NCBI RefSeq assembly: GCF_041053055.1 | Contig: NZ_CP163443.1 | Location: 7,547,001 to 7,611,000, forward strand | Length of the DNA stretch: 64,000 bases | Source of the DNA: Streptomyces sp. R41 | GTDB lineage: Bacteria; Actinomycetota; Actinomycetes; Streptomycetales; Streptomycetaceae | Direction: 5' to 3' | In this document: piece by piece, positions 1 to 64,000 of the stretch | How the letters are laid out: the number at the start of each line of letters is the position of its first letter | How positions within the stretch are numbered: position 1 is the stretch's first letter | The notes under the pieces: model-generated | Told to the model about the DNA's origin: nothing | The model's database searches: none | What the model saw: only the letters and a program-made list of their open reading frames with translations | Translations under genes and position numbers: made by a program

Positions 1-45
1 GAGTCCAGGGTGTCCACCATCCGCCGCGGACCGGACCGCGAGACA

Positions 46-59
46 GGGTCGGTCGGCCC
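46..59. promoter_or_regulatory. Candidate DevR/OsdR-type operator
   Basis: The 14-mer GGGTCGGTCGGCCC differs by one base from the near-palindrome GGGCCG-NN-CGGCCC that recurs through this island. It lies 84 bp before the first gene's start. A weaker, three-mismatch copy follows at 68-81. The assignment to a DevR-type regulator is inferred from repetition and spacing. Confidence 0.45.
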
Positions 60-143
60 ATACGTCGCACCCGACCAGCCCATGGGGCCGGCTCGCGGAT
101 CGCTGGATGCTCGAAGGGCCGAGAGGTTTCGAGGAGGCCCGAG

Positions 144-2837
144 ATGACGGACGACGACCGCGATCGCCTCACCGCGCATGCCCTGCTCGCGGACGGCACC
201 ACTGTGTGCATACGCTCCGTACGGCCCGGTGACCGCAAGCAACTGCGAGGGTTCTACGAGGAGATGTCTCCGGAGAACCTCCGGCTGCGGTTCTTCGCCG
301 CGAGCCGCCGCTCCGGCGACGTGGCCGCCGACCGGGCCTGCGCACCGCCGCGCCCCGGATACCGGGCCCTCCTCGCCGAGATTCAGGGCCGGGTGATCGG
401 CCTGGCCGAATACGAGACCGGCGACGACGCGGACATGGCCGAGATGTCGATCGCCGTGGCCGACGGGCTGCACCACCGAGGCGTCGGCACGCTCCTCGTC
501 GAGCACCTGGTCTCCGCCGCCCGCGCGGACGGCGTCACCACGTTCACGGCCGACGCGCTCAGCGAGAACTACGAAGTGCTGCGACTCTTCACCGACCTGG
601 GCCTGCGTGCCGCACGCCGATTCGAGGGCCCGGAGGTGCGCTGCACCATCGTGCTGGACGAGGACGACACCTACCTGTCGGCCGTCGAGGCGCGTGGCCG
701 GGCCGCCGATGTCGCCAGCTTGGAACCGCTGCTGCGCCCCGACGCGATCGCGGTGGTCGGTGCCGGGCGCAAGGCGGGATCGGTGGGGCGGGCCCTCTTG
801 CACCATCTGCACGAGGGCGGTTTCACCCGGCGGCTTTTCGCGGTGAACCCTCACGTCTCGTCGATCCTCGGCGTGCCGTCGTACCCGTCGGTCGGCGCGC
901 TGCCCAAGGTGCCCGATCTCGCGGTCCTCGCGATACCGGCCGCCGCACTCCCGGCCACGGCCGAGGAGTGCGGCAAGGCCGGCGTACGAGCCCTGCTCGT
1001 GGTGTCGGCCGGGCTCGACAGTGACCAGGCGGAAGCGCTCATGGCGGCATGCCGCACCTACGGTATGCGGCTGGTGGGACCCAACTGCCTGGGTATCTCC
1101 AACACGGACCCCAGGCTCCGGCTCGACGCCACCTTCGCCGCCGACCACCCGCGCCCCGGTACGGCGGGCGTGGCCGTGCAGTCCGGCGGCGTCGGCATCG
1201 CCGTGCTCGACGGGCTGTCCCGGCTCGGCATCGGCGTCTCGTCCTTCGCTTCGCTCGGTGACAAGTACGACGTCAGCGGCAACGACATGCTCCAGTGGTG
1301 GGAGAGCGACGGCCGTACCAAACTGGCCCTGCTGCACCTGGAGTCCTTCGGCAACCCGCGGGCGTTCTCCCGTACCGCCCGGCGCGTGACCCGCCGTATG
1401 CCCGTCCTGACGGTCGACGCGGGCCGTACCGAGGCCGGCCGCCGTGCCGCCGCCTCGCACACCGCGGCCGCCGCGACCCGGACCATGACCCGGCAGGCGC
1501 TGTTCACGCAGGCGGGCATCACCGCCACCCGTTCGGTGGGTGAACTCCTCGAATCCGCCGCCCTGTTGCACTCCCAGCCGCTCCCGGCCGGGACCCGCGT
1601 GGCGATCGTCACCAACGCGGGCGGTGCGGGTGTCCTCGCGGCGGACGCGTGCGCCGAGGCCGGACTGTCCCTGCCCGCCCCCACCCCCGAACTGATCGAC
1701 GACCTGCTCGCCGTGCTGCCCGAGGGCGCCGCCGTGGGCAACCCCGTCGACGCCACGGCGGCCGTGTCGGAAGAGCAGCTCAGGGACTGTGCGGACCGGC
1801 TCCTGCGGTACCAGGGCGTTGACGCCCTGCTGCTCGCCCTCGTCCCCACCGCGGTCGCCGCAGCGACCGGCGACGACCTCGTCCGGGCCCTCACCGACGG
1901 ACCCGGCCGTCGGGAACGGCCGGTCGCAGTCGTCCGGCTCGAGCAGGACCTGCCGGTCAAGCTGCTGCCCGCGCGGGAAGGCGGCACCGTCCCGTCGTAC
2001 GCCGAACCGGGCGCGGCAGCACGGGCGTTGGCGTACGCCGCCCGTCGTGCCGCCTGGCTGAACCGGCCGGCCGGCACGGTCCCGGAGCTGGCGGAGGTCG
2101 ACACGGCCCGGGCGCACACGGTCGCCGAGACCTACCTCTCCGCCCACCCGGACGGCGGCTGGCTCGACCCGCGCACCTGCGCCGAACTCCTCGCCTGCTA
2201 CGGCATTCCGCAACTGCCCTGGGCCTGGGCCGAGACCGAGGACGACGCCGTCATCGCCGCCGAACGGCTGCGTGGCCCCGACGGCCGCGTGGTCATGAAG
2301 GCCCACTGGCCCGGCCTGCTCCACAAGAGCGAACAGCACGCCGTGCACCTCGATCTCCAGGGAGACGCCCAGGTGCGTGCCGCCTTCCGGGACTTCGAGA
2401 CCCGGTTCGCCGGACTCATGACCGGAGTGGTCGTCCAGCCGCTGGCCGCGCGCGGCACCGAACTGTTCGCGGGCGTCGTCCAGGACGAAGTCTTCGGCCC
2501 GCTCGTGCTGTTCGGGCTCGGAGGCACCGCGACCGAGGTGCTGGCCGACCACGCCGCCCGACTCGCCCCGCTGACCGACCACGACGTCCACGACCTGATC
2601 ACCGCCCCGCGCTGCGCACCGCTGCTGTTCGGCGCACACGGAAGCAGGCCGGCCGATCTCGAAGGCCTGGAACAGCTCCTGTTGCGCCTGTCCCGCATGG
2701 CGAGCGACCTGCCGCAGGTCGCCGAAGCCGACTTCAACCCCGTTCTCGCGACACCGGCCGCCGTCACCGTGCTCGACGCACGCGTCCGCCTGCTGCCGCG
2801 CCGCGCCCAGGACCCCTATCTGCGCCGACTGCGCTGA
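144..2837 (+). CDS. GNAT acetyltransferase / acyl-CoA synthetase (ADP-forming) fusion, Pat-like
   Basis: This 897-residue protein begins with a GNAT acetyltransferase domain (about 10-165, acetyl-CoA loop HHRGVGTLL). A CoA-binding Rossmann domain (about 190-310), succinyl-CoA-ligase-like domains and a C-terminal ATP-grasp domain (about 670-895) follow. The family includes actinobacterial protein acetyltransferases of the Pat type with the GNAT domain in front, which acetylate acetyl-CoA synthetases and other targets. The ATG at 144 has a strong GAGGAGG ribosome site. It probably heads an operon with the next two genes, 12 and 16 bp apart. Whether the synthetase half is catalytic or only a regulatory CoA/acyl sensor cannot be read from sequence alone. 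Confidence 0.85.
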   Translation: MTDDDRDRLTAHALLADGTTVCIRSVRPGDRKQLRGFYEEMSPENLRLRFFAASRRSGDVAADRACAPPRPGYRALLAEIQGRVIGLAEYETGDDADMAEMSIAVADGLHHRGVGTLLVEHLVSAARADGVTTFTADALSENYEVLRLFTDLGLRAARRFEGPEVRCTIVLDEDDTYLSAVEARGRAADVASLEPLLRPDAIAVVGAGRKAGSVGRALLHHLHEGGFTRRLFAVNPHVSSILGVPSYPSVGALPKVPDLAVLAIPAAALPATAEECGKAGVRALLVVSAGLDSDQAEALMAACRTYGMRLVGPNCLGISNTDPRLRLDATFAADHPRPGTAGVAVQSGGVGIAVLDGLSRLGIGVSSFASLGDKYDVSGNDMLQWWESDGRTKLALLHLESFGNPRAFSRTARRVTRRMPVLTVDAGRTEAGRRAAASHTAAAATRTMTRQALFTQAGITATRSVGELLESAALLHSQPLPAGTRVAIVTNAGGAGVLAADACAEAGLSLPAPTPELIDDLLAVLPEGAAVGNPVDATAAVSEEQLRDCADRLLRYQGVDALLLALVPTAVAAATGDDLVRALTDGPGRRERPVAVVRLEQDLPVKLLPAREGGTVPSYAEPGAAARALAYAARRAAWLNRPAGTVPELAEVDTARAHTVAETYLSAHPDGGWLDPRTCAELLACYGIPQLPWAWAETEDDAVIAAERLRGPDGRVVMKAHWPGLLHKSEQHAVHLDLQGDAQVRAAFRDFETRFAGLMTGVVVQPLAARGTELFAGVVQDEVFGPLVLFGLGGTATEVLADHAARLAPLTDHDVHDLITAPRCAPLLFGAHGSRPADLEGLEQLLLRLSRMASDLPQVAEADFNPVLATPAAVTVLDARVRLLPRRAQDPYLRRLR

Positions 2838-2849
2838 GGAGGAACAGAC

Positions 2850-3581
2850 ATGAGGCAGAACAAGATCGGATCCGTGATGGCGACGGAGGTCGTCACGGCC
2901 CGCTACGGCACCCCGTTCAAGGAAGTGGCACGGCTGCTCACCGAGCACCGCATCAGCGGGCTGCCGGTGATCGACGAGGACGACAAGGTCCTCGGCGTGA
3001 TCTCCGAGACCGACCTCATGGTCCGGCAGGCGGACGTACCCGACCCCTACGAGACCAAGCGCCGCATCCGGTTCGCCGGGCTCACCCGCAGTGGCCGCCG
3101 AAAGGCCGCGAAGGCGCACGCTCGTACCGCCGGACAGCTGATGTCCGTGCCACCGGTCACCGTGCACGCCGACAACACCATCGCCGAGGCCGCCCGGACC
3201 ATGGCGGAGCACCGCGTGGAGCGGCTGCCCGTGGTGGACGAGGAGGACCGTCTCGTCGGGATCGTCACCCGCCGCGACCTGATCCAGGTCTTTCTGCAGC
3301 CGGACGACGTGATCCGCCGCGAGGTGATCGAAGAGGTACTGGTCCGCTCGCTGTGGCTGATGCCTCGGACCGTTGAGGTCTCCGTGGTCGAGGGTGTGGT
3401 CACGCTCGACGGCCACGTGGAGCGCAAGAGTGAGGCGGAGATCGCCGTCTCCATGACCAACCGCATCGACGGTGTGGTCGCGGTGGTCGACGAGCTCTCC
3501 TACCGGCAGGACGACTCGCACCTGCGGCCGGACGAGCCCGCCATGCACGGTGTGACCGAGGATTGGCTGCGAAGGCTGTGA
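2850..3581 (+). CDS. CBS domain-BON domain protein
   Basis: The 243-residue cytoplasmic protein has two CBS motifs (about 5-60 and 107-165) forming a nucleotide-binding Bateman module. A C-terminal BON domain (about 172-232, with VVTLDGHVERKSEAE) follows. Such CBS-BON proteins are common in the dormancy/stress islands of actinobacteria and are thought to sense adenine nucleotides; no catalytic residues are evident. It follows the acetyltransferase fusion by 12 bp with an AGGAGG ribosome site. A collapsed relative lies at 6905-7251. Confidence 0.85.
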   Translation: MRQNKIGSVMATEVVTARYGTPFKEVARLLTEHRISGLPVIDEDDKVLGVISETDLMVRQADVPDPYETKRRIRFAGLTRSGRRKAAKAHARTAGQLMSVPPVTVHADNTIAEAARTMAEHRVERLPVVDEEDRLVGIVTRRDLIQVFLQPDDVIRREVIEEVLVRSLWLMPRTVEVSVVEGVVTLDGHVERKSEAEIAVSMTNRIDGVVAVVDELSYRQDDSHLRPDEPAMHGVTEDWLRRL

Positions 3582-3597
3582 GGGGAGGCGCACCGCC

Positions 3598-4107
3598 GTG
3601 CTGAGCAAGGTGCTGGTTGCCTACGGAACGACAAACGGATCGACCGCGCGGATCGCCGAGACCATCGCTGAGGTCCTGCGCAAGGAGGGGGTTTCTGCCG
3701 AGGCGGTGCCCGCCGCGTCCGTGACGAACGTGGAGTCGTACGACGCCGTGGTGGTCGGCGGTGGACTGTACGCGGGGCGCTGGCACAAGGACGCCCGCCG
3801 CTTCGTCCGCCGTCACGGCCGCGCGCTGGCCCGGCGGCCCCTGTGGTTCTTCAGCAGCGGTCCGCTCGACGCCACGGCTTCGCAGCGGGACATCCCGCCC
3901 GTACCAGGCGTGAAGCGCGCCATGACCCGGCTCGACGCCGGGGAACACATCACTTTCGGGGGCTGCCTCGAAGCGGGAGCCAAGGGATTCATCGCCCAGA
4001 AGATCCTCTCCTCGGGCAAGGGCGGGGACTTCCGCGACTTCGGGCAGATCGAGGCATGGGCCGCCCGCATCGGCACCCGACTTGCCGCCGACGCACAGCA
4101 GAGCTGA
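3598..4107 (+). CDS. Flavodoxin domain protein (HemG/protoporphyrinogen-oxidase-like flavodoxin)
   Basis: The 169-residue protein starts with GTG, 16 bp behind the CBS-BON gene (ribosome site AGGGGAGG). Its N-terminus has the flavodoxin FMN-phosphate loop (GTTNGSTARIAE), and the central VVVGGGLYAGRWHKDARRF segment is typical of the flavodoxin subgroup that includes HemG-like proteins. It should bind FMN and transfer electrons. The partner is unknown; position as third gene of a stress operon suggests a role under low oxygen. Confidence 0.8.
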   Translation: MLSKVLVAYGTTNGSTARIAETIAEVLRKEGVSAEAVPAASVTNVESYDAVVVGGGLYAGRWHKDARRFVRRHGRALARRPLWFFSSGPLDATASQRDIPPVPGVKRAMTRLDAGEHITFGGCLEAGAKGFIAQKILSSGKGGDFRDFGQIEAWAARIGTRLAADAQQS

Positions 4108-4230
4108 GGGGCGGCTACATGGAGTTGCCCGCGTCCTCGGTTCCGGCCGCCGCAGGATCGCTTCCACCAGATGTGTGAACCCGAGTTCCAGCGAGCGCTG
4201 CGGTCGGCTGGGCCTCAGACAGTACGGTGA

Positions 4231-6030
<1,800 letters not shown>

Positions 6031-6075
6031 CCGGCGAAGCCTGCGGCCACGGCCGCAGTCCGGGGCCGGGAGGAC

Positions 6076-6777
6076 TCAGCGCGTCGGGTGGTCGGTGGCG
6101 TCGGATTGTTCGAGATGGCTGGCCAGTACCGCAGCCTGGACGCGGCGCTGGACGCCCAGTTTGGCCAGCAACCGGGAAATGTGGTTCTTCACTGTCTTCT
6201 CGGACAAGTAGAGCTTCTTGCCGATCTCCCGGTTGGTGAGTCCGTCGCCGATCAGCGCGAGGATGTCGCGCTCGCGGGGCGACAGACTGGCGAGCTCGGG
6301 CGCCAGGGCCGGTGCCTCGGCGGGATCCGCGCGCAGGGAGCGCATCAGCCGGGCGGTCGTCGTGGGGTCCAGCATCGACTGACCGGAAGCGACCGTGCGT
6401 ACCGCCGAGACCAGGTCGGAGCCCTTGATCTGTTTGAGCACATAGCCCGAGGCCCCGGCCATGATCGCGTCGAGCAGCGCTTCCTCGTCGTCGAAAGACG
6501 TCAGCATCAGACAGGCCAGCTCCGGCATCTGGCTGCGCAGTTCCCGGCATACGCTGATGCCGTCACCGTCCGGCAGGCGGACATCGAGGACGGCCACATG
6601 CGGACGCAGCGCCGGGCCGCGCACCAGCGCGTGCTCGACGCTGTCGGCGTCGCCGACCACCGAGATGTCCGGCTCGGCGTCCAGGAGGTCCGTGAGACCG
6701 CGGCGTACGACCTCGTGGTCGTCCAGCAGAAAGACCCGGATGGGGTTCTGTTCCGAAAACGTACGCGCCTCGGCCAT
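6076..6777 (-). CDS. NarL/LuxR-family response regulator, DosR/DevR-like
   Basis: This 233-residue regulator has a receiver domain (about 12-128) with phosphorylation Asp65 in AVLDVRLP, acidic pocket DD19-20 and Lys115. Its C-terminal LuxR helix-turn-helix (about 163-225) contains LSPRERDIL and TNREIGKKLYLSEKTVKNHI. An upstream in-frame ATG exists at 6837, but AAGGGG precedes the ATG at 6777, which is chosen. The gene converges on the DosS-like kinase with 45 bp between stops, and they probably form a two-component pair. In Mycobacterium and in S. coelicolor (OsdR) such regulators activate dormancy genes of the kinds seen on both sides here. Confidence 0.9.
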   Translation of the reverse strand: MAEARTFSEQNPIRVFLLDDHEVVRRGLTDLLDAEPDISVVGDADSVEHALVRGPALRPHVAVLDVRLPDGDGISVCRELRSQMPELACLMLTSFDDEEALLDAIMAGASGYVLKQIKGSDLVSAVRTVASGQSMLDPTTTARLMRSLRADPAEAPALAPELASLSPRERDILALIGDGLTNREIGKKLYLSEKTVKNHISRLLAKLGVQRRVQAAVLASHLEQSDATDHPTR

Positions 6778-6858
6778 GACGACCCCTTGTTCACTGGTGA
6801 CTACGGACCACGAGCTGCCTGTGACGACGATCATCACCCTGCGGGACCGAATGCACTA

Positions 6859-6872
6859 GGGCCGACCGGCCC
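6859..6872. promoter_or_regulatory. Candidate DevR/OsdR-type operator (perfect copy)
   Basis: GGGCCGACCGGCCC is a perfect 6-2-6 inverted repeat centred 88 bp upstream of the response regulator start, so autoregulation is plausible. It is the best match to the motif shared across this island. Confidence 0.5.
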
Positions 6873-6904
6873 AACCGGAGCGCTGTTGTCCGTTCGGCCG
6901 CGGG

Positions 6905-7251
6905 TCAGGGCTGCGGCAGGCGAACCGGGCCTGTCAGCTCGAACTCCACGTCCACCACACCTTCGACGGCCCGCACCAGGCGCGCGGCCACGGGCACCAA
7001 GGAGGTGTCCCTGACCCGGCCGCCGAGTGTGACGACGCCCTCCCGCACCTGCACACGGACAGGAGACAGCGGAGCACGGAACAGGTACGACACGACTTCC
7101 CTGTGGACCTCCTCGGCGATGTCCTCGTCGTCCCTGAGGAACACCTTGAGGAGATCACCGCGGCTGACGAGGCCTTGAAGTCGGCTCCACGGCCGACGGC
7201 TGCGACGGTGTGGGTCATCACATCGCTCACGATGTGCGGGCTCCCATGCAC
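6905..7251 (-). pseudogene. CBS-BON protein collapsed by an internal deletion
   Basis: From a GTG at 7251 (ribosome site AGGGAG) the reading frame gives the usual start of a CBS protein (SPHIVSDVMTHTVAAVGRGADFK). It then jumps near 7166-7178 into another frame that holds the last piece of a second CBS motif (LVSRGDLLKVFLRDD) and a complete BON domain to 6905. Most of CBS1 and CBS2, roughly 100 residues by comparison with the family, is missing, and the junction is out of frame. A 79-codon ORF with ATG 7144 could still express the BON domain alone. It lies 28 bp downstream of the cyclic-nucleotide-binding gene. Confidence 0.8.
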
Positions 7252-7279
7252 GGTGGCTCCCTGGTGGATTCCGAAGCGG

Positions 7280-7744
7280 TCAGCGAGCGCTTCCGCTGCC
7301 GTACGGTGCGTACAGGTCCAGCAGCCGGGTCCTGGCCGATCGCAGCCGGCGGGCGACGATGTCTCCCGCCCACTGGGCCACTGCCATTCCCAGTGCGGGA
7401 TCGGCCTGGCACATGGCCCGTACCACGTCGGCGTCGAACTCGTACGCGCGCACTGGGCTGGTGGCCTCGGCGCCCAGGTGCCAGGTGTGCGGTCCGAACA
7501 GCCAGGACCAGCCGATGAGTTCGTTGTGCCCGAGGGTCTCGATGACGGCCGCGCGGCGGCCGGGCACATGGATGTCGAGGACCACCGTGCCGGTGCGGAT
7601 GATCCAGAACCGGTCCGCGCGCCGTCCCTCCTCGAACAGGCGGGTTCCCTGGGGGAAGGACACCTCCCGCGCGATGCCCATCAGTCGCTCGCTGTGCTCG
7701 GCGGGCAGCGCTCGCAGCATGCTGAAAGTGGGGGAAGCGTTCAT
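7280..7744 (-). CDS. Cyclic nucleotide-binding domain protein (Crp family, no HTH)
   Basis: The 154-residue protein is essentially one cNMP-binding beta-roll (about 8-125; FPQGTRLFEEG, IIRTGTVVL, LGHNELIGWSWLF) and a short C-terminal helix, with no DNA-binding winged helix. A longer in-frame start at 7882 exists. The ATG at 7744 has AGGA/AGAGG upstream, begins where family similarity begins, and leaves room for the operator at 7814-7827. Such short proteins recur beside CBS and universal-stress genes in actinobacterial dormancy islands. The ligand is unknown: the arginine that contacts phosphate in true cAMP receptors is not obvious. Confidence 0.75.
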   Translation of the reverse strand: MNASPTFSMLRALPAEHSERLMGIAREVSFPQGTRLFEEGRRADRFWIIRTGTVVLDIHVPGRRAAVIETLGHNELIGWSWLFGPHTWHLGAEATSPVRAYEFDADVVRAMCQADPALGMAVAQWAGDIVARRLRSARTRLLDLYAPYGSGSAR

Positions 7745-7813
7745 GATCCTGGCCTCTTCCTGGAGCGCGGTTCTGCCAACTCCAATCTCTTCTCGACGCC
7801 CTGCTTCCACCAT

Positions 7814-7827
7814 GGGCCACCCGGCCC
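7814..7827. promoter_or_regulatory. Candidate DevR/OsdR-type operator
   Basis: GGGCCACCCGGCCC has one mismatch to the GGGCCG-NN-CGGCCC motif. It lies 70 bp upstream of the cyclic-nucleotide-binding gene start at 7744, and about 125 bp before the divergent universal-stress stub. Confidence 0.4.
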
Positions 7828-7950
7828 CGAGGAGGGGCCGCATGGCAACGGACAGGGCATGCGGCCGGACCCTTTCCCGCACCGTGCGGGTGGGATGCCG
7901 CCCGTGCCGTGGACGCCGGGGCCGCCTGGGCCGAAGGGCGAGCGACAGCC

Positions 7951-8085
7951 ATGACCACCCGTCCGATGACCGTCGGCGTGGACTGCTCGCTCATCGCCTT
8001 ACGGGCGCTGGACCGGGCCGCCGAGGATACGGTGTTGCGCGGCGCCGTGCACGATGCGGGTCATGTGGACTTGCGTCCCCGCTGA
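7951..8085 (+). pseudogene. Universal stress protein remnant (N-terminal stub)
   Basis: A 44-codon ORF starts MTTRPMTVGVDCS and continues LRALDRAAEDTVLRGA, which matches the first beta-alpha unit of UspA-family proteins (normally VGVDGS...ALDWAA...LRGA). After RGAVHDAG the family sequence is lost and a stop follows at 8083-8085; full-length members are about 140 or 290 residues. The glycine of VDGS is a cysteine here. The 3' end overlaps the convergent membrane-protein gene by 25 bp. Read as the relic of a deleted stress gene. Confidence 0.65.
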
Positions 8086-8645
8086 GCTCCGAGCTGGTCC
8101 CACTCACGGCCCCATTGGGCGTAGCGCCGCTGATCGAGCCGCCATTGCGTGACGCGGCCGGCGGCGAACGCGAGGCCGGCGAAGGCGACTGCGGCCCCCG
8201 CGCCGAGCGTGCCCGCCTCGAAGGCCGCCGCGGAGGCGGTCGGCGGCTCGGTGGTGGGGCGGCCCCCGTTGTTCAGCCAGATGACGACCTTCGATCCGGC
8301 CCTGTGCCCGGAGTCCACCAGGGCCCGGCCGGTATGGGTGGAGCCGTCCGACGTCGTCCAGCGGACCATCGCCCTGACCCGGTCATGCGTCGTGCCCTCG
8401 GTCGTCGGCGCGATCCGTACGGTGTTCTCGAGCAGGACGGCTGGGACCGAGTGCCGCTCGTTGCGCAGCTGCTCGAAGGACTCGTCGGCGGCATGAGCTG
8501 CCATCACGCCGACCAGGGTGCCCCCCAACGCGATGACGGTCCAGACGACCAGAATGATCCAGGCCTCGACGATGTCGTCGTGCCGACGCAACGGATTGCT
8601 CCGCCATCGCCACAGCAGCTGCCTCGCACCCTTCGTCCTGCGCAT
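8061..8645 (-). CDS. Rv1733c-family membrane protein
   Basis: This 194-residue protein has two transmembrane helices (about 28-50 and 140-162) flanking an extracytoplasmic loop with DGSTHTGRALVDSGHRAGSKVVIWLNNGG. That arrangement and the N-terminal RWRSNPLRRHDDIVEAW motif are characteristic of the Rv1733c family, a DosR-regulon membrane protein of unknown function in M. tuberculosis. Candidate DevR-type sites lie 62 and 118 bp upstream. The start is an ATG with GGAGGTG upstream. Confidence 0.8.
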   Translation of the reverse strand: MRRTKGARQLLWRWRSNPLRRHDDIVEAWIILVVWTVIALGGTLVGVMAAHAADESFEQLRNERHSVPAVLLENTVRIAPTTEGTTHDRVRAMVRWTTSDGSTHTGRALVDSGHRAGSKVVIWLNNGGRPTTEPPTASAAAFEAGTLGAGAAVAFAGLAFAAGRVTQWRLDQRRYAQWGREWDQLGAQRGRKST

Positions 8646-8706
8646 CGCACTGCACCTCCGCTCATCAAGGACAGCAACGTGACATTTCGGGAGTGAGTGA
8701 CGGCAG

Positions 8707-8720
8707 GGGCCGACCGGACG
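8707..8720. promoter_or_regulatory. Candidate DevR/OsdR-type operator (two mismatches)
   Basis: GGGCCGACCGGACG retains a perfect left arm and a degenerate right arm. It is 62 bp upstream of the Rv1733c-like gene. Confidence 0.35.
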
Positions 8721-8762
8721 GCATCACTGGGCCGTCCCGCACCCACACACGCGCGCGGCATT

Positions 8763-8776
8763 GGGCCGTCCAGCCC
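8763..8776. promoter_or_regulatory. Candidate DevR/OsdR-type operator
   Basis: GGGCCGTCCAGCCC has one mismatch to the island motif. It is 118 bp upstream of the Rv1733c-like gene, 56 bp from the preceding copy. Confidence 0.4.
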
Positions 8777-8858
8777 GAGTCGGTGAGGAGCGGTCGGCTC
8801 GGTGCGCTCACGCACGGACGTCGGTTCCTGCGAACGGGCCTGCTCGGTCCGGCAATGG

Positions 8859-8872
8859 GCGCCGACCGGCCC
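8859..8872. promoter_or_regulatory. Candidate DevR/OsdR-type operator
   Basis: GCGCCGACCGGCCC has one mismatch to the motif and sits inside a wider inverted repeat, ATGGGC-8-GCCCAT (8855-8874). It is about 190 bp upstream of the alcohol dehydrogenase start. Confidence 0.4.
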
Positions 8873-9063
8873 ATGTGGACAGCATCCGCCACGGTCAGGC
8901 TGGACATAAAAGGTCACTCCGCGCGCGAGGAAGCCGCCCAGCGGTACCCGAGCACAGCCGGACCGGTGATTCCGGCCGGAGCGGAGGGGCGCTCCTGCAG
9001 GAGGCCGATTGCTCATCGTTGTCCCTTACGACCGGCATCGGTCAGGCCCAGGAAGGGATCGTC

Positions 9064-10134
9064 ATGAAGGCACTCGTATTCAACGGCTCCGGAAAGGCCG
9101 CATGGGAGGACGTCGCCGACCCCGGTATCCAGGATGCCACCGACGCGATCGTCCGCGTCGACGCCGTCACCATCTGCGGAACCGACCTCCACATCCTCAA
9201 GGGCGATGTCCCGGAGGTACGCCCAGGTACCGTGCTCGGGCACGAAGCCGTCGGGGAGATCGTCGAGGTGGGCAGCGACGTCCGCACGGTCCGACCCGGC
9301 GATCGTGTCCTGGTCTCGTGCATCACGGCGTGCGGCCGTTGCCGGTTCTGCCGCGAAGGCACGTACGGGCAGTGCCGCGACGGCGGGGGCTGGATCCTCG
9401 GCCACCTGATCGACGGCACACAGGCCGAGTACGTGCGCGTGCCGCACGCCGACCTGTCCACGCATCTGCTGCCCGGCGCGTTGGAGAGCAAGGACGCCGT
9501 GCTGCTCGCCGACATCTTCCCCACCGCCTACGAGGTGGGTGTGCTGAACGGGCGGGTGCGGCCCGGAGACACTGTCGTCGTGGTCGGTGCGGGGCCCATC
9601 GGCCTGGCCGCGATCGTCACGGCGCGGCTCTACACCCCGGAGAAGATCATCGCCGTGGACCTCGCACCCGCCCGGCTGGATGCCGCCAAACAATTTGGTG
9701 CCGACGCCGTGGCAGTGGCTGGCGACGAGGCCGAGGAGTTGGCTGCCGACCTCACGCAGGGCCTTGGAGCCGACGTGGTCATCGAAGCGGTCGGGGTGCC
9801 GGAGAGCTTCGAGATGTGTACGCGCATGGTGCGGCCCGGCGGGCACGTGGCCAATGTCGGCGTGCACGGCAGGCCCGCGACACTCCACCTCGAAGACCTG
9901 TGGATCAAGAACGTGACCATCACCACCGGTCTGGTCGACACGCACTCCACTCCGACCCTGCTGCGCATGATGGCCGCCGGACACCTGCCCGTGTCGTCCA
10001 TGGTCACCCACACCTTCCCGCTGGACGCCATGGAGGAGGCGTACGACGTCTTCTCGAGGGCCGCCGACACCGGCGCGCTCAAGGTCGTCCTCGGCGGGCC
10101 GCAGCACGACGTCCTTACGGTCAGGACGCCCTGA
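9064..10134 (+). CDS. Zinc-dependent alcohol dehydrogenase (MDR family)
   Basis: The 356-residue medium-chain dehydrogenase has catalytic-zinc ligands in TICGTD and GHE, and a four-cysteine structural zinc site (CGRCRFCREGTYGQC). It has an NAD(P) Rossmann motif GAGPIG. It should oxidise an alcohol or reduce an aldehyde; the substrate cannot be read from sequence. The ATG at 9064 has an AGGAAGGGA ribosome site, and the long ORF upstream of it is non-coding. Twenty bp separate it from the next gene, suggesting an operon. Its place in the DevR-like island suggests redox balancing under low oxygen. Confidence 0.87.
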   Translation: MKALVFNGSGKAAWEDVADPGIQDATDAIVRVDAVTICGTDLHILKGDVPEVRPGTVLGHEAVGEIVEVGSDVRTVRPGDRVLVSCITACGRCRFCREGTYGQCRDGGGWILGHLIDGTQAEYVRVPHADLSTHLLPGALESKDAVLLADIFPTAYEVGVLNGRVRPGDTVVVVGAGPIGLAAIVTARLYTPEKIIAVDLAPARLDAAKQFGADAVAVAGDEAEELAADLTQGLGADVVIEAVGVPESFEMCTRMVRPGGHVANVGVHGRPATLHLEDLWIKNVTITTGLVDTHSTPTLLRMMAAGHLPVSSMVTHTFPLDAMEEAYDVFSRAADTGALKVVLGGPQHDVLTVRTP

Positions 10135-10153
10135 CAGGAAGAAGCGAAGGATC

Positions 10154-10840
10154 ATGTCCGAGCAGACAGCGCCGCGCGCGGCGTCCACCACGGCGGACAG
10201 CGCAAAAGGCGACATCGGGCGTCGCATCGCCAGGCGACGCGAGGAACTTGGGCTGACCCGGGAGGAGGCGGCCGCACGGGCGGGCACGGCTCCTGGCTAC
10301 GTCCAGTACCTGGAAGAACGGTCCACCGCGATGCCTGGGACCGCTGCCCTCATCCGGCTCGCCGACGCGCTGGAGACCAGTGTGGCCGCCCTGCGTGGCG
10401 GTGATGCCGACCTGCCACCAGGTATCGGTCGGGCGGCCCGCCACCCCGAGCTCGTCGAACTCAGCGCCGAGGAGTGCCGGGCACGGCTCTCGCGGCACGG
10501 CATCGGAAGGCTCGCGATGGACACGCCGGACGGGCCGATCATCGTGCCCCTCAACTACAGCGTCATCGATGGCGCGATCACCTTCAGGACGGCACCCGAC
10601 GCCGTTCCTGCGACAGCCGTCGGGGCACACGTCGCCTTCGAGGTCGACCACATTGACGAGGCGCTCAGCCAGGGCTGGAGCGTGCTCGTACGCGGCCGTG
10701 CCCGAGCCGTGAGGGAGCGCGACGCCGTGGAACGGCTGAAGGCGCTCGCGTACAGCGGTCCATGGGCAGGCGGCGAGCGTGACATGTGGGTGCGTATCGA
10801 GCCCGACAGCACCACCGGCCGCCGGATCGCGGTGCGCTGA
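10154..10840 (+). CDS. XRE-type HTH fused to pyridoxamine 5'-phosphate oxidase-fold domain
   Basis: The 228-residue protein joins an N-terminal Cro/XRE helix-turn-helix (about 20-76; LTREEAAARAGTAPGYVQYLE) to a flavin/F420-binding split-barrel domain (about 95-225). The latter resembles actinobacterial pyridoxamine-5'-phosphate-oxidase-like proteins such as DosR-regulon Rv2004c/Rv3129-type stress proteins. The combination suggests a redox- or flavin-responsive transcription factor. It shares an operon with the dehydrogenase. Confidence 0.8.
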   Translation: MSEQTAPRAASTTADSAKGDIGRRIARRREELGLTREEAAARAGTAPGYVQYLEERSTAMPGTAALIRLADALETSVAALRGGDADLPPGIGRAARHPELVELSAEECRARLSRHGIGRLAMDTPDGPIIVPLNYSVIDGAITFRTAPDAVPATAVGAHVAFEVDHIDEALSQGWSVLVRGRARAVRERDAVERLKALAYSGPWAGGERDMWVRIEPDSTTGRRIAVR

Positions 10841-10864
10841 CGCCGGTCACCCGCAGGGTCCGAC

Positions 10865-10887
10865 GGGCGGCCAGTCTCCGGCCGCCC
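10865..10887 (+). terminator. Probable hairpin terminator
   Basis: GGGCGGCC-7-GGCCGCCC forms a perfect 8-bp stem 25 bp after the XRE-oxidase fusion gene. There is no U-tract, as is usual in Streptomyces. Confidence 0.5.
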
Positions 10888-10888
10888 T

Positions 10889-10902
10889 GGACCGATGGGC
10901 CC
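10889..10902. promoter_or_regulatory. Candidate DevR/OsdR-type operator (two mismatches)
   Basis: GGACCGATGGGCCC has two mismatches to the island motif. It lies directly after the terminator hairpin and 71 bp before the ATG at 10973. Confidence 0.35.
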
Positions 10903-10972
10903 TCGCCTCCGTCCCTGGCCGCTCCACAGGATGAAAGACGTACCGCTGTACCGCGTGAAAGTGACCTCGGTG

Positions 10973-11412
10973 ATGAATCCCAACGACGACTTCCATGAGC
11001 TCGACCGGCAAGAGTGCCTCCGTCTGCTGGAGGGGGCACCGATCGGCCGCATCGTCCACACGCGCCACGCCTTGCCCGCGGTCCTGCCCGCCAACTTCTG
11101 CCTGGACAGGGTTCCGCGGTACTGCTGCGCACCTCCGCGGACTCCGAGCTGGCCTCCGCCGTCGATGGTGTGGTGGTCGCCTTCGAAGCCGACGAGGTGG
11201 ACGTGACGACCCACTCCGGTTGGAGCGTCGTGGTGACTGGCTGCGCCAGGGTGGTGACCGACCCCGCCGAGCACGCCCGGTTGTCCCTGAGCGGTCCGCG
11301 CCCGTGGGTGGCTGTACGTGAGGAAGTCTTCATCCGCATCGAGTCCGAGTTGGTCACCGGCCGTCAACTCGTCGGAGAACGCACGCTCTACGGGGCCGAC
11401 CTCACCTCCTGA
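10973..11412 (+). pseudogene. Pyridoxamine 5'-phosphate oxidase-fold protein, frameshifted
   Basis: One frame reads MNPNDDFHELDRQECLRLL...VLPANFCLD, the N-terminal half of a split-barrel flavin-binding protein. The second half (GSAVLLRTSADSELA...TGRQLVGERTLYG) continues in another frame from about 11108 to the stop at 11410-11412. A single missing base in the G-rich stretch at 11105-11112 explains the break. If restored the protein would be about 146 residues, the usual family length. An upstream in-frame ATG at 10931 is possible. Either a young pseudogene or a sequencing error. Confidence 0.75.
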
Positions 11413-11492
11413 GTGGTGTCCCTTCGGCGGGAGAGAACCGGCGATGACAGCGACAGTGACAGCCGGGACGCGCGCCCGGCTCTGCACAGCCG

Positions 11493-12119
11493 TCAGCCGG
11501 TCGGTGGCTCCCATGAGAGCCCGTCGCGGACCAGGTCGAAGGCCCTGTCGAGCACGGTGACCGCGTCGTCGCCGGAGTCGGGCTGCCAGCAGGTGACGGC
11601 TGCCTGCTGGGCGGCGAAGGCGACCGCCGCGGTGGTGCGGACGTACAGGTCGCTCTCCGGCAGGCCGGTGCGTGCCGCCACCGCTGCGATGACCGCGTCC
11701 TCGACCGCGCGGTGCGTCTGGGTGATACGCGGCAGCAGTTCGGGGCGCTCGCGCAGGAGCGCCGCGCGCCCCAGCAGGAGTCCGCCGGTGGTGAGTTCGC
11801 CCAGGCGCTCGGCGAGCACCGCGTGGATCGCTTCCAGCGGGGTCTCGTGCGCGGGGCGGTCGGTGATCCGCTGCTGGATCAGAGAGGGGATGCCCTCCTC
11901 CAGCGAGAAGACCGCCTCCTCCTTGGCCGAGAAGTAGTTGAAGAAGGTGCGGGGAGACACACCCGCGTCCGCGCAGATGTCCTCCACCGTGACCGCGTCC
12001 GGGCCGTGCCGACGGAAGAGGGTCACCGCCGAGGCCTGCAGAGCTCTTCTGGTCGCCCGCTTCTTGCGCTCGCGCAACCCCTCCGGAGGGCTGCTCGTCA
12101 CGGGTGTCACGGGTGTCAT
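11493..12119 (-). CDS. TetR-family transcriptional regulator
   Basis: The 208-residue regulator has an N-terminal TetR helix-turn-helix (about 15-70; VTVEDICADAGVSPRTFFNYF) and a helical ligand-binding domain. An in-frame ATG at 12194 would place the operator-like sequence inside the gene, whereas GGGAG precedes the ATG at 12119, which is chosen. It is divergent from an ABC-2-like membrane protein at 12277, the usual arrangement for local repression of an efflux-type gene. Confidence 0.87.
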   Translation of the reverse strand: MTPVTPVTSSPPEGLRERKKRATRRALQASAVTLFRRHGPDAVTVEDICADAGVSPRTFFNYFSAKEEAVFSLEEGIPSLIQQRITDRPAHETPLEAIHAVLAERLGELTTGGLLLGRAALLRERPELLPRITQTHRAVEDAVIAAVAARTGLPESDLYVRTTAAVAFAAQQAAVTCWQPDSGDDAVTVLDRAFDLVRDGLSWEPPTG

Positions 12120-12153
12120 CACACTCCCGGAGTCTACTGTCGTCCCGATTCGG

Positions 12154-12167
12154 TTGCAGCCCTGCAA
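12154..12167. promoter_or_regulatory. Candidate TetR operator
   Basis: TTGCAGCCCTGCAA is a perfect 6-2-6 inverted repeat between the divergent TetR and permease genes. A degenerate second copy (TGCATCACTGCAA, 12171-12183) follows. The spacing of two overlapping palindromes fits cooperative TetR dimers. Confidence 0.5.
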
Positions 12168-12276
12168 AAATGCATCACTGCAAGTTTCTACCATGGGCCC
12201 TTGTGCTGCCGACCGGGCCGGATCGGGTCCTTCCGGCAGCCCCGGTTCGAGCAGCGATCAGCCCGAGGAGGGCCCC

Positions 12277-13431
12277 ATGGCGGAACAGACCGAGCGGCCC
12301 CCCGGCCCGGCCTCGGCCAGAACCCTGGCCGAGGCCCTGTGGTTTCCGGCGGCCCTCTTCCTCGGCTTCCTGTTCTGCTTCGCCCCCGCCCTGCACGCAC
12401 CGCAGCCCCACCACGTGAAGGTGGCGGTCGCGGATCCGGCTGTCGCGCGGAGGATCGGCGGCGAGCTGCGGCGGCAGTATCCCGGCGGTTTCGACATCAC
12501 GGCGGTGACCGACGGGCGGGCAGCCCGGCAGGCGGTGCTGGACCGGCATGCGGCGGCGGGCTTCGTCGCCGACGGCCGGCATCCGGTGCTGTACGTGGCC
12601 AAGGCCAACGGGATGTCGTTCGAACAGACGCTGCGCACCGTGTTCACCGAGGTCGCCGCCCGGAGCCACCAGCGGCTCACGGTCGAGGACGTGGCGCCCA
12701 CCGTGAGCAAGGACCTGCTGGGCTCGACCCTGCTCTACTTCGGGATCGCCTGGAGCGTCCCCGGCTACATCCTCGCGACCACCCTGCTGCGTGTGGTGAC
12801 CTTCAGCCGACGCGGGAAACTGCTGACGATCGTGGGTGCCGCCGCCCTGTTCAGCGTCGCCGACTACCTGATCGGCACGGGCCTCGGCTACCTGCCCGCC
12901 GACCCCTCCGCCATGGCGATCGCCTTCCTGCTCACCACGGCCGTGGCCACCTCCGCCTCGGGTCTGGCCCCCTTCACCCGGCAGTTCTTCCCCGCCGTGG
13001 GCATGGGCCTGTTCATCGTGCTGAGCATCCCCACCAGCGGCGGCGCGGTGGCCGCCCCGATGCTGCCGACGTTCTTCCAGCACATGCACGCGGTAATGCC
13101 CCTGGCCAACGCGGTCGACGCCCTGCGCGGAGTCCTCTACTTCGATGGCGCCGGGGTGCTCGAGCCCGTTCTGGTGCTGTGCGCGTGGATCGCCGCGGGC
13201 GCCGCCCTGCTGGGCCTTGACGCCTGGCTCCGGAACCGCAGGGCGCCCGGCTGTACGCCGACGGCGACCAGGGGGAGGTCGAGGAGCCCCCGGTGGACGA
13301 CCCGGCGCTGGAAATGCCGATCCCCACCGCGCTCCCCGTCCACCGTCACCACCACTTCGGCGAGGCGGTGCCGATGCTGGTCGGCACCGTCCACGACTCC
13401 GAGCCGCGCCCCGTCCGTGGTGCCACAGTGA
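12277..13431 (+). CDS. ABC-2/DUF3533-like membrane protein (frame continues at 13293)
   Basis: The 384-residue reading has an N-terminal membrane helix (about 20-42), an extracytoplasmic domain (about 45-150) and five or six further helices (about 160-320), like YhgE/DUF3533-type ABC-2 permeases. It is divergent from the TetR gene and probably regulated by it; the ATG follows GAGGAGG. After WLRNRRA (about 13245) this frame turns into low-complexity Arg/Ser/Pro. The neighbouring frame instead reads RLYADGDQGEVEEPPVDDPALEM with normal codon use. One missing base near 13245 would fuse both parts, so the last 60 or so residues here are probably not real. Confidence 0.7.
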   Translation: MAEQTERPPGPASARTLAEALWFPAALFLGFLFCFAPALHAPQPHHVKVAVADPAVARRIGGELRRQYPGGFDITAVTDGRAARQAVLDRHAAAGFVADGRHPVLYVAKANGMSFEQTLRTVFTEVAARSHQRLTVEDVAPTVSKDLLGSTLLYFGIAWSVPGYILATTLLRVVTFSRRGKLLTIVGAAALFSVADYLIGTGLGYLPADPSAMAIAFLLTTAVATSASGLAPFTRQFFPAVGMGLFIVLSIPTSGGAVAAPMLPTFFQHMHAVMPLANAVDALRGVLYFDGAGVLEPVLVLCAWIAAGAALLGLDAWLRNRRAPGCTPTATRGRSRSPRWTTRRWKCRSPPRSPSTVTTTSARRCRCWSAPSTTPSRAPSVVPQ

Positions 13432-13652
13432 TCGTCATGGACACCGCGGGCCGGCAACTGCTGCGTACCACGACCGACGAACACGGGGAGTACGCCGCGA
13501 CCGGTCTCCCCGAGGGATACCTCAGCATCGTGGTCTCGTCCGTCGGCCGGAATCCGATGGTCCATCAGAAGCTGCTGCGGCCCGGCTCGGTTGTTCGGGC
13601 AGACTTCGCGTTGCACGGCCGGCGGGACAAGGTGTCGCGACCGGTGCACTAG
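13293..13652 (+). CDS. Carboxypeptidase-regulatory-like (CarbopepD_reg/SdrD B-like) domain, probable C-terminus of the preceding gene
   Basis: A GTG at 13293 with GAGGAG six bases upstream could start a 119-residue protein. It carries a transthyretin-like beta-sandwich (VGTVHDSEPRPVRGATVIVMD, TTTDEHGEYAATGLPEGYLSIVV). Coding-quality sequence continues upstream of this GTG to about 13248 without a start, so the domain is more likely the C-terminus of the membrane protein, separated by a one-base frameshift. Both readings are possible: translational coupling of a small protein, or a disrupted fusion. Confidence 0.55.
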   Translation: MDDPALEMPIPTALPVHRHHHFGEAVPMLVGTVHDSEPRPVRGATVIVMDTAGRQLLRTTTDEHGEYAATGLPEGYLSIVVSSVGRNPMVHQKLLRPGSVVRADFALHGRRDKVSRPVH

Positions 13653-13668
13653 GCATTGCGCGGTGACA

Positions 13669-13890
13669 ACCGGAGCGCTGTCTCGCGTCCGGTCGCTCCG
13701 GTGCGACCGGAGTGCTGTCTCGCGGACCGTGGCTCCGGTGCGACCGGAGCGCTGTCTCGCGGACCGTGGCTCCGGTGCGACCGGAGTGCTGTCTCGCGGG
13801 CCGTGGCTCCGGTGCGACCGGAGTGCTGTCCCGCGGGCCGTGGCTCCGGTGCGACCGGGGCGCTGTCTCGCGTGCCGTCCCGCCGGTGCG
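13669..13890. repeat. Six tandem 37-bp repeats
   Basis: Six contiguous units begin at 13669, 13706, 13743, 13780, 13817 and 13854. Units 2-5 differ by one to three bases; the outer two are more diverged. Each unit junction reads CTCCGGTGCGACCGGAG, a perfect 7-bp stem with a 3-base loop, so the array is a chain of hairpins. The period is not a multiple of three and there are no spacers, so it is neither a coding repeat nor a CRISPR array. It fills most of the 316-bp gap between the disrupted permease and the OsmC gene. Confidence 0.9.
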
Positions 13891-13968
13891 CCGTACGCGC
13901 ACAGCGTCCAACCTCGACCGGGCCGACAACCACGGCGGTCCGCGCCGCGTGACACTAGTGTCGTCGGC

Positions 13969-14409
13969 ATGACCGAAAACACCCTGCGCTCCGTGACCAT
14001 CGAGCGGACCGGCGCCGGCCACTTCACCGCGACGAACGCGCGCGGCGGTGTGATCAGCTTCGGTACCAGTTCCGATCCTCACGACGGCACCGACTTCACC
14101 CCGGTCGAGCTGTTGCTCGCCGCGATCGGTGGCTGCACGGCGGCCGACGTCGATGTCGCCACCGGCCGCCACGCGGAGCCCACGGGGTTCGCCGTCACCG
14201 TGACCGGCGACAAGATCAGTGACGAGCTGGGCAACCGGATGACCGACCTCGTGGTCACCTTCTCCGTCGCTTTCCCGGACGGCGAGCTCGGCGACCGCGC
14301 CCGCGCGATTCTCCCCAGGGCGGTCAAGACCTCCCACGACCGGCTGTGCACGGTCAGCCGCACGGTCGAGATCGGCACGCCCGTCACCGCGACGGTCGCG
14401 GACGCCTGA
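13969..14409 (+). CDS. OsmC-family protein
   Basis: The 146-residue protein has the OsmC/YhfA fold: PVELLLAAIGGCTAADV contains the redox cysteine, and a second candidate follows in HDRLCTVSRTVE. Family members reduce organic hydroperoxides with two cysteines, although the YhfA branch is less well characterised. The ATG at 13969 lies at the point where similarity starts; the longer upstream reading passes through the 37-bp repeats and is rejected. No clear ribosome site precedes it, so it may be leaderless or weakly translated. Confidence 0.85.
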   Translation: MTENTLRSVTIERTGAGHFTATNARGGVISFGTSSDPHDGTDFTPVELLLAAIGGCTAADVDVATGRHAEPTGFAVTVTGDKISDELGNRMTDLVVTFSVAFPDGELGDRARAILPRAVKTSHDRLCTVSRTVEIGTPVTATVADA

Positions 14410-14471
14410 TCCCACCCAACACGACCGCTGATCCCACCCAACACGACCGCTGATCCCACCGAACACGACCG
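14406..14471. repeat. Three tandem 22-bp repeats
   Basis: The unit CTGATCCCACCCAACACGAC plus CG repeats at 14406, 14428 and 14450, with one substitution in the third copy. The first copy contains the TGA stop of the OsmC gene. Confidence 0.9.
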
Positions 14472-14627
14472 CGTAAACGCCGCGTTCCTCCCGCGCGCGA
14501 CGCGGCGGCCCCCGACGGCTTTGCCGTCTCTTTACAACCCGCCCCGCCGCCGCTTCGTCTCTCCGCTCGATCCACAACCCAGCCCACCGAGTCACCGGGT
14601 GGGCGGACCGACGAAAGAGAGCGATTC

Positions 14628-15023
14628 ATGCGCCGAACTGTCCTCAGCGCCATGGCACTCGCGAGCACCGCCGTGCTGGCGAGCACGGTGCCCGCGTTCG
14701 CCGACGGGGCGAGCCCCGCCCCCACGAGCCGCCCGACCGCCACCACCGCACCCGCCCCGGCCACCACCGCCCCGACCCCGGTCCCGACCACCACGTCCGC
14801 GCCGACCAGCGCCGCCCCGGCTCCGAGTGCCGTACCGACGCGGGCGCCGGCCCCGAGCCAGGTCTCCGTCGTACCGAGCGGTGCGCCGGACACCGGTGTG
14901 GCGCCGGTGTCGAAGCGGTCCGGAGCCGACGGCGGGCTGATCGGCGGGGGAGCTGCCGCGGTGTTCGCCGTGGGAGGCGCGGCGGTCTTCGTCGTACGGC
15001 GTCGGCGGGCGACCGGGGCATGA
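14628..15023 (+). CDS. Sortase-anchored type surface protein
   Basis: The 131-residue exported protein has a signal peptide (cleavage near AFADG, residue 26) and a Pro/Thr/Ala-rich stalk (28-85). It ends in a sorting-signal-like tail: APDTG (86-90), hydrophobic segment (103-123) and RRRR. The tail order fits a sortase substrate, but the motif lacks the usual leucine of LPxTG/LAxTG. It overlaps the class F sortase gene by four bases (ATGA), so the two are probably co-translated as enzyme and substrate. Confidence 0.7.
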   Translation: MRRTVLSAMALASTAVLASTVPAFADGASPAPTSRPTATTAPAPATTAPTPVPTTTSAPTSAAPAPSAVPTRAPAPSQVSVVPSGAPDTGVAPVSKRSGADGGLIGGGAAAVFAVGGAAVFVVRRRRATGA

Positions 15024-15631
15024 CCCTGCCCTCCAGGCGCGTCTTCGCCACCGCGGCGATGGCCTCGTTGCTCGTGGGCTGCGGCGGCCACGGGGCCGGC
15101 CGGGCCACGACCGCACGCCCCAGGAGCACGCCGCCGCCTTCGCGGGCCCCCGACAAGTCCGTGCGTGCGCTCGGGCGTTCGGTGCCGGTCGCGTTGCGGA
15201 TCCCCGCCATCGGGGTCGACACCCCGGTCATGCAGCTGGGGTTGGCCTCGGACGGCAGCCTGCAGGTGCCTCCGATCGCGGCGCACGACCGGGCGGGTTG
15301 GTACCGGCATTCGCCGACGCCGGGTCAGGTCGGCCCTTCGGTGGTCCTCGGCCATGTCACGGTCGGCGCGTACGGGGACGGGGTCTTCCGCCACCTCGCG
15401 CGGCTGCGCCGGGGTGACCGGATCGTGGCGCGCCTGGAGAACGGCACGACGGCGGAGTTCGCCGTCACCTCCGTACGGACGGTCGCCAAGGCGGAGTTCC
15501 CCGCCGACGCGGTCTACGGGGACGTGGACCGTCCCGAGCTGCGGCTCATCACGTGCGGCGGCCCCCGTACCGGCGACGGATACCTCGACAACGTCATCGT
15601 CTTCGCGGCGCTGAGCTCCGCGACTCCCTGA
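15020..15631 (+). CDS. Class F sortase
   Basis: The 203-residue protein has the sortase beta-barrel with His112 (VVLGHV), catalytic Cys179 (RLITCGG) and a candidate Arg183, ending YLDNVIVFA, as in class F enzymes of actinobacteria. The N-terminus is lipoprotein-like: twin arginines, a short hydrophobic run and LLVGC (17-21), so it may be lipid-anchored. It would act outside the membrane on sorting signals; the overlapping upstream gene is the obvious candidate substrate. Confidence 0.85.
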   Translation: MTLPSRRVFATAAMASLLVGCGGHGAGRATTARPRSTPPPSRAPDKSVRALGRSVPVALRIPAIGVDTPVMQLGLASDGSLQVPPIAAHDRAGWYRHSPTPGQVGPSVVLGHVTVGAYGDGVFRHLARLRRGDRIVARLENGTTAEFAVTSVRTVAKAEFPADAVYGDVDRPELRLITCGGPRTGDGYLDNVIVFAALSSATP

Positions 15632-15647
15632 CCCGCCCCACCCGGAT

Positions 15648-15681
15648 CCCGGGCCGACGGAACGTACGCCGACGGCCCGGG
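15648..15681 (+). terminator. Probable terminator after the sortase gene
   Basis: CCCGGGCCG and CGGCCCGGG form a perfect 9-bp stem followed by CTCTTT, 16 bp after the sortase stop. Confidence 0.65.
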
Positions 15682-15741
15682 CTCTTTGGCCATGAGTTCT
15701 CTACGAGTTCTCTGCGAGTGCCCTCACGACCATGGAGAGCG

Positions 15742-16233
15742 TTGAAACGGTCCCGCGAGAAGGCAGCGTCCGAGCTGTTCGCCGCCCTCTACCCGCGCCT
15801 CGCCGGCTGGTGCCGTCGGCTGGTCGACGACGACGAGACGGCCCACGAGATCGCCTCGGAGGCGTTCACCCGGCTCTGGGCCCGCTGGACCTCCGTGGCG
15901 GAGCCCCGCGGCTTCCTCTACGTCACCGCGGCCAACCTCGTCCGGGACCACTGGCGAAAGCTCGAACGCGAACGCAGAGCCGTGCGCCGCGCCACCGCCG
16001 AAGCCGCCGTCCGCCCGCAGACCGAACAGGCCGACCCGTCGGTACGCCTGCTCGTGCAGTCGCTGCCGGAACGACTGCGCGTCCCGATCCTGCTGCACTA
16101 CTACGCTGACATGCCGATCCGGGAGGTGTCCGCGCTGACCGGGCGCAAGGAAGGAACCATCAAGGCCGACCTCCACGCGGCCCGCGAACTGCTCCGCGCC
16201 CACCTGAGGAGAAGCCTTGATCACACACTCTGA
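15742..16233 (+). CDS. ECF/sigma-70 family sigma factor
   Basis: The 163-residue sigma factor has region 2 (about 8-70; ELFAALYPRLAGWCRRLVDDDETAHEIASEAF) and region 4 (about 105-155; LPERLRVPILLHYYADMPIREVSALTGRKEGTIKADLHAAR). No ATG fits. A TTG at 15742 with GGAGAG just upstream starts exactly at the family N-terminus. It overlaps the next gene, whose product resembles a membrane anti-sigma factor. Confidence 0.8.
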   Translation: MKRSREKAASELFAALYPRLAGWCRRLVDDDETAHEIASEAFTRLWARWTSVAEPRGFLYVTAANLVRDHWRKLERERRAVRRATAEAAVRPQTEQADPSVRLLVQSLPERLRVPILLHYYADMPIREVSALTGRKEGTIKADLHAARELLRAHLRRSLDHTL

Positions 16234-16669
16234 CGACGATCCGGACTTCGAACCGGACGACCCCCTCGCCGTGATCCTGCGACCCCCCTCCGACTACCTC
16301 GGCCCACCGGCCGGCCGCTACGAGGCGATCCGCCGCGGTGCGGCCCGCCGCAGGCTGCTCCGCTCCGCGGTCGGCGTCGGCCTGGCGTGCGCCGTCGCCG
16401 CTCTCGTCGCGCTGCCCTTCCACCTGACGGCGACTTCCGAGGCGCCCACGTCCCCGACGGTCCCTCTCGCCCCACCGCCCGCGAGCAGTCCTTCGGTCGC
16501 GCCCACTCCGTCGGCGTCGCCCGAGCCGGTCAGTCCTCGCCCCACCGGCAGCACTCGCAGCACCGGCCCCCGTCCCACCGCGAGTACGCGGACCGACAGC
16601 CCCGGCACCCCGACGAGCGCCGTCCCCACCCGCGCGCCGTCGGCGATACCGACCCCCGGGCCGACGTAG
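16217..16669 (+). CDS. Membrane protein, probable anti-sigma-like partner
   Basis: The 150-residue protein starts with TTG (AGGAG six bases before) inside the sigma gene, overlapping by 17 bp. It has an acidic cytoplasmic N-terminus, one transmembrane helix (about 50-70) and an exported tail very rich in Pro, Ser and Thr. There is no zinc-finger HxxxCxxC motif. Topology and translational coupling suggest it restrains or responds with the sigma factor; the tail resembles a cell-wall-spanning stalk. Confidence 0.6.
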   Translation: MITHSDDDPDFEPDDPLAVILRPPSDYLGPPAGRYEAIRRGAARRRLLRSAVGVGLACAVAALVALPFHLTATSEAPTSPTVPLAPPPASSPSVAPTPSASPEPVSPRPTGSTRSTGPRPTASTRTDSPGTPTSAVPTRAPSAIPTPGPT

Positions 16670-16671
16670 TT

Positions 16672-16685
16672 TTGAACATGTTCAA
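16672..16685. promoter_or_regulatory. Perfect 14-bp palindromic operator
   Basis: TTGAACATGTTCAA is fully palindromic and A/T-rich against its surroundings. It ends 21 bp before the ATG at 16707. Such sites are typical of MarR/PadR/TetR-type dimers; the regulator is not adjacent. Confidence 0.55.
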
Positions 16686-16706
16686 GTCGGGGCGTACGCT
16701 CCTGCC

Positions 16707-17237
16707 ATGAGCGACAGAGCCGCCCTTCTCAAGGGCATCCGCGCATGGCTGGTCATCTTTGTCGTCTGCCTGGTGCTCAGCGGCGCCACGGCATTCCCTC
16801 TGGTGCACGAACTCCACTGGACCGAGGACCTGTTGCGGTCCCTCTCGGTGCCCGAGCACCTGCCCGTCCTGATGGACTGGATCGAGCACGTACGCCGCGG
16901 GCTCGACGCCACCGACGCCAAGTACCCCTTCGTGCTGTACGGAACGGACTGGCTGGCGTTCGCGCATCTTGTGATCGCGGTCGCCTTCTACGGGCCGTAC
17001 CGCGACCCGGTGCGCAACATCTGGGTCGTCGAGTTCGGCATGATCGCCTGCGCCGGCATCGTCCCGCTCGCACTGATCTGCGGGCCGATCCGCGGGATCC
17101 CCTTCTGGTGGACCGTCATCGACATGTCCTTCGGCATCATCGGGGTGATCCCGCTGTACGTCGTACGGAAGAAGATCAAGCGGCTCGAGGCGCTCACCCC
17201 GAATCCCGGTCAGGCCGCCCCGGCCCTGGCTACTTGA
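16707..17237 (+). CDS. Four-helix integral membrane protein of unknown function
   Basis: The 176-residue protein has four predicted transmembrane helices (about 12-32, 75-93, 105-123, 128-150) and a short charged tail. It has no catalytic motif that I recognise. The palindrome just upstream suggests tight transcriptional control. Its last 8 bp overlap the convergent serine-hydrolase gene. Confidence 0.65.
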   Translation: MSDRAALLKGIRAWLVIFVVCLVLSGATAFPLVHELHWTEDLLRSLSVPEHLPVLMDWIEHVRRGLDATDAKYPFVLYGTDWLAFAHLVIAVAFYGPYRDPVRNIWVVEFGMIACAGIVPLALICGPIRGIPFWWTVIDMSFGIIGVIPLYVVRKKIKRLEALTPNPGQAAPALAT

Positions 17238-18378
17238 GCGCCGCCAGCGCGATCCGCTGGGCCACCGGGTTCATCGACTCGCCCTTCGCGTCGGTCGAGT
17301 TGACCGAGTAGACGAGGGTGCGGGAGAGGTCCCTGGTGGCCACGACGACCGCGCTGTAGCCGTACCGGGCGCCCGACTTGAGCCAGTAGACCCTGCCTCC
17401 GTACTCGAAGCGCTGGAGCCCCGCGCTCATGTCGGCGCCCTCGATGCCCGAGGGGACGGTGAACATCTCCTCCAGCTGTGGCTCGGGGACCAGATCGCCC
17501 CGGAAGAGGTGGGTGATCAGCCGTTCCAGATCCGCCGTCGTGGAGATCATGTCGCCCGCGGCCCAGCGGTCCGCCTGGTTCCAGTCGGTGACGTCGACGA
17601 ACTCGGTCGTACCGTCCGCCCGTTTCACCGCCTGGTAGCCGTGGTTGTGCGGTCCGTGGATGCGCGGGTCCGTGCCGGGGAAGTACGAGTGGCGCATCCC
17701 GGCCGGCCGGAGGATCCGACGGGTCGCTTCCCGCGCGTACGTGTGCCCGGTCACCTTCTCGATCAGCATGCCGAGGATCGTGTAGTTGATGTTCAGGTAG
17801 TCCTGCTTCTCGCCCGGGCGGAATTCCGGCCCCTTCGCCACCGCCGAGACGACGACCTCCTTCGGCGTGAGCGTGTCGAAGCGGTGCGCGTACGCCTCCT
17901 CGAAGGAGTCGCCGAAGCCGTCGCCCGCCTGGATCCCGCTGGTGTGGTTCAGCAACTGCCGTACGGTGATGGGCTTGAAGGCGGTCGACAGCAGTCCGGG
18001 CAGGTAGTGCTGCACAGGGGTGCCCAGCTCGACCTTGCCCTCCGCCGCGAGCTGGAGCACGACCGCGGCCGTGACCACCTTCGTCGTCGAACCCGCCCGG
18101 AAGAGCGCGTTCGGGTCGGCCTTCCGCCCGCTCGCCAGATCGTGCACGCCCGCGCTGCCGCGCCAGCGGCCGTCGGTGCCCCCGACCCGCACCAGCGCGG
18201 CGGTCGCGTCCGCGTCCGGGAGCCCGGCGAGCGCGGCGCGCAGGGCCTCGGCGTCGGGTCCCGTCGTCCGCGCGGCGACCGTGCCGGGGGAGGCGAGCGC
18301 GGGCGCGCTCAAGGGGCCGGCGGCGAGACCGAGGGCGACGGCGACGGCGAGGGCAACTACGGGGCGGCGTACGGCCAT
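17230..18378 (-). CDS. Secreted serine hydrolase (beta-lactamase / D-Ala-D-Ala carboxypeptidase family)
   Basis: The 382-residue protein has a Sec signal peptide (cleavage near ALASPG, about 30), the SxxK nucleophile motif in RAGSTTKVV (Ser97, Lys100), and a YxN-type motif in DYLNINY. It belongs to the class C beta-lactamase/DD-peptidase fold, and probably acts on peptidoglycan peptides or related amides/esters outside the cell. The ATG at 18378 is preceded by AGGAG; an upstream in-frame extension to 18711 lacks a signal and is rejected. Confidence 0.87.
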   Translation of the reverse strand: MAVRRPVVALAVAVALGLAAGPLSAPALASPGTVAARTTGPDAEALRAALAGLPDADATAALVRVGGTDGRWRGSAGVHDLASGRKADPNALFRAGSTTKVVTAAVVLQLAAEGKVELGTPVQHYLPGLLSTAFKPITVRQLLNHTSGIQAGDGFGDSFEEAYAHRFDTLTPKEVVVSAVAKGPEFRPGEKQDYLNINYTILGMLIEKVTGHTYAREATRRILRPAGMRHSYFPGTDPRIHGPHNHGYQAVKRADGTTEFVDVTDWNQADRWAAGDMISTTADLERLITHLFRGDLVPEPQLEEMFTVPSGIEGADMSAGLQRFEYGGRVYWLKSGARYGYSAVVVATRDLSRTLVYSVNSTDAKGESMNPVAQRIALAALK

Positions 18379-18682
18379 TGAGCACTCCTGTGATCGGTGC
18401 GGCGGTCGGAGATGATGTTCATCCTGCGGCCGTACGCGGTCCCCGGGATCGTCACTGAGGAGGGGGCCGTCCCCCGCATCGGCGCAAGGGTCGCCCCTAG
18501 GGGGCCTGGGAGGGGCTTCGCGGGGTCGAAAGTTTCGCTCGGCACGCCCCCGCAAAAAACTGTTATCGAGGAGCGTCCCTCTCCGTCTCCAAAGGTGAAA
18601 CGTCGTGGACACGGCCCCGTGAGCCGCGGCGATGGCCGAGAAGGTACGTTCCGAAGACGAAGAGACCAGGGGAAGGACGGAC
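18379..18682. other. Divergent promoter region between serine hydrolase and sigma fusion
   Basis: This 304-bp gap has no plausible gene. It contains a short symmetrical element CGAAA-G-TTTCG (18527-18537) and an A-rich stretch GCAAAAAACTGTTATC (18552-18567) that could serve the sigma gene. No operator is assigned. Confidence 0.35.
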
Positions 18683-20329
18683 GTGGACGGGCGGGAGTGG
18701 CGCTCCACCATCGCGGCCGCGCAGGCCGGTGACCGGCGCGCGCTCGACGAGCTGGTCGCGGGCTGGCTGCCCCTCGTCTACAACATCGTCGGCCGCGCGC
18801 TGAACGGCCACGCGGACGTCGACGACGTCGTGCAGGAGACCATGCTGCGCGCCGTCGACAACCTCGGCACGCTGCGCGATCCGGACAGCTTCCGGTCCTG
18901 GCTTGTGGCCATCGCGATGCGCCAGATACGTGACCGGGCGCGTCGTCGGACCTCCGAGACGCTCGACGACGGCGCGGGCGACCAGGCCGCCGACTTCGCC
19001 GAACTGACCGTACTGCGGCTCCAGTTGGAGGGGCAGCGGCGCGAGGTCGCGGAAGCCGTGCGCTGGCTCGACGACGAGGACCGCCAACTGCTGTCGCTGT
19101 GGTGGCTGGAGGTCGCGGGCGAGCTCACCCGGCGGGAACTCGCGGCGGCCGTCGGCATCAGCCGGCAGCACGCCGCCGTCCGCGTCCAGCGCATGAAGGA
19201 GCGCCTGGAGACCGCGCGCGGCATCGTCCGGGCGCTCGACTCGTCCTGCCCCGAGCTGCCCGAGGTGACCGGTCGCTGGGACGGACGGCCCGACTCGGTG
19301 TGGCGCAAGCGGCTGGCCCGGCACATCCGGGGCTGCGCGTACTGCTCGGGCGCGCGCGAGACGGTCGTACCGGCCGAACGGCTCCTCGTCGGGATCGCGC
19401 TCGTCCCGGTACCGGTCGGCTTCACGCTCTCGCTGGCCCTGGGCGGCAAGACCGCGGCGGCCGCGACAAGCGTCGGATGGTCCGCCAAGGTGATCAGCGC
19501 GCTGACCAAGCCCGCCGTGGCGGTGACGGCCGGCGCGACGATCGCCGCCGGCGGCGCGTACGTCGTGACGCAGACCCCGGACAAACCGCCCCCGCGGGCC
19601 GCCGTCGCGCCCACGGCGGCGAGTACGGCCCGCCCCCCGTCGCACACCCCGTCACCCACGCCGTCCGCCTCGCCCTCACCGTCGCCGACGAAGACCGACG
19701 TGTACGGCACGGTCGTCGACGCCGTCGACCGGGCTCCGGATCCGAACGCGCGGCCAGGCGCCCTGCCGCACCGGCCCGAGTCCGGGATCACCAGCACCGG
19801 CGGCGCGAAGGCGGTGATGCAACACCGCGGAGACGGCGTGACCCTCAGCGGCAAGGGATACGTCCTGGTGCGCTGGCAGATCTCGCCGAAGTCCCGACCA
19901 GGGGCGCTGGTCATGCCGGCGTGGACCGGCCTCAAGGGAAAGCTCTTCCATGTGGCGTCGGGTGGTGGCCGCCGGATGGACGACGCCCTCGCGGGGAGCC
20001 CCGACGGCTACGCCACGGGCATGGGCGGGCCGGACATCGGATACGCCGTACTGCCGTCCGGCACACAGCAGATGTGGCAGAACGAGTACTTCTACCTCGA
20101 CGGCACCGTCACCCTCACCGTGAACGAACGGGGCGCCGACTACGGCCTGATCGTCTTTCCGTCGAGCTGGGACGAGGCGAACAAGGACGTCACGACCGGC
20201 CCGGCCCAGGGCGCGATCCGCTACGGCCTGGTCCGCGACAACGGCGAGGACACGGCCCCGGTGCCGCAGTACCTGACCCGCTCCACCCCCACCGACCCGG
20301 CGACGGTTGCTCAGCGCTCCCGCGTGTAG
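18683..20329 (+). CDS. ECF sigma factor with zinc-motif, membrane segments and exported C-terminal domain
   Basis: The 548-residue protein starts with sigma region 2 (about 8-80; DVDDVVQETMLRAVDNLGTLRDPDSF) and region 4 (about 118-185). A zinc-finger-like H-x3-C-x2-C (HIRGCAYC, 214-221), hydrophobic segments (about 232-255 and 277-295), a Pro/Ser/Thr linker (about 300-335) and a predicted extracytoplasmic C-terminal domain follow. It resembles ECF groups with a built-in anti-sigma-like zinc motif and a membrane-tethered sensor, implying release by proteolysis or conformational change. The GTG at 18683 has AAGGA; an ATG at 18632 has no ribosome site. Confidence 0.8.
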   Translation: MDGREWRSTIAAAQAGDRRALDELVAGWLPLVYNIVGRALNGHADVDDVVQETMLRAVDNLGTLRDPDSFRSWLVAIAMRQIRDRARRRTSETLDDGAGDQAADFAELTVLRLQLEGQRREVAEAVRWLDDEDRQLLSLWWLEVAGELTRRELAAAVGISRQHAAVRVQRMKERLETARGIVRALDSSCPELPEVTGRWDGRPDSVWRKRLARHIRGCAYCSGARETVVPAERLLVGIALVPVPVGFTLSLALGGKTAAAATSVGWSAKVISALTKPAVAVTAGATIAAGGAYVVTQTPDKPPPRAAVAPTAASTARPPSHTPSPTPSASPSPSPTKTDVYGTVVDAVDRAPDPNARPGALPHRPESGITSTGGAKAVMQHRGDGVTLSGKGYVLVRWQISPKSRPGALVMPAWTGLKGKLFHVASGGGRRMDDALAGSPDGYATGMGGPDIGYAVLPSGTQQMWQNEYFYLDGTVTLTVNERGADYGLIVFPSSWDEANKDVTTGPAQGAIRYGLVRDNGEDTAPVPQYLTRSTPTDPATVAQRSRV

Positions 20330-20475
20330 CGCTCCTGCGCGGCCATGAACTCGTCGCCGTGCTCGAAGGCCCAGGCACCGAACGCGCCGATGGGGTCGAG
20401 CAACGACCGTCCGAGCCCGGTGAGTTCGTACGCGACCCGAGGCGGCGAACCGCCGTACGCCCCCTGAGTCAGCCC
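20311..20475 (-). pseudogene. HxlR-family regulator remnant (C-terminal wing)
   Basis: On the minus strand the frame ending with TGA at 20311-20313 reads AYGGSPPRVAYELTGLGRSLL, then a helix ending ERYTRER. This is the wing and last helix of HxlR-type MarR-like regulators. The recognition helices and the start are missing; upstream it runs directly into the end of the phosphodiesterase gene. It overlaps the end of the sigma fusion gene by 19 bp. Confidence 0.65.
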
Positions 20476-21152
20476 TTACGCAGGGCGCACAGCGCGTCGA
20501 TGCGATTCGTCGTGATCGAGTCGACGCCCATGTCCAGGAGGCGCCGCATCGAGTGGCGGGTGTCCGGGGTCCACACGGACAACAGGTAGCCGTCGCGGTG
20601 GACGCGGGCCGCGAGGTCCCGGTCGACCAGCCCGAAGCGGTAGTTGAGCCAGCGCGGCCGTACGGCTTCGAGCAGCGCCGGCCGCGGCGGCGCGACGCTC
20701 GTCCAGGTCAGCGCGATCTCCGCGGCGGGGTCGGCGGCGCGCACCGCCAGCATGGCCGGGGCGCCCGCGCAGTAGTACACCCGCTCTTGCGCCCCGCACT
20801 CGCGGATGACGTCGACGATCCGGCGTACAGCCCTGCCGTCGGGCTCGCCCGGCAGGTCCACCATGATCCGGCTGTCCTCGGTCTCCTTGAGGGCCTCGAC
20901 CAGCGTGGGCACGCCGCCGGCCGTGAGTCCGCGCACCTCGTCCGAGGAGAGCGAGCGCAGTGGCCGGTCCTGCTCCCACAGGCGCTTCAGAGTCTTGTCG
21001 TGCAGCAGCACGGGCACGCCGTCACGGGTCAGTCGTACGTCGATCTCGACCGCGTCCGCGCCCAGTTGGAGCGCGGAACGCAGCGATTCGATCGTGTTCT
21101 CGCGGAGACGGTAGGGGGCGCCGCGATGGGCGACGGCGGTCACGGTGCGCAT
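20469..21152 (-). CDS. Glycerophosphodiester phosphodiesterase family protein
   Basis: The 227-residue protein has the GDPD TIM barrel: AHRGAPYRLRENTIES with the first catalytic His-Arg and Glu, then EIDVRLTRDGVPVLLHD with metal-binding Glu/Asp and the second His. It should hydrolyse glycerophosphodiesters to glycerol-3-phosphate and an alcohol. There is no signal peptide, so it is cytoplasmic. The ATG at 21152, preceded by GGGG, is preferred; longer starts reach into the add gene. It is probably co-transcribed with adenosine deaminase. Confidence 0.85.
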   Translation of the reverse strand: MRTVTAVAHRGAPYRLRENTIESLRSALQLGADAVEIDVRLTRDGVPVLLHDKTLKRLWEQDRPLRSLSSDEVRGLTAGGVPTLVEALKETEDSRIMVDLPGEPDGRAVRRIVDVIRECGAQERVYYCAGAPAMLAVRAADPAAEIALTWTSVAPPRPALLEAVRPRWLNYRFGLVDRDLAARVHRDGYLLSVWTPDTRHSMRRLLDMGVDSITTNRIDALCALRKG

Positions 21153-21178
21153 GGGCCCCATTGTGGTGGTGCGACCTG

Positions 21179-22240
21179 TCAGGGCGCGAGCCACGTCGAG
21201 GCGTACGTGTCGATCTCCTCGGTGAGCTTCGTCTTACCTGCCTCGTCGAGGAACGACGCCTCGACCGCGTTCTTGGCGAGCGCGGCGAGGCCCTGCTCGT
21301 CGAGGTCGAGGAGACGGCCGGCGACCGCGTACTCGCTGTTCAGGTCGGTGCCGAACATCGGCGGGTCGTCGGAGTTGATGGTCACGGGCACCCCGGCCCG
21401 GACGAACTCCCTGATGGGGTGCTCGTCGAGGGTGCGGACCGCGCGGGTGGCGATGTTGGAGGTGGGGCAGACCTCCAGGGCGATCCGGTGCTCGGCGAGG
21501 TGTGCGAGGAGCTTCGGGTCCTTGGCCGAGCTGGTGCCGTGCCCGATGCGCTCGGCCCGCAGGTCGTTCAGCGCGTCCCAGACCGTCTCCGGGCCCGTCG
21601 TCTCACCGGCGTGCGGCACCGACCGCAGTCCGGCCGCGATCGCCCGGTCGAAGTACGGCTTGAACTGCGGCCGCGGTACGCCGATTTCGGGCCCGCCGAG
21701 CCCGAAGGAGACCAGGCCCTCCGGCCGCAGCCGGTCGTCGGTCGCGAGCCGCGCGGTCTCCTCGGCGGCCTCGAGTCCCGCCTCTCCCGGAATGTCGAAG
21801 CACCACCGCAGTACGACACCGAGCTCGGCCTCGGCCGCCTTGCGGGCGTCCTCGATCGCGTCCATGAAGGCGAGTTCGTCGATACCGCGGCGGGTGGAGG
21901 ACCACGGGGTGATGGTCAGCTCGGCGTAGCGGACCTGCTGGCGGGCCATGTCGCGCGCGACCTCGTACGTCAGCAGCCGGACGTCCTCCGGGGTGCGGAT
22001 GAGGTCGACGACGGACAGATACACCTGGATGAAGTGGGCGAAGTCCGTGAACGTGAAGTAGTCCGCGAGGGCCTCGGGGTCGGTCGGCACCTTCGAGTCG
22101 GGGTGCCGGGCGGCGAGGGCGGACACGATCCGCGGGGAGGCGGAGCCGACGTGGTGCACGTGCAGTTCGGCCTTGGGCAGTCCGGCGATGAAGGCGTGCA
22201 GATCGCGGGCGTCGTCGCGTGCGGTGCGGTGGTCGGTCAA
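21179..22240 (-). CDS. add: Adenosine deaminase
   Basis: The 353-residue enzyme hydrolyses adenosine to inosine and ammonia in purine salvage. Zinc ligands are visible in ELHVHHVGSAS (the HxH pair), PHAGE contains a zinc ligand and the motif before the catalytic Glu, and RIGHG and NSDDPP supply the remaining His/Asp residues. Length and motif order are typical. It is divergent from the DUF4190 gene across about 150 bp, and sits 26 bp before the phosphodiesterase gene. Confidence 0.9.
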   Translation of the reverse strand: MTDHRTARDDARDLHAFIAGLPKAELHVHHVGSASPRIVSALAARHPDSKVPTDPEALADYFTFTDFAHFIQVYLSVVDLIRTPEDVRLLTYEVARDMARQQVRYAELTITPWSSTRRGIDELAFMDAIEDARKAAEAELGVVLRWCFDIPGEAGLEAAEETARLATDDRLRPEGLVSFGLGGPEIGVPRPQFKPYFDRAIAAGLRSVPHAGETTGPETVWDALNDLRAERIGHGTSSAKDPKLLAHLAEHRIALEVCPTSNIATRAVRTLDEHPIREFVRAGVPVTINSDDPPMFGTDLNSEYAVAGRLLDLDEQGLAALAKNAVEASFLDEAGKTKLTEEIDTYASTWLAP

Positions 22241-22394
22241 GGTTCCTCCCCGGAACGGCGTCCCGGGACCGTGGTCGGCGGGACGCGGGTGATCGGCTGA
22301 TCGGTGACTCAGGGATCATCGTAGGCGGCGGCCCGCGCGGGTTGGGCCCGGCCGTAGCATGACGGAACGTCCGACAGAAGAGGGGGCCCTGCGC

Positions 22395-23458
22395 ATGTCC
22401 GACGACGCCCAGACGCCGGAAGCGCCACGCGACGGCGCCGCGTGGGCTCCACCGGGCCCGGGGGGCCCGACCTCTCCGAGCGATGCGGCGCCTGCGGAGG
22501 GCCGTGCGCAGGGGGCCGAACCCGAGGACGCCGCTCGTGCGCAGGGCGCCGAGCCCGAGGACGCTGTTGGTGCCCAGGGTGCCCAGGGTGCCCAGCCGGG
22601 GCATGGTGCTCACGGGCAGGGCCATACGCCGGGTTCGCAGGTCCAGGGCATCGCACCCGCAGCGGGGCATGCCCCGGCCCAACGCCCCGAGCAGGCCACC
22701 TCCGCTCTCAAGGTCCCCCTGGACAAGCCCACCGCCGAACCCCGCCCCGAGCCGAACCCCTGGGCTCCGCCCATGGAAACGGCTCCGTCCGGTGGGAGCG
22801 CCGCGCCCCTGCCTCCCTATATGTACGACCAGCCGACCGTCACCTCCCTCCCCGGCGCGGGCGCCCCGAGCCCCCAGCCCTGGGACAACCCCTTCGCACC
22901 CCCGGGCGGCCTCCCGCCCACCGCCGGTCCGACGCCCCGAGCGTCTTGGGCAACCCCTTCGCAGCCCCCGCAGCCCGCACCCCCTACCCCCAGCCCGCCC
23001 CGGGCGAACCCGTCCCCCCGCCACCCATCGCGCCCGACGGCCCCGGCCGGCTGCCGTACGGGTACGGCTACGCGCAGTACGCCCCGGCTCAGCCGCATGC
23101 CGCCTACCAAGGCGGCTACGGCTGGCCCCCAGTGCCGCCGCTCGCGCCGAGCAACGGCATGGGCACCGCCGGTCTCGTGCTCGGCATTCTCGCGGCGGTC
23201 GTGTTCTGCCTCTGGCCGCTCGCCATCGTGCTGGGCATCCTCGGTGTGATCTTCGGCGTGATCGGCCGCCGCAAAGCACGCCGCGGTGAGGCGACCAACC
23301 CGGGGCAGGCGCTGGCCGGAATCATCTGCGGAGCGGTCGGTATCGCCCTGGGAATCGCGATGCTCGTCTTCCTCGTCGTGGTCCCGGACGACAGCGGCGA
23401 CGGTGACTCGGGCGGCGGCGACGGCTTCTCCACGTCCCTCGTCATGGAGCAGCAGTAA
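22395..23458 (+). pseudogene. DUF4190 membrane protein, frameshifted in the Pro-rich region
   Basis: The first frame, from ATG 22395 (GGGGG ribosome site), gives a Pro/Ala/Gly-rich cytoplasmic region. It contains GAEPEDA repeats and DNPFAPPGGLPPTAGPTPR. Near 22930-22945 the coding frame changes: the continuation VLGNPFAAPAARTPYPQP leads to the two-helix DUF4190 domain (GMGTAGLVLGILAAVVFCLW, then ALAGIICGAVGIALG) and the stop at 23456-23458. A one- or two-base indel in a C/G-rich run explains this. A restored protein would have about 354 residues. Function unknown; the repeats are slippage-prone. Confidence 0.75.
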
Positions 23459-23489
23459 CCCGTAGAAGAGCGGCGCAGTCCACGAGCGG

Positions 23490-24080
23490 CTATCCGAGCC
23501 GCGCCCGCGCCTCCATCAACGCGAACCCCAGCAAATTCGGCCCCCGCCACCGCTCGGGATCGAAGGCCCGCTCATCGTCCGCAGCGAGCCCGATGCCCCA
23601 GACACGGTCCAGGGGACTGGCCTCGACCAGCACCCTCCCCGAGCCTTCGGCCGGGGGGACCCCCATCTTGCTTCGCTCGCCCGTGCCCAGCAGAAACTCC
23701 CGCAGATCGGCGTGCGCGGCGAATTTGTGGACGCTGCCCTCGACCACGATCCCGAACCGCTCCCGCTCCCATATGGCCTCGTCGAAGCCGCGCACCAGCC
23801 GCCCCGCCTTCTTGGCGAGCGCGGGGTTCGAAGCGGCAAGGACCCGTCGCTCCGCTTCCTCGTCCCCGAAGAGGCGCGCCTTCGACGCCATCATCCAGTG
23901 CTCCGCCGTCGCGTACTCGACGTCGTCGACCACGAACGGTGACGGCCACCACTGGCTGAGACAGCTCGCACTCACCCGACCGTCCGGTCGCGGGCGGTGC
24001 CCCCAGAAGTGCAGGTACTTGACCCTCGCCCCCGATTGGACCGCGCTGACCAGCGCTTCCCAAGAATCGATCTTCCCCAT
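23490..24080 (-). CDS. NADAR family (YbiA-like) protein
   Basis: The 196-residue protein has the NADAR signature: KYLHFWGHRP at the start, ATAEHWMMASKARLFGDEE in the middle, and WGIGLAADDE near the end. YbiA-type members hydrolyse the N-glycosidic bond of reactive riboflavin precursors, and others act on ADP-ribose conjugates; which applies here cannot be decided. The start at 24080 is the first ATG matching the family N-terminus. It is divergent from the polyamine operon. Confidence 0.87.
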   Translation of the reverse strand: MGKIDSWEALVSAVQSGARVKYLHFWGHRPRPDGRVSASCLSQWWPSPFVVDDVEYATAEHWMMASKARLFGDEEAERRVLAASNPALAKKAGRLVRGFDEAIWERERFGIVVEGSVHKFAAHADLREFLLGTGERSKMGVPPAEGSGRVLVEASPLDRVWGIGLAADDERAFDPERWRGPNLLGFALMEARARLG

Positions 24081-24288
24081 GCACGCCACTCTGGCATGCA
24101 CCACTGACATTCCGTCCCTCCTTTTACAGGAGGACTCGACACCTGGCCGACAGATTTCGTCGCGTAACCAAAAGGCAACAACGGAATCACTTGTTGGAGG
24201 ACCATTGCTCTGCCAGGATCGGCACTCAAATCGAGCTGGAGCTACGCCCGACCCCCCGGCAACGGGGAGAACGGCGGAGGAGAGCGAC
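24081..24288. promoter_or_regulatory. Divergent promoter region of the polyamine operon
   Basis: This 208-bp region is A/T-richer than its surroundings at 24150-24197. It contains the inverted repeat CAACAA-9-TTGTTG (24176-24196), a candidate operator ending 93 bp before the dehydrogenase start. Confidence 0.4.
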
Positions 24289-25815
24289 ATGCACAATCCG
24301 GGCCATCGCTTCCAGGCGCAGGACCGCTTGGCGGACGGCGCGCAGTACATCGCGGGCCGACTGACCAAGGGCACCTCCGGCCGCACGCACGCGGTCGTGA
24401 ACCCCGCCACCGGCGAAGAGGTGTACACGTACGAGCTGGCGAGCACCGTCGACGTCGACGCGGCCGTGGCCGCCGCCCGTGAGGCGTTTCCCGGCTGGTC
24501 GGGCGCCACCCCGGGCGAGCGCTCCGACGCGCTGCACCGCTTCGCCGCCGTGCTCGCCGAGCGCGCCGAGGAGTTCGCCCAGGCGGAGTCGCTCCAGTGC
24601 GGAAAGCCCCTCAAGCTGACGCGCGAGTTCGACGTTCCGGGCACCATCGACAACACCGCGTTCTTCGCGGGCGCGGCCCGGCACCTGCAGGGCCAGTCCG
24701 CGGGCGAGTACTCCGGTGACCACACCTCCTACGTACGCCGTGAACCCATCGGCGTCGTCGGCTCCATCGCGCCCTGGAACTACCCCCTCCAGATGGCCGC
24801 CTGGAAGATCCTCCCTGCGATCGCCGCCGGCAACACGATCGTGCTGAAGCCGGCCGAGCTGACCCCGCTCACCTCGCTGCTGTTCGCCGAGGCGGCCACG
24901 GAGGCGGGGATCCCGGACGGTGTCATCAACATCGTCACGGGCCTGGGCAAGGAAGCCGGTGAGCATCTCGTCGGCCACCCCGATGTCGCCATGACCTCCT
25001 TCACCGGGTCCACCGCCGTCGGCAAGCGGGTCGCGGAGATCGCCACCTCGACCGTCAAGCGGCTCCACCTGGAGCTCGGCGGCAAGGCGCCCTTCGTGGT
25101 CTTCGACGACGCGGATCTCGAAGCCGCCGTGAACGGCGCGGTCGCCGGTTCGCTGATCAACACCGGGCAGGACTGCACGGCCGCCACGCGCGCGTACGTA
25201 CAAAGGCCGCTCTACGAAGAGTTCGTGGCGAAGACCGCCGCCCTGATGGCGAGCGTCCGCGTGGGCGACCCGTTCGCGCCGGACACCGACCTCGGCCCGC
25301 TGATCTCGCACGCCCAGCGCGACCGCGTCGCCGGATTCGTCGACCGGGCCCGCGGCTACGCGCGCGTGGTCACCGGCGGAGCCGCCCCACAGGGCGACCT
25401 CAAGAGCGGCGCGTTCTACGCGCCCACGCTCGTCGCCGACGCCGCCCAGGACAGCGAGATCGTGCAGGCCGAGATCTTCGGCCCGGTGCTCGTCGTGCTG
25501 CCCTTCGACACCGACGACGAGGGCATCGCGCTCGCCAACGACACCCCGTACGGACTCGCGGCCTCCGCCTGGAGCCGCGACGTCTACCGCGCAGGCCGCG
25601 CGACCCGCGAGATCAAGGCGGGCTGCGTCTGGGTCAACGATCACATCCCGATCATCAGCGAGATGCCGCACGGCGGCTACAAGGCGTCCGGCTTCGGCAA
25701 GGACATGTCTGCCTACTCCTTCGAGGAGTACACGCAGATCAAGCACGTCATGTTCGACAACACCGCGGTGGCCAGGAAGGACTGGCACCGCACGATCTTC
25801 GGGGACCGCCCCTAG
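24289..25815 (+). CDS. Gamma-aminobutyraldehyde dehydrogenase
   Basis: The 508-residue NAD-dependent aldehyde dehydrogenase has Asn164 (APWNYP), Glu262 (LELGGK) and nucleophile Cys296 (GQDCTAAT). It is placed first in a polyamine-uptake operon, which favours oxidation of 4-aminobutanal from putrescine to GABA. The ATG at 24289 follows GGAGGAG; the long upstream ORF is not coding. It is followed 76 bp later by the PotD-like gene. An aminopropanal or betaine-aldehyde substrate is the main alternative. Confidence 0.85.
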   Translation: MHNPGHRFQAQDRLADGAQYIAGRLTKGTSGRTHAVVNPATGEEVYTYELASTVDVDAAVAAAREAFPGWSGATPGERSDALHRFAAVLAERAEEFAQAESLQCGKPLKLTREFDVPGTIDNTAFFAGAARHLQGQSAGEYSGDHTSYVRREPIGVVGSIAPWNYPLQMAAWKILPAIAAGNTIVLKPAELTPLTSLLFAEAATEAGIPDGVINIVTGLGKEAGEHLVGHPDVAMTSFTGSTAVGKRVAEIATSTVKRLHLELGGKAPFVVFDDADLEAAVNGAVAGSLINTGQDCTAATRAYVQRPLYEEFVAKTAALMASVRVGDPFAPDTDLGPLISHAQRDRVAGFVDRARGYARVVTGGAAPQGDLKSGAFYAPTLVADAAQDSEIVQAEIFGPVLVVLPFDTDDEGIALANDTPYGLAASAWSRDVYRAGRATREIKAGCVWVNDHIPIISEMPHGGYKASGFGKDMSAYSFEEYTQIKHVMFDNTAVARKDWHRTIFGDRP

Positions 25816-25891
25816 CCGACTGTCGGCCGAGGCCGAGTGACAGACCAGGCCGCGACCACGGCCGCGACCCTCCCGAAAGGGCACCACGAGC

Positions 25892-27139
25892 ATGGAGCAG
25901 TACGAGCCCGAGCGCCTGACCCCGGCCCAAGTGGCCGCAATGCGGCGCAGTTTCAGGAACGGCAGGGCCTCCCTCACGCGCCGTTCGCTGCTGCGCGCCT
26001 CCGCGGGCGGCGCGCTCGCCGTCGGCGGTCTCGGGGCGCTGAGCGCCTGCGGGATTCCCGCGGCCGGCAAGACCCAGGGCGGCGTCTCCGCCGAGGACCA
26101 CTCGGCCAAGGAGAAGACGATCAACTTCTCCAACTGGACCGAGTACATGGACGTCGACGACAGCGAGAAGCACCACCCGACGCTCGACGCGTTCACCAAA
26201 CGGACCGGCATCAAGGTCAATTACACCGAGGACATCAACGACAACAACGAGTTCTTCGGCAAGATCAAGCCGCAGCTCGCCGCGGGCCAGGACACCGGCC
26301 GCGACATCGTCGTCCTCACCGACTGGCTTGCGGGCCGGCTGATCCGCCTGGGATGGGCTCAGAAACTGGACCCGTCCAACCTGCCGCACGCGTACACCAA
26401 TCTCTCCGCCCAGTTCCGCAACCCCGACTGGGACCCGGGCCGCGCCTACTCGTACCCGTGGCAGGGCATCTCGACCGTCATCGCGTACAACAAGAAGGCG
26501 CTCGACGGCATCGAGGTCAAGTCGGTCTCCGACCTGCTCGACAACCCCAAGCTCAAGGGTCGCGTCGGCTTCCTCTCGGAGATGCGCGACAGCATCGGCA
26601 TGACGCTGCTCGACATGGGCAAGGACCCGGCGAACTTCACCGACGACGACTTCGACGCGGTGATCGCCCGTCTCCAGAAGGCCGTCGACAAGGGCCAGAT
26701 CCGGCGCTTCACCGGCAACGACTACACGTCCGACCTCACCAAGGGCGACTTCGCGGCCTGCATCGCGTGGGCGGGTGACGTGGTCCAGCTCAAGGCGGAC
26801 AGCCCGGACCTCGACTTCATCATCCCGGACAGCGGCTACATCACGTCGACCGACAACATGCTGATCCCCAACAAGGCGCGCCACAAGACGAACGCCGAGC
26901 GGCTCATGGACTACTACTACGAGCCCGAGCCGGCCGCCGAGCTCGCCGCCTACATCAACTACGTCTGTCCGGTCGACGGAGTGAAGCCCTATCTCGCGAA
27001 GATCGACAAGGAAGCGGCAGACAACCCGCTGATCATTCCCGACAAGGCCATGGCCGCGAAGTCCCACGCCTTCCGCTTGCTGAGCGGCAAGGAAGAGACG
27101 GCCTACGAAGAGAAGTTCGCGAAGCTCACAGGGGCGTGA
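25892..27139 (+). CDS. Polyamine ABC transporter substrate-binding lipoprotein (PotD-like)
   Basis: The 415-residue lipoprotein has a Tat-like twin arginine (TRRSLLRAS, about 30-38) and lipobox LSAC. A PotD/PotF-type binding fold follows (INFSNWTEYMD; acidic and aromatic residues that bind protonated amines in this family). It should deliver putrescine or spermidine to the permease encoded downstream. It is translationally coupled to the ATPase by a GTGA overlap. There is no other binding protein in the operon. Confidence 0.87.
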   Translation: MEQYEPERLTPAQVAAMRRSFRNGRASLTRRSLLRASAGGALAVGGLGALSACGIPAAGKTQGGVSAEDHSAKEKTINFSNWTEYMDVDDSEKHHPTLDAFTKRTGIKVNYTEDINDNNEFFGKIKPQLAAGQDTGRDIVVLTDWLAGRLIRLGWAQKLDPSNLPHAYTNLSAQFRNPDWDPGRAYSYPWQGISTVIAYNKKALDGIEVKSVSDLLDNPKLKGRVGFLSEMRDSIGMTLLDMGKDPANFTDDDFDAVIARLQKAVDKGQIRRFTGNDYTSDLTKGDFAACIAWAGDVVQLKADSPDLDFIIPDSGYITSTDNMLIPNKARHKTNAERLMDYYYEPEPAAELAAYINYVCPVDGVKPYLAKIDKEAADNPLIIPDKAMAAKSHAFRLLSGKEETAYEEKFAKLTGA

Positions 27140-28296
27140 CCACGATGACCAACGACAGCAGCGGCGACGTCCGCCTCTCCGGGATCAGCAAGACGTACGG
27201 CGCCTTCACCGCCGTACACCCGCTCGACCTGACCGTGCCCCAGGGCTCGTTCTTCGCCCTCCTCGGCGCGTCGGGCTGCGGCAAGACCACCACCCTGCGG
27301 ATGATCGCGGGCCTGGAGGAACCTTCCTCCGGCACCGTCTTCCTCGGCGACCAGGAGGTGACGAACCTGCCGCCCTACAAGCGGCCGGTGAACACCGTCT
27401 TCCAGTCGTACGCCCTCTTCCCGCACCTCGACATATTCGAGAACGTCGCCTTCGGCCTGCGCCGGCGCGGCATCAAGTCGGTGAAGAAGCAGGTCGAGGA
27501 GATGCTCGACCTCGTACAGCTCGGCGAGCAGGCCCGCAAGAAGCCGCACCAGCTCTCCGGCGGCCAGCAGCAGCGCGTCGCGGTCGCCCGCGCGCTGATC
27601 AACCACCCCAAGGTGCTGCTCCTCGACGAGCCCCTCGGCGCTCTCGACCTCAAGCTGCGGCGTCAGATGCAGCTTGAGCTCAAGCGCATCCAGACCGAGG
27701 TCGGCATCACCTTCATCCACGTCACGCACGACCAGGAGGAGGCCATGACCATGGCCGACACGGTCGCCGTGATGAACGCGGGCCGTGTCGAGCAGCTCGG
27801 CTCGCCCGCCGACCTCTACGAGAACCCCAACACCACCTTCGTCGCCAACTTCCTCGGCACCTCGAACCTCATCGAGGCCGCGGTCGACAGCAAGAGCGGC
27901 GACGACATCGTCCTCCAGGCGGGCGGCGGCAAGCTCGTGCTGCCCCAGGCGCGATGTTCGGCGCCCACGGCGACCGGCGGCAAGGTCCTGGTCGGCGTCC
28001 GCCCCGAGAAGATCTCGCTCACGCACGCCGACGACGCCGGCGAGATCCCGGAGGGCCGCAACCGGATCACCGGCAAGATCGCCGACTCCAGCTTCATCGG
28101 CGTCTCCACGCAGTACGTGATCGACAGCGCCGTCTGCCCCGAGTTCGAGGTCTACTCGCAGAACATCGACCGCGACGCCCGGCTCACCCCCGGCGCCGAC
28201 GTCGTCCTGCACTGGAGCCCGGCGCACACCTTCGGCCTCGACGCGGCCCAGGACATCGACGCCGGCGTCGAGACGGTGGACGAGGAGGCCGCCTGA
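27136..28296 (+). CDS. Polyamine ABC transporter ATP-binding protein (PotA-like)
   Basis: The 386-residue protein has Walker A GASGCGKT (44-51), ABC signature LSGGQQQRV, Walker [12 protein letters not shown] and a switch His (HVTHDQEE). A C-terminal OB/TOBE domain (about 240-370) of the MalK/PotA type follows. The GTG start overlaps the PotD stop, and its own stop overlaps the PotB start. An ATG nine bases downstream is an alternative start. Confidence 0.92.
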
Positions 28297-29219
28297 TGGC
28301 CGCCGTCACCGAGGCGCCACCCCTGGCGCCCGCTCCCGCCGAGAAGCCGCCCCGCAAACGCGGCCGTCTCGTCCCGTACTGGCTGCTCCTGCCCGGCATC
28401 CTCTGGCTGGTCGTCTTCTTCGCGCTGCCGATGATCTACCAGGCCTCCACGTCCGTGCAGACGGGCTCCCTGGAGGAGGGCTACAAGGTCACCTGGCACT
28501 TCGCGACCTACTGGGACGCCCTGGCCGACTACTGGCCGCAGTTCCTGCGCTCGGTCCTGTACGCGGGTGCCGCGACGATCCTGTGCCTGGTGCTCGGCTA
28601 CCCGCTCGCGTACCTCATCGCGTTCCGCGCGGGCCGCTGGCGCAACCTGATCATGATCCTGGTGATCGCGCCGTTCTTCACCAGCTTCCTGATCCGTACG
28701 CTCGCCTGGAAGACGATCCTCGCGGACGGCGGCCCGGTCGTCGGCACCCTCAACTCGCTGCACGTCCTGGACGTCACCAGCTGGCTCGGCATCACGTCCG
28801 GCGACCGCGTGCTGGCCACGCCGCTCGCGGTGGTCTGCGGTCTGACGTACAACTTCCTGCCGTTCATGATCCTGCCGCTCTACAGCTCGCTGGAGCGGAT
28901 CGACGGACGACTGCACGAGGCGGCGGGCGACCTGTACGCGGCGCCCTTCACGACCTTCCGGAAGGTCACCTTCCCGCTGTCGATGCCCGGTGTCGTCTCC
29001 GGCACGCTGCTGACCTTCATCCCGGCCAGCGGTGACTACGTGAACGCCGATCTGCTCGGCTCCACGGACACCCGCATGGTCGGCAACGTCATCCAGACCC
29101 AATTCCTGCGGATTCTCGACTATCCGACGGCCGCGGCACTTTCGTTCATTCTGATGGCCGCGATCCTCATCATGGTCACGCTCTACATCCGCAAGTCCGG
29201 GACGGAGGATCTGGTTTAA
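28296..29219 (+). CDS. Polyamine ABC transporter permease (PotB-like)
   Basis: The 307-residue permease has six transmembrane helices (first at about 26-48) and the EAA loop (EAAGDLYAAPFTTFRKVTFPLSMPG) that docks to the ATPase. It starts at an ATG overlapping the PotA stop and abuts the PotC gene without a spacer. Confidence 0.9.
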   Translation: MAAVTEAPPLAPAPAEKPPRKRGRLVPYWLLLPGILWLVVFFALPMIYQASTSVQTGSLEEGYKVTWHFATYWDALADYWPQFLRSVLYAGAATILCLVLGYPLAYLIAFRAGRWRNLIMILVIAPFFTSFLIRTLAWKTILADGGPVVGTLNSLHVLDVTSWLGITSGDRVLATPLAVVCGLTYNFLPFMILPLYSSLERIDGRLHEAAGDLYAAPFTTFRKVTFPLSMPGVVSGTLLTFIPASGDYVNADLLGSTDTRMVGNVIQTQFLRILDYPTAAALSFILMAAILIMVTLYIRKSGTEDLV

Positions 29220-30020
29220 ATGGCCTTCGTACGCTGGCTCAAGCGCCATCTCGTCGTCATCGCGGGACTGCTGACGCTCGGATATCTGCTGCTGCCCAAT
29301 GTCATCGTCACGGTGTTCTCCTTCAACAAGCCGAAGGGGCGCTTCAACTACGAATGGCAGCAGTTCTCGACCGACGCCTGGCGCGACCCGTGCGGGGTCG
29401 CCGACATGTGCGGGTCGCTCTCGATCAGCCTGCAGATCGCCGTCTGGGCGACCATCGGGGCCACCGTCCTCGGCACGATGATCGCCTTCGCGCTGGTCCG
29501 CTACCGCTTCCGGGCGCGCGGCGCGGTGAACTCGCTGATCTTCCTGCCGATGGCGATGCCCGAGGTCGTGATGGCCGCCTCGCTGCTCACCCTCTTCCTC
29601 AACATGGGTGCTCAGTTGGGATTCTGGACGATCCTGATCGCCCACATCATGTTCTGCCTCAGCTTTGTCGTCACCGCCGTCAAGGCGCGTGTCATGTCGA
29701 TGGACCCGCGCCTGGAGCAGGCCGCGCAGGACCTGTACGCCGGTCCCGCGCAGACCTTCCTCCGGGTCACCCTGCCCATCGCGGCCCCCGGAATCGCCGC
29801 GGGCGCGCTGCTCGCCTTCGCGCTCTCCTTCGACGACTTCATCATCACCAATTTCAACGCGGGCTCGACCGTCACCTTCCCCATGTTCGTCTGGGGTTCG
29901 GCGCAGCGCGGAACACCCGTTCAGATCAACGTCATCGGTACGGCCATGTTCCTCGTCGCCGTACTGTTCGTCCTGGCCGGAATGGTCATCGGCAATCGCC
30001 GGAACAAGCAAAAGGCATAA
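29220..30020 (+). CDS. Polyamine ABC transporter permease (PotC-like)
   Basis: The 266-residue second permease has six helices and the EAA-type loop in EQAAQDLYAGPAQTFLRVTLP. Its ATG follows the PotB TAA directly, indicating coupled translation and a PotB-PotC heterodimer. Confidence 0.9.
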   Translation: MAFVRWLKRHLVVIAGLLTLGYLLLPNVIVTVFSFNKPKGRFNYEWQQFSTDAWRDPCGVADMCGSLSISLQIAVWATIGATVLGTMIAFALVRYRFRARGAVNSLIFLPMAMPEVVMAASLLTLFLNMGAQLGFWTILIAHIMFCLSFVVTAVKARVMSMDPRLEQAAQDLYAGPAQTFLRVTLPIAAPGIAAGALLAFALSFDDFIITNFNAGSTVTFPMFVWGSAQRGTPVQINVIGTAMFLVAVLFVLAGMVIGNRRNKQKA

Positions 30021-30050
30021 CGCTCGTCACCCTTGTAGGGAGTTGAAATC

Positions 30051-31478
30051 ATGGCCCCAAGCGCCATGACAAGTGGGAATCATTGGACGAAGTCTCTTTC
30101 CGACGCCCAGCCGGTCTCCTTCTGGCTGGACGACCCCGGCAAGCCCCACCCCGAGCCCGCGCTCACCGGCGCCGAGACCTGCGACCTGCTGGTCGTCGGC
30201 GGCGGCTACAGCGGACTGTGGACCGCGCTGATCGCCAAGGAGCGCGAGCCGGGGCGCGATGTGGTCCTCGTCGAAGGCCGTGAGGCGGGCTGGGCCGCCT
30301 CCGGCCGCAACGGCGGCTTCTGCGCCGCCTCCCTCACGCACGGTCTGGCCAACGGGCTCACCCGCTGGCCGGACGAGATCAAGAAACTGGAGGAGCTGGG
30401 CGCCCGCAACCTCGACGAGATCGAGGCGGCGGTCGCCCGCTACTCCCTCGACTGCGACTTCGAGCGCAGCGGCGAGATCGACGTGGCCACCGAGCCGCAC
30501 CAGGCGGCCGAACTGCGCCAGTGGCACGAGGAGCTGGAGCGCGAGGGCCTCGCGGAGGGCGTCGAGTTCCTGGACACCGAAGCGGTACGGGAACAAGTCG
30601 ACTCACCGACATTCCTCGCCGGGCTGCACGACCGCCGCGGCGTCGCCATGCTGCACCCCGCCAAGCTCGCCTGGGGCCTGAAGCGGGCCTGTCTGGAGCT
30701 CGGGGTGCGGGTGTACGAGCACACGCCCGCGCTCCAGCTGAAGCCGTACGGCGCCGGCATGGCCGTACGCACTCCATACGGCTCGATCCGCGCACGCCGG
30801 GTCGCGCTCGGCACGAACATCTTCCCGAACCTGGTCAAGCGCGTGCGCTCGTACACCGTGCCGGTCTACGACTACGCGCTGATGACCGAGCCGCTCACCG
30901 CCGACCAGCTGGCGTCCATCGGCTGGAAGAACCGCCAGGGCCTCGGGGATTCGGCGAACCGGTTCCACTACTTCCGGCTGTCGGCGGACAACCGGATCCT
31001 GTGGGGCGGCTACGACGCGATCTACCCGTACGGCGGCCGGGTACGCGCCGAGTACGACGACCGCCCGGAGACCTACGCCAAGCTCGCCGGGCACTTCTTC
31101 ACCTGTTTCCCGCAGCTGGAGGGGCTCCGGTTCACGCACGCCTGGGGCGGTGCGATCGACACCTGCTCGCGGTTCTCGGCCTTCTTCGGCACGGCCCACC
31201 AGGGCAAGGTCGCGTACGCGGCGGGTTACACCGGCCTCGGCGTGGGCGCCACCCGGTTCGGCGCGGACGTGATGCTCGACCTGCTGGCGGGGGAGCGTAC
31301 GGAGCGCACCGAGCTGGAGATGGTCCGCAAGAAGCCGCTGCCGTTCCCGCCCGAGCCCTTCGCCTGGACCGGCATCGCGCTCACCAAGTGGTCGCTCGCA
31401 CGGGCGGACTCGCACGGCGGTCGGCGCAATCTGTGGCTGAAGGCGATGGACAAGCTGGGGCTCGGCTTCGACAGTTAG
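30051..31478 (+). CDS. FAD-dependent amine oxidoreductase (PuuB/DAO family)
   Basis: The 475-residue protein has an N-terminal dinucleotide-binding motif (LLVVGGGYSGLWTAL, about 45-59) and the D-amino-acid-oxidase/glycine-oxidase fold. ASGRNGGFCAASL is typical of gamma-glutamylputrescine oxidase-like enzymes. Last in the polyamine operon, 30 bp after PotC, it probably oxidises an imported amine or its gamma-glutamyl derivative to an aldehyde for the dehydrogenase at 24289. Ribosome site AGGGAG. Confidence 0.85.
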   Translation: MAPSAMTSGNHWTKSLSDAQPVSFWLDDPGKPHPEPALTGAETCDLLVVGGGYSGLWTALIAKEREPGRDVVLVEGREAGWAASGRNGGFCAASLTHGLANGLTRWPDEIKKLEELGARNLDEIEAAVARYSLDCDFERSGEIDVATEPHQAAELRQWHEELEREGLAEGVEFLDTEAVREQVDSPTFLAGLHDRRGVAMLHPAKLAWGLKRACLELGVRVYEHTPALQLKPYGAGMAVRTPYGSIRARRVALGTNIFPNLVKRVRSYTVPVYDYALMTEPLTADQLASIGWKNRQGLGDSANRFHYFRLSADNRILWGGYDAIYPYGGRVRAEYDDRPETYAKLAGHFFTCFPQLEGLRFTHAWGGAIDTCSRFSAFFGTAHQGKVAYAAGYTGLGVGATRFGADVMLDLLAGERTERTELEMVRKKPLPFPPEPFAWTGIALTKWSLARADSHGGRRNLWLKAMDKLGLGFDS

Positions 31479-31691
31479 GCCTTGGCGCTTCGCCAGTCGG
31501 GCCTGGTGGGGGCGCGTTGAAGCGTGCGTGATCAAGCGGCGTGCGCCCCGCCCTGATCGGCGTGCGCCCTGCGCGATCGCCGTGACTCGATTCACTACCA
31601 ACAAGTAGCCGTAACCCGCGTAATGCCCGGCCCGGACCTCCCTCTCTCTTGTGACGCGACCAGCGTCGACACGAGAAAGGGAGGTTCCGCC

Positions 31692-32144
31692 ATGACAGGG
31701 GCCAATACGGCGGTCGAGTGGCTGGCATCCGTAGCTCCGGACCCCGAGGCCTGCCGGTGGGAGTGGGAGCGCAATCCGCAGGGGATCGCGCTGCTGCCGG
31801 CGGGCAAGGCCTGGGACGTACTCATCCTGCCGGGCGAGCTCGGCTATCCGACGCTCGACGTGCTCACCAGGGTGATCGACCAACTGGGCCCCGTGCTCGT
31901 CGACTTCGGCGACGCCCGGATGGGTTTCTTCGTGCCCGCGGGCACCGCGGCCCGGTGGCTCGGCACGGGGGTGCGCACAGCGGGTCGCGGTACGTGGATC
32001 GTGGTGCCGTACCCGGGACGGTCGACCGGCGGGGTCCGCTGGCTGATCCCGCCGGACGGCTCCGGCACGCTCACCGATCCGGGGCTGCTGGAACTGGCCA
32101 TGCACGAGGCGGCGGCGGGTCTCGCCGGAAACGAGGACCGATAG
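31692..32144 (+). CDS. Conserved hypothetical protein (actinobacterial)
   Basis: The 150-residue soluble protein begins with an ATG preceded by GGGAGG. It has EWLASVAPDPEACRWEWERNP and a C-terminal WLIPPDGSGTLTDP segment. This resembles small Streptomyces proteins sometimes linked to the bifunctional primase/polymerase N-terminal fold, but no catalytic motif is clear. It lies alone between the polyamine operon and the chitinase. Confidence 0.6.
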   Translation: MTGANTAVEWLASVAPDPEACRWEWERNPQGIALLPAGKAWDVLILPGELGYPTLDVLTRVIDQLGPVLVDFGDARMGFFVPAGTAARWLGTGVRTAGRGTWIVVPYPGRSTGGVRWLIPPDGSGTLTDPGLLELAMHEAAAGLAGNEDR

Positions 32145-32174
32145 CGGTGACGGGGCCCGGCCCCGGTAACTGTC

Positions 32175-32262
32175 GGAGGTCTTCTGCGTATCGGAGGCCT
32201 CGTACGTCCCAGAGGTCTTGTGCGTAGTGGAGGCCTTGTTGTGCCAGAGGTCTTGACAACAG
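32175..32262. repeat. Five degenerate 18-bp direct repeats upstream of the chitinase promoter
   Basis: Units of the form (G/A)GAGGYCTTGTGCGTAGT begin at 32175, 32193, 32211, 32229 and 32246, i.e. spacings 18, 18, 18 and 17. The last unit runs into TTGACA, the likely -35 box. Each unit contains a GGTCT/GGCCT core resembling half of the DasR/chitinase operator. Confidence 0.65.
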
Positions 32263-32278
32263 AATTGGTCTGGACCAA
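32253..32278 (+). promoter_or_regulatory. Chitinase promoter with DasR-type operator
   Basis: TTGACA (32253-32258) is a consensus -35 box. Six bases after it, TTGGTCTGGACCAA (32265-32278) closely matches the DasR-responsive element (consensus about ACTGGTCTAGACCACT) and would overlap the spacer and -10 region. Control by DasR (GlcNAc-6-phosphate response) is therefore likely. Confidence 0.75.
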
Positions 32279-32325
32279 GTTGGGCGCGCTCCACCCTCCT
32301 GATTCCCCCATGCCCGGAGGCAGTT

Positions 32326-34146
32326 GTGGATCGCACCGGACGCGCTGGACCGTTCCTGCGTCGCAGACTCATCGCCGTGTGCACGGCCACCGTCCTGGCC
32401 GTACCCGGCCTCGCCGCGCTCTCGTCGGCCGCCCGTGCGGCCGACGCGGACCTCGCCAAGAACGGCGGGTTCGAATCGGGCCTGGACAGCTGGACCTGTA
32501 CGGCGGGCGGCACCGTCAATTCACCGGTACGGAGCGGCAGTTCGGCTCTGAAGGCGACCCCGGCCGGCAGTGACTACGCGCAGTGCTCCCAGACGGTGAC
32601 CGTCAAACCCGACTCCCAGTACACCCTCTCCGGCTACGTCCGGGGCACCTACGTCTACCTCGGCGCGAGCGGCACCGGTACCACGGACGTCTCCACCTGG
32701 ACCCAGTCCGCGACCGACTGGCAGCAGCTCACCACCACGTTCCGCACCGGCGCGTCCACCACCAAGGTCACGATCTACACGCACGGCTGGTACGGCACCG
32801 GCACCTACTACGCCGACGACCTCTCCCTGGTCGGCCCCGGCGTGGACATCGGCCTGCCCCCGGCCGCGCCCACGGGCCTGGCGGTCGGCACGGTCACGTC
32901 ATCGAGCGTCGCCCTGTCCTGGTCCGCGGTGGCCGGCGCGACGGGTTACGCCGTCTACCGCGACGGCGTCAAAGTCCAGACGGCCAGCGGCACTTCGGCG
33001 ACAGTGAACGGACTGTCCCCCTCGACGGCGTACTCGTTCCAGGTCGCCGCGACGAATGACGCGGGCGAGTCGGCGAAGTCGGCGACGGTCACCGCGACCA
33101 CGTCCGCGGGCTCGGGCGGAGGCTCTTCGGACCTCCCGACCCACGCCCTCGTCGGCTACCTCCACGCGAGCTTCGCGAACGGCGCCGGGTACACCCGCAT
33201 GGCCGACGTCCCCGACAGCTGGGACGTGATCGACCTGGCCTTCGGTGAACCGACCTCCACCACCTCGGGCGACATCCGCTTCACCCGCTGCCCGGTCACC
33301 GAGTGCCCGACGGTCGAGAGCGACGCCGATTTCAAGGCGGCGATCAAGGCGAAGCAGGCGGCGGGCAAGAAGGTCCTGATCTCGATCGGCGGTCAGAACG
33401 GCCAGGTGCAGCTGGCGACTGCGGCGGCGAGGGACACCTTCGTGTCGTCCGTCTCGAAGATCATCGACACCTACGGCCTGGACGGCCTGGACATCGACTT
33501 CGAGGGCCACTCGCTCTCGCTCGACGCCGCCGACACGAATTTCAAGAGCCCGACCACGCCGGTGATCGTCAACCTCATCTCGGCGCTGAAGACCCTGAAG
33601 GCCAAGTACGGCTCGAAGTTCGTCCTGAGCATGGCCCCGGAGACCTTCTTCGTCCAACTCGGCTACCAGTACTACGGCACGGGCAAGTGGGGCGGCCAGG
33701 ACCCGCGCGCGGGCGCCTACCTCCCCGTCATCCACGCCCTTCGCGACGACCTGACCCTCCTGCACGTCCAGGACTACAACTCCGGCTCGATCATGGGCCT
33801 CGACAACCAGTACCACTCCATGGGCGGCGCAGACTTCCATATCGCCATGACCGACATGCTCCTCACCGGCTTCCCGGTCGCCGGCGACGCGAACAACGTC
33901 TTCCCACCCCTGCGCCCCGACCAGATCGCCATCGGCATGCCCGCCTCGACGAACGCCGGCAACGGCTACGTATCACCGGCGGAGGTGAACAAGACCCTCG
34001 ACTGCCTCACCAAGAAGACCAACTGCGGTTCGTACGCCACCCACGGCACCTGGCCGGGCCTGCGCGGCCTGATGACGTGGTCGGTCAACTGGGACCGGTA
34101 CGGGAGCTGGGAGTTCTCGAAGAACTTCGACGGGTACTTCGGCTGA
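32326..34146 (+). CDS. Secreted GH18 chitinase with CBM and fibronectin III domain
   Basis: The 606-residue protein has a signal peptide (about 1-39, cleavage after ARAAD), a beta-sandwich carbohydrate-binding module (about 40-172), a fibronectin type III domain (about 179-262) and a GH18 barrel (about 274-606). The catalytic motif is DGLDIDFE (386-393; acid Glu393). It degrades chitin by substrate-assisted retention. The GTG at 32326 follows GGAGG by six bases. It lies downstream of the DasR-type operator, with a convergent restriction gene 20 bp beyond. Confidence 0.93.
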   Translation: MDRTGRAGPFLRRRLIAVCTATVLAVPGLAALSSAARAADADLAKNGGFESGLDSWTCTAGGTVNSPVRSGSSALKATPAGSDYAQCSQTVTVKPDSQYTLSGYVRGTYVYLGASGTGTTDVSTWTQSATDWQQLTTTFRTGASTTKVTIYTHGWYGTGTYYADDLSLVGPGVDIGLPPAAPTGLAVGTVTSSSVALSWSAVAGATGYAVYRDGVKVQTASGTSATVNGLSPSTAYSFQVAATNDAGESAKSATVTATTSAGSGGGSSDLPTHALVGYLHASFANGAGYTRMADVPDSWDVIDLAFGEPTSTTSGDIRFTRCPVTECPTVESDADFKAAIKAKQAAGKKVLISIGGQNGQVQLATAAARDTFVSSVSKIIDTYGLDGLDIDFEGHSLSLDAADTNFKSPTTPVIVNLISALKTLKAKYGSKFVLSMAPETFFVQLGYQYYGTGKWGGQDPRAGAYLPVIHALRDDLTLLHVQDYNSGSIMGLDNQYHSMGGADFHIAMTDMLLTGFPVAGDANNVFPPLRPDQIAIGMPASTNAGNGYVSPAEVNKTLDCLTKKTNCGSYATHGTWPGLRGLMTWSVNWDRYGSWEFSKNFDGYFG

Positions 34147-34166
34147 AATGCCGGGGGACTGAGGCG

Positions 34167-35441
34167 TCAGTCCAGCACTGCCCTGAGCACCCTCGCGAGG
34201 GTCGTCCTGCGCTCGGCGCCACCCAGAGCGCCGAGCAGCGACGGCAGGTCCAGCGACACGGAGCGTACGCGGGCCGACGTAGTGCCGTCCCAGCGGCGTA
34301 CGGCGACGCTCTCGCGTGACGCCGACGCTCCGCCGGGATGGAGCAGGACACACGTGGGCGTGCCCTCACCGGGCTCCCGGGACAGCGCGTGAGCGTAGAG
34401 AAAGGCCTGGTAGAGGTCGGGGGTGGTCAGTCTTCTGCCGTCGTACAGCTTGTACTTGACGTCGACGGGGCGCCGCAGCGGTGCTCCGTCGACGCTGCCG
34501 CAGAGCAGGACGTCGGGCCGCACTTCGGTGTAGGAGCGGCCGGTTCGCTCGTCGTGCAGCACTCCGCCGTGCCGCGCCTGGTCCCGGACGGTGAAGCCGG
34601 TGCCGTCGGCGGCCTCTCGCAGCAACCGCGTCGCGAAGGACTCGAACAGGACGTTCATGTCGATGAGGAACGCCCGGGACGCGAGCGGGCCGGGGGAGAA
34701 CAAGTCCGCGATGCCGCCGCCGGACAGCAGCAGTGCCGCCCAACGATGCGCCTGTGCGTAGTGGCTGTTGTGCCGGTGGTAGTCGAGCCCTGCCAGGACT
34801 GTCCGCAGATCGCCGAGCCGCGTCGGCGCGACCTGCGCGAACCGGTGCGCCGCGCGCCGGGCCCTGGCGCGCACGGCGGGGGAGTGCGCCGTGCGCGCCG
34901 CGAGATCGATGGCGGCGGCGCACAGCCGGTTGTCCACGATGTCCGTGTCGTGTTCGTCGAACCGGCAGGCCAGCCGGTCCAGCCGTCCGTAGTGCCGCAG
35001 GACCTGACGCTCGGCCAGCAGGCGGCCGCGGACCGCCGGGAGTTCGTCCTCGACCGTCACATAGTCGCGGCGCACCCCGCGTGCCAGCAGCCGATCGCAG
35101 TGCTCGGTCACCAGGAGGGCGACCAGGTCCCGGAGATGCGGAGCTCCCGCACCTACCGTGCGCGCCGCGTCCAGCGCGGGCAGGCCCCGGCCCGCCGCGT
35201 ACTCCAGCATGCGCAGGACGTCGAGCTCCTCGCCCAGATACTTGGGCAGCACGCGAATCTCGCACGCGTCGAGGCGGACGACCCCGACGCATGGACCGGC
35301 GGTCAATTCCAGTCGGCCGCCCGCGAGTTCACGCACCTGGAGGCGCGCGGCCAGCTGTTCGCCTGCGCAGAGCGCCCGGTCGGCGGCGCTCAGCCGCACA
35401 CCGTCGACCACTCTCGTCTCGTACTCCCGCAGCGTCAGCAC
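34167..35441 (-). CDS. mcrC: McrC-family restriction nuclease subunit
   Basis: The 424-residue protein has the McrBC 5-methylcytosine restriction component architecture. An N-terminal beta-rich adaptor precedes a helical middle with the conserved MNVLFESF (262-269). A C-terminal PD-(D/E)xK nuclease core follows (RPD 308-310; VDVKYK 326-331; YQAFLYA). It cleaves DNA when driven by the McrB motor encoded four bases upstream. The start at 35441 immediately follows the McrB stop, so translation is probably coupled. Confidence 0.88.
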   Translation of the reverse strand: MLTLREYETRVVDGVRLSAADRALCAGEQLAARLQVRELAGGRLELTAGPCVGVVRLDACEIRVLPKYLGEELDVLRMLEYAAGRGLPALDAARTVGAGAPHLRDLVALLVTEHCDRLLARGVRRDYVTVEDELPAVRGRLLAERQVLRHYGRLDRLACRFDEHDTDIVDNRLCAAAIDLAARTAHSPAVRARARRAAHRFAQVAPTRLGDLRTVLAGLDYHRHNSHYAQAHRWAALLLSGGGIADLFSPGPLASRAFLIDMNVLFESFATRLLREAADGTGFTVRDQARHGGVLHDERTGRSYTEVRPDVLLCGSVDGAPLRRPVDVKYKLYDGRRLTTPDLYQAFLYAHALSREPGEGTPTCVLLHPGGASASRESVAVRRWDGTTSARVRSVSLDLPSLLGALGGAERRTTLARVLRAVLD

Positions 35442-35445
35442 GGAT

Positions 35446-37950
35446 CTACTCCGCCGTCCCGCCCTTGAGCTGGAGTTCCGTGTAGAGAGCGGTCGTCAGT
35501 CCTTCGTCGCTGAGGTCGCGCAGGGTGTGCGTCTCGGGATCGACCAGGGCCTCGCCGAGGAACGCCGCGAGCAGGGAGTAGTCGTCGTACGCGTACTCCT
35601 GGAGCAGCGGCAGGATCTCGCCGCGGACGATCGCGGCGAGCGCGGCGGCCGAGTCGACCGGAGCGCCGTTCGGCAGCAAGAAGGCCTGGCCGATCTGCTT
35701 CTCGCGGTCGAGGTGGGCGCGGATGCGCTGGTTGAGCGAGTCGAGCAGATCCGCGAGGTGCAGCTGGTCCACGTGACAGCCCTGCAGGGGAGCCGAGTCG
35801 GGGAGCAGTTCGAGGAAGACGAAACGGCGGCGGATCGCCGCGTCGAGCATCCTGATGGAGCGGTCGGCGGTGTTCATGGTGCCGATGAGGTACACGTTGT
35901 CCGGCACGCTGAACTGCTCCTGGCTGAGCGGCAGCAGCACCGGATAACCCCGCTTGTCCTTTTCGAGCAAGGTGATCAACTCGCCGAAGATCTTGGGCAG
36001 ATTGCCGCGGTTCAACTCGTCCACGACGACCAGATACGGGTGGCCCGGGTCCGCGGCCGCTGCCGCGCACACCCGCTTGAACACTCCGTCGATCCGGTCC
36101 AGCACGAGCCCGCCGGAGCCGCCCTTCACCGGGCGGAACCCCTCGACGAAGTCCTCGTACCCATAGCTGGGGTGGAAGGTCACCGTGGTCAGCCGCCCGG
36201 CCGCGGTCAGCGCGGCGAGGGTCGCCGCGAAGCCGGGCGTGCCGGGCTCCGCGTACGGATCCACGCCGGGGAGCCCGCCGGACAGTTCCCCGAGCCAGCG
36301 GGTGGCGAAGCGCAGGGCCGTGTACGTCTTGCCGGTGCCCGGCGGCCCGAACAGAACGGCCTGACCGCGCCGTTGCAAGGCCTCGGCGATCGGCCGCAGC
36401 TCGGCGTCGAGGGGGCGGGCTGCGGCGGCGATCTCCGCCTCCGAGGTGGCGTCGGCGCCTTCATCAGCGGGCCCGGCCCGCCGGATCCTGGCCCACAGCT
36501 GAGCGGGTACGTCCTTCACGGTGACGGTCGCCCAGGAACGCTCGGGCTCCTCCAGGCGACCGGCGTAGCTCTCGTCCCACTCCACGTCGACGGTGTGGCG
36601 GTGGTCGGCGCGGCTCTGCCGCCAGACGTAACCCTCTCCGGTCACTCGGCCGACGCCGAGGATCTGGCTGGTGCCCTTGTTGGCGACGATCAGATCACCG
36701 GGGCAGAGACTGAGCAGCTTCCAGACCTCGTTGGCCTTCGCGGAGATCTTGGGCTTGTAGTCGTTGTAGGTCTTCGACAGAGCTTCCGTGAAGGCAGCCA
36801 GGAACTCGTCCTTGTCCGCGTACGAGCGAAGGTCCGGCACCTCGTCCCAGCCCACCGCGATGTAGCCGCCCGCACGGCATGCTTCCCACAGCGTTCCGTC
36901 GTGGCCCGGGGCGATCTTCACGATCTGCTGCGTCCGGTTGGGATCGGCCCACCAGTACAGGAACTCCACCACGAGGTCGTACGGCCATCCGGCGAACCGT
37001 TCTTCGCAGTCGACGGTCTCCTTGAGCCGGGCCCGCAGCGCGAACCGTTCCAGTCCGGACGCGGACTGCCCGGTCAGCCGCTGCAGGAAGTGCCGTACAT
37101 GGTCGGTTCCGTAGACCGGGAGGGAGCACTCCGGGGCGTACACCCGGAGGGTCTTGGAGATCAGGGAGGGGCCCGAGCGGATCGCGTCGATCGCGTCGAT
37201 GTCCGCGACGCGGCCCTCGCGAGCGGCGATCACGGCGGCGACGATCCCGGCGCGCACCGCCTGCCACGCCTCCTCCTCGTCCGCATAGCGCGGATCGTGC
37301 CACCAGGAACCGTCCTGGCTGCGCTGGTAGATGAGGTGCTTCATCGAGGAGCCGCCGGCGATGCTGCCGAGTTCGTTGCTGCCGAACTCCAGCAGGTAGC
37401 AGTACGGCTTCGTCTGCGCGCTGTCGCCCTGGCCGAGGGCGTAGCGCTCCAAGGGGAGCGTGGGCCAGTCCTCCCACGGGAAGTCCCGGCGGATCTCCTG
37501 CGCGGCCGCCTCCATGTCACGCAGTGTCGCCGCGTACCGGTCGCGGTCGAAGGCCGCGAGCGCCTCGTCGAGGGGCCAGGGGCGCAGCGCCGCGGCCTGG
37601 GTGGGGGAGACCGGGCGCAGTACGCAGCTGCACGGGCTGACGAGCGGACGTCCCGACCCGTTCAGCAGGCCGATGGACCGGGCGTACTCGGCACGCCCCG
37701 CGGTGTCGTCCGACGGGGCCGAGTCGATCAGCCGGCGCCACAGCAGCCGGTCCGGGTCGGGGAAGCGGGGCAGCTGGTGTGGATCGGTCAGATGGAGGCA
37801 GGCCGGATCGTGGTGGATCATGCGGCCGTGCGCGGGCAGGATCACTTCGCCGGGTGACGGGGTGAGCGCGTAGTCCCGGCGCTCGAAGGTGACGACGACC
37901 TGCTCCCGCTCGTCCGAGGTGGCGACCGCCTGCTTCCGCTCGTCCGTCAT
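35446..37950 (-). CDS. mcrB: McrB-family AAA+ NTPase with PUA/EVE-like modified-base reader
   Basis: The 834-residue protein has a family-unassigned N-terminal half, including conserved SMKHLIYQRSQDGSWWHDP at 202-220. A segment at about 350-485 resembles PUA/EVE-type base readers (GYIAVGWDE...CPGDLIVANKGTSQILGVGRV). An McrB-type AAA+ domain follows: Walker A GPPGTGKT (535-542), VVVDELNRGN (641-650), GTMNTADRS (690-698) and arginine finger AIRRRF. With McrC it should recognise and cut modified DNA, defending against methylated or otherwise modified phage or plasmid DNA. It is unusually long in front of the motor. Confidence 0.85.
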   Translation of the reverse strand: MTDERKQAVATSDEREQVVVTFERRDYALTPSPGEVILPAHGRMIHHDPACLHLTDPHQLPRFPDPDRLLWRRLIDSAPSDDTAGRAEYARSIGLLNGSGRPLVSPCSCVLRPVSPTQAAALRPWPLDEALAAFDRDRYAATLRDMEAAAQEIRRDFPWEDWPTLPLERYALGQGDSAQTKPYCYLLEFGSNELGSIAGGSSMKHLIYQRSQDGSWWHDPRYADEEEAWQAVRAGIVAAVIAAREGRVADIDAIDAIRSGPSLISKTLRVYAPECSLPVYGTDHVRHFLQRLTGQSASGLERFALRARLKETVDCEERFAGWPYDLVVEFLYWWADPNRTQQIVKIAPGHDGTLWEACRAGGYIAVGWDEVPDLRSYADKDEFLAAFTEALSKTYNDYKPKISAKANEVWKLLSLCPGDLIVANKGTSQILGVGRVTGEGYVWRQSRADHRHTVDVEWDESYAGRLEEPERSWATVTVKDVPAQLWARIRRAGPADEGADATSEAEIAAAARPLDAELRPIAEALQRRGQAVLFGPPGTGKTYTALRFATRWLGELSGGLPGVDPYAEPGTPGFAATLAALTAAGRLTTVTFHPSYGYEDFVEGFRPVKGGSGGLVLDRIDGVFKRVCAAAAADPGHPYLVVVDELNRGNLPKIFGELITLLEKDKRGYPVLLPLSQEQFSVPDNVYLIGTMNTADRSIRMLDAAIRRRFVFLELLPDSAPLQGCHVDQLHLADLLDSLNQRIRAHLDREKQIGQAFLLPNGAPVDSAAALAAIVRGEILPLLQEYAYDDYSLLAAFLGEALVDPETHTLRDLSDEGLTTALYTELQLKGGTAE

Positions 37951-37986
37951 CGCACACCCCTCGCCCGCTCGCCGGTCCGCGACCGG

Positions 37987-38814
37987 CTACCCCTGCGCTG
38001 CTCGTCGACCGTAGCGCGCGAGGACCAGCGCCATCAGCTGAAGCAGGATCAGGGACAGACACCAGCTCGCCACCACGTCCAGGGGCCAGTGGTAGCCGCG
38101 ACGGATCAGGCCGAAGGCGACGGCCGCGTTCAGGGCGAGGCAGGCGATGACCAGCGCGCGGCGGGCGGAGGCGGTGCGGAGCCAGGGGAGGAGGAGCAGG
38201 GTCGCGGTGCCGTATGCGAGGGCGGCGGTGGCGGTGTGGCCCGAGGGGTAGAAGCCTGTGCCCGGGCCCATGACCGGGGGGCCGGGGCGCGCGGTCAGTT
38301 CCTTGAAGGGGACGATCAGGGCCGGGACCGCTGCCATGAGGACGGCCGCGGCGGTCGGTTCCAGCCACCAGCGGTGCGTGCCGGCGGCGCGGGCGCGACG
38401 GGCGACGTACACCAGGACGACGGCGAGGACCGGGACGGCGACCGTGATGTTGCCGAGGTCGGCGAGGATTTCGGACACGCGGTCCGGGTGGACCAGGGAG
38501 TTGCTGAGGCGTTCGTCCGCGCGGGCGAGGGGGCCGTGGGCCGCGACCTGCCAGGTCATCAGCGCGAGAAGGAGAGCCGGGAGGCCGAGGAGGAAGGTCG
38601 GCCGCCCCGGAACAGGGGGGGTAGTTCCGAGGCGGCCGTCCAGATCGGAATGTCGCGCGCCCCGGGGGGTTTGGGGCGGGCGACTGTCCGATCGGTGAGG
38701 AGATCCGGAGCCGGAAGCTCCGGGTGTGTGCGCGAGGGCACGACCAGGGCGAAGCTGGGGAGGCCTCGACCCGGTGTCACCCACAGTCCCCTGTGGGCGG
38801 GGTGTATCTCTCAT
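37987..38814 (-). CDS. PAP2-family membrane phosphatase
   Basis: The 275-residue reading contains the acid phosphatase triad: KELTARPGPP, PSGHT and RRGYHWPLD, within about six transmembrane helices from residue 70 on. It probably dephosphorylates undecaprenyl-pyrophosphate or other lipid phosphates at the membrane. The first 68 residues are Pro/Arg/Ser-rich and not conserved, so the true start may be internal. The ATG at 38814 has no ribosome site but a TAGGTT -10-like box about 9 bp before it, as in leaderless Streptomyces genes. Confidence 0.82.
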   Translation of the reverse strand: MRDTPRPQGTVGDTGSRPPQLRPGRALAHTPGASGSGSPHRSDSRPPQTPRGARHSDLDGRLGTTPPVPGRPTFLLGLPALLLALMTWQVAAHGPLARADERLSNSLVHPDRVSEILADLGNITVAVPVLAVVLVYVARRARAAGTHRWWLEPTAAAVLMAAVPALIVPFKELTARPGPPVMGPGTGFYPSGHTATAALAYGTATLLLLPWLRTASARRALVIACLALNAAVAFGLIRRGYHWPLDVVASWCLSLILLQLMALVLARYGRRAAQG

Positions 38815-38983
38815 CTGGTTAGAACCTACGGCAGGGGGTCCGGCTCCGACAGGCGGAATCGCGTCCCGTCATGCACCTCGCACACGTTCTTCACACGCTC
38901 TGACGCCGGTCGCCCCAGCACCGGAAACAAGCGGAATCGCCGTGGGCGGTCGGCCGGATCGCGGTACTGGGGCGGGTGGGGCG

Positions 38984-40318
38984 TCAGATGCGGGCGAAGG
39001 CCTGCTCGATGATGTCGAGGCCCTCGTTCAGGAGGTCCTCGCCGATGACCAGCGGGGGCAGGAAGCGGAGGACGTTGCCGTAGGTGCCACAGGTCAGGAC
39101 CAGCAGGCCCTCCTGGTGGCAGGCCTTGGCCAGTGCGGCGGTCGCCTCGGGGTTCGGCTCCTTGGTGGCGCGGTCCTTGACCAGCTCGATGGCGATCATG
39201 GCGCCACGGCCACGGACGTCGCCGATGATGTCGAACTTCTCGGCCATCGCGCCCAGGCGGGCCTTCATGACCGCCTCGATGTTCTTCGCCTTGGCGTTGA
39301 GGTCGAACTCCTTCATCGTCTCGATCGCGCCGAGCGCACCGGCGCAGGCCACCGGGTTGCCGCCATAGGTGCCGCCCAGGCCGCCCGCGTGCGCGGCGTC
39401 CATGATCTCGGCGCGGCCGGTGACGGCGGCGAGCGGCAGACCGCCCGCGATGCCCTTGGCGGTGGTGATCAGGTCCGGGACGATGCCCTCGTCCTCGCAG
39501 GCGAACCACTGGCCGGTGCGGCAGAAGCCGGACTGGATCTCGTCCGCGACGAAGACGATGCCGTTGTCCTTGGCGAACTTGCTGATGGCCGGAAGGAAGC
39601 CCTTCGCGGGCTCGATGAAGCCGCCCTCGCCGAGCACCGGCTCGATGATGATCGCGGCGACGTTGTCGGCGCCGATCTGCTTGTTGATCATGTCGATCGC
39701 CTGGGCGGAGGCCTCCGCGCCGGCGTTCTCCGGGCCGGTCAGCCAGCGGTAGCCGTACGCCACCGGCACGCGGTAGACCTCGGGCGCGAACGGCCCGAAG
39801 CCGTTCTTGTACGGCATGTTCTTGGAGGTCAGCGCCATCGTCAGGTTCGTACGGCCGTGGTAGCCGTGGTCGAAGACGACGACGGCCTGGCGCTTGGTGT
39901 ACGCACGCGCGATCTTGACGGCGTTCTCGACGGCCTCGGCGCCGGAGTTGAAGAGCGCGGACTTCTTGGCGTGGTCACCCGGCGTGAGCTCGGCCAGCGC
40001 CTCGGCGACGGCCACGTAGCCCTCGTACGGCGTGACCATGAAACAGGTGTGGGTGAAGTCCTGCAGCTGGGCGGAGGCCCGGCGTACGACGGCCTCGGCG
40101 CTGGCGCCGACGCTGGTCACGGCGATGCCGGAGCCGAAGTCGATCAGCCGGTTCCCGTCGACGTCCTCGATGATGCCGCCGCCGGCGCGCGTGGTGAAGA
40201 CAGGGAGCACCGAGCCCACACCGGCCGCGACCGCGGCGGTACGGCGGGCCTGCAGCTCCTGCGACTTCGGGCCGGGGATGGCGGTGACGACGCGGCGCTC
40301 CTGCGGAAGTGCGGTCAT
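38984..40318 (-). CDS. gabT: 4-aminobutyrate (GABA) aminotransferase
   Basis: The 444-residue class III PLP aminotransferase has the catalytic lysine in TTAKGIAGG (Lys288), cofactor Asp259 (VADE) and the phosphate-binding SGAEAVENAVK (125-135). It should transfer the amino group of GABA to 2-oxoglutarate, giving succinate semialdehyde. This is the step following the aminobutyraldehyde dehydrogenase encoded at 24289. The ATG at 40318 has AGGGAG; the long upstream in-frame extension is rejected. Confidence 0.9.
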   Translation of the reverse strand: MTALPQERRVVTAIPGPKSQELQARRTAAVAAGVGSVLPVFTTRAGGGIIEDVDGNRLIDFGSGIAVTSVGASAEAVVRRASAQLQDFTHTCFMVTPYEGYVAVAEALAELTPGDHAKKSALFNSGAEAVENAVKIARAYTKRQAVVVFDHGYHGRTNLTMALTSKNMPYKNGFGPFAPEVYRVPVAYGYRWLTGPENAGAEASAQAIDMINKQIGADNVAAIIIEPVLGEGGFIEPAKGFLPAISKFAKDNGIVFVADEIQSGFCRTGQWFACEDEGIVPDLITTAKGIAGGLPLAAVTGRAEIMDAAHAGGLGGTYGGNPVACAGALGAIETMKEFDLNAKAKNIEAVMKARLGAMAEKFDIIGDVRGRGAMIAIELVKDRATKEPNPEATAALAKACHQEGLLVLTCGTYGNVLRFLPPLVIGEDLLNEGLDIIEQAFARI

Positions 40319-40666
40319 GAGGGGCTCCCTGATGATCTTGCGAACCGGAGGGATCCGGCGAGCCGGTTGTTCCGGCCGACCGGGTGTTCCGGGCGGGGTG
40401 TTTTTCGGACGCTTTCTTCTTTCTTCGCAGGCTAGGGCCGGGGATGGGGGGTGGGCATGCTCCATGTGGGCGTTGTCGAAGGATTCGCTTGTCCGTGGTG
40501 GACATAGAACGGCGGAGATCCGGTCGCCTCGGTTTCGTGCCGGTTCGCCGCGGGTCGGCGGCGCGGGCGCCCGGGACCCGGCCCGGTAAACGGTGAACTC
40601 GCCCCGCAGGGGCACTAGATTGACTCGCGGACGAAGCACGGAGCGGCTGGTCAGGGGGCAAGGGCG
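40319..40666. other. Divergent control region of gabT and the ATPase gene
   Basis: No gene is seen in these 348 bp. On the minus strand GACAAGCGAATCCTTCGACAA (40473-40493 region) partly resembles the element before the polyamine operon (CAACGGAATCACTT). TGTCC-5-GGACA (40490-40504) is a short inverted repeat beside it. Confidence 0.35.
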
Positions 40667-42814
40667 ATGGACAGCGACGGGACGCAGGACGCGCGGGGCA
40701 CGCATGCCAATTCTGTGCCGCGTCCGGCGGGGCCGCCGGATGTGCCGGTGACGCCGCCGGAGACACCCGCCGCGCCGCCACGGCCCGCGCGGGCACCCGG
40801 GGTGCCACCGTTGCCGGACGGGTCCGCCTTCCTCACGTGGGTGCGGGCGCCCCGGCCGGAGGCGGCGCCCGGGGTATGGCGGTTCGGGCACCGGCCGCGA
40901 CCGAAGGAGGAGCCGGCGCAGATTCCGGCGCGGCAGCTGCTGAGCGGGGCCGTTATCGCCTTCTTGGTGGGGTGGCTGATCTGGTCACTGCTCTGGAACG
41001 GGTATCTGGGCGGCTGGTGGGTCCTGCCGCTGGAGCTGTTCACCCCCGACTCCTGGAGGCACAGCGGCGATCGCGTCGGAAACGCGTTCCTCTGGTACGG
41101 CTACTACACGCTGATCGCCCTCGTCATCATGATCGGGGTCGGGCGGCTCGGCCGATGGGGTGAGGTGTGGCGGCGTTACGGGCTGCCCGCCTGGCAGCGG
41201 GCCGCACCCGCGAGCGAGCGGCCGCCCGCGCCCGAGGAGGACCCCGCCCAGTGGAACCAGCTCCGCGCCGCCGGGGCCGGTGACGCCGCCGAACGGCTCG
41301 CCGCCGAGGCCCGCGCCGGGCTGATGCGCGATGTCGACCACGCCCGGATCGCCCGCGCCTGGCAGGGCGTACGCAGCGGGCGGCACAGTCTCGCCACGTT
41401 CACGGGGGCGGTGCTGAAGGACGGGGCCGCCGCCTGTCTGCATCCCTCCGGCGACCGCGATCTGCCGGGTCGCCTCGCGCGGCACGACCTCGTGACCGGG
41501 CAGGTGCGGCTCGGGACGACCGCCGATGATCCGCGCAATCCGTACGCCTATCGCGGCACCGGCCTTGCCCTCGGTCCCGATCTGCTGGGTACGTCGTTGC
41601 TCGCCGTCGGCCCCGCCGGGTCGGGCAAGACCGGCGGCGTCGTCTGGCCGCTCGCCGAATCACTGTGCCTGCACGCGCTCGCCGGGCGGGCCGCCGTCGT
41701 CGTGGTGGGTGCCGCGGGCGCCGGGCTCGGGCCCGCCGACGCGTACGACGTCGTCGTACGGATCGGGAACCCCGAGTCCGTGTACGACCTCGACCTGTAC
41801 GGCGGCACCACCGACCCGGACGAGGCCGCGGCCGTGCTCGCCGAGGCGCTCGTCGGGGATCTTGCCGATCCGCATCCCGGGGGCGACAGCCGCCGCTCGA
41901 CCACCGTGCTCGCCCAGCTGCTGGGGCCCTTCCAGGCCGTCCACGGCCGGTTCCCGTCGGTGCCCGAGCTGCGCGGGCTCCTCGACGGCGCTCCCGGACC
42001 GCTCGGCGCGCTGCGCAAGGCCCTGGAGGACACCGGGCACGAGTCGCTGCTGCGGGAACTCGACGCACGGGAGCGGCAGTTGGGGCACCCGGGGGATGTC
42101 GGGGGTGTGCTCGCGGACCGGGTCGCCCTGCTCGACCGGCCCGCGTTCGCGGGGTTCTTCGACACCTCCGGGCAGTCGCGGCCCTTCTCGCTGCGGGCAC
42201 TCGATCACCCCGTGCGCGTACGGATCGATCTGCCCGCGCGTGGGCACGCCGACGCCTCGCGGATCCTGGCGCGGCTGGTGCTCGCGCAGTTCACGGCGAG
42301 CGTCGCCGTGCGCGAGGACCGGTCGCTGTTCGCCTGTCTGGTGCTCGACGACGCGACGGGGGTCGTCACACCCGAGGCCGTACGCGGGATTCAGCGGCTG
42401 CGGTCCGGCAACGCGGGAGCCGTGCTGACACTGCGCACGCTCGACGACGCGCCGCGACCGCTGCGCTCGCCGCTCCTCGGTGCCATCGGGTGCCGGATGG
42501 CGCTGTCCGGACTCACCCCCTGGGACGGGCAGGACTTCGCCGAGGTCTGGGGCAAGGAGTGGACCGAGGCGCGGGACGTCACCGACCGGCAGATCATCGC
42601 CGAGACCCCGGCGGGCAAGGCGGTGCACATGCTGCGGCGAGTGATCACGGGGCACGCGCCGACCGCCCGGGCCGTCACCGTGCGACAGGTCGAGCGGGAG
42701 CGCTGGTCCGCGTCCGAACTGGCACACGGGGTGCCGCCGGGGCATGCGGTTCTGTCGCTGACCAATGTGAAGGGGGAGCACGCACCGCCGTTGCTGGTGG
42801 ATCTGCGGAGCTGA
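40667..42814 (+). CDS. Membrane-anchored VirD4/FtsK-like P-loop ATPase
   Basis: The 715-residue protein has a Pro-rich N-terminus and two transmembrane helices (91-110 and 140-158). A cytoplasmic P-loop domain follows with Walker A GPAGSGKT (315-322) and a later hydrophobic strand before acidic residues (LFACLVLDDATG). The architecture, two N-terminal helices then a RecA-like motor, is that of coupling-protein/TraD-type ATPases. It is not next to relaxase, ParB or other transfer genes, so a conjugative role is not supported. Streptomyces genomes carry such genes as conserved ATP/GTP-binding proteins of unknown role. Confidence 0.7.
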   Translation: MDSDGTQDARGTHANSVPRPAGPPDVPVTPPETPAAPPRPARAPGVPPLPDGSAFLTWVRAPRPEAAPGVWRFGHRPRPKEEPAQIPARQLLSGAVIAFLVGWLIWSLLWNGYLGGWWVLPLELFTPDSWRHSGDRVGNAFLWYGYYTLIALVIMIGVGRLGRWGEVWRRYGLPAWQRAAPASERPPAPEEDPAQWNQLRAAGAGDAAERLAAEARAGLMRDVDHARIARAWQGVRSGRHSLATFTGAVLKDGAAACLHPSGDRDLPGRLARHDLVTGQVRLGTTADDPRNPYAYRGTGLALGPDLLGTSLLAVGPAGSGKTGGVVWPLAESLCLHALAGRAAVVVVGAAGAGLGPADAYDVVVRIGNPESVYDLDLYGGTTDPDEAAAVLAEALVGDLADPHPGGDSRRSTTVLAQLLGPFQAVHGRFPSVPELRGLLDGAPGPLGALRKALEDTGHESLLRELDARERQLGHPGDVGGVLADRVALLDRPAFAGFFDTSGQSRPFSLRALDHPVRVRIDLPARGHADASRILARLVLAQFTASVAVREDRSLFACLVLDDATGVVTPEAVRGIQRLRSGNAGAVLTLRTLDDAPRPLRSPLLGAIGCRMALSGLTPWDGQDFAEVWGKEWTEARDVTDRQIIAETPAGKAVHMLRRVITGHAPTARAVTVRQVERERWSASELAHGVPPGHAVLSLTNVKGEHAPPLLVDLRS

Positions 42815-42922
42815 GGGTGACGTGTGGATCTGCGCGGCTGAGCAGGGACGTATGGACATCGGGGCGCACGGTGACCGTACGGTGAGGCAGAATCGACACA
42901 GGCCGTTCATACGTAGCGGCCA

Positions 42923-42940
42923 AAAGATCACAAAGATCAC
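42923..42940 (+). repeat. Tandem 9-bp direct repeat before pucR-like gene
   Basis: AAAGATCAC occurs twice in tandem, 18 bp before the PucR-type ATG. It may be a regulator half-site pair or part of the 5' leader. Confidence 0.4.
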
Positions 42941-42957
42941 ACAGACTTGAAGGCCTC

Positions 42958-44625
42958 ATGCCCCCCACGCTCGCCTCGCTTGTCCACCACTCCGCGCTCA
43001 AGCTCACGGTGCGCGCGGGTGAGGACCGCCTGGACGTGCCCGTCCGCTGGGCGCATGTCAGCGAGCTCGCCGACCCCGTGCCCTACATGGAGGGCGGGGA
43101 GCTGCTGCTGATCACCGCGCTCCAGCTGGACGCGGAGGACTCCGAGGTCATGCGGCGCTATGTGAAGCGCCTGGTGGGAGCCGGGGTGGTCGGGCTCGGC
43201 TTCGCGGTCGGGGTCAATTACGAGGAGATCCCCAAGGCGCTGGTCGACGCGGCGGAGGAAGAGGGACTGCCGCTCCTCGAAGTGCCCCGGCGTACGCCCT
43301 TCCTCGCCATCAGCAAGGCCGTCTCGGCCGCCATCGCCGCGGATCAGTACCGGGCGGTCACGGCCGGCTTCGCCGCGCAGCGCGAGCTGACCAAGCGGAC
43401 GCTGAACGACGGGCCCGAGGGGCTGCTCGCCGCGCTGGCCGGGCAGGTCAACGGCTGGGCGGCGCTGTACGACGCGTCCGGTGCCGTCGTCGCCTCCGCG
43501 CCCGAGTGGGCGGGGCGCCGGGCCGCGCGGCTCACGCCGGACGTGGAGCGGCTGCGGGAGCGGCCCGCGCCGGCCAGCTCCGTCGTCGGTGGCGAAGACC
43601 GGGAAGACCGAGTGGAACTGCACTCCCTCGGGACCGGGCGGCGGCCGCGTGCCGCACTCGCCGTGGGGACGGCGGCCGCGCTCGGGACCGCCGAGCGGTA
43701 TGCCGTGCACTCGGCGATCGCCCTGCTGACGCTCACCACGGAGCGGTCCCGGTCGCTGCACGCGGCCGAGCAGCGGATCGGCGCGGCCGTGCTGCGCATG
43801 CTGCTCGCGGGCGAGCCCGACCACGCCCGGGCCGTCGCCGGGGACCTGTACGGCGCGCTGCTCGACGCGCCCTTCCGGCTGATCCTCGCCGAGTCGGCGT
43901 CCGCGTCGGCCGCGCGGGCACACGCGGACGGGCACGCGCGCGTGGCCGCGACGGCACCCTCGGCCGCCGCTGTCGCCGTGCCCGACACCAACGGCGACCC
44001 GCTCGGCGGGCTCGCCGAGATCGTGGAGTCCGCAGCCGCCCGCTCCGGTGAGTCCGTGCTGGTCGTGCCCGAGGGGGAGCGGCTGGTCGTGCTCGCGGTG
44101 GACGGGGGTGCGGCGGTCGCCGCGTGCGGGGAGTACGCGGTGGCTCTGGAGGCCGCGCGGGCCGCCGCACGGGAGCAGCCCGCCGGTGACGAGGACGAGC
44201 TGGTGGTCGGCCTGTCGGCACCGGCCGGGCCGATCGCCGCGGGGGCCGCCTACAAGCAGGCCGAGCAGGCTTTGTCCGTGGCGCGGCGGCGCGGGCGCTT
44301 CCTCGTGGAGCACGAGGAGCTCGCGGCCGGGTCCGTGCTGCCGCTGCTGGCCGATGACGCGGTGCGGGCGTTCGCGGACGGGTTGCTGCGGGCGCTGCAC
44401 GAGCATGACGCGACCGGGCGGGGGGATCTGGTGGCCTCGCTGCGGGCGTGGTTGTCGCGGCACGGGCAGTGGGATGCGGCGGCCGCGGATCTCGGCGTGC
44501 ACCGGCACACGCTGCGGTACCGCATGCGGCGGGTCGAGGAGATCCTCGGGCGGTCGCTGGATGATCCGGATGTGCGCATGGAGCTTTGGCTGGCGTTGAA
44601 GGCCACGGCGGGGGCGGGGGAGTAG
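42958..44625 (+). CDS. PucR-family transcriptional activator
   Basis: The 555-residue regulator has the N-terminal PucR sensor domain (1-130; ELADPVPYMEGGELLLITALQL) and a middle GGDEF-like domain. Its C-terminal PucR helix-turn-helix contains WDAAAADLGVHRHTLRYRMRRVEEILG. Family members activate nitrogen catabolism genes. Located between gabT and the aldehyde dehydrogenase, it is a good candidate activator of the polyamine/GABA genes in this window. The ATG follows GAAGG. Confidence 0.87.
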   Translation: MPPTLASLVHHSALKLTVRAGEDRLDVPVRWAHVSELADPVPYMEGGELLLITALQLDAEDSEVMRRYVKRLVGAGVVGLGFAVGVNYEEIPKALVDAAEEEGLPLLEVPRRTPFLAISKAVSAAIAADQYRAVTAGFAAQRELTKRTLNDGPEGLLAALAGQVNGWAALYDASGAVVASAPEWAGRRAARLTPDVERLRERPAPASSVVGGEDREDRVELHSLGTGRRPRAALAVGTAAALGTAERYAVHSAIALLTLTTERSRSLHAAEQRIGAAVLRMLLAGEPDHARAVAGDLYGALLDAPFRLILAESASASAARAHADGHARVAATAPSAAAVAVPDTNGDPLGGLAEIVESAAARSGESVLVVPEGERLVVLAVDGGAAVAACGEYAVALEAARAAAREQPAGDEDELVVGLSAPAGPIAAGAAYKQAEQALSVARRRGRFLVEHEELAAGSVLPLLADDAVRAFADGLLRALHEHDATGRGDLVASLRAWLSRHGQWDAAAADLGVHRHTLRYRMRRVEEILGRSLDDPDVRMELWLALKATAGAGE

Positions 44626-44627
44626 TC

Positions 44628-44752
44628 GGCTTTTTCGCCCCTCCGCCCGTACCCGTCCAGGGGCGCGGGGAACTGCGCAATCTTTTGGCGGGGTCTGGGG
44701 GCGGCAGCCCCCAGGTACGGGACGGGTAGGGGCGGAGGGGGCGAAAAAAGCC
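44628..44752. repeat. Large inverted-repeat element (terminator-like) with nested hairpin
   Basis: Left arm 44628-44658 (GGCTTTTTCGCCCCTCCGCC...) and right arm 44720-44752 are imperfectly complementary over about 30 bp. Inside are the 20-bp motif AGGGGCGCGGGGAACTGCGC (44659-44678) and a perfect hairpin CTGGGGGC-4-GCCCCCAG (44695-44714). The T- and A-runs at the tips would allow bidirectional termination. The 20-bp motif recurs inverted at 53618-53637, so the element looks like a dispersed genomic repeat. Confidence 0.7.
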
Positions 44753-44907
44753 CGAGGCCCGCCCGCGTCGGGCTACCGTGCCAAAGCGGCGTACCCCGCA
44801 CCCCGACTGCTACGACTCGGACAAACGACCCGCTGCTGTCCCGGCCCTACCGTGGACCAGGAAAACCCAGAACAACTCCCCCAACGCGGAAGGGCCGGGA
44901 CTCGCAC

Positions 44908-46353
44908 ATGACTTCCACCCACGCTTTCTGGCTCGCCGGCCGCCAGGCCACCGGTGAGACCACCTTCGACGTCACCTCCCCGTGGGACGGTCGGGTCGTC
45001 GGCAAGGTCAGTGTCCCGACCGAGGCGCAGGTCGAGGAGGCCGTGGCCGCCGCGTACGCCGTGCGGGACGAGTTCGCCGCCACGCCGGCCCACGTGCGTG
45101 CCGCCGCCCTCGACCACGTGTCGCGCCGCCTCGTCGAGCGCACCGAGGAGATCGCGCAGCTCATCTCCGCCGAGAACGGCAAGCCGATCAAGTGGGCCCG
45201 GGGCGAGGTCGGCCGCGCGGTGTCCGTGTTCCGGTTCGCCGCCGAGGAAGCTCGCCGCTTCAACGGCGGCGAGGCACAGCGCCTGGACACCGACCTCGGT
45301 GGTCAGGGCCGGCTCGCGCTGACCCGCCGGTTCCCGAAGGGTGTCGTGCTGGGCATCGCGCCGTTCAACTTCCCGCTGAACCTGTGCGCCCACAAGATCG
45401 CCCCGGCCATCGCCGCCGGCGCGCCGATCATCCTGAAGCCCGCGCCCGCGACCCCGCTGTCCGGCCTCATCATCGGCGACCTGCTCGCCGAGACCGAGCT
45501 GCCCGCCGGGTCGTGGAGCATCCTGCCCGTCTCCAACGAGCGGATGCCCGCCCTGGTCCAGGACGAGCGGCTGCCCGTCATCTCCTTCACCGGGTCGGAG
45601 AAGGTCGGTTACGCGATCATGGACTCGGTGCCGCGCAAGCACTGCACCCTGGAGCTGGGCGGCAACGGCGCGGCCGTCGTCCTCGCCGACTGGGCGAGCG
45701 ACGAGGACCTGGACTGGGCCGCCACGCGTATCGCGACCTTCTCCAACTACCAGGGCGGCCAGTCCTGCATCTCCGTGCAGCGCGTGATCGCCGACGCGTC
45801 GGTGTACGAGCGGCTGCTGCCCCGTATCGTCGCCGCCGTCGAGGGCCAGGTCACCGGTGACCCGTCCGAGGACAAGACGGACGTCGGCCCGCTGGTCAGC
45901 GAGGACGCCGCCAAGCGTGTCGAGTCGTGGGTCGACGAGGCCGTTCAGGCCGGTGCCACGCTGCTCGCCGGCGGCAAGCGCGACGGCGCCTCCTACGCGC
46001 CGACCGTCCTCGCCGACGTACCCGCCGACGTGACCGTCTCCTGCGAGGAGGTCTTCGGACCCGTCCTCACCGTGCGGAAGGTGGAGGGGGAGGCCGCCGC
46101 CTTCGCCGCCGTCAACGACTCCAAGTACGGGCTCCAGGCCGGTGTGTTCACGCACGACCTGCAGACCGCCTTCCGCGCCCACCGCGCGCTGGAGGTCGGC
46201 GGCGTCGTGGTCGGTGACGTGCCGTCCTACCGCGCCGACCAGATGCCGTACGGCGGTGTGAAGCAGTCCGGTGTCGGCCGCGAGGGCGTGAAGTTCGCGA
46301 TGGACGACTACACCTACGAGCGGGTGCTGGTGCTCACGGGCCTCGCCCTCTGA
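44908..46353 (+). CDS. Aldehyde dehydrogenase (candidate succinate-semialdehyde dehydrogenase)
   Basis: The 481-residue enzyme has Asn154 (APFNFP), Glu249 (LELGGN) and catalytic Cys287 (GGQSCIS). It belongs to the NAD(P)-dependent aldehyde dehydrogenase superfamily, near non-phosphorylating glyceraldehyde-3-phosphate/lactaldehyde/semialdehyde groups. With gabT and the PucR gene nearby, succinate semialdehyde is a reasonable substrate, giving succinate. The start is an ATG after a weak ribosome site, and a strong terminator follows. Confidence 0.8.
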   Translation: MTSTHAFWLAGRQATGETTFDVTSPWDGRVVGKVSVPTEAQVEEAVAAAYAVRDEFAATPAHVRAAALDHVSRRLVERTEEIAQLISAENGKPIKWARGEVGRAVSVFRFAAEEARRFNGGEAQRLDTDLGGQGRLALTRRFPKGVVLGIAPFNFPLNLCAHKIAPAIAAGAPIILKPAPATPLSGLIIGDLLAETELPAGSWSILPVSNERMPALVQDERLPVISFTGSEKVGYAIMDSVPRKHCTLELGGNGAAVVLADWASDEDLDWAATRIATFSNYQGGQSCISVQRVIADASVYERLLPRIVAAVEGQVTGDPSEDKTDVGPLVSEDAAKRVESWVDEAVQAGATLLAGGKRDGASYAPTVLADVPADVTVSCEEVFGPVLTVRKVEGEAAAFAAVNDSKYGLQAGVFTHDLQTAFRAHRALEVGGVVVGDVPSYRADQMPYGGVKQSGVGREGVKFAMDDYTYERVLVLTGLAL

Positions 46354-46365
46354 CCGGACCCGCAA

Positions 46366-46414
46366 CAAGCCGACGGCCGGAGCCCGCTGTGCGGGGGCTC
46401 CGGCCGTCGGCTTG
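46366..46414 (+). terminator. Strong terminator after the aldehyde dehydrogenase
   Basis: Arms CAAGCCGACGGCCGGAGCCC (46366-46385) and 46394-46414 are perfectly complementary over 20 bp with an 8-base loop. Confidence 0.85.
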
Positions 46415-46442
46415 TCAGGAATCGGCGGCAAGCTCTAGCTAA

Positions 46443-46457
46443 CGACAATCGTTTTCA
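46443..46457 (-). promoter_or_regulatory. Orphan Zur/Fur-box-like sequence
   Basis: On the minus strand TGAAAACGATTGTCG matches the Zur-type 15-mer TGAAAATGATTTTCA at 12 positions. It lies between two terminators, with no zinc gene adjacent and no downstream start nearby. Confidence 0.35.
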
Positions 46458-46472
46458 GCTACCCTCCTCGTG

Positions 46473-46510
46473 AGGGGCCCGGCACCGATGCCTTCCGGTG
46501 CCGGACCCCT
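46473..46510 (-). terminator. Terminator of the GH3 gene
   Basis: AGGGGCCCGGCACCG-8-CGGTGCCGGACCCCT is a 15-bp stem with one mismatch, 21 bp after the GH3 stop on the minus strand. Confidence 0.8.
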
Positions 46511-46530
46511 GTATCAGCCCCTCCGGACCC

Positions 46531-49374
46531 TCAACCGGAGAAGCCGACGTGCGCGAGCCGCAACGGGCCGCGCAGCCTGAGATGTACGTCGTGCACACCG
46601 GCGGCGGCGGTCTCGGCGCCGAGGGTGGCGTAGTCGTACGGGCCCTTCGTGGTGCTCAGGGTCACTACGGCGGTCAACGGGCCCCCGTCCAGGGAGAGTT
46701 CCACGACCCCCTCGCCGGCCGCCTCGATCGTGACCTCCGTGACGCCGGCGCCGAAGTCGCAGTCCCGGAAGACGAGTTCGCCGGTTCCGCGGCCCACGGG
46801 CGTCACCGCGTCGCCCGTCACCTTCGTGCGGTCGACGATGGCGATGTCCCGCTGCTCGTCGAAGTCGGCGGCGACCAGGCCGCGTTCGCGGACGGGGCGA
46901 GGCGTGCCGGGCTCGCCGTCCAGTCCGACCGTCGTACGCAGGCGGATGTCCTCGCTGGACGCCCCGACGAGCACCTCGTACCCGCCCGGCTCCAGCCGCG
47001 GGCGGCCGAGCGCCACGTCCCAGAACTCCAAGGCGGAGAGCGGGATTTCGAAGGTGAGGTCCGTCGACGCGCCGGGGGCGAGGTGGACGCGGCGGTGGGC
47101 CGCCAGTTCGCGCCGGGGGCGCGGTACGGACGGGTCGACGGCACGGGTGTAGAGCTGGGCGACCTCGTCGGCGGCCGCCTCGCCGGTGTTGGTGACGGTG
47201 AGGGAGACCCCCAACGCGCCGGCGCGCTGCTGGACTTGAAGATCCGCGTAGGCGAACGACGTGTACGACAAGCCGTGTCCGAACGGGAACAGCGGCGTGC
47301 CCTCGAAGTACAGATACGTCTGGTGGCCGCCGATGACGTCGTAGTCGAGGAGGCCGGGCAGGTCGTCGTCGGAGGCGTACCAGGTCTGCGGGAGCCGGCC
47401 CGCGGGGGAGACGTCGCCGGCCAGGACGCGCGCCAGGGCGGTGCCCGCCGCCTGGCCGCCGTGAGCGGTCCACAGGACCGCCGGGAGGTCGGCCGGGTCC
47501 ACCGCGTAGGGGTAGGCGGAGACCACGGCCAGGGCCGTGTTCGGGTTCGCGGCGCGGGCGGCGCGCAGCAGGCGCTCCTGGTGTGCGGGCAGGCGCAGCG
47601 TCGTGCGGTCCTCCGTCTCGCGGCCGTTGATGTGCGGGTCGTTGCCCGCGACGACCAGGACGACGTCGGCGGCGGCCGCCACGCGGGCCACCGCGTCCTC
47701 GCCGCGCTCGGCGAACTCCACCTCGAATGTTTCCGGGTTCTCGGCGGCAACCTTCACACCGTCGGCGGCGACAGAGACGTAACCACCCGTCCCCAGGTGC
47801 TTCAGGAGGTGACCGTTCTCGTGGGTGTCGGAGACTTCGAGGCGGAATGTCTCCTGGACGACCCAGCCGCCGGGCTGGTCGGCGGAGGCGCGGACATAGC
47901 CGTCGTCGGCGACCGAGAGATAGCGGCCGTCGGGTGCGCGCAGCGTCAGCACGCCCTCGCCCCAGTCGATCAGCGCGAGCTCGGTGCCGGTGGCGTCGGC
48001 GGTCAGCGGGGGCAGGTCCGTGCGGCCCGCGAGGAGCGCCGGGTCCAGCGCGCCCTCGGCGCCGCGCACCTCGTCGGCCGCGTCGTCGACGGCGGGCACC
48101 GACAGATACGTACCGTACGAGGTCCTGAGGCGGACCCGGTCCACGCCCTCCGCGAAGTCCACGCGCTCGGCGCCGAAGCGCTCGTACAGGCCCTCCAGGG
48201 GTGTCGAGCGGTGGATGAGCGTGCCGCTGTACCAGTCGAGCTTGCACTCGTCGGCGAGCAGGCCGACGACGGCGATGCGGACGTCGGGGCCCAGGGGCAG
48301 CAGCCCGTCGTTCTTGAGGAGTACGATCGCCTGCTCCGCCGCCTCCTGGGCGAGCGCGCGATGGGCCGGGGTGTCGAAGTCCAAGACGCCGGCGTGCGGG
48401 TCCGACTGCGGGTCGAACTCGCCCAGCCGGAAGCGGATCGCCAGCTGGCGGCGGACCGCCGTGCCGATGTCGGACTCGCGCAACAGCCCCTGGTCCAGGG
48501 CACCTCGAACGAGCTCGACGATCTTCGAGCTGTCCGTGCCGTGGTCGGTGAAGCTGTCGACCCCGGCGAGGATCGCGGCCGCGGTCGCCTCCTCGTGGGT
48601 GTCGAAGTAGTGCTCGGAGTCGACCAGGTTGGAGGGCGCGCCCGCGTCCGAGCAGACGAGGAGGTCCTGGTCCGTCCAGGTGCGCAGGCGCTCGCGCAGA
48701 TACGGCGAGACGTGGTTGGGGCGGCCGTTGACCAGGTTGTACGCGGGCATCACCCCGGCCACCGCGCCCGCCTCGACCGTCTCGCGGAAGGCGCGCAGGT
48801 CGTACTCGTGCAGGACGCGCGGCCTGACCGAGGAGGACGTGGTGTCGCGGTCCGTCTCGTTGTTGTGCGCGAGCCAGTGCTTGAGGACGGGCGCGGTGCG
48901 CCAGTAGTCCGGGTGGTCGCCGCGCAGACCGCGCGTGTACGCCGTGGCGATGGCGGAGGTGAGCTTCGGGTCCTCCGAGTAGCCCTCCTCGTTGCGGCCC
49001 CAGAGGGGGTGGCGGAGGAGATTCACCGTGGGCGACCAGACGTTGAGGCCCACGCGGTCGTCGCGGGCACGCATGGCGCGGGCCTCCGTCGAGACGGCCT
49101 CGCCGATCCGGCGCACGAGGTCGTCGTTCCAGGTCGCGCCCAGGCCCACGGCCTGCGGGAACACGGTCGCCGGGCCCATCCAGGCCACGCCGTGCAGGGC
49201 TTCCTGACCGGTGCGGAAGGCCCCGACGCCGAGCCGCTCGACGGCGGGCACGAACTGGTGCAGGAACGCGATCCGTTCGTCGAGTGTGAGCCGCGCCAGC
49301 AGGTCGTCGATGCGCTTCGCGAACGGAAGTCGCGGATCGCGGAAAGGCGGCGTAGGCGGCGATTGTGCGGTCAC
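46531..49374 (-). CDS. GH3 beta-glucosidase with embedded beta-trefoil and C-terminal CBM6-like domain
   Basis: The 947-residue enzyme has a GH3 barrel with nucleophile Asp243 (CSDAG, where SDW is usual). The (alpha/beta)6 lobe is interrupted at about 411-553 by a fascin/beta-trefoil-like insert with three YLSV-type repeats (422, 484, 531). A fibronectin-like domain and a CBM6-like C-terminus (about 805-947) follow. It has no signal peptide, so it acts in the cytoplasm on imported oligosaccharides. The GTG at 49374 (AAAGGGA upstream) is chosen because the longer ATG start at 49431 would put the operator palindrome inside the gene. Likely removes backbone glucose from xyloglucan oligosaccharides. 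Confidence 0.88.
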   Translation of the reverse strand: MTAQSPPTPPFRDPRLPFAKRIDDLLARLTLDERIAFLHQFVPAVERLGVGAFRTGQEALHGVAWMGPATVFPQAVGLGATWNDDLVRRIGEAVSTEARAMRARDDRVGLNVWSPTVNLLRHPLWGRNEEGYSEDPKLTSAIATAYTRGLRGDHPDYWRTAPVLKHWLAHNNETDRDTTSSSVRPRVLHEYDLRAFRETVEAGAVAGVMPAYNLVNGRPNHVSPYLRERLRTWTDQDLLVCSDAGAPSNLVDSEHYFDTHEEATAAAILAGVDSFTDHGTDSSKIVELVRGALDQGLLRESDIGTAVRRQLAIRFRLGEFDPQSDPHAGVLDFDTPAHRALAQEAAEQAIVLLKNDGLLPLGPDVRIAVVGLLADECKLDWYSGTLIHRSTPLEGLYERFGAERVDFAEGVDRVRLRTSYGTYLSVPAVDDAADEVRGAEGALDPALLAGRTDLPPLTADATGTELALIDWGEGVLTLRAPDGRYLSVADDGYVRASADQPGGWVVQETFRLEVSDTHENGHLLKHLGTGGYVSVAADGVKVAAENPETFEVEFAERGEDAVARVAAAADVVLVVAGNDPHINGRETEDRTTLRLPAHQERLLRAARAANPNTALAVVSAYPYAVDPADLPAVLWTAHGGQAAGTALARVLAGDVSPAGRLPQTWYASDDDLPGLLDYDVIGGHQTYLYFEGTPLFPFGHGLSYTSFAYADLQVQQRAGALGVSLTVTNTGEAAADEVAQLYTRAVDPSVPRPRRELAAHRRVHLAPGASTDLTFEIPLSALEFWDVALGRPRLEPGGYEVLVGASSEDIRLRTTVGLDGEPGTPRPVRERGLVAADFDEQRDIAIVDRTKVTGDAVTPVGRGTGELVFRDCDFGAGVTEVTIEAAGEGVVELSLDGGPLTAVVTLSTTKGPYDYATLGAETAAAGVHDVHLRLRGPLRLAHVGFSG

Positions 49375-49410
49375 GTGGTGATCCCTTTGCGATGGAGCGA
49401 CGGGGCGCTT

Positions 49411-49424
49411 TCGAAGCGCTTCGA
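49411..49424. promoter_or_regulatory. LacI-type operator (GH3 side)
   Basis: TCGAAGCGCTTCGA is a perfect palindrome with the central GC step typical of LacI-family sites, 37 bp upstream of the GH3 start. An identical copy precedes the importer genes. Confidence 0.75.
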
Positions 49425-49592
49425 TGCTCATTCGACCGAGGGGTGGGTGTCAAGACACCCCGGCGCAACAACTGCGTTTTCTCACCGTGATTTCAAGTCC
49501 CAGACGGAGTGGCTCTGTTACGCGACACCTCCGAGGAATCTTGGAATCGACTCTTGTGTACCCCCATGTGTTCACTTAACCTCGCAGCAACA

Positions 49593-49606
49593 TCGAAGCG
49601 CTTCGA
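49593..49606. promoter_or_regulatory. LacI-type operator (importer side)
   Basis: TCGAAGCGCTTCGA, identical to 49411-49424, lies 133 bp before the binding-protein start. The likely repressor is the LacI protein at 63448-64000. Confidence 0.75.
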
Positions 49607-49738
49607 CTGAGGGACTGCCCTCTCCGGAGGAACGCAATCCTCCGAGGACCGCTTCAGCTCAGCCAGTTCCACTCAAGACACCGCAGCCGTCGGCTGAACC
49701 GCCGGGTGTCCTGCTGTGCGCCATGAAGGGTTGACGCA

Positions 49739-51418
49739 ATGACGCCGAACTCCGCCACCTCCGCCCCCAGCCGGAGAAGCTTCCTCGCCTCCACGGCGGT
49801 CGCCGCCGCGGCGGTCGCCGGAGGGATGCCGCTGCTCGCCGCCTGCGGCGGCGGGAACGACGGCAACAAGAACGGCACCACTTCCGGGAAGGACGCCCAG
49901 AAGATCCTTCCGACGTTCGTCGCGTCGAGCGTCGTGACGCCCGACATTCCGGCGAAGAGCGGGTCGGCGGCGGGCTTCACCCAGGCGATCGACCTGAGCG
50001 GGCTGAAGACGTCGGTGCCGAAGAAGCTGGGCAGCGGCGCCAAGCTGAAGATCATGGCGCCGCTGTGGGGCACGCCGCCGTCCAACGACAACGCCTACTA
50101 CAAGGCCATGAACGAGGCCGTCGGCGTCGACGTGACCTGGCAGAACCAGGACGGCAACACCTACGACGAGAAGCTGGGCGCGATCCTCGCCTCCAGCGAC
50201 ATCCCGGACGCGGTGGTCGTCCCGGGCTGGAACCTGATGGGCAAGATACCCAGCGCCATCAACGCCAAGTTCGCCGACCTCGGCCCCTACCTGTCCGGTG
50301 ACAAGGCCAAGGACTACCCGAACCTCGCGGCCGTCCCCACCGACGCCTGGCAGCGCGCCATCTTCGGCGGGAAGCTGCGCGCGATTCCGATGCCCGCGTC
50401 GTACGTGACCGACATCGCGCCCTTCTACCGCAAGGACCTCTTCGAGAAGAAGGGGTACCAACTCCCCAAGTCGGCGGACGAGTTCCTGTCCTGGGCCAAG
50501 GAGGCCACCGACGCCAAGTCGAAGGTCTGGGCCTGCGACGACCTGAAGTGGACCGCCTTCAACATGTTCGGCGTCCTGCCCGGCAGCGACAAGGCGCTGT
50601 GGTGGAACCTCGACGGCGGCAAGCTGATCAACCGCATCGAGACCGAGGAGTACCTCGAAGCCCTGGAGTGGACGCGCAAGCTGTACGCGGCCGGTGTGGT
50701 CCACCCCGACGCCAAGGCGGTCAAGGGCGACGCGTCCAACCGCTTCACCGCGGGCCAGGTCCTCGTCTTCAACGGCAACCTCTCCTACTGGTACGGCTCG
50801 ACCGCCGAGCAGCTGACCCAGAAGGCCGACTTCGAGATGGCCGCGATGGACATCTTCGGCCACGACGGCGGTGACCCCACGCTGTGGGCGGTCCAGCCCT
50901 CGAACATCTTCACCTTCGTCAGCAAGAAGGCGTCGAAGCAGCAGATCAAGGACTTCCTCGCGCTCGCCAACTACTGCGCCGCGCCGTACGGCACCAAGGA
51001 GTACATGCTCACGGTCTACGGCGTCGAGGGCACCGACTACACGCTGAAGAAGGGCCTGCCCACTAAGACCACCAAGGGCACCAACGAGGTCAACGGCGCC
51101 TACGACTACACCGGCGACCCGGCCGCGTACCTCGCCCACCCCGATCTGCCGGAGATCGCCAAGCTCCAGGTCGAATGGCAGCAGCGGATGGGCGCCTTCA
51201 CGAAGAAGTCCTCCTTCTACGGCCTGACCGTCACCGAGCCCAACCGCTGGACCAACCTCGCCAACGACTTCGAGCAGCTGGAGGACGACATCGTCCGCGG
51301 CCGCAAGAAGATCAGCGACATGCAGCAGGCCGTGGCCGACTGGAAGCAGAAGGGCGGCGACGACCTGCGCGCCTGGTACAAGAAGCTGCTCGACGACAAC
51401 GGCTCATCGGCCAAGTGA
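49739..51418 (+). CDS. Oligosaccharide ABC transporter substrate-binding lipoprotein
   Basis: The 559-residue lipoprotein has a Tat-type RRSFLAS motif and lipobox LLAAC. A large family 1-type binding fold of the LplA class follows; members of that length usually bind long oligosaccharides. It lies first in the operon and is followed 26 bp later by two permease genes. Xyloglucan oligosaccharides are the inferred ligand from the surrounding glycosidases. The ATG follows GAAGGG. Confidence 0.85.
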   Translation: MTPNSATSAPSRRSFLASTAVAAAAVAGGMPLLAACGGGNDGNKNGTTSGKDAQKILPTFVASSVVTPDIPAKSGSAAGFTQAIDLSGLKTSVPKKLGSGAKLKIMAPLWGTPPSNDNAYYKAMNEAVGVDVTWQNQDGNTYDEKLGAILASSDIPDAVVVPGWNLMGKIPSAINAKFADLGPYLSGDKAKDYPNLAAVPTDAWQRAIFGGKLRAIPMPASYVTDIAPFYRKDLFEKKGYQLPKSADEFLSWAKEATDAKSKVWACDDLKWTAFNMFGVLPGSDKALWWNLDGGKLINRIETEEYLEALEWTRKLYAAGVVHPDAKAVKGDASNRFTAGQVLVFNGNLSYWYGSTAEQLTQKADFEMAAMDIFGHDGGDPTLWAVQPSNIFTFVSKKASKQQIKDFLALANYCAAPYGTKEYMLTVYGVEGTDYTLKKGLPTKTTKGTNEVNGAYDYTGDPAAYLAHPDLPEIAKLQVEWQQRMGAFTKKSSFYGLTVTEPNRWTNLANDFEQLEDDIVRGRKKISDMQQAVADWKQKGGDDLRAWYKKLLDDNGSSAK

Positions 51419-51444
51419 CCCAGGGCTGAGGCAAGGAGAAGGCC

Positions 51445-52494
51445 GTGTCCCACAGCACGGTGCCTCGGAGCAGGGCCGGGGCGAAGACGACCGAGAAACC
51501 GGGCGAGAGTCCGGCGAGCGGGGCTGCCGCGAAGGACGCCGGAAAGCGATCCGGAAAGCGGGCCGGAAAGCTGAGCTTCCGGCTCCGGTTCAGACGCGAC
51601 CGCACCCTGATCCTGATGACGTTGCCCGCTGTCGCGCTAGTCCTCGTCTTCACCTACATACCGGTCCTCGGCAACATCGTCGCCTTCCAGGACTACGACC
51701 CGTACCTGAGCGACAACGGCTTCGTCGCCATGTTCGAGAGTCCCTGGGTCGGCTTCGAGAACTTCCAGCGGATCTTCGAGGACTCGGCCTTCTGGCACGC
51801 GGTGCAGAACACCTTCGTGCTGTTCTTCCTCCAGCTGGTGCTGTACTTCCCGCTCCCCATCCTGCTCGCGCTGCTCATCAACAGCGTGGTCAGGCCCCGG
51901 GTCCGGGCCGTCGCCCAGGCGATCATGTACCTCCCGCACTTCTTCTCCTGGGTCCTCGTCGTCACCGTCTTCCAGCAGATCTTCGGCGGCGCGGGCATCA
52001 TCGCGCAGACCCTGCGCCAACACGGGCACAAGGGCATCGATTTGATGACCGACCCGGGGATCTTCAAGTTCCTGGTGACCGCCGAGGGCGTCTGGAAGGA
52101 CGCGGGCTGGGGCATCATCGTCTTCCTCGCGGCCCTGTCCTCCGTCTCGAACGACCTGTACGAGGCCGCCGCGATGGACGGCGCCGGGCGCTGGCGGCGG
52201 ATGTGGCACGTCACGCTGCCCGCGCTGCGTCCGGTGATCGCCCTGCTCCTGGTACTCCGCGTCGGCGACGCGCTCACCGTCGGCTTCGAGCAACTGCTGC
52301 TCCAGCGCGACTCCGTGGGCCCCGGAGCCTCCGAAGTCCTCGACACCTACGTCTGGTGGAACGGCATCCGCAACCAGGACTTCGGTTACGCCGCCGCCGC
52401 CGGGCTCATCAAGGGCATCGTCGGCCTGGGGCTCGTCCTGACCGCCAACAAGGTCGCCCACCTCATGGGTGAGCAGGGGGTGTACAAGAAGTGA
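51445..52494 (+). CDS. Sugar ABC transporter permease (LplB-like)
   Basis: The 349-residue permease has a charged N-terminus, six transmembrane helices and the EAA loop (EAAAMDGAGRWRRMWHVTLPALRP). Its GTG follows AAGGAG. The stop overlaps the next start (GTGA), so both permeases are translated together. No ATPase is encoded here; a shared MsiK-type ATPase elsewhere in the genome is the usual Streptomyces solution. Confidence 0.88.
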   Translation: MSHSTVPRSRAGAKTTEKPGESPASGAAAKDAGKRSGKRAGKLSFRLRFRRDRTLILMTLPAVALVLVFTYIPVLGNIVAFQDYDPYLSDNGFVAMFESPWVGFENFQRIFEDSAFWHAVQNTFVLFFLQLVLYFPLPILLALLINSVVRPRVRAVAQAIMYLPHFFSWVLVVTVFQQIFGGAGIIAQTLRQHGHKGIDLMTDPGIFKFLVTAEGVWKDAGWGIIVFLAALSSVSNDLYEAAAMDGAGRWRRMWHVTLPALRPVIALLLVLRVGDALTVGFEQLLLQRDSVGPGASEVLDTYVWWNGIRNQDFGYAAAAGLIKGIVGLGLVLTANKVAHLMGEQGVYKK

Positions 52495-53450
52495 CCGCCG
52501 TCATCGACAAGCCCGTGGACAAGCCCGTCGACGAGCTTTCGCGCAAGCCGAGCCGGTGGGCGGCGCCTCCCCGCCCGGCCTGGGAGGAAGAACCGTCGAA
52601 GACAGGCCTCGCGGGCAAGGGCCTCGCCCTCACCCTGGCCGCCTTCGCGATCCTCTTCCCGCTCTGGATCGTCATCGTCACCAGCCTCCAGTCGAGGAAG
52701 ACCATCGACGCGGCCGGCGGCCTGGTGGTGATCCCCAAGGGCGTCACCTTCGTCGCCTACAAGGAACTGCTCACCGGCGGCCAGGTCCAGCGTGCCGCCA
52801 TGGTCAGCCTGGGCGTGACGCTCGTCGGCACCCTGTTCAGCATGACCGTCTCGGTCCTGTGCGCGTACGGCCTTTCGCGCATCGGGTCGCTCGGGCACCG
52901 CTGGCTGCTGATGCTGCTGCTCGCCACGATGTTCTTCGGTGCGGGCCTCATCCCGACCTATCTGCTGGTGCAGGCCCTCGGTCTCACCGACACCTACCTC
53001 GCGCTGATCCTCCCCAGCGCGGTGAGCGTCTTCAACATCCTGGTGCTGCGTTCGTTCTTCATGGGGATCTCGCCCGAACTCATCGACAGCGCCCGCATCG
53101 ACGGGGCCGGCGACTGGCGCATCCTGCGGAAGATCGTGATGCCGCTGTCGCGTGCCGTGCTCGCGGTGATCTCGCTCTTCTACGCGGTCGGGTACTGGAG
53201 CGCCTGGTTCAACGCCTCCATCTATCTCACCGACCAGGACATGATGCCGCTGCAGAACGTCATGATCCAGCTGGTGCAGAAGCAAGAACGTCCCGTTGGC
53301 CTCGCGACCCAGATCAACACCGGGCAGCTGTCGCCGCTCGCCATCCAGATGGCGGTGATGGTGCTGGCGCTGCTGCCGGTGGCGATCCTCTCGCCGTTCG
53401 TCCAGCGGCACTTCAAGAAGGGCATGCTGACCGGCGCGGTGAAGGGCTGA
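52491..53450 (+). CDS. Carbohydrate ABC transporter permease (LplC-like)
   Basis: The 319-residue permease has six helices and the EAA-like loop in IDSARIDGAGDWRILRKIVMPLS. It forms the second half of the channel with the product of the overlapping upstream gene. Confidence 0.88.
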   Translation: MTAVIDKPVDKPVDELSRKPSRWAAPPRPAWEEEPSKTGLAGKGLALTLAAFAILFPLWIVIVTSLQSRKTIDAAGGLVVIPKGVTFVAYKELLTGGQVQRAAMVSLGVTLVGTLFSMTVSVLCAYGLSRIGSLGHRWLLMLLLATMFFGAGLIPTYLLVQALGLTDTYLALILPSAVSVFNILVLRSFFMGISPELIDSARIDGAGDWRILRKIVMPLSRAVLAVISLFYAVGYWSAWFNASIYLTDQDMMPLQNVMIQLVQKQERPVGLATQINTGQLSPLAIQMAVMVLALLPVAILSPFVQRHFKKGMLTGAVKG

Positions 53451-53617
53451 TCTGCGCCGGCCCGCTGTTTCCGGCTCCCTCTACTCCGCTGCGGTCGACC
53501 TGCTCCTGATCGGCGGTCGGCCGTGGCGGGCCCAATGTTCCGCTCCGCCGGGTCGTGCGGAAGTGCGGGTCCGTGAACTGCCTGCCGTCCGTGACCTGCG
53601 GTCCGTCGTGGCTGGTC

Positions 53618-53637
53618 GCGCAGTTCCCCGCGCCCCT
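53618..53637 (-). repeat. Copy of the 20-bp dispersed motif
   Basis: GCGCAGTTCCCCGCGCCCCT is the exact reverse complement of the motif at 44659-44678. It sits in the 253-bp gap between importer and GH74 gene, which shows no other gene. Confidence 0.8.
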
Positions 53638-53703
53638 GACGGGGCCTGCCGTCCACGCCTGTCACAGAGCGCCCCTCGCCCCTCTCCCAGAACGAGGCAT
53701 GTC

Positions 53704-55923
53704 ATGCGCACACCCCGTCTGAGCAGACGAACCGTTCTCGCCGGGACCGCCGCCACGGCCGCGCTCGCCGCCGTCTCCGTCGGCGGCGCACCGGCTCACG
53801 CGGCCCCCGCCGCGGACGGGTCGCCGTACCGCTGGCGCAACGCCGTCATAGGCGGCACCGGCTTCATCACCGGCGTCCTCTTCCATCCCGCCGTACGCGG
53901 TCTCGCCTACGCCCGCACCGACATCGGCGGCGCCTACCGCTGGGACGACCGGGCCGCCCGCTGGACCCCGCTCACTGACCACCTCGGCTGGGACGACTGG
54001 AACCTCCTCGGCGTCGAGGCGCTCGCCGTCGACCCCGCGCACCCCGACCGGCTGTACATCGCCGTCGGCACGTACGCCCAGTCGTGGGCTGGCAACGGCG
54101 CGGTCCTGCGCTCCGAGGACCGCGGTGCCACCTGGACCCGTACCGATCTGTCCGTGAAGCTCGGCGCCAACGAGGACGGGCGGGGAGCCGGGGAACGGCT
54201 CCTCGTCGATCCGCGCGACAGCGACACCCTGTGGCTGGGGACCCGGCACGACGGGTTGCTCAAGTCCACCGACCGGGGCACCACTTGGGCGGCTGTCACC
54301 GGCTTTCCCGCGACCGCGAGCTCCTCCGGGCAGGGCATCACCTTCCTCGTCGCGGCCGGGCGCGCCGTCTACGCCGGCTGGGGCGACGGCGACGGCACCT
54401 CGGGCACGGCGAACCTGTACCGCACGGCCGACGGCACGACCTGGGAGGCCGTACCCGGGCAGCCGTCCGGCACCTCCGCCAAGGTCCCGCTCCGCGCCGC
54501 GTACGACACGCACACCCGCGAGCTCTACGTGACGTACGGCAACGCGCCCGGGCCCAATGGCCAGTCCGACGGCAGCGTGCACAAGCTGCTTGCCGCCACA
54601 GGGGCGTGGGCCGACGTGACGCCGGTGAAGCCGGGGGGCACCACGAACGACGGCTCCGCGGACACCTTCGCCTACGGCGGGGTCTCCGTCGACGCCTGCC
54701 GCGCGGGCACCCTCGTCGTGTCCACCAACAACCGCTGGGCGGACGGCGACACGGTGTTCCGGACCACCGACGGTGGCCGTAGCTGGACGTCCCTCAAGGA
54801 CGTTGCCGTGTTCGACGTGACCGAGACTCCCTTCCTCAACTGGGGCGGCGACCAGCCCAAGTTCGGCTGGTGGATCCAGGCGGTCGCCGTGGACCCGTAC
54901 GACTCCAAGCACGTCGTGTACGGGACCGGCGCGACCCTCTACGGCACCCGCGACCTCACGCGCTGGGCGCCGCAGATCCGCGGTCTGGAGGAGACGGCCG
55001 TGCGCCAGCTGATCTCGCCCCCGGCCGGGGAGGCGCATCTGATCAGCGGACTCGGGGACATCGGCGTGATGTACCACGAGCGGCTCACGGCGTCTCCGTC
55101 GCGCGGCATGGCGGCGAACCCCGTGTTCGGGTCGGCGACGGGACTCGCGCAAGCCGCGGCCAAGCCGTCGTACGTCGTCCGCGCGGGCTGGGGCGACAAC
55201 GGCAACGGCGCCTACTCGAACGACGGCGGGCAGACCTGGGCGCCCTTCGCGGCCCAGCCCGACATCGCCAAGAGCGCACCGGGGCCGATCGCCTCCAGCG
55301 CCGACGGCAGCACACTGCTGTGGTCCTTCGTGCACTGGGACGGCACGAAGTACGCAGCGCACCGCTCGGCGGACAGCGGCGCGACCTGGTCCGAGGTCTC
55401 CTCCTTCCCGAAGGGCGCCACGCCGGTCGCCGACCCGGCCGACCCGACGCTCTTCTACGCGTACGACACCGACACAGGAACACTGTTCGCCAGCACTGAC
55501 AGTGGCCGTTCCTTCACGGCCCGTGCGACCGGACTGCCCTTGGGCGACAGCCAGTTCAAGCTGGTCGCGGCGCCGGGACGCTCCGGTGACCTGTGGCTGA
55601 GCGTGAAATGGAATGGCCTCTACCGGTCCACCGACGGTGGCGCAGGCTTCGAGAAGGTCACCAGCTGCTGGGCCTCGTACACCCTCGGCTTCGGCAAGGC
55701 CGCAGACGGGGCGGACTACCCGGCGATCTACCAGGTCGGTTCGACGCAGACCATCACCGCCGTCCTCCGCTCCGACGACGAGGGCAGGACCTGGGTCCGT
55801 ATCAACGACAACGCCCACCAGTGGGGCTGGATCGGCGAGGTCATCACGGGCGACCCGCGCGTCTACGGCCGGGTCTACCTCGGCACGAACGGGCGCGGCA
55901 TCCAATGCGGGGAGCCCGTCTGA
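53704..55923 (+). CDS. Secreted GH74 xyloglucanase
   Basis: The 739-residue protein has a Tat signal (SRRTVLAG, cleavage near AHAAP) and the double seven-bladed propeller of GH74. Candidate catalytic Asp73 is in YARTDIGGAYRW, and BNR-like SEDRGATW, STDRGTTW and TTDGGRSW repeats are present. GH74 enzymes cut the glucan backbone of xyloglucan in an inverting manner. No carbohydrate-binding module is attached. The ATG at 53704 follows GAGG; the stop overlaps the next start (TGATG). Confidence 0.9.
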   Translation: MRTPRLSRRTVLAGTAATAALAAVSVGGAPAHAAPAADGSPYRWRNAVIGGTGFITGVLFHPAVRGLAYARTDIGGAYRWDDRAARWTPLTDHLGWDDWNLLGVEALAVDPAHPDRLYIAVGTYAQSWAGNGAVLRSEDRGATWTRTDLSVKLGANEDGRGAGERLLVDPRDSDTLWLGTRHDGLLKSTDRGTTWAAVTGFPATASSSGQGITFLVAAGRAVYAGWGDGDGTSGTANLYRTADGTTWEAVPGQPSGTSAKVPLRAAYDTHTRELYVTYGNAPGPNGQSDGSVHKLLAATGAWADVTPVKPGGTTNDGSADTFAYGGVSVDACRAGTLVVSTNNRWADGDTVFRTTDGGRSWTSLKDVAVFDVTETPFLNWGGDQPKFGWWIQAVAVDPYDSKHVVYGTGATLYGTRDLTRWAPQIRGLEETAVRQLISPPAGEAHLISGLGDIGVMYHERLTASPSRGMAANPVFGSATGLAQAAAKPSYVVRAGWGDNGNGAYSNDGGQTWAPFAAQPDIAKSAPGPIASSADGSTLLWSFVHWDGTKYAAHRSADSGATWSEVSSFPKGATPVADPADPTLFYAYDTDTGTLFASTDSGRSFTARATGLPLGDSQFKLVAAPGRSGDLWLSVKWNGLYRSTDGGAGFEKVTSCWASYTLGFGKAADGADYPAIYQVGSTQTITAVLRSDDEGRTWVRINDNAHQWGWIGEVITGDPRVYGRVYLGTNGRGIQCGEPV

Positions 55924-57929
55924 TGCCCGTGCACAAGGAACGGACGCCCGAGGGGCCGAGTCTCGCCGACGCCACTCGCGGCCGCATCCTCTTCGGCGGC
56001 GACTACAACCCCGAGCAGTGGCCCGAGGAGACCTGGCACGAGGACGTACGCCTGATGAAGGAGGCCGGCGTCAACTCCGTCACCGTCGGCGTCTTCTCCT
56101 GGGCGAAGATCGAACCGCGCCCGGGGGCACGCGAGTTCGGCTGGCTCGACCGGCTGATGGACCTGATGCACGCGAACGGCATCGGTGTCGTCCTCGCCAC
56201 GCCCACCTCCTCGCCCCCGCCCTGGATGGGCCGCCTGCACCCCGAGACGCTGCCCCGGGACGAGGAAGGGCGCACCGAGTGGTGGGGCTCCCGCCAGCAC
56301 TTCTCGCACTCCAGCGCCGTCTACCGCCGCTACGCCGCCGCCATCACCGAGGACCTGGCCGCCCGCTACGGCAGCCACCCGGCCCTCACCATGTGGCACA
56401 TCAACAACGAGTACTGCACCTTCGACTACGGCGACGAGGCGGCCGCCACCTTCCGCCGCTGGCTCCAGGACAAGTACGGCACGATCGAGACCCTCAACGA
56501 AGCCTGGGGCACGGCCTTCTGGAGCCAGGGCTACGACGGCTGGCACGAGGTGCTCCCGCCGCGTCACGCGCACTACATGAAGAACCCGACGCACGTGCTC
56601 GACTTCAAGCGCTACACCTCCGACATGCTCCTGGAGTGCTACCGCGCCGAGCGGGACATCGTCCGCCGGCACACCCCGGACACCCCCGTCACCAGCAACT
56701 TCATGCCGATGTGGGTGGGCCAGGACGCCTGGAAGTGGGCCGCCGAGGAGGACGTCGTCTCGGTCGACATCTATCCGGATCCGCGTGACCCCTTCGGCGC
56801 CCAGAACGGCGCGCTCATCCAGGACATGACGCGGTCCCAGGTGGCGGGCGGCCCCTGGATGCTCATGGAGCAGGCGGCCGGACCGGTCAACTGGCGCGGC
56901 GTGAACCACCCCAAGCCGCGCGGCCTCAACCGCCTCTGGTCCTTCCAGGCCGTGGCGCGCGGCGCCGACGCGGTCTGCTACTTCCAGTGGCGGCAGTCCC
57001 GCCAGGGCGCGGAGAAGTTCCACTCGGGGATGCTCAGCCACGCGGGGGAGCGGGGTCGCACCTTCCAGGAGGTCAAGCGGCTCGGTGCCGAACTCGCCCT
57101 CATCGGCGGCGAAGTCGCGGGCACACATCTCACCTCCGACATCGCGATCCTGCACGACTGGAACTCCTGGTGGGCCGGCGCGCAGGACGGTCGCCTTTCC
57201 CGCGAGGTCGACTGTCCCGAGGTCGTACGCGCCTGGCACCGCGCCCTGTGGGAGGCCCACCTCACCACCGCCTTCGCGCACCCCGAGCACGACCTGTCCG
57301 CGTACAGGCTCGTCGTCGTACCGCAGCTGTATCTGCTCACGGACGCAGCGATCGACAACCTCCTCGCGTACGTACGAGGAGGGGGCATCCTCGTCTGCGG
57401 CTTCCTCACCGGTGTCGCCGACGAGGACGACCGGGTGCGCCCCGGCGGCATGGACGCGCGGCTGCGCGAACTGTTCGGCATCCGCACGCTGCACGAGTGG
57501 TGGCCGCTGGACGCGGGGGAGACCGCCGAGTGCGACGGCTTCCGGGGCACGCTGTGGTCCGAGGAGATCGAGGCGGCCGGGGACGCCGTCGCGGAGGCCG
57601 TGTACAAGGGCGGCGAGCTGGACGGAATGCCTGCGGTGCTCCGTAAGGGCGGCGCCTGGTACCTCTCCACACTTCCCGAGCCCGAGGCGCTGTGCACCCT
57701 GCTGGCCGGGATCGCACAGGACGCGGGTGTACGGCCGCCGCTCGACGGCCTTCCGGCAGGGGTGGAGGCCGTACGCCGTGGCGGCCTGCTGTTCCTTCTC
57801 CATCACGGGCGGGACCGGGTCGCCGTTTCGGTGCCCGGACGCCATCGTGACCTGCTCACCGGTGCCGACGTGGCGGAGGCCGTGGAGCTGGACCGGTACG
57901 GCGTCGTCGTGCTGGAGCCGGCCCCATGA
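55923..57929 (+). CDS. GH42 beta-galactosidase
   Basis: The 668-residue enzyme has acid/base Glu163 (HINNEYCTF) and nucleophile Glu316 (WMLMEQAAG), with the trimerisation-type domain following. It has no signal peptide, so it is intracellular. It should remove galactose from imported galactoxylosyl-glucan oligosaccharides. Its ATG overlaps the GH74 stop, and its stop overlaps the next ATG (ATGA), so three genes are translationally chained. Confidence 0.9.
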   Translation: MPVHKERTPEGPSLADATRGRILFGGDYNPEQWPEETWHEDVRLMKEAGVNSVTVGVFSWAKIEPRPGAREFGWLDRLMDLMHANGIGVVLATPTSSPPPWMGRLHPETLPRDEEGRTEWWGSRQHFSHSSAVYRRYAAAITEDLAARYGSHPALTMWHINNEYCTFDYGDEAAATFRRWLQDKYGTIETLNEAWGTAFWSQGYDGWHEVLPPRHAHYMKNPTHVLDFKRYTSDMLLECYRAERDIVRRHTPDTPVTSNFMPMWVGQDAWKWAAEEDVVSVDIYPDPRDPFGAQNGALIQDMTRSQVAGGPWMLMEQAAGPVNWRGVNHPKPRGLNRLWSFQAVARGADAVCYFQWRQSRQGAEKFHSGMLSHAGERGRTFQEVKRLGAELALIGGEVAGTHLTSDIAILHDWNSWWAGAQDGRLSREVDCPEVVRAWHRALWEAHLTTAFAHPEHDLSAYRLVVVPQLYLLTDAAIDNLLAYVRGGGILVCGFLTGVADEDDRVRPGGMDARLRELFGIRTLHEWWPLDAGETAECDGFRGTLWSEEIEAAGDAVAEAVYKGGELDGMPAVLRKGGAWYLSTLPEPEALCTLLAGIAQDAGVRPPLDGLPAGVEAVRRGGLLFLLHHGRDRVAVSVPGRHRDLLTGADVAEAVELDRYGVVVLEPAP

Positions 57930-60367
57930 GCGCGCCCGTCCACGGCACCTGGGAGCCGCTGCCCGCGGCCCGCTGGGAGGACGCCTTCCTGAGCGGGAAC
58001 GGCACGCACGGCGTCATGGTGTTCGGCGATCCGAACGGCGACCGGGTCATCGTCAACCACCACAGCCTGGTCCGGCCGAACGGCAGCGGGCGCGCGCGTC
58101 CGCCCGCTCTCGCCGACCGACTCGACGACGTACAGGACCGGTTGCTGGCAGGGGACACCACGGCGGGGGAGGCCTTCACCGATGGGCGACCGCTGCTCTG
58201 GGTGCCGCCCTTCCACCCCGCCTTCCAGGTGCGGCTGCGCCGCCCGGCCGCGGAATGGCGCTCGTACCGGCGCGAGGTCGACTTCACCACCGGCGTCGTC
58301 AGCGCCGAGTGCGGCAGCTGGCGCAGCGAGGTCTTCGTCTCACGGGCCGACGACGTCGTCGTCCAGTACGTGACCGAGTCCGATCTCACGGTCGACGTGA
58401 CCCTCGACCCCCGACTGCCGGGCGTCCCCGCCGACTTGACGGTGGGACACAGCGCCGTCCTCACCCCCGAGGGCGCCCTCCTCACGCTGCGCGCCCGCTA
58501 TCCGGGCAGCGACCTGGCGTACACGGGGGTGACGCTCGTCGTGGTCACGGGCGGCCGGACCCGGACCGCCCTGCCCGGCGTACGCGTCGAGGGCGCGCGC
58601 TCGCTGCTTCTGCTCACGCGCGTACGGCGGCACGCGGGCGAACTGGACGCGCTGACCGAGGCCCGCGAGCTGCGCGCCCTGCTGCCCCAGGACGACAGTC
58701 AATCCGCCGGCCGGCTCGAAGCCCATGCTGAAGCCGAAGCCGAAGCCGAAGCCGAAGCCGAAGCCGAAGCCGACGCCGACGCCGAAGCCGAAGCCGAAGC
58801 CGAAGCCGAAGCCGAAGCCGAAGCCGACGCCGACGCCGAAGCCGAAGCCGACGCCGATGCCGCAGCTGAAGCTGAAGCCGAAGCTGAAGCCCAAGCCGAA
58901 CCCGACGCCGAAGCCGACGCCGAACCCGACACCGACAAAGACGCGTACACCCACCTCCTCTCCCGCCACACCGCCCTCCACCGGCCCGCCTACCTCCGCA
59001 CCGCTCTCGACCTGCACGCCGACGCCGTCGAACGCGCCCTCCCTGGCTCGGACTTGGTCCACCGCTCCAAAAGCCCCGCCCTCCTGGAGCGGCTTTTCGC
59101 GGCGGGCCGCTACCACCTGCTGTCGTCCGCCGGGACGCTGCCGCCACGCCTGACCGGGCTGTGGACCGGCGACTGGGACACCGCCTGGTCCGGGGCGTTC
59201 ACCACGGACGCCAACCTCAACCTTCAGACGGCGTCGGCCGCCGCGGCCGCGCTCCCTGAGGTCACGGAGGCCCATGCCGCCCTGATCCACGGCCAGTTGC
59301 CGCACTGGCGCGACAACGCCCGGGCGATCTTCGGCGCGCGGGGCGTCGTGGCCCCCGCGCACACCGACGGCGAGTCCGGGCACATCTACCACCTCAGTCG
59401 CGAGTACCCCCTGCACGTGTGGACCGCGGGCGCCGACTGGCTCCTGAAGCCCCTCGTGGACCACGACGAGACCCGCGGCGCACGCGACCCGCGCCTTGGA
59501 GCGGCCCTCGCCGAAGTGGCGTACTTCTACGAGGACTTCCTCACCCGCACCGACGACAACGGCCATCTCGTGATCGTGCCGTCGTACTCCCCGGAGAACC
59601 GCCCCGCGAACGCGAGCTGGGTCACCCTCAATGCCGCCATGGACCTCTCCGCGGCCCGCCACGCCCTGCGCACGGCGGCCGACTACCACCCAGGACCCGA
59701 CGCCGAACGCTGGCGCGAGCTCGCCGACCGGCTGCCGCCGCACCGCGTCAACGCCGATGGCGCGCTGGCCGAATGGGCCTGGCCCGGTCTCGACGACACC
59801 TACGACCACCGCCATCTCAGCCACCTCTACGGCGTCTGGCCGCTCGACGAGATCACCCCCTATGACACCCCGGACCTCGCCGCGGCGGCCCATCGCGCGC
59901 TCGAACTGCGCGGCGCCGAGAACGACTCCGCGCACGGCCACCTCCACCACGCCCTGGTGGCGGCCCGGCTGAGGGACGGCGAACGGGTGGCGGCGGCCCT
60001 GGACAACGTCCTGGCCGGGAACTTCTTCCACGTCTCCCTGATGAGCGGGCACTACCCCAACCGGCACGTCTACAACGCGGACGCCGCCCACACGCTGCCC
60101 GCCGTGCTGATCGAGATGCTCGTCCAGTCGACGCCCGACCGGCTGGTCCTGCTGCCCGCGCTGCCGACGGCGTACCCCACGGGCCGACTACGGGGCGTCC
60201 GCACGCGGTTCGGCGCGGAGATCGACCTCACCTGGAGCCCGCGAGAAGCCACCGCGGTCATACGCCCCACCCGTACCCACCGCATCGAGATCCGGACTTC
60301 CACCGGCGCCGAACCGCTCGACCTCGTCGCCGGAGAAGACCACGTCCTCAGCCTGGGGGCGTGGTAA
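57926..60367 (+). CDS. GH95-family (alpha-L-fucosidase-like) protein with Ala-Glu repeat insert
   Basis: The 813-residue protein has the GH95 N-terminal beta domain ([29 protein letters not shown]). Its (alpha/alpha)6 barrel contains [24 protein letters not shown] and [12 protein letters not shown]. Family members hydrolyse alpha-1,2-fucose or alpha-L-galactose, fitting fucosylated xyloglucan. The family is divergent here, so specificity is uncertain. At about 268-337 a low-complexity run of Ala-Glu/Ala-Asp pairs encoded by a hexamer repeat separates the two domains. No signal peptide is present. Confidence 0.8.
58727..58936 (+). repeat. GCCGAA hexanucleotide repeat tract inside the GH95 gene
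   Basis: About 35 near-identical hexamers (GCCGAA, with GCCGAC variants) run in frame, encoding alternating Ala-Glu and Ala-Asp. Indels of whole units would keep the frame, so the tract can vary in length without killing the enzyme. Confidence 0.9.
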
Positions 60368-60402
60368 CCCGCGCAACTCCCCCCACCCATGGAAGGGACA
60401 CC

Positions 60403-61116
60403 ATGGCAACACGCACGCTGAGCAGGATCACCAAGGCGATGCTGGCCCCCGCCCTCGCGCTGGGCGCGACCATCGGACTCGCCTCCGCCCCCGCCCAGGC
60501 CGCCGTCTGGAGCTCGTGCGACCAATGGGGCACCACAACCCTGAACGGCTACACGCTCTACAACAACATCTGGGGCTCCGGCGCCGGCAACCAGTGCATC
60601 TGGGCCAACTCCGGCACCAGCTGGGGAGTGTGGGCGAACCACCCGAACACCGGCGGCATCAAGTCCTACCCCAACTCCAAAAAGGTGATCAACAAGTCGA
60701 TCACCTCGCTCGGCTCGCTCTCCAGCAGCTACAACGTCACGGTGCCGTCGTCCGGCGCGTACAACACGTCGTACGACATCTGGGACACCGACTACGACTA
60801 CGAGATCATGCTCTGGGTCAACAAGACCGGAGCCGTCGGCCCCCTCGGTACCTCGCAGGGCAACGTGACGCTGGGCGGTCACACCTGGACCGTCTACAAG
60901 GGCAACAACGGTGCCAACGAGGTCTTCTCGTTCGTGCGCACCTCGAACTCCAGCTCCGGCACGGTGAACGTCCTGCCGATCCTGAAGTGGATCAAGGACA
61001 CCAAGGGCTGGTTCGGCAACGAGACCATCGGCGACGTGCAGTTCGGCTTCGAGATCACCTCGTCCTCGGGCGGGCTCGACTTCGCCGCCAACAACCTGAC
61101 GGTCAGCAGCAGTTGA
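60403..61116 (+). CDS. Secreted GH12 endo-beta-1,4-glucanase / xyloglucanase
   Basis: The 237-residue protein has a signal peptide (cleavage after AQAA, about 34) and the GH12 jelly roll with nucleophile Glu134 (YEIMLWVN) and acid/base Glu217 (FGFEITS). GH12 enzymes cleave glucan or xyloglucan with retention; the locus favours xyloglucan. It consists of a catalytic domain only. The ATG at 60403 has GGAAGGGA, 35 bp behind the GH95 gene. Confidence 0.92.
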   Translation: MATRTLSRITKAMLAPALALGATIGLASAPAQAAVWSSCDQWGTTTLNGYTLYNNIWGSGAGNQCIWANSGTSWGVWANHPNTGGIKSYPNSKKVINKSITSLGSLSSSYNVTVPSSGAYNTSYDIWDTDYDYEIMLWVNKTGAVGPLGTSQGNVTLGGHTWTVYKGNNGANEVFSFVRTSNSSSGTVNVLPILKWIKDTKGWFGNETIGDVQFGFEITSSSGGLDFAANNLTVSSS

Positions 61117-61140
61117 TCCGCTCATGAAACACGCATGAGA

Positions 61141-61174
61141 GTGCGGCCGGTCACCCGCGAGGGACCGGCCGCAC
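61141..61174. terminator. Bidirectional terminator
   Basis: GTGCGGCCGGTC and GACCGGCCGCAC form a perfect 12-bp stem with a 10-base loop between the convergent GH12 and GH31 genes. Confidence 0.85.
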
Positions 61175-61178
61175 CCGG

Positions 61179-63230
61179 CTATGGGGCCACGGGCAGTTTC
61201 GCCCCGTCCCGCAGGAACAGGGGAATGCGGTCCAGCGGGGCGTCGACCGTCACGGCGGCGCCCCCCTCGTAGGTCTCACCCGTCCACGCGTCCGTCCAGT
61301 ACGCGCCCGCCGGGAGGTAAGCCGTACGGGCCGTCGCGCCCGCCGTGAGCACCGGCGCGACCAGCAGGTCGGGGCCGAAGAGATACGAGTCGTCCACGGA
61401 CCAGGTCGCCAGGTCGTCCGGGAACTCCAGGAACAGCGGGCGCATCACCGGCAGCCCCTCCTCGTGGGCCTCCCGCATCACCTCCAGCACGTACGGCTTC
61501 AGGCGCTCGCGCAGCCGCAGGTACTTCTCCAGGATCACGCCGGCCTCCTCGCCGTACGACCAGACCTCGTTCGGGCCGCCGGTCATGTCGGGGCCGAGCG
61601 GCATGCCCGGGTCGCGGAAGCCGTGCAGACGCATCAGCGGGGACAGCGCGCCGAACTGGAACCAGCGGACCATGACCTCGCGGTACGCCGGGTCGTCCGG
61701 GTCGCCGCCGTGGAAGCCGCCGATGTCGGTGTTCCACCAGGGGATGCCGGAGAGCGCCGTGTTGAGCCCGGCGGCGATCTGGCGGCGCAGGGTCGCGAAG
61801 TCGGTGCCGATGTCGCCGGACCACAGGGCGGCGCCGTAGCGCTGACTGCCCGCCCACGCCGAGCGGTTGAGGGTGACGACCTCGCTCTCGCCTGCGGCCA
61901 GCATGCCCTCGTAGAAGGTGCGGGCGTTCTCGCGGGGGTAGAGATTGCCCACCTCCAGGCCCGGGCCCGCGTAGTAGCGCAGGTTCTCCGAGAAGCCCGG
62001 CTTCAGCTCCGGCTCGCAGGCGTCGAGCCAGAAGGCATCGATCCCGTACGGGTCGAGGTAGTTGTCCTTCACGCGCGACCAGAGGAAGTCGCGCGCGTCG
62101 GGGTTCGTCGCGTCGTAGAAGGCCACCTGGACGGTGGACGCGACCTCCTTGTCGGGCCAGTCGGCGTGCGCCATCGGACCGTACTCCGTGCCGATGAAGT
62201 AGCCGCGCTGCTCCATGAGTTGATGGTTCTCGGAGAGGGGCGAGACCGACGGCCAGACGGACACGACCAGTTTGACGCCGAGTTCCGTGAGCTCCCGCCG
62301 CATCGCCGCCGGGTCGGGCCACTCCGCCGGGTCGAACTTCCACTCGCCCAGATGCGTCCAGTGGAAGAAGTCGCAGACGATGGCGGACAGGGGCAGGCCC
62401 CGGCGCTTGTATTCGCGGGCCACTTCCAGGAGTTCGTCCTGCGTGCGATAGCGCAGCTTGCACTGCCAGAAACCGGCCGCCCACTCGGGCAGCATCGGCG
62501 TACGGCCGGTGGCGGCGCTGTAGCGGCGCTGGGCGTCGGAGGGGGTGCCCGCAGTGATCCAGTAGTCGATCTGGCGGGCCGAGTCGGCGACCCAGCGGGT
62601 GCCGTTGCCCGCGAGCTCCACGCGGCCGATCGCCGGGTTGTTCCACAGGAGGGTGTAGCCGCGGCTGGAGACGAGCACCGGCACGGTCACCTCGGCGTTG
62701 CGCTGGATCAGGTCCAGGACGGCGCCCTTCTGGTCGAGCAGCCCGTGCTGGTGCTGTCCGAGGCCGTACAGCTTCTCGCCCTCGTACGCGGCGAACCGCT
62801 GCTCCAGGCGGTGGTGCCCGTTCCCGGTCGGGGTGTACAGGCGCGAGCCGGGCCACCAGAAGTGGGCGCGCTCCTCGGCGAGGAGTTCGCCGCCGTCGGC
62901 GGTGCGGACGAAGCGGACGAGCCCCTCGGCGGTCACCAGAGCGGTCAGCGCGCCGACCGTCAACCGGCCTTCCCCGCCCTCGGTCTTGACGGTGCTCTCG
63001 GTGGCCGGCGGCTCGTCCAGCAGCGCGCCCGGGAGGCTCTCCAGGACCGGGCCGCCGAGCCGCGCCCGGACGCGGACCGCGTCCGGGCCCCAGGGCTCGA
63101 TGCGTACGGTCTCCGTGCGGCCGCTCCACTCCAGCGCGCCGTCCCGCTCGCGGAACGTACCGACGGTCGGGGAGGACTGCGCGAGGCTGACGGTGCCCTG
63201 AGGGGGCTGGTTTTCGGCAGGCTGATTCAC
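61179..63230 (-). CDS. GH31 alpha-xylosidase
   Basis: The 683-residue cytoplasmic enzyme has nucleophile Asp403 (FWLDACEPE) and acid/base Asp473 (LWSGDIG). CKLRYRTQDELL (257-268) and DFFHWTHLGEWKFD (287-300) are characteristic of YicI-type alpha-xylosidases rather than alpha-glucosidases. It removes the alpha-1,6-xylose from the non-reducing end of xyloglucan oligosaccharides. The GTG at 63230 follows AGGAG; the ATG at 63308 is upstream of the domain and not supported. It lies downstream of the LacI gene on the same strand, with about 217 bp between. Confidence 0.9.
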   Translation of the reverse strand: MNQPAENQPPQGTVSLAQSSPTVGTFRERDGALEWSGRTETVRIEPWGPDAVRVRARLGGPVLESLPGALLDEPPATESTVKTEGGEGRLTVGALTALVTAEGLVRFVRTADGGELLAEERAHFWWPGSRLYTPTGNGHHRLEQRFAAYEGEKLYGLGQHQHGLLDQKGAVLDLIQRNAEVTVPVLVSSRGYTLLWNNPAIGRVELAGNGTRWVADSARQIDYWITAGTPSDAQRRYSAATGRTPMLPEWAAGFWQCKLRYRTQDELLEVAREYKRRGLPLSAIVCDFFHWTHLGEWKFDPAEWPDPAAMRRELTELGVKLVVSVWPSVSPLSENHQLMEQRGYFIGTEYGPMAHADWPDKEVASTVQVAFYDATNPDARDFLWSRVKDNYLDPYGIDAFWLDACEPELKPGFSENLRYYAGPGLEVGNLYPRENARTFYEGMLAAGESEVVTLNRSAWAGSQRYGAALWSGDIGTDFATLRRQIAAGLNTALSGIPWWNTDIGGFHGGDPDDPAYREVMVRWFQFGALSPLMRLHGFRDPGMPLGPDMTGGPNEVWSYGEEAGVILEKYLRLRERLKPYVLEVMREAHEEGLPVMRPLFLEFPDDLATWSVDDSYLFGPDLLVAPVLTAGATARTAYLPAGAYWTDAWTGETYEGGAAVTVDAPLDRIPLFLRDGAKLPVAP

Positions 63231-63447
63231 GTGGGGTGCTCCTGGGAGGAGGAGTGGCGAAGTGACCTGGCGCGGCTCAGGCGGGCCGGGACAGGGTGCT
63301 GCCCTCACACGAGGGCGTGACTCGTCCGCGCCGGACCCCCGGGGAGGGCGTACGGCTCGGTGTACGGCGCCTCACGGCGGGCGTACGACGTGGTGCGCGG
63401 CGTCGTGTGCGGTGCTCCACGGCAGGGCCGCGGCAGGGCGCCGTGTG

Positions 63448-64000
63448 TCAGGCGGTCGGCGCCGGACCCGTGCTCGCCCGTACCGTCAACTCGGGTGCGA
63501 TCAGCACGACTTCGTCCTTGCCGTGTCCTTCGAGCTTGGCGATCAGATGTTCCACGGCGTACCGGCCCATCTCCTGTGCGGGGATGGCGACCGAGGTCAG
63601 CCGCACCGAGGCCTGTGTGGCGACCTGGTCCGGGCAGATCGCGATCACCGACACGTCCTCGGGCACGGCGCGGCCCTGCTGGCGCAGCAGCGCGAGCAGC
63701 GGTTCGACCGCCGACTCGTTCTGCACGACGAAGCCCGTGGTGCCCGGGCGCTCGTCGAGGATCCGGGCGAGGGTCACGGCCATCGCGTCGTACCCGCCCT
63801 CGCAGGGGCGGTGCAGCACGCGCAGGCCCAACTCCCGCGAACGGGACCGGAGTCCGTCGAGCGTGCGCTCGGCGAAGCCGGTGTGCCGTTCGTAGACCGC
63901 GGGCGCCTCGCCGATGACAGCGATGTCACGGTGGCCGAGGATCGCCAGATGTTCGGCGCACAGGGCTCCCGTCGCGCCGAAGTCGAGGTCGACGCAGGTC
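63448..64000 (-). CDS. LacI-family transcriptional regulator, 5' end beyond the window
   Basis: The partial 183-codon reading is the periplasmic-binding-protein-like effector domain of a LacI repressor (ALCAEHLAILGHRDIAVIGEAP; GFVVQNESAVEPLLALLRQQG; AVEHLIAKLEG). The helix-turn-helix is cut off by the window edge; the in-frame TTG at 63831 is internal. It is the natural candidate for binding the two TCGAAGCGCTTCGA operators. An oligosaccharide or monosaccharide from xyloglucan is the probable inducer. Confidence 0.85.
   Translation of the reverse strand, partial: TCVDLDFGATGALCAEHLAILGHRDIAVIGEAPAVYERHTGFAERTLDGLRSRSRELGLRVLHRPCEGGYDAMAVTLARILDERPGTTGFVVQNESAVEPLLALLRQQGRAVPEDVSVIAICPDQVATQASVRLTSVAIPAQEMGRYAVEHLIAKLEGHGKDEVVLIAPELTVRASTGPAPTA

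Follow-up and report, generated by a model that had tools for sequence, protein, structure and literature searches.

OsdR-type boxes and a candidate promoter grammar around a DevR-like regulator gene of Streptomyces sp. R41

Genes and boxes at the osdR locus

We analyzed a window of 64,000 nt of Streptomyces sp. R41 (GCF_041053055.1, NZ_CP163443.1, 7,547,001-7,611,000, forward strand). Its first 11.5 kb, a limit picked after the sites were known, form the right part of the osdR island, which covers ~7536-7558.5 kb of the chromosome (22.5 kb). Genes come from a home-made caller. Boxes were scored in bits on a matrix built from 25 published S. coelicolor OsdR sites, and both the island limits and the score thresholds were set after the data had been inspected. 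The genes, boxes and predicted promoter elements are as follows, in window coordinates:

16..21, minus: predicted -10 hexamer GATGGT, towards the usp-like gene
45..60, no strand: OsdR box between the divergent acs/GNAT gene (144, plus) and a usp-like gene (chromosome 7546974, minus); score 11.2
106..111, plus: predicted -10 hexamer GATGCT, towards acs/GNAT, tandem position
144..2837, plus: GNAT and ADP-forming acyl-CoA synthetase (acs/GNAT; Pfam)
2850..3581, plus: CBS-CBS-BON protein (Pfam); box of at least 9 before 1 of 4 homologues
3598..4107, plus: flavodoxin-like protein (Pfam); box of at least 9 before 0 of 5 homologues
4285..6030, plus: DevS/DosT-type GAF-GAF histidine kinase (Pfam GAF, HisKA_3, HATPase_c; PDB DevS GAF matches)
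6079..6777, minus: osdR/devR-type response regulator, receiver and LuxR-type HTH (Pfam Response_reg, GerE); ATG at 6777, stop codon 6076-6078
6830..6835, minus: predicted -10 hexamer GATGAT of osdR; element score 12.6 at offset 37
6858..6873, minus: OsdR box of osdR; matrix score 17.2
6905..7290, minus: decayed CBS-BON gene (internal loss); residues 10-39 and 143-229 of 231 of the L024 homologue match in different frames
7280..7744, minus: cNMP-binding (Crp-like) protein (Pfam PF00027)
7784..7789, minus: predicted -10 hexamer GAGATT of the Crp-like gene; score 5.3, slightly above the 95% quantile of 4.6
7813..7828, minus: weak OsdR box of the Crp-like gene; score 5.3
7951..8085, plus: usp remnant; matches residues 1-31 of the 282-residue L024 homologue
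8061..8645, minus: small membrane-type protein (8645 gene); no Pfam match
8706..8721, minus: proximal weak box of the 8645 gene; score 7.7, -10 element 4.8 at +39
8728..8743, minus: second weak box, 22 bp from 8706, absent from the first-pass annotation; score 6.7
8762..8777, no strand: additional box, no -10 element in either direction; score 9.5
8858..8873, plus: OsdR box of the zinc dehydrogenase; score 10.5
8896..8901, plus: predicted -10 hexamer CAGGCT of the dehydrogenase; score 11.3 at offset 37
9064..10134, plus: zinc-dependent dehydrogenase (Pfam ADH_N, ADH_zinc_N)
10154..10840, plus: HTH and pyridoxamine-phosphate-oxidase-type protein (Pfam), without own box here; box of at least 9 in 2 of 10 homologues
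10888..10903, plus: OsdR box of the second pyridoxamine-oxidase-type gene; score 11.4
10927..10932, plus: predicted -10 hexamer CAGGAT; score 10.4
10973..11412, plus: second pyridoxamine-oxidase-type gene, broken frame; two pieces in different frames with common homologues

The top PDB match of the osdR product is M. tuberculosis DevR (3c3w chain E, 1.2e-72), aligned over residues 14-227 with the phospho-acceptor stretch VAVLDVRLPDG and the recognition helix EKTVKN conserved. The caller proposed a longer osdR with its start at 6834, which precedes the start site predicted from the -10 element. At the 10889 site, homologues support a gene start at 10973 and disfavor the ATG at 10931. The 8645 gene product we take to be Rv1733c-like, and the CBS-CBS-BON and flavodoxin-like genes probably belong to the acs/GNAT operon.

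The kinase contains an HHPPM stretch that reads YHPPM in the DevS chains and HHPPM in 2vzw, which we take to be DosT; its histidine presumably has a role in putative haem-type GAF sensing. By its sequence, the kinase is a DevS/DosT-type putative haem sensor. It is convergent with osdR, as is the kinase beside a second OsdR-like regulator at 710 kb. In the loci of 80 relatives, the best-matching kinase gene (59-82% identity, at most ~9.5 kb away) is convergent in 33, divergent in 14 and on the same strand in 3 (none within 1 kb); the retrieved stretch holds no match in the other 30.

Boxes of the osdR island and their probable regulator

The first-pass annotation had listed seven copies of the near-palindrome GGGCCG-NN-CGGCCC, and all seven 14-mers were confirmed: 6859 is perfect, 46, 7814, 8763 and 8859 carry one mismatch, and 8707 and 10889 carry two. 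Two more intergenic 14-mers with two mismatches each, which it had not listed, start at 7919 and, 22 bp from 8707, at 8729. The site-to-gene distances that it gave were borne out (~120 bp or less, ~190 bp for the dehydrogenase copy). Its statement that the regulator's promoter has the one perfect copy is true within the window, but two further exact copies lie in the island just left of it (chromosome 7537273 and 7539948).

The bare pattern is not specific. At up to two mismatches the window holds 49 matches versus 40.56 +/- 6.75 in shuffles, 11 of 100 of which reach 49; genome-wide, there are 21 exact copies versus 20 of the reversed pattern, and 570 versus 624 at up to one mismatch. Because these counts equal those of the controls, we rejected enrichment of the bare pattern as evidence. 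Position is more telling: of the 15 bare-pattern matches in the first 11.5 kb, 9 fall in its 1,760 intergenic bp, versus 2 of 34 elsewhere in the window (6,894 intergenic bp; Fisher p = 2e-5). Matrix boxes cluster intergenically near the regulator. The island has 10 intergenic matrix matches of at least 9 in 3,264 intergenic positions, where 0.43 are expected from 54 regions chosen without regard to any site (26 matches in 195,386 intergenic positions; Poisson p 4e-11). Five of the seven listed sites reach 9 bits; 7814 (5.3) and 8707 (7.7) fall below.

The boxes recur in relatives. Across the 80 loci, we found 354 intergenic boxes of at least 11, versus 14.6 with column-permuted matrices, and 57 in coding positions, which are ~5x as numerous. 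A box of at least 11 precedes 71 of 81 osdR homologues (within 250 bp), 15 of 17 DoxX, 27 of 35 usp (7540046), 9 of 12 SulP, 12 of 16 dehydrogenase and 5 of 5 acs homologues. At a threshold of 9, boxes precede 26 of 52 Crp-like homologues, some of those listed at the matching place (-65 to -68), and are mostly missing before PPK2 (3 of 21) and the left CBS gene (11 of 51), with only 2 of 9 before the second pyridoxamine-oxidase-type gene. The window's kinase has no box of note upstream, and 15 of 39 of its homologues have one of at least 9. Only one homologue of the 8645 gene, and none of the site-45 usp gene, passed the filter for box recurrence.

These data, together with the DevR-type regulator, the DevS-type kinase and the published OsdR consensus, support the DevR/OsdR-type regulon that the first-pass annotation had proposed. 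The near-palindromes are very likely the OsdR (DevR/DosR-type) boxes of the osdR island, with positions drawn from sequence statistics and regulation carried over from the S. coelicolor work. A less probable alternative, which we hold as a tentative one, is that the main user of the boxes is one of the two other OsdR-like regulators of this genome, at 710 kb (77% identical) and 5.409 Mb (61% identical), or that all three share them. All three proteins have EKT(V/I)KN in the recognition helix, the 710 kb regulator is preceded by boxes of the same matrix, and Urem et al. 2016, citing earlier work, mention that the kinase has a second cognate regulator, SCO3818 (PMC5069765); against this, the window's regulator lies inside the island and its own box is well conserved. 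We rejected the idea that the extra regulators are special, since a match at E <= 1e-70 occurs at least once in 57 of 61 Streptomyces genomes, this one counted, and 2-5 times in 33 of the 61.

Box spacing and a -10-like element

Neighbors scoring at least 6 around 299 distinct sites of at least 12 peak at 20, 21 and 22 bp (27, 33 and 27), over a background of 1.9 neighbors on average at each spacing from 24 to 50 bp. Paired OsdR boxes are two helix turns apart, 20-22 bp, a new layout detail. A tandem spacing or -10 offset for OsdR was not found in the openly available papers searched, as far as their accessible text goes; the main text of PMC5069765 does not contain 'tandem', 'spacing' or 'helical', and 'cooperativ' occurs once, in the reference list.

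Downstream of some boxes in the relatives' loci lies an element, SANGMT, whose distance from the box start is 37-38 bp, rising to 58-60 bp if a second box lies downstream. Spotted by eye before fitting, it gave a likelihood gain of 233.5 in 92 contexts (30 restarts), versus 46-54 in 8 shuffled sets (12 restarts) and 78 on the upstream side. TANNNT was rejected as the downstream signal, being nearly absent. In a non-redundant set from which osdR promoters were left out, SANGMT occurs in 28 of 388 cases at 37-38 without a second box and in 15 of 140 at 58-60 with one; the crossed cells hold 4 and 2 (Fisher p 3e-7). Per orientation, the element score quantiles at intergenic positions are 7.8 (99%) and 4.6 (95%). 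In the window's own genome, which was left out of the fit although orthologous promoters were in, 5 of 10 island sites of at least 9 carry SANGMT of at least 7.8 at the single-box offset, versus 0 of 26 control intergenic sites (Fisher p 7e-4).

The element is a minority feature: 108 of 457 intergenic boxes of at least 9 in relatives have it at 7.8 or above. Even at 4.6, at offsets 36-40 towards the gene, it is nearly absent from homologues of SulP (1 of 10), DoxX (0 of 17), usp (0 of 32) and acs (0 of 5, likewise at the single-box offset). Four of the eight coding-region boxes of at least 16 in relatives carry it, perhaps at miscalled genes.

An unlikely reading, to our mind, is that SANGMT is a second factor's binding site or a conserved leader feature rather than a -10 hexamer. 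It lacks the usual first-position T and is missing from most boxes; yet it keeps A second (0.90) and T last (0.95), would sit where a -10 is expected if the -35 lies at the box edge (17 bp spacer), and shifts by one box spacing along with the proximal box.

By analogy with its family, the kinase would read the oxygen or NO state through its GAF domains, and OsdR would be phosphorylated and bind as dimers. Judging from the spacing, the promoter-proximal box would touch the -35. Where SANGMT occurs, it lies 37-38 bp from where that box starts, so OsdR would bring RNA polymerase to a promoter whose own elements are poor, and a second box 20-22 bp upstream would permit cooperative binding. At the dehydrogenase, the 190 bp gap between box and gene would be mostly leader if the -10 at 8896 is right.

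Site 45 has predicted -10 elements both ways, in the minus direction at +38 (9.8) and in the plus direction at +60 (11.0), where the second box at +22 is poor (-2.4). This box (the 14-mer at 46) may serve two divergent genes, acs/GNAT and the usp-like gene, which starts left of the window and was named by eye. Taken together, a promoter grammar of a proximal box, a degenerate -10 at 37-38 bp, optional boxes 20-22 bp upstream and one box for two divergent genes, in a DevR layout despite another core, is the reading we favor with some reserve. That the sites arose by chance as GC-rich palindromes in a genome of very high G+C, as the shuffled and reversed counts would allow, is highly improbable given the intergenic clustering at the regulator, the recurrence before homologous genes, the 20-22 bp spacing and the fixed -10 offset.

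Relation to known regulons

The core of mycobacterial DevR sites is GGGACT..AGTCCC, whereas the core here is GGGCCG..CGGCCC and the -10-like element is GC-rich. The M. tuberculosis DevR/DosR system, whose dormancy regulator DevR is the counterpart of Streptomyces OsdR, shares the regulator and kinase families with this locus. As described, the layout of its promoters resembles the one predicted here for OsdR, with which the relatives' spacing and element statistics agree, although a minority of boxes carry the element. DevR has close-packed sites, cooperative binding and a proximal site overlapping the -35 (PMC3029386), and tandem sites (PMC4973870).

The motif and the regulon idea are not new. 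For S. coelicolor OsdR, Urem et al. 2016 derived the consensus AGGGCCGATCGGCCCT, tested binding and listed targets, by gel shifts, mutated probes, promoter probing and a target table (PMC5069765). Our locus shares with that OsdR/OsdK regulon the binding motif, the distance from box to ATG at osdR (81 bp, the same as published for SCO0204) and, among the gene types given there, usp, Crp-like, zinc dehydrogenase and pyridoxamine oxidase (PMC5069765). That paper reports an osdR-osdK operon, in contrast to the convergent kinase here; such a single operon is absent from this locus, and we did not treat it as regulon-defining. In S. coelicolor, narG2 is under DevSR control, and NO affects the kinase (PMC4766573).

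The strain's island is now placed in a known dormancy-type regulon, with predicted start sites. If true, the grammar would help to single out functional boxes among the abundant chance copies of GC-rich genomes. The box plus -10 rule should sharpen target prediction: none of the 26 control intergenic boxes carries the element at 7.8 or above, while exact copies of the bare motif are as numerous in this genome as those of its reversal. It is not fully specific: of the 18 rows returned by a combined scan of 1.541 Mb of the genome, 5 fall in the island and 1 before the second osdR, and the other 12 lie outside these two OsdR loci, 8 of them in called CDS.

Some minor observations concern single sites. 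At 562304 the -10 element faces no gene, which we leave unexplained. A look-alike of the 8645 protein, recognized by eye, is encoded at 1450801-1451379 of the chromosome. The two boxes next to it, 1450730/1450751, are 21 bp apart; they lie on the downstream side of this gene, no convincing gene is found in between, and they are likewise left unexplained. Three island genes are decayed, namely the CBS-BON gene, the usp remnant and the pyridoxamine-oxidase-type gene at 10973, whose frame break may be a sequencing error.

The dormancy-type island and its predicted OsdR boxes

The window starts inside an island of dormancy-type genes. By Pfam, its products in the window include a GNAT/acyl-CoA synthetase, a CBS-BON protein, a flavodoxin, a GAF-GAF kinase, a LuxR-type response regulator, a cNMP-binding protein, a zinc dehydrogenase and two pyridoxamine-oxidase-type proteins. 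Left of the window, the genes were identified by eye from sequence instead of by family search; they comprise usp genes, a CBS protein, SulP, DoxX, a dehydrogenase and PPK2. The best solved-structure match of the regulator is M. tuberculosis DevR, and those of the kinase are 2vzw, which we take to be DosT, and DevS chains. Three genes within the island are decayed: a CBS-BON gene (6905-7290), a usp gene (7951-8085) and a pyridoxamine-oxidase-type gene (10973-11412), the last of whose frame break may instead be a sequencing error.

The first-pass annotation had taken seven copies of GGGCCG-NN-CGGCCC (at 46, 6859, 7814, 8707, 8763, 8859 and 10889), all of which are present, as marks of a DevR/OsdR-type regulon. 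That reading is correct: the motif matches the published OsdR consensus, and boxes recur before homologous genes. Counts of the bare pattern have little meaning, and the signal lies in position. The window holds 49 matches with at most two mismatches versus 40.56 ± 6.75 in shuffles, and the 10.46 Mb chromosome holds 21 exact matches versus 20 of the reversed pattern. In the first 11.5 kb, 9/15 matches are intergenic, against 2/34 in the rest of the window (genes called with a home-made, codon-usage-based caller).

Urem et al. (PMC5069765) report the consensus AGGGCCGATCGGCCCT, which they derived from the osdR promoters of 12 species. They predict 43 sites in S. coelicolor and ran gel shifts, assays with mutated probes, and promoter probing. 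Because our matrix was built from the 25 distinct 16-mers of Urem et al. found there, it tests the window independently. On this matrix the osdR box scores highest in the window (17.2), and the island (7536000-7558500, limits fixed after matches were seen) contains 10 intergenic matches of at least 9, versus 0.43 expected from 54 regions (1.08 Mb), none selected by any site. Five of the seven listed sites reach 9; 7814 (5.3) and 8707 (7.7) fall below it. Window positions 12001-64000 contain no intergenic match of at least 9 and four coding ones. The OsdR system is already known; this genome is a new instance of it.

Conservation of the boxes in relatives

Boxes of at least 11 lie upstream of 71/81 osdR genes (80 relatives' OsdR loci together with this genome's second one). 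In the relatives' loci they also precede homologues of acs (the GNAT/acyl-CoA synthetase gene; 5/5), DoxX (15/17), usp at 7540046 (27/35), SulP (9/12), the dehydrogenase (12/16), the Crp-like gene (19/52) and the kinase (12/39); permuted matrices yield 0.3-5% for these eight groups. In the same loci, such boxes are mostly missing before homologues of the CBS-BON gene at 2850-3581 (1/4), the HTH-pyridoxamine oxidase (1/10), the second pyridoxamine oxidase (2/9), PPK2 (2/21) and the left CBS gene (10/51), and are absent before those of flavodoxin (0/5). The 8645 gene has one homologue past the filter, with a box; for the usp gene at 7546974 no homologue in the 80 loci passed it.

Box spacing and a -10-like element

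Around 299 distinct sites of at least 12 in relatives, neighbour boxes of at least 6 are concentrated at spacings of 20, 21 and 22 bp (27, 33 and 27), compared with a mean of 1.9 for each spacing from 24 to 50 bp. A likeness downstream was first spotted by eye in printed contexts; a motif search run afterwards on 92 distinct downstream contexts returned one element, roughly SANGMT then GGA, 37-39 bp from the 16-mer start, with a likelihood gain of 233.5 versus 46-54 in eight shuffled sets (for which fewer restarts were used) and 78 when the upstream side was searched. Across 708 oriented intergenic sites, the element peaks at 37-38 bp without a second box downstream and at 58-60 bp with one. 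Since osdR promoters dominate (47/64 carry it at 37-38), they and similar contexts were removed, which left the element in 28/388 (1.4 expected) and 15/140 (0.7 expected), respectively, spread over several gene families. The shift with a second box persists after this removal, which argues that the proximal box, judged from sequence, sets the element's place where one is present.

Window and island sites with their predicted elements (offsets from box start)
osdR: strong, 12.6
Dehydrogenase gene: strong, 11.3
Pyridoxamine oxidase gene: strong, 10.4
Crp-like gene: weak, 5.3
8645 gene (8061-8645, minus strand; small membrane-type protein): weak, 4.8
Site 45 (16-mer), toward the usp-like gene outside the window: +38, 9.8
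Site 45, toward acs (144-2837): +60, 11.0; second box poor, -2.4
Site 8707: partner box at 8729, 22 bp off, not in the first-pass annotation
Site 8763: no element
SulP box 7537272, outside the window: 11.0
usp box 7539947, outside the window: second box at +20, element at +58, 10.2
DoxX box 7539134, outside the window: no element of note

The element is a minority pattern: 108/457 intergenic boxes of at least 9 in relatives carry one at 7.8 or more, and at the single-box offset hardly any usp, DoxX, SulP or acs homologue has one. Box plus element is not fully specific: of the 18 rows obtained when 1.541 Mb of this genome was scanned for both together, 5 fall in the island and 1 precedes the second osdR; the remaining 12 lie elsewhere, 8 of them in called coding sequence. 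Our literature searches found no description of such a layout for OsdR promoters. The predicted placement by the proximal box resembles M. tuberculosis DevR promoters, where the proximal site overlaps the -35 (PMC3029386); likewise the predicted paired boxes recall the cooperatively bound tandem DevR sites described in PMC4973870.

Further OsdR-like copies and gene arrangement

This genome encodes a second pair at 710 kb, whose regulator and kinase are 77% and 65% identical to those of the window, and at 5.409 Mb a third regulator (61% identical). Multiple copies are usual for the genus (33/61 genomes have more than one). At each of this genome's two kinase/regulator loci the genes are convergent, instead of forming the operon described for S. 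coelicolor (PMC5069765), and their arrangement varies among relatives. Next to the second pair (708774-712897) is a usp-like gene, and boxes lie at 709850 and 710045. At 690549-690964, the top-scoring box of the fetched stretches of this genome (20.6) has as neighbours a usp-like gene and a fragmentary kinase that matches with 83% identity over 54 residues; these may be relics of a further copy of the system. At 1450730-1450766, two strong boxes spaced by 21 bp lie directly downstream of a gene resembling the 8645 gene by eye; they have no clear target gene.

Elsewhere in the window, a 37-bp unit is repeated in tandem at 13661-13890 (6.2 copies, 90% matches), and the 6-bp unit CGAAGC at 58717-58929 (35.5 copies).
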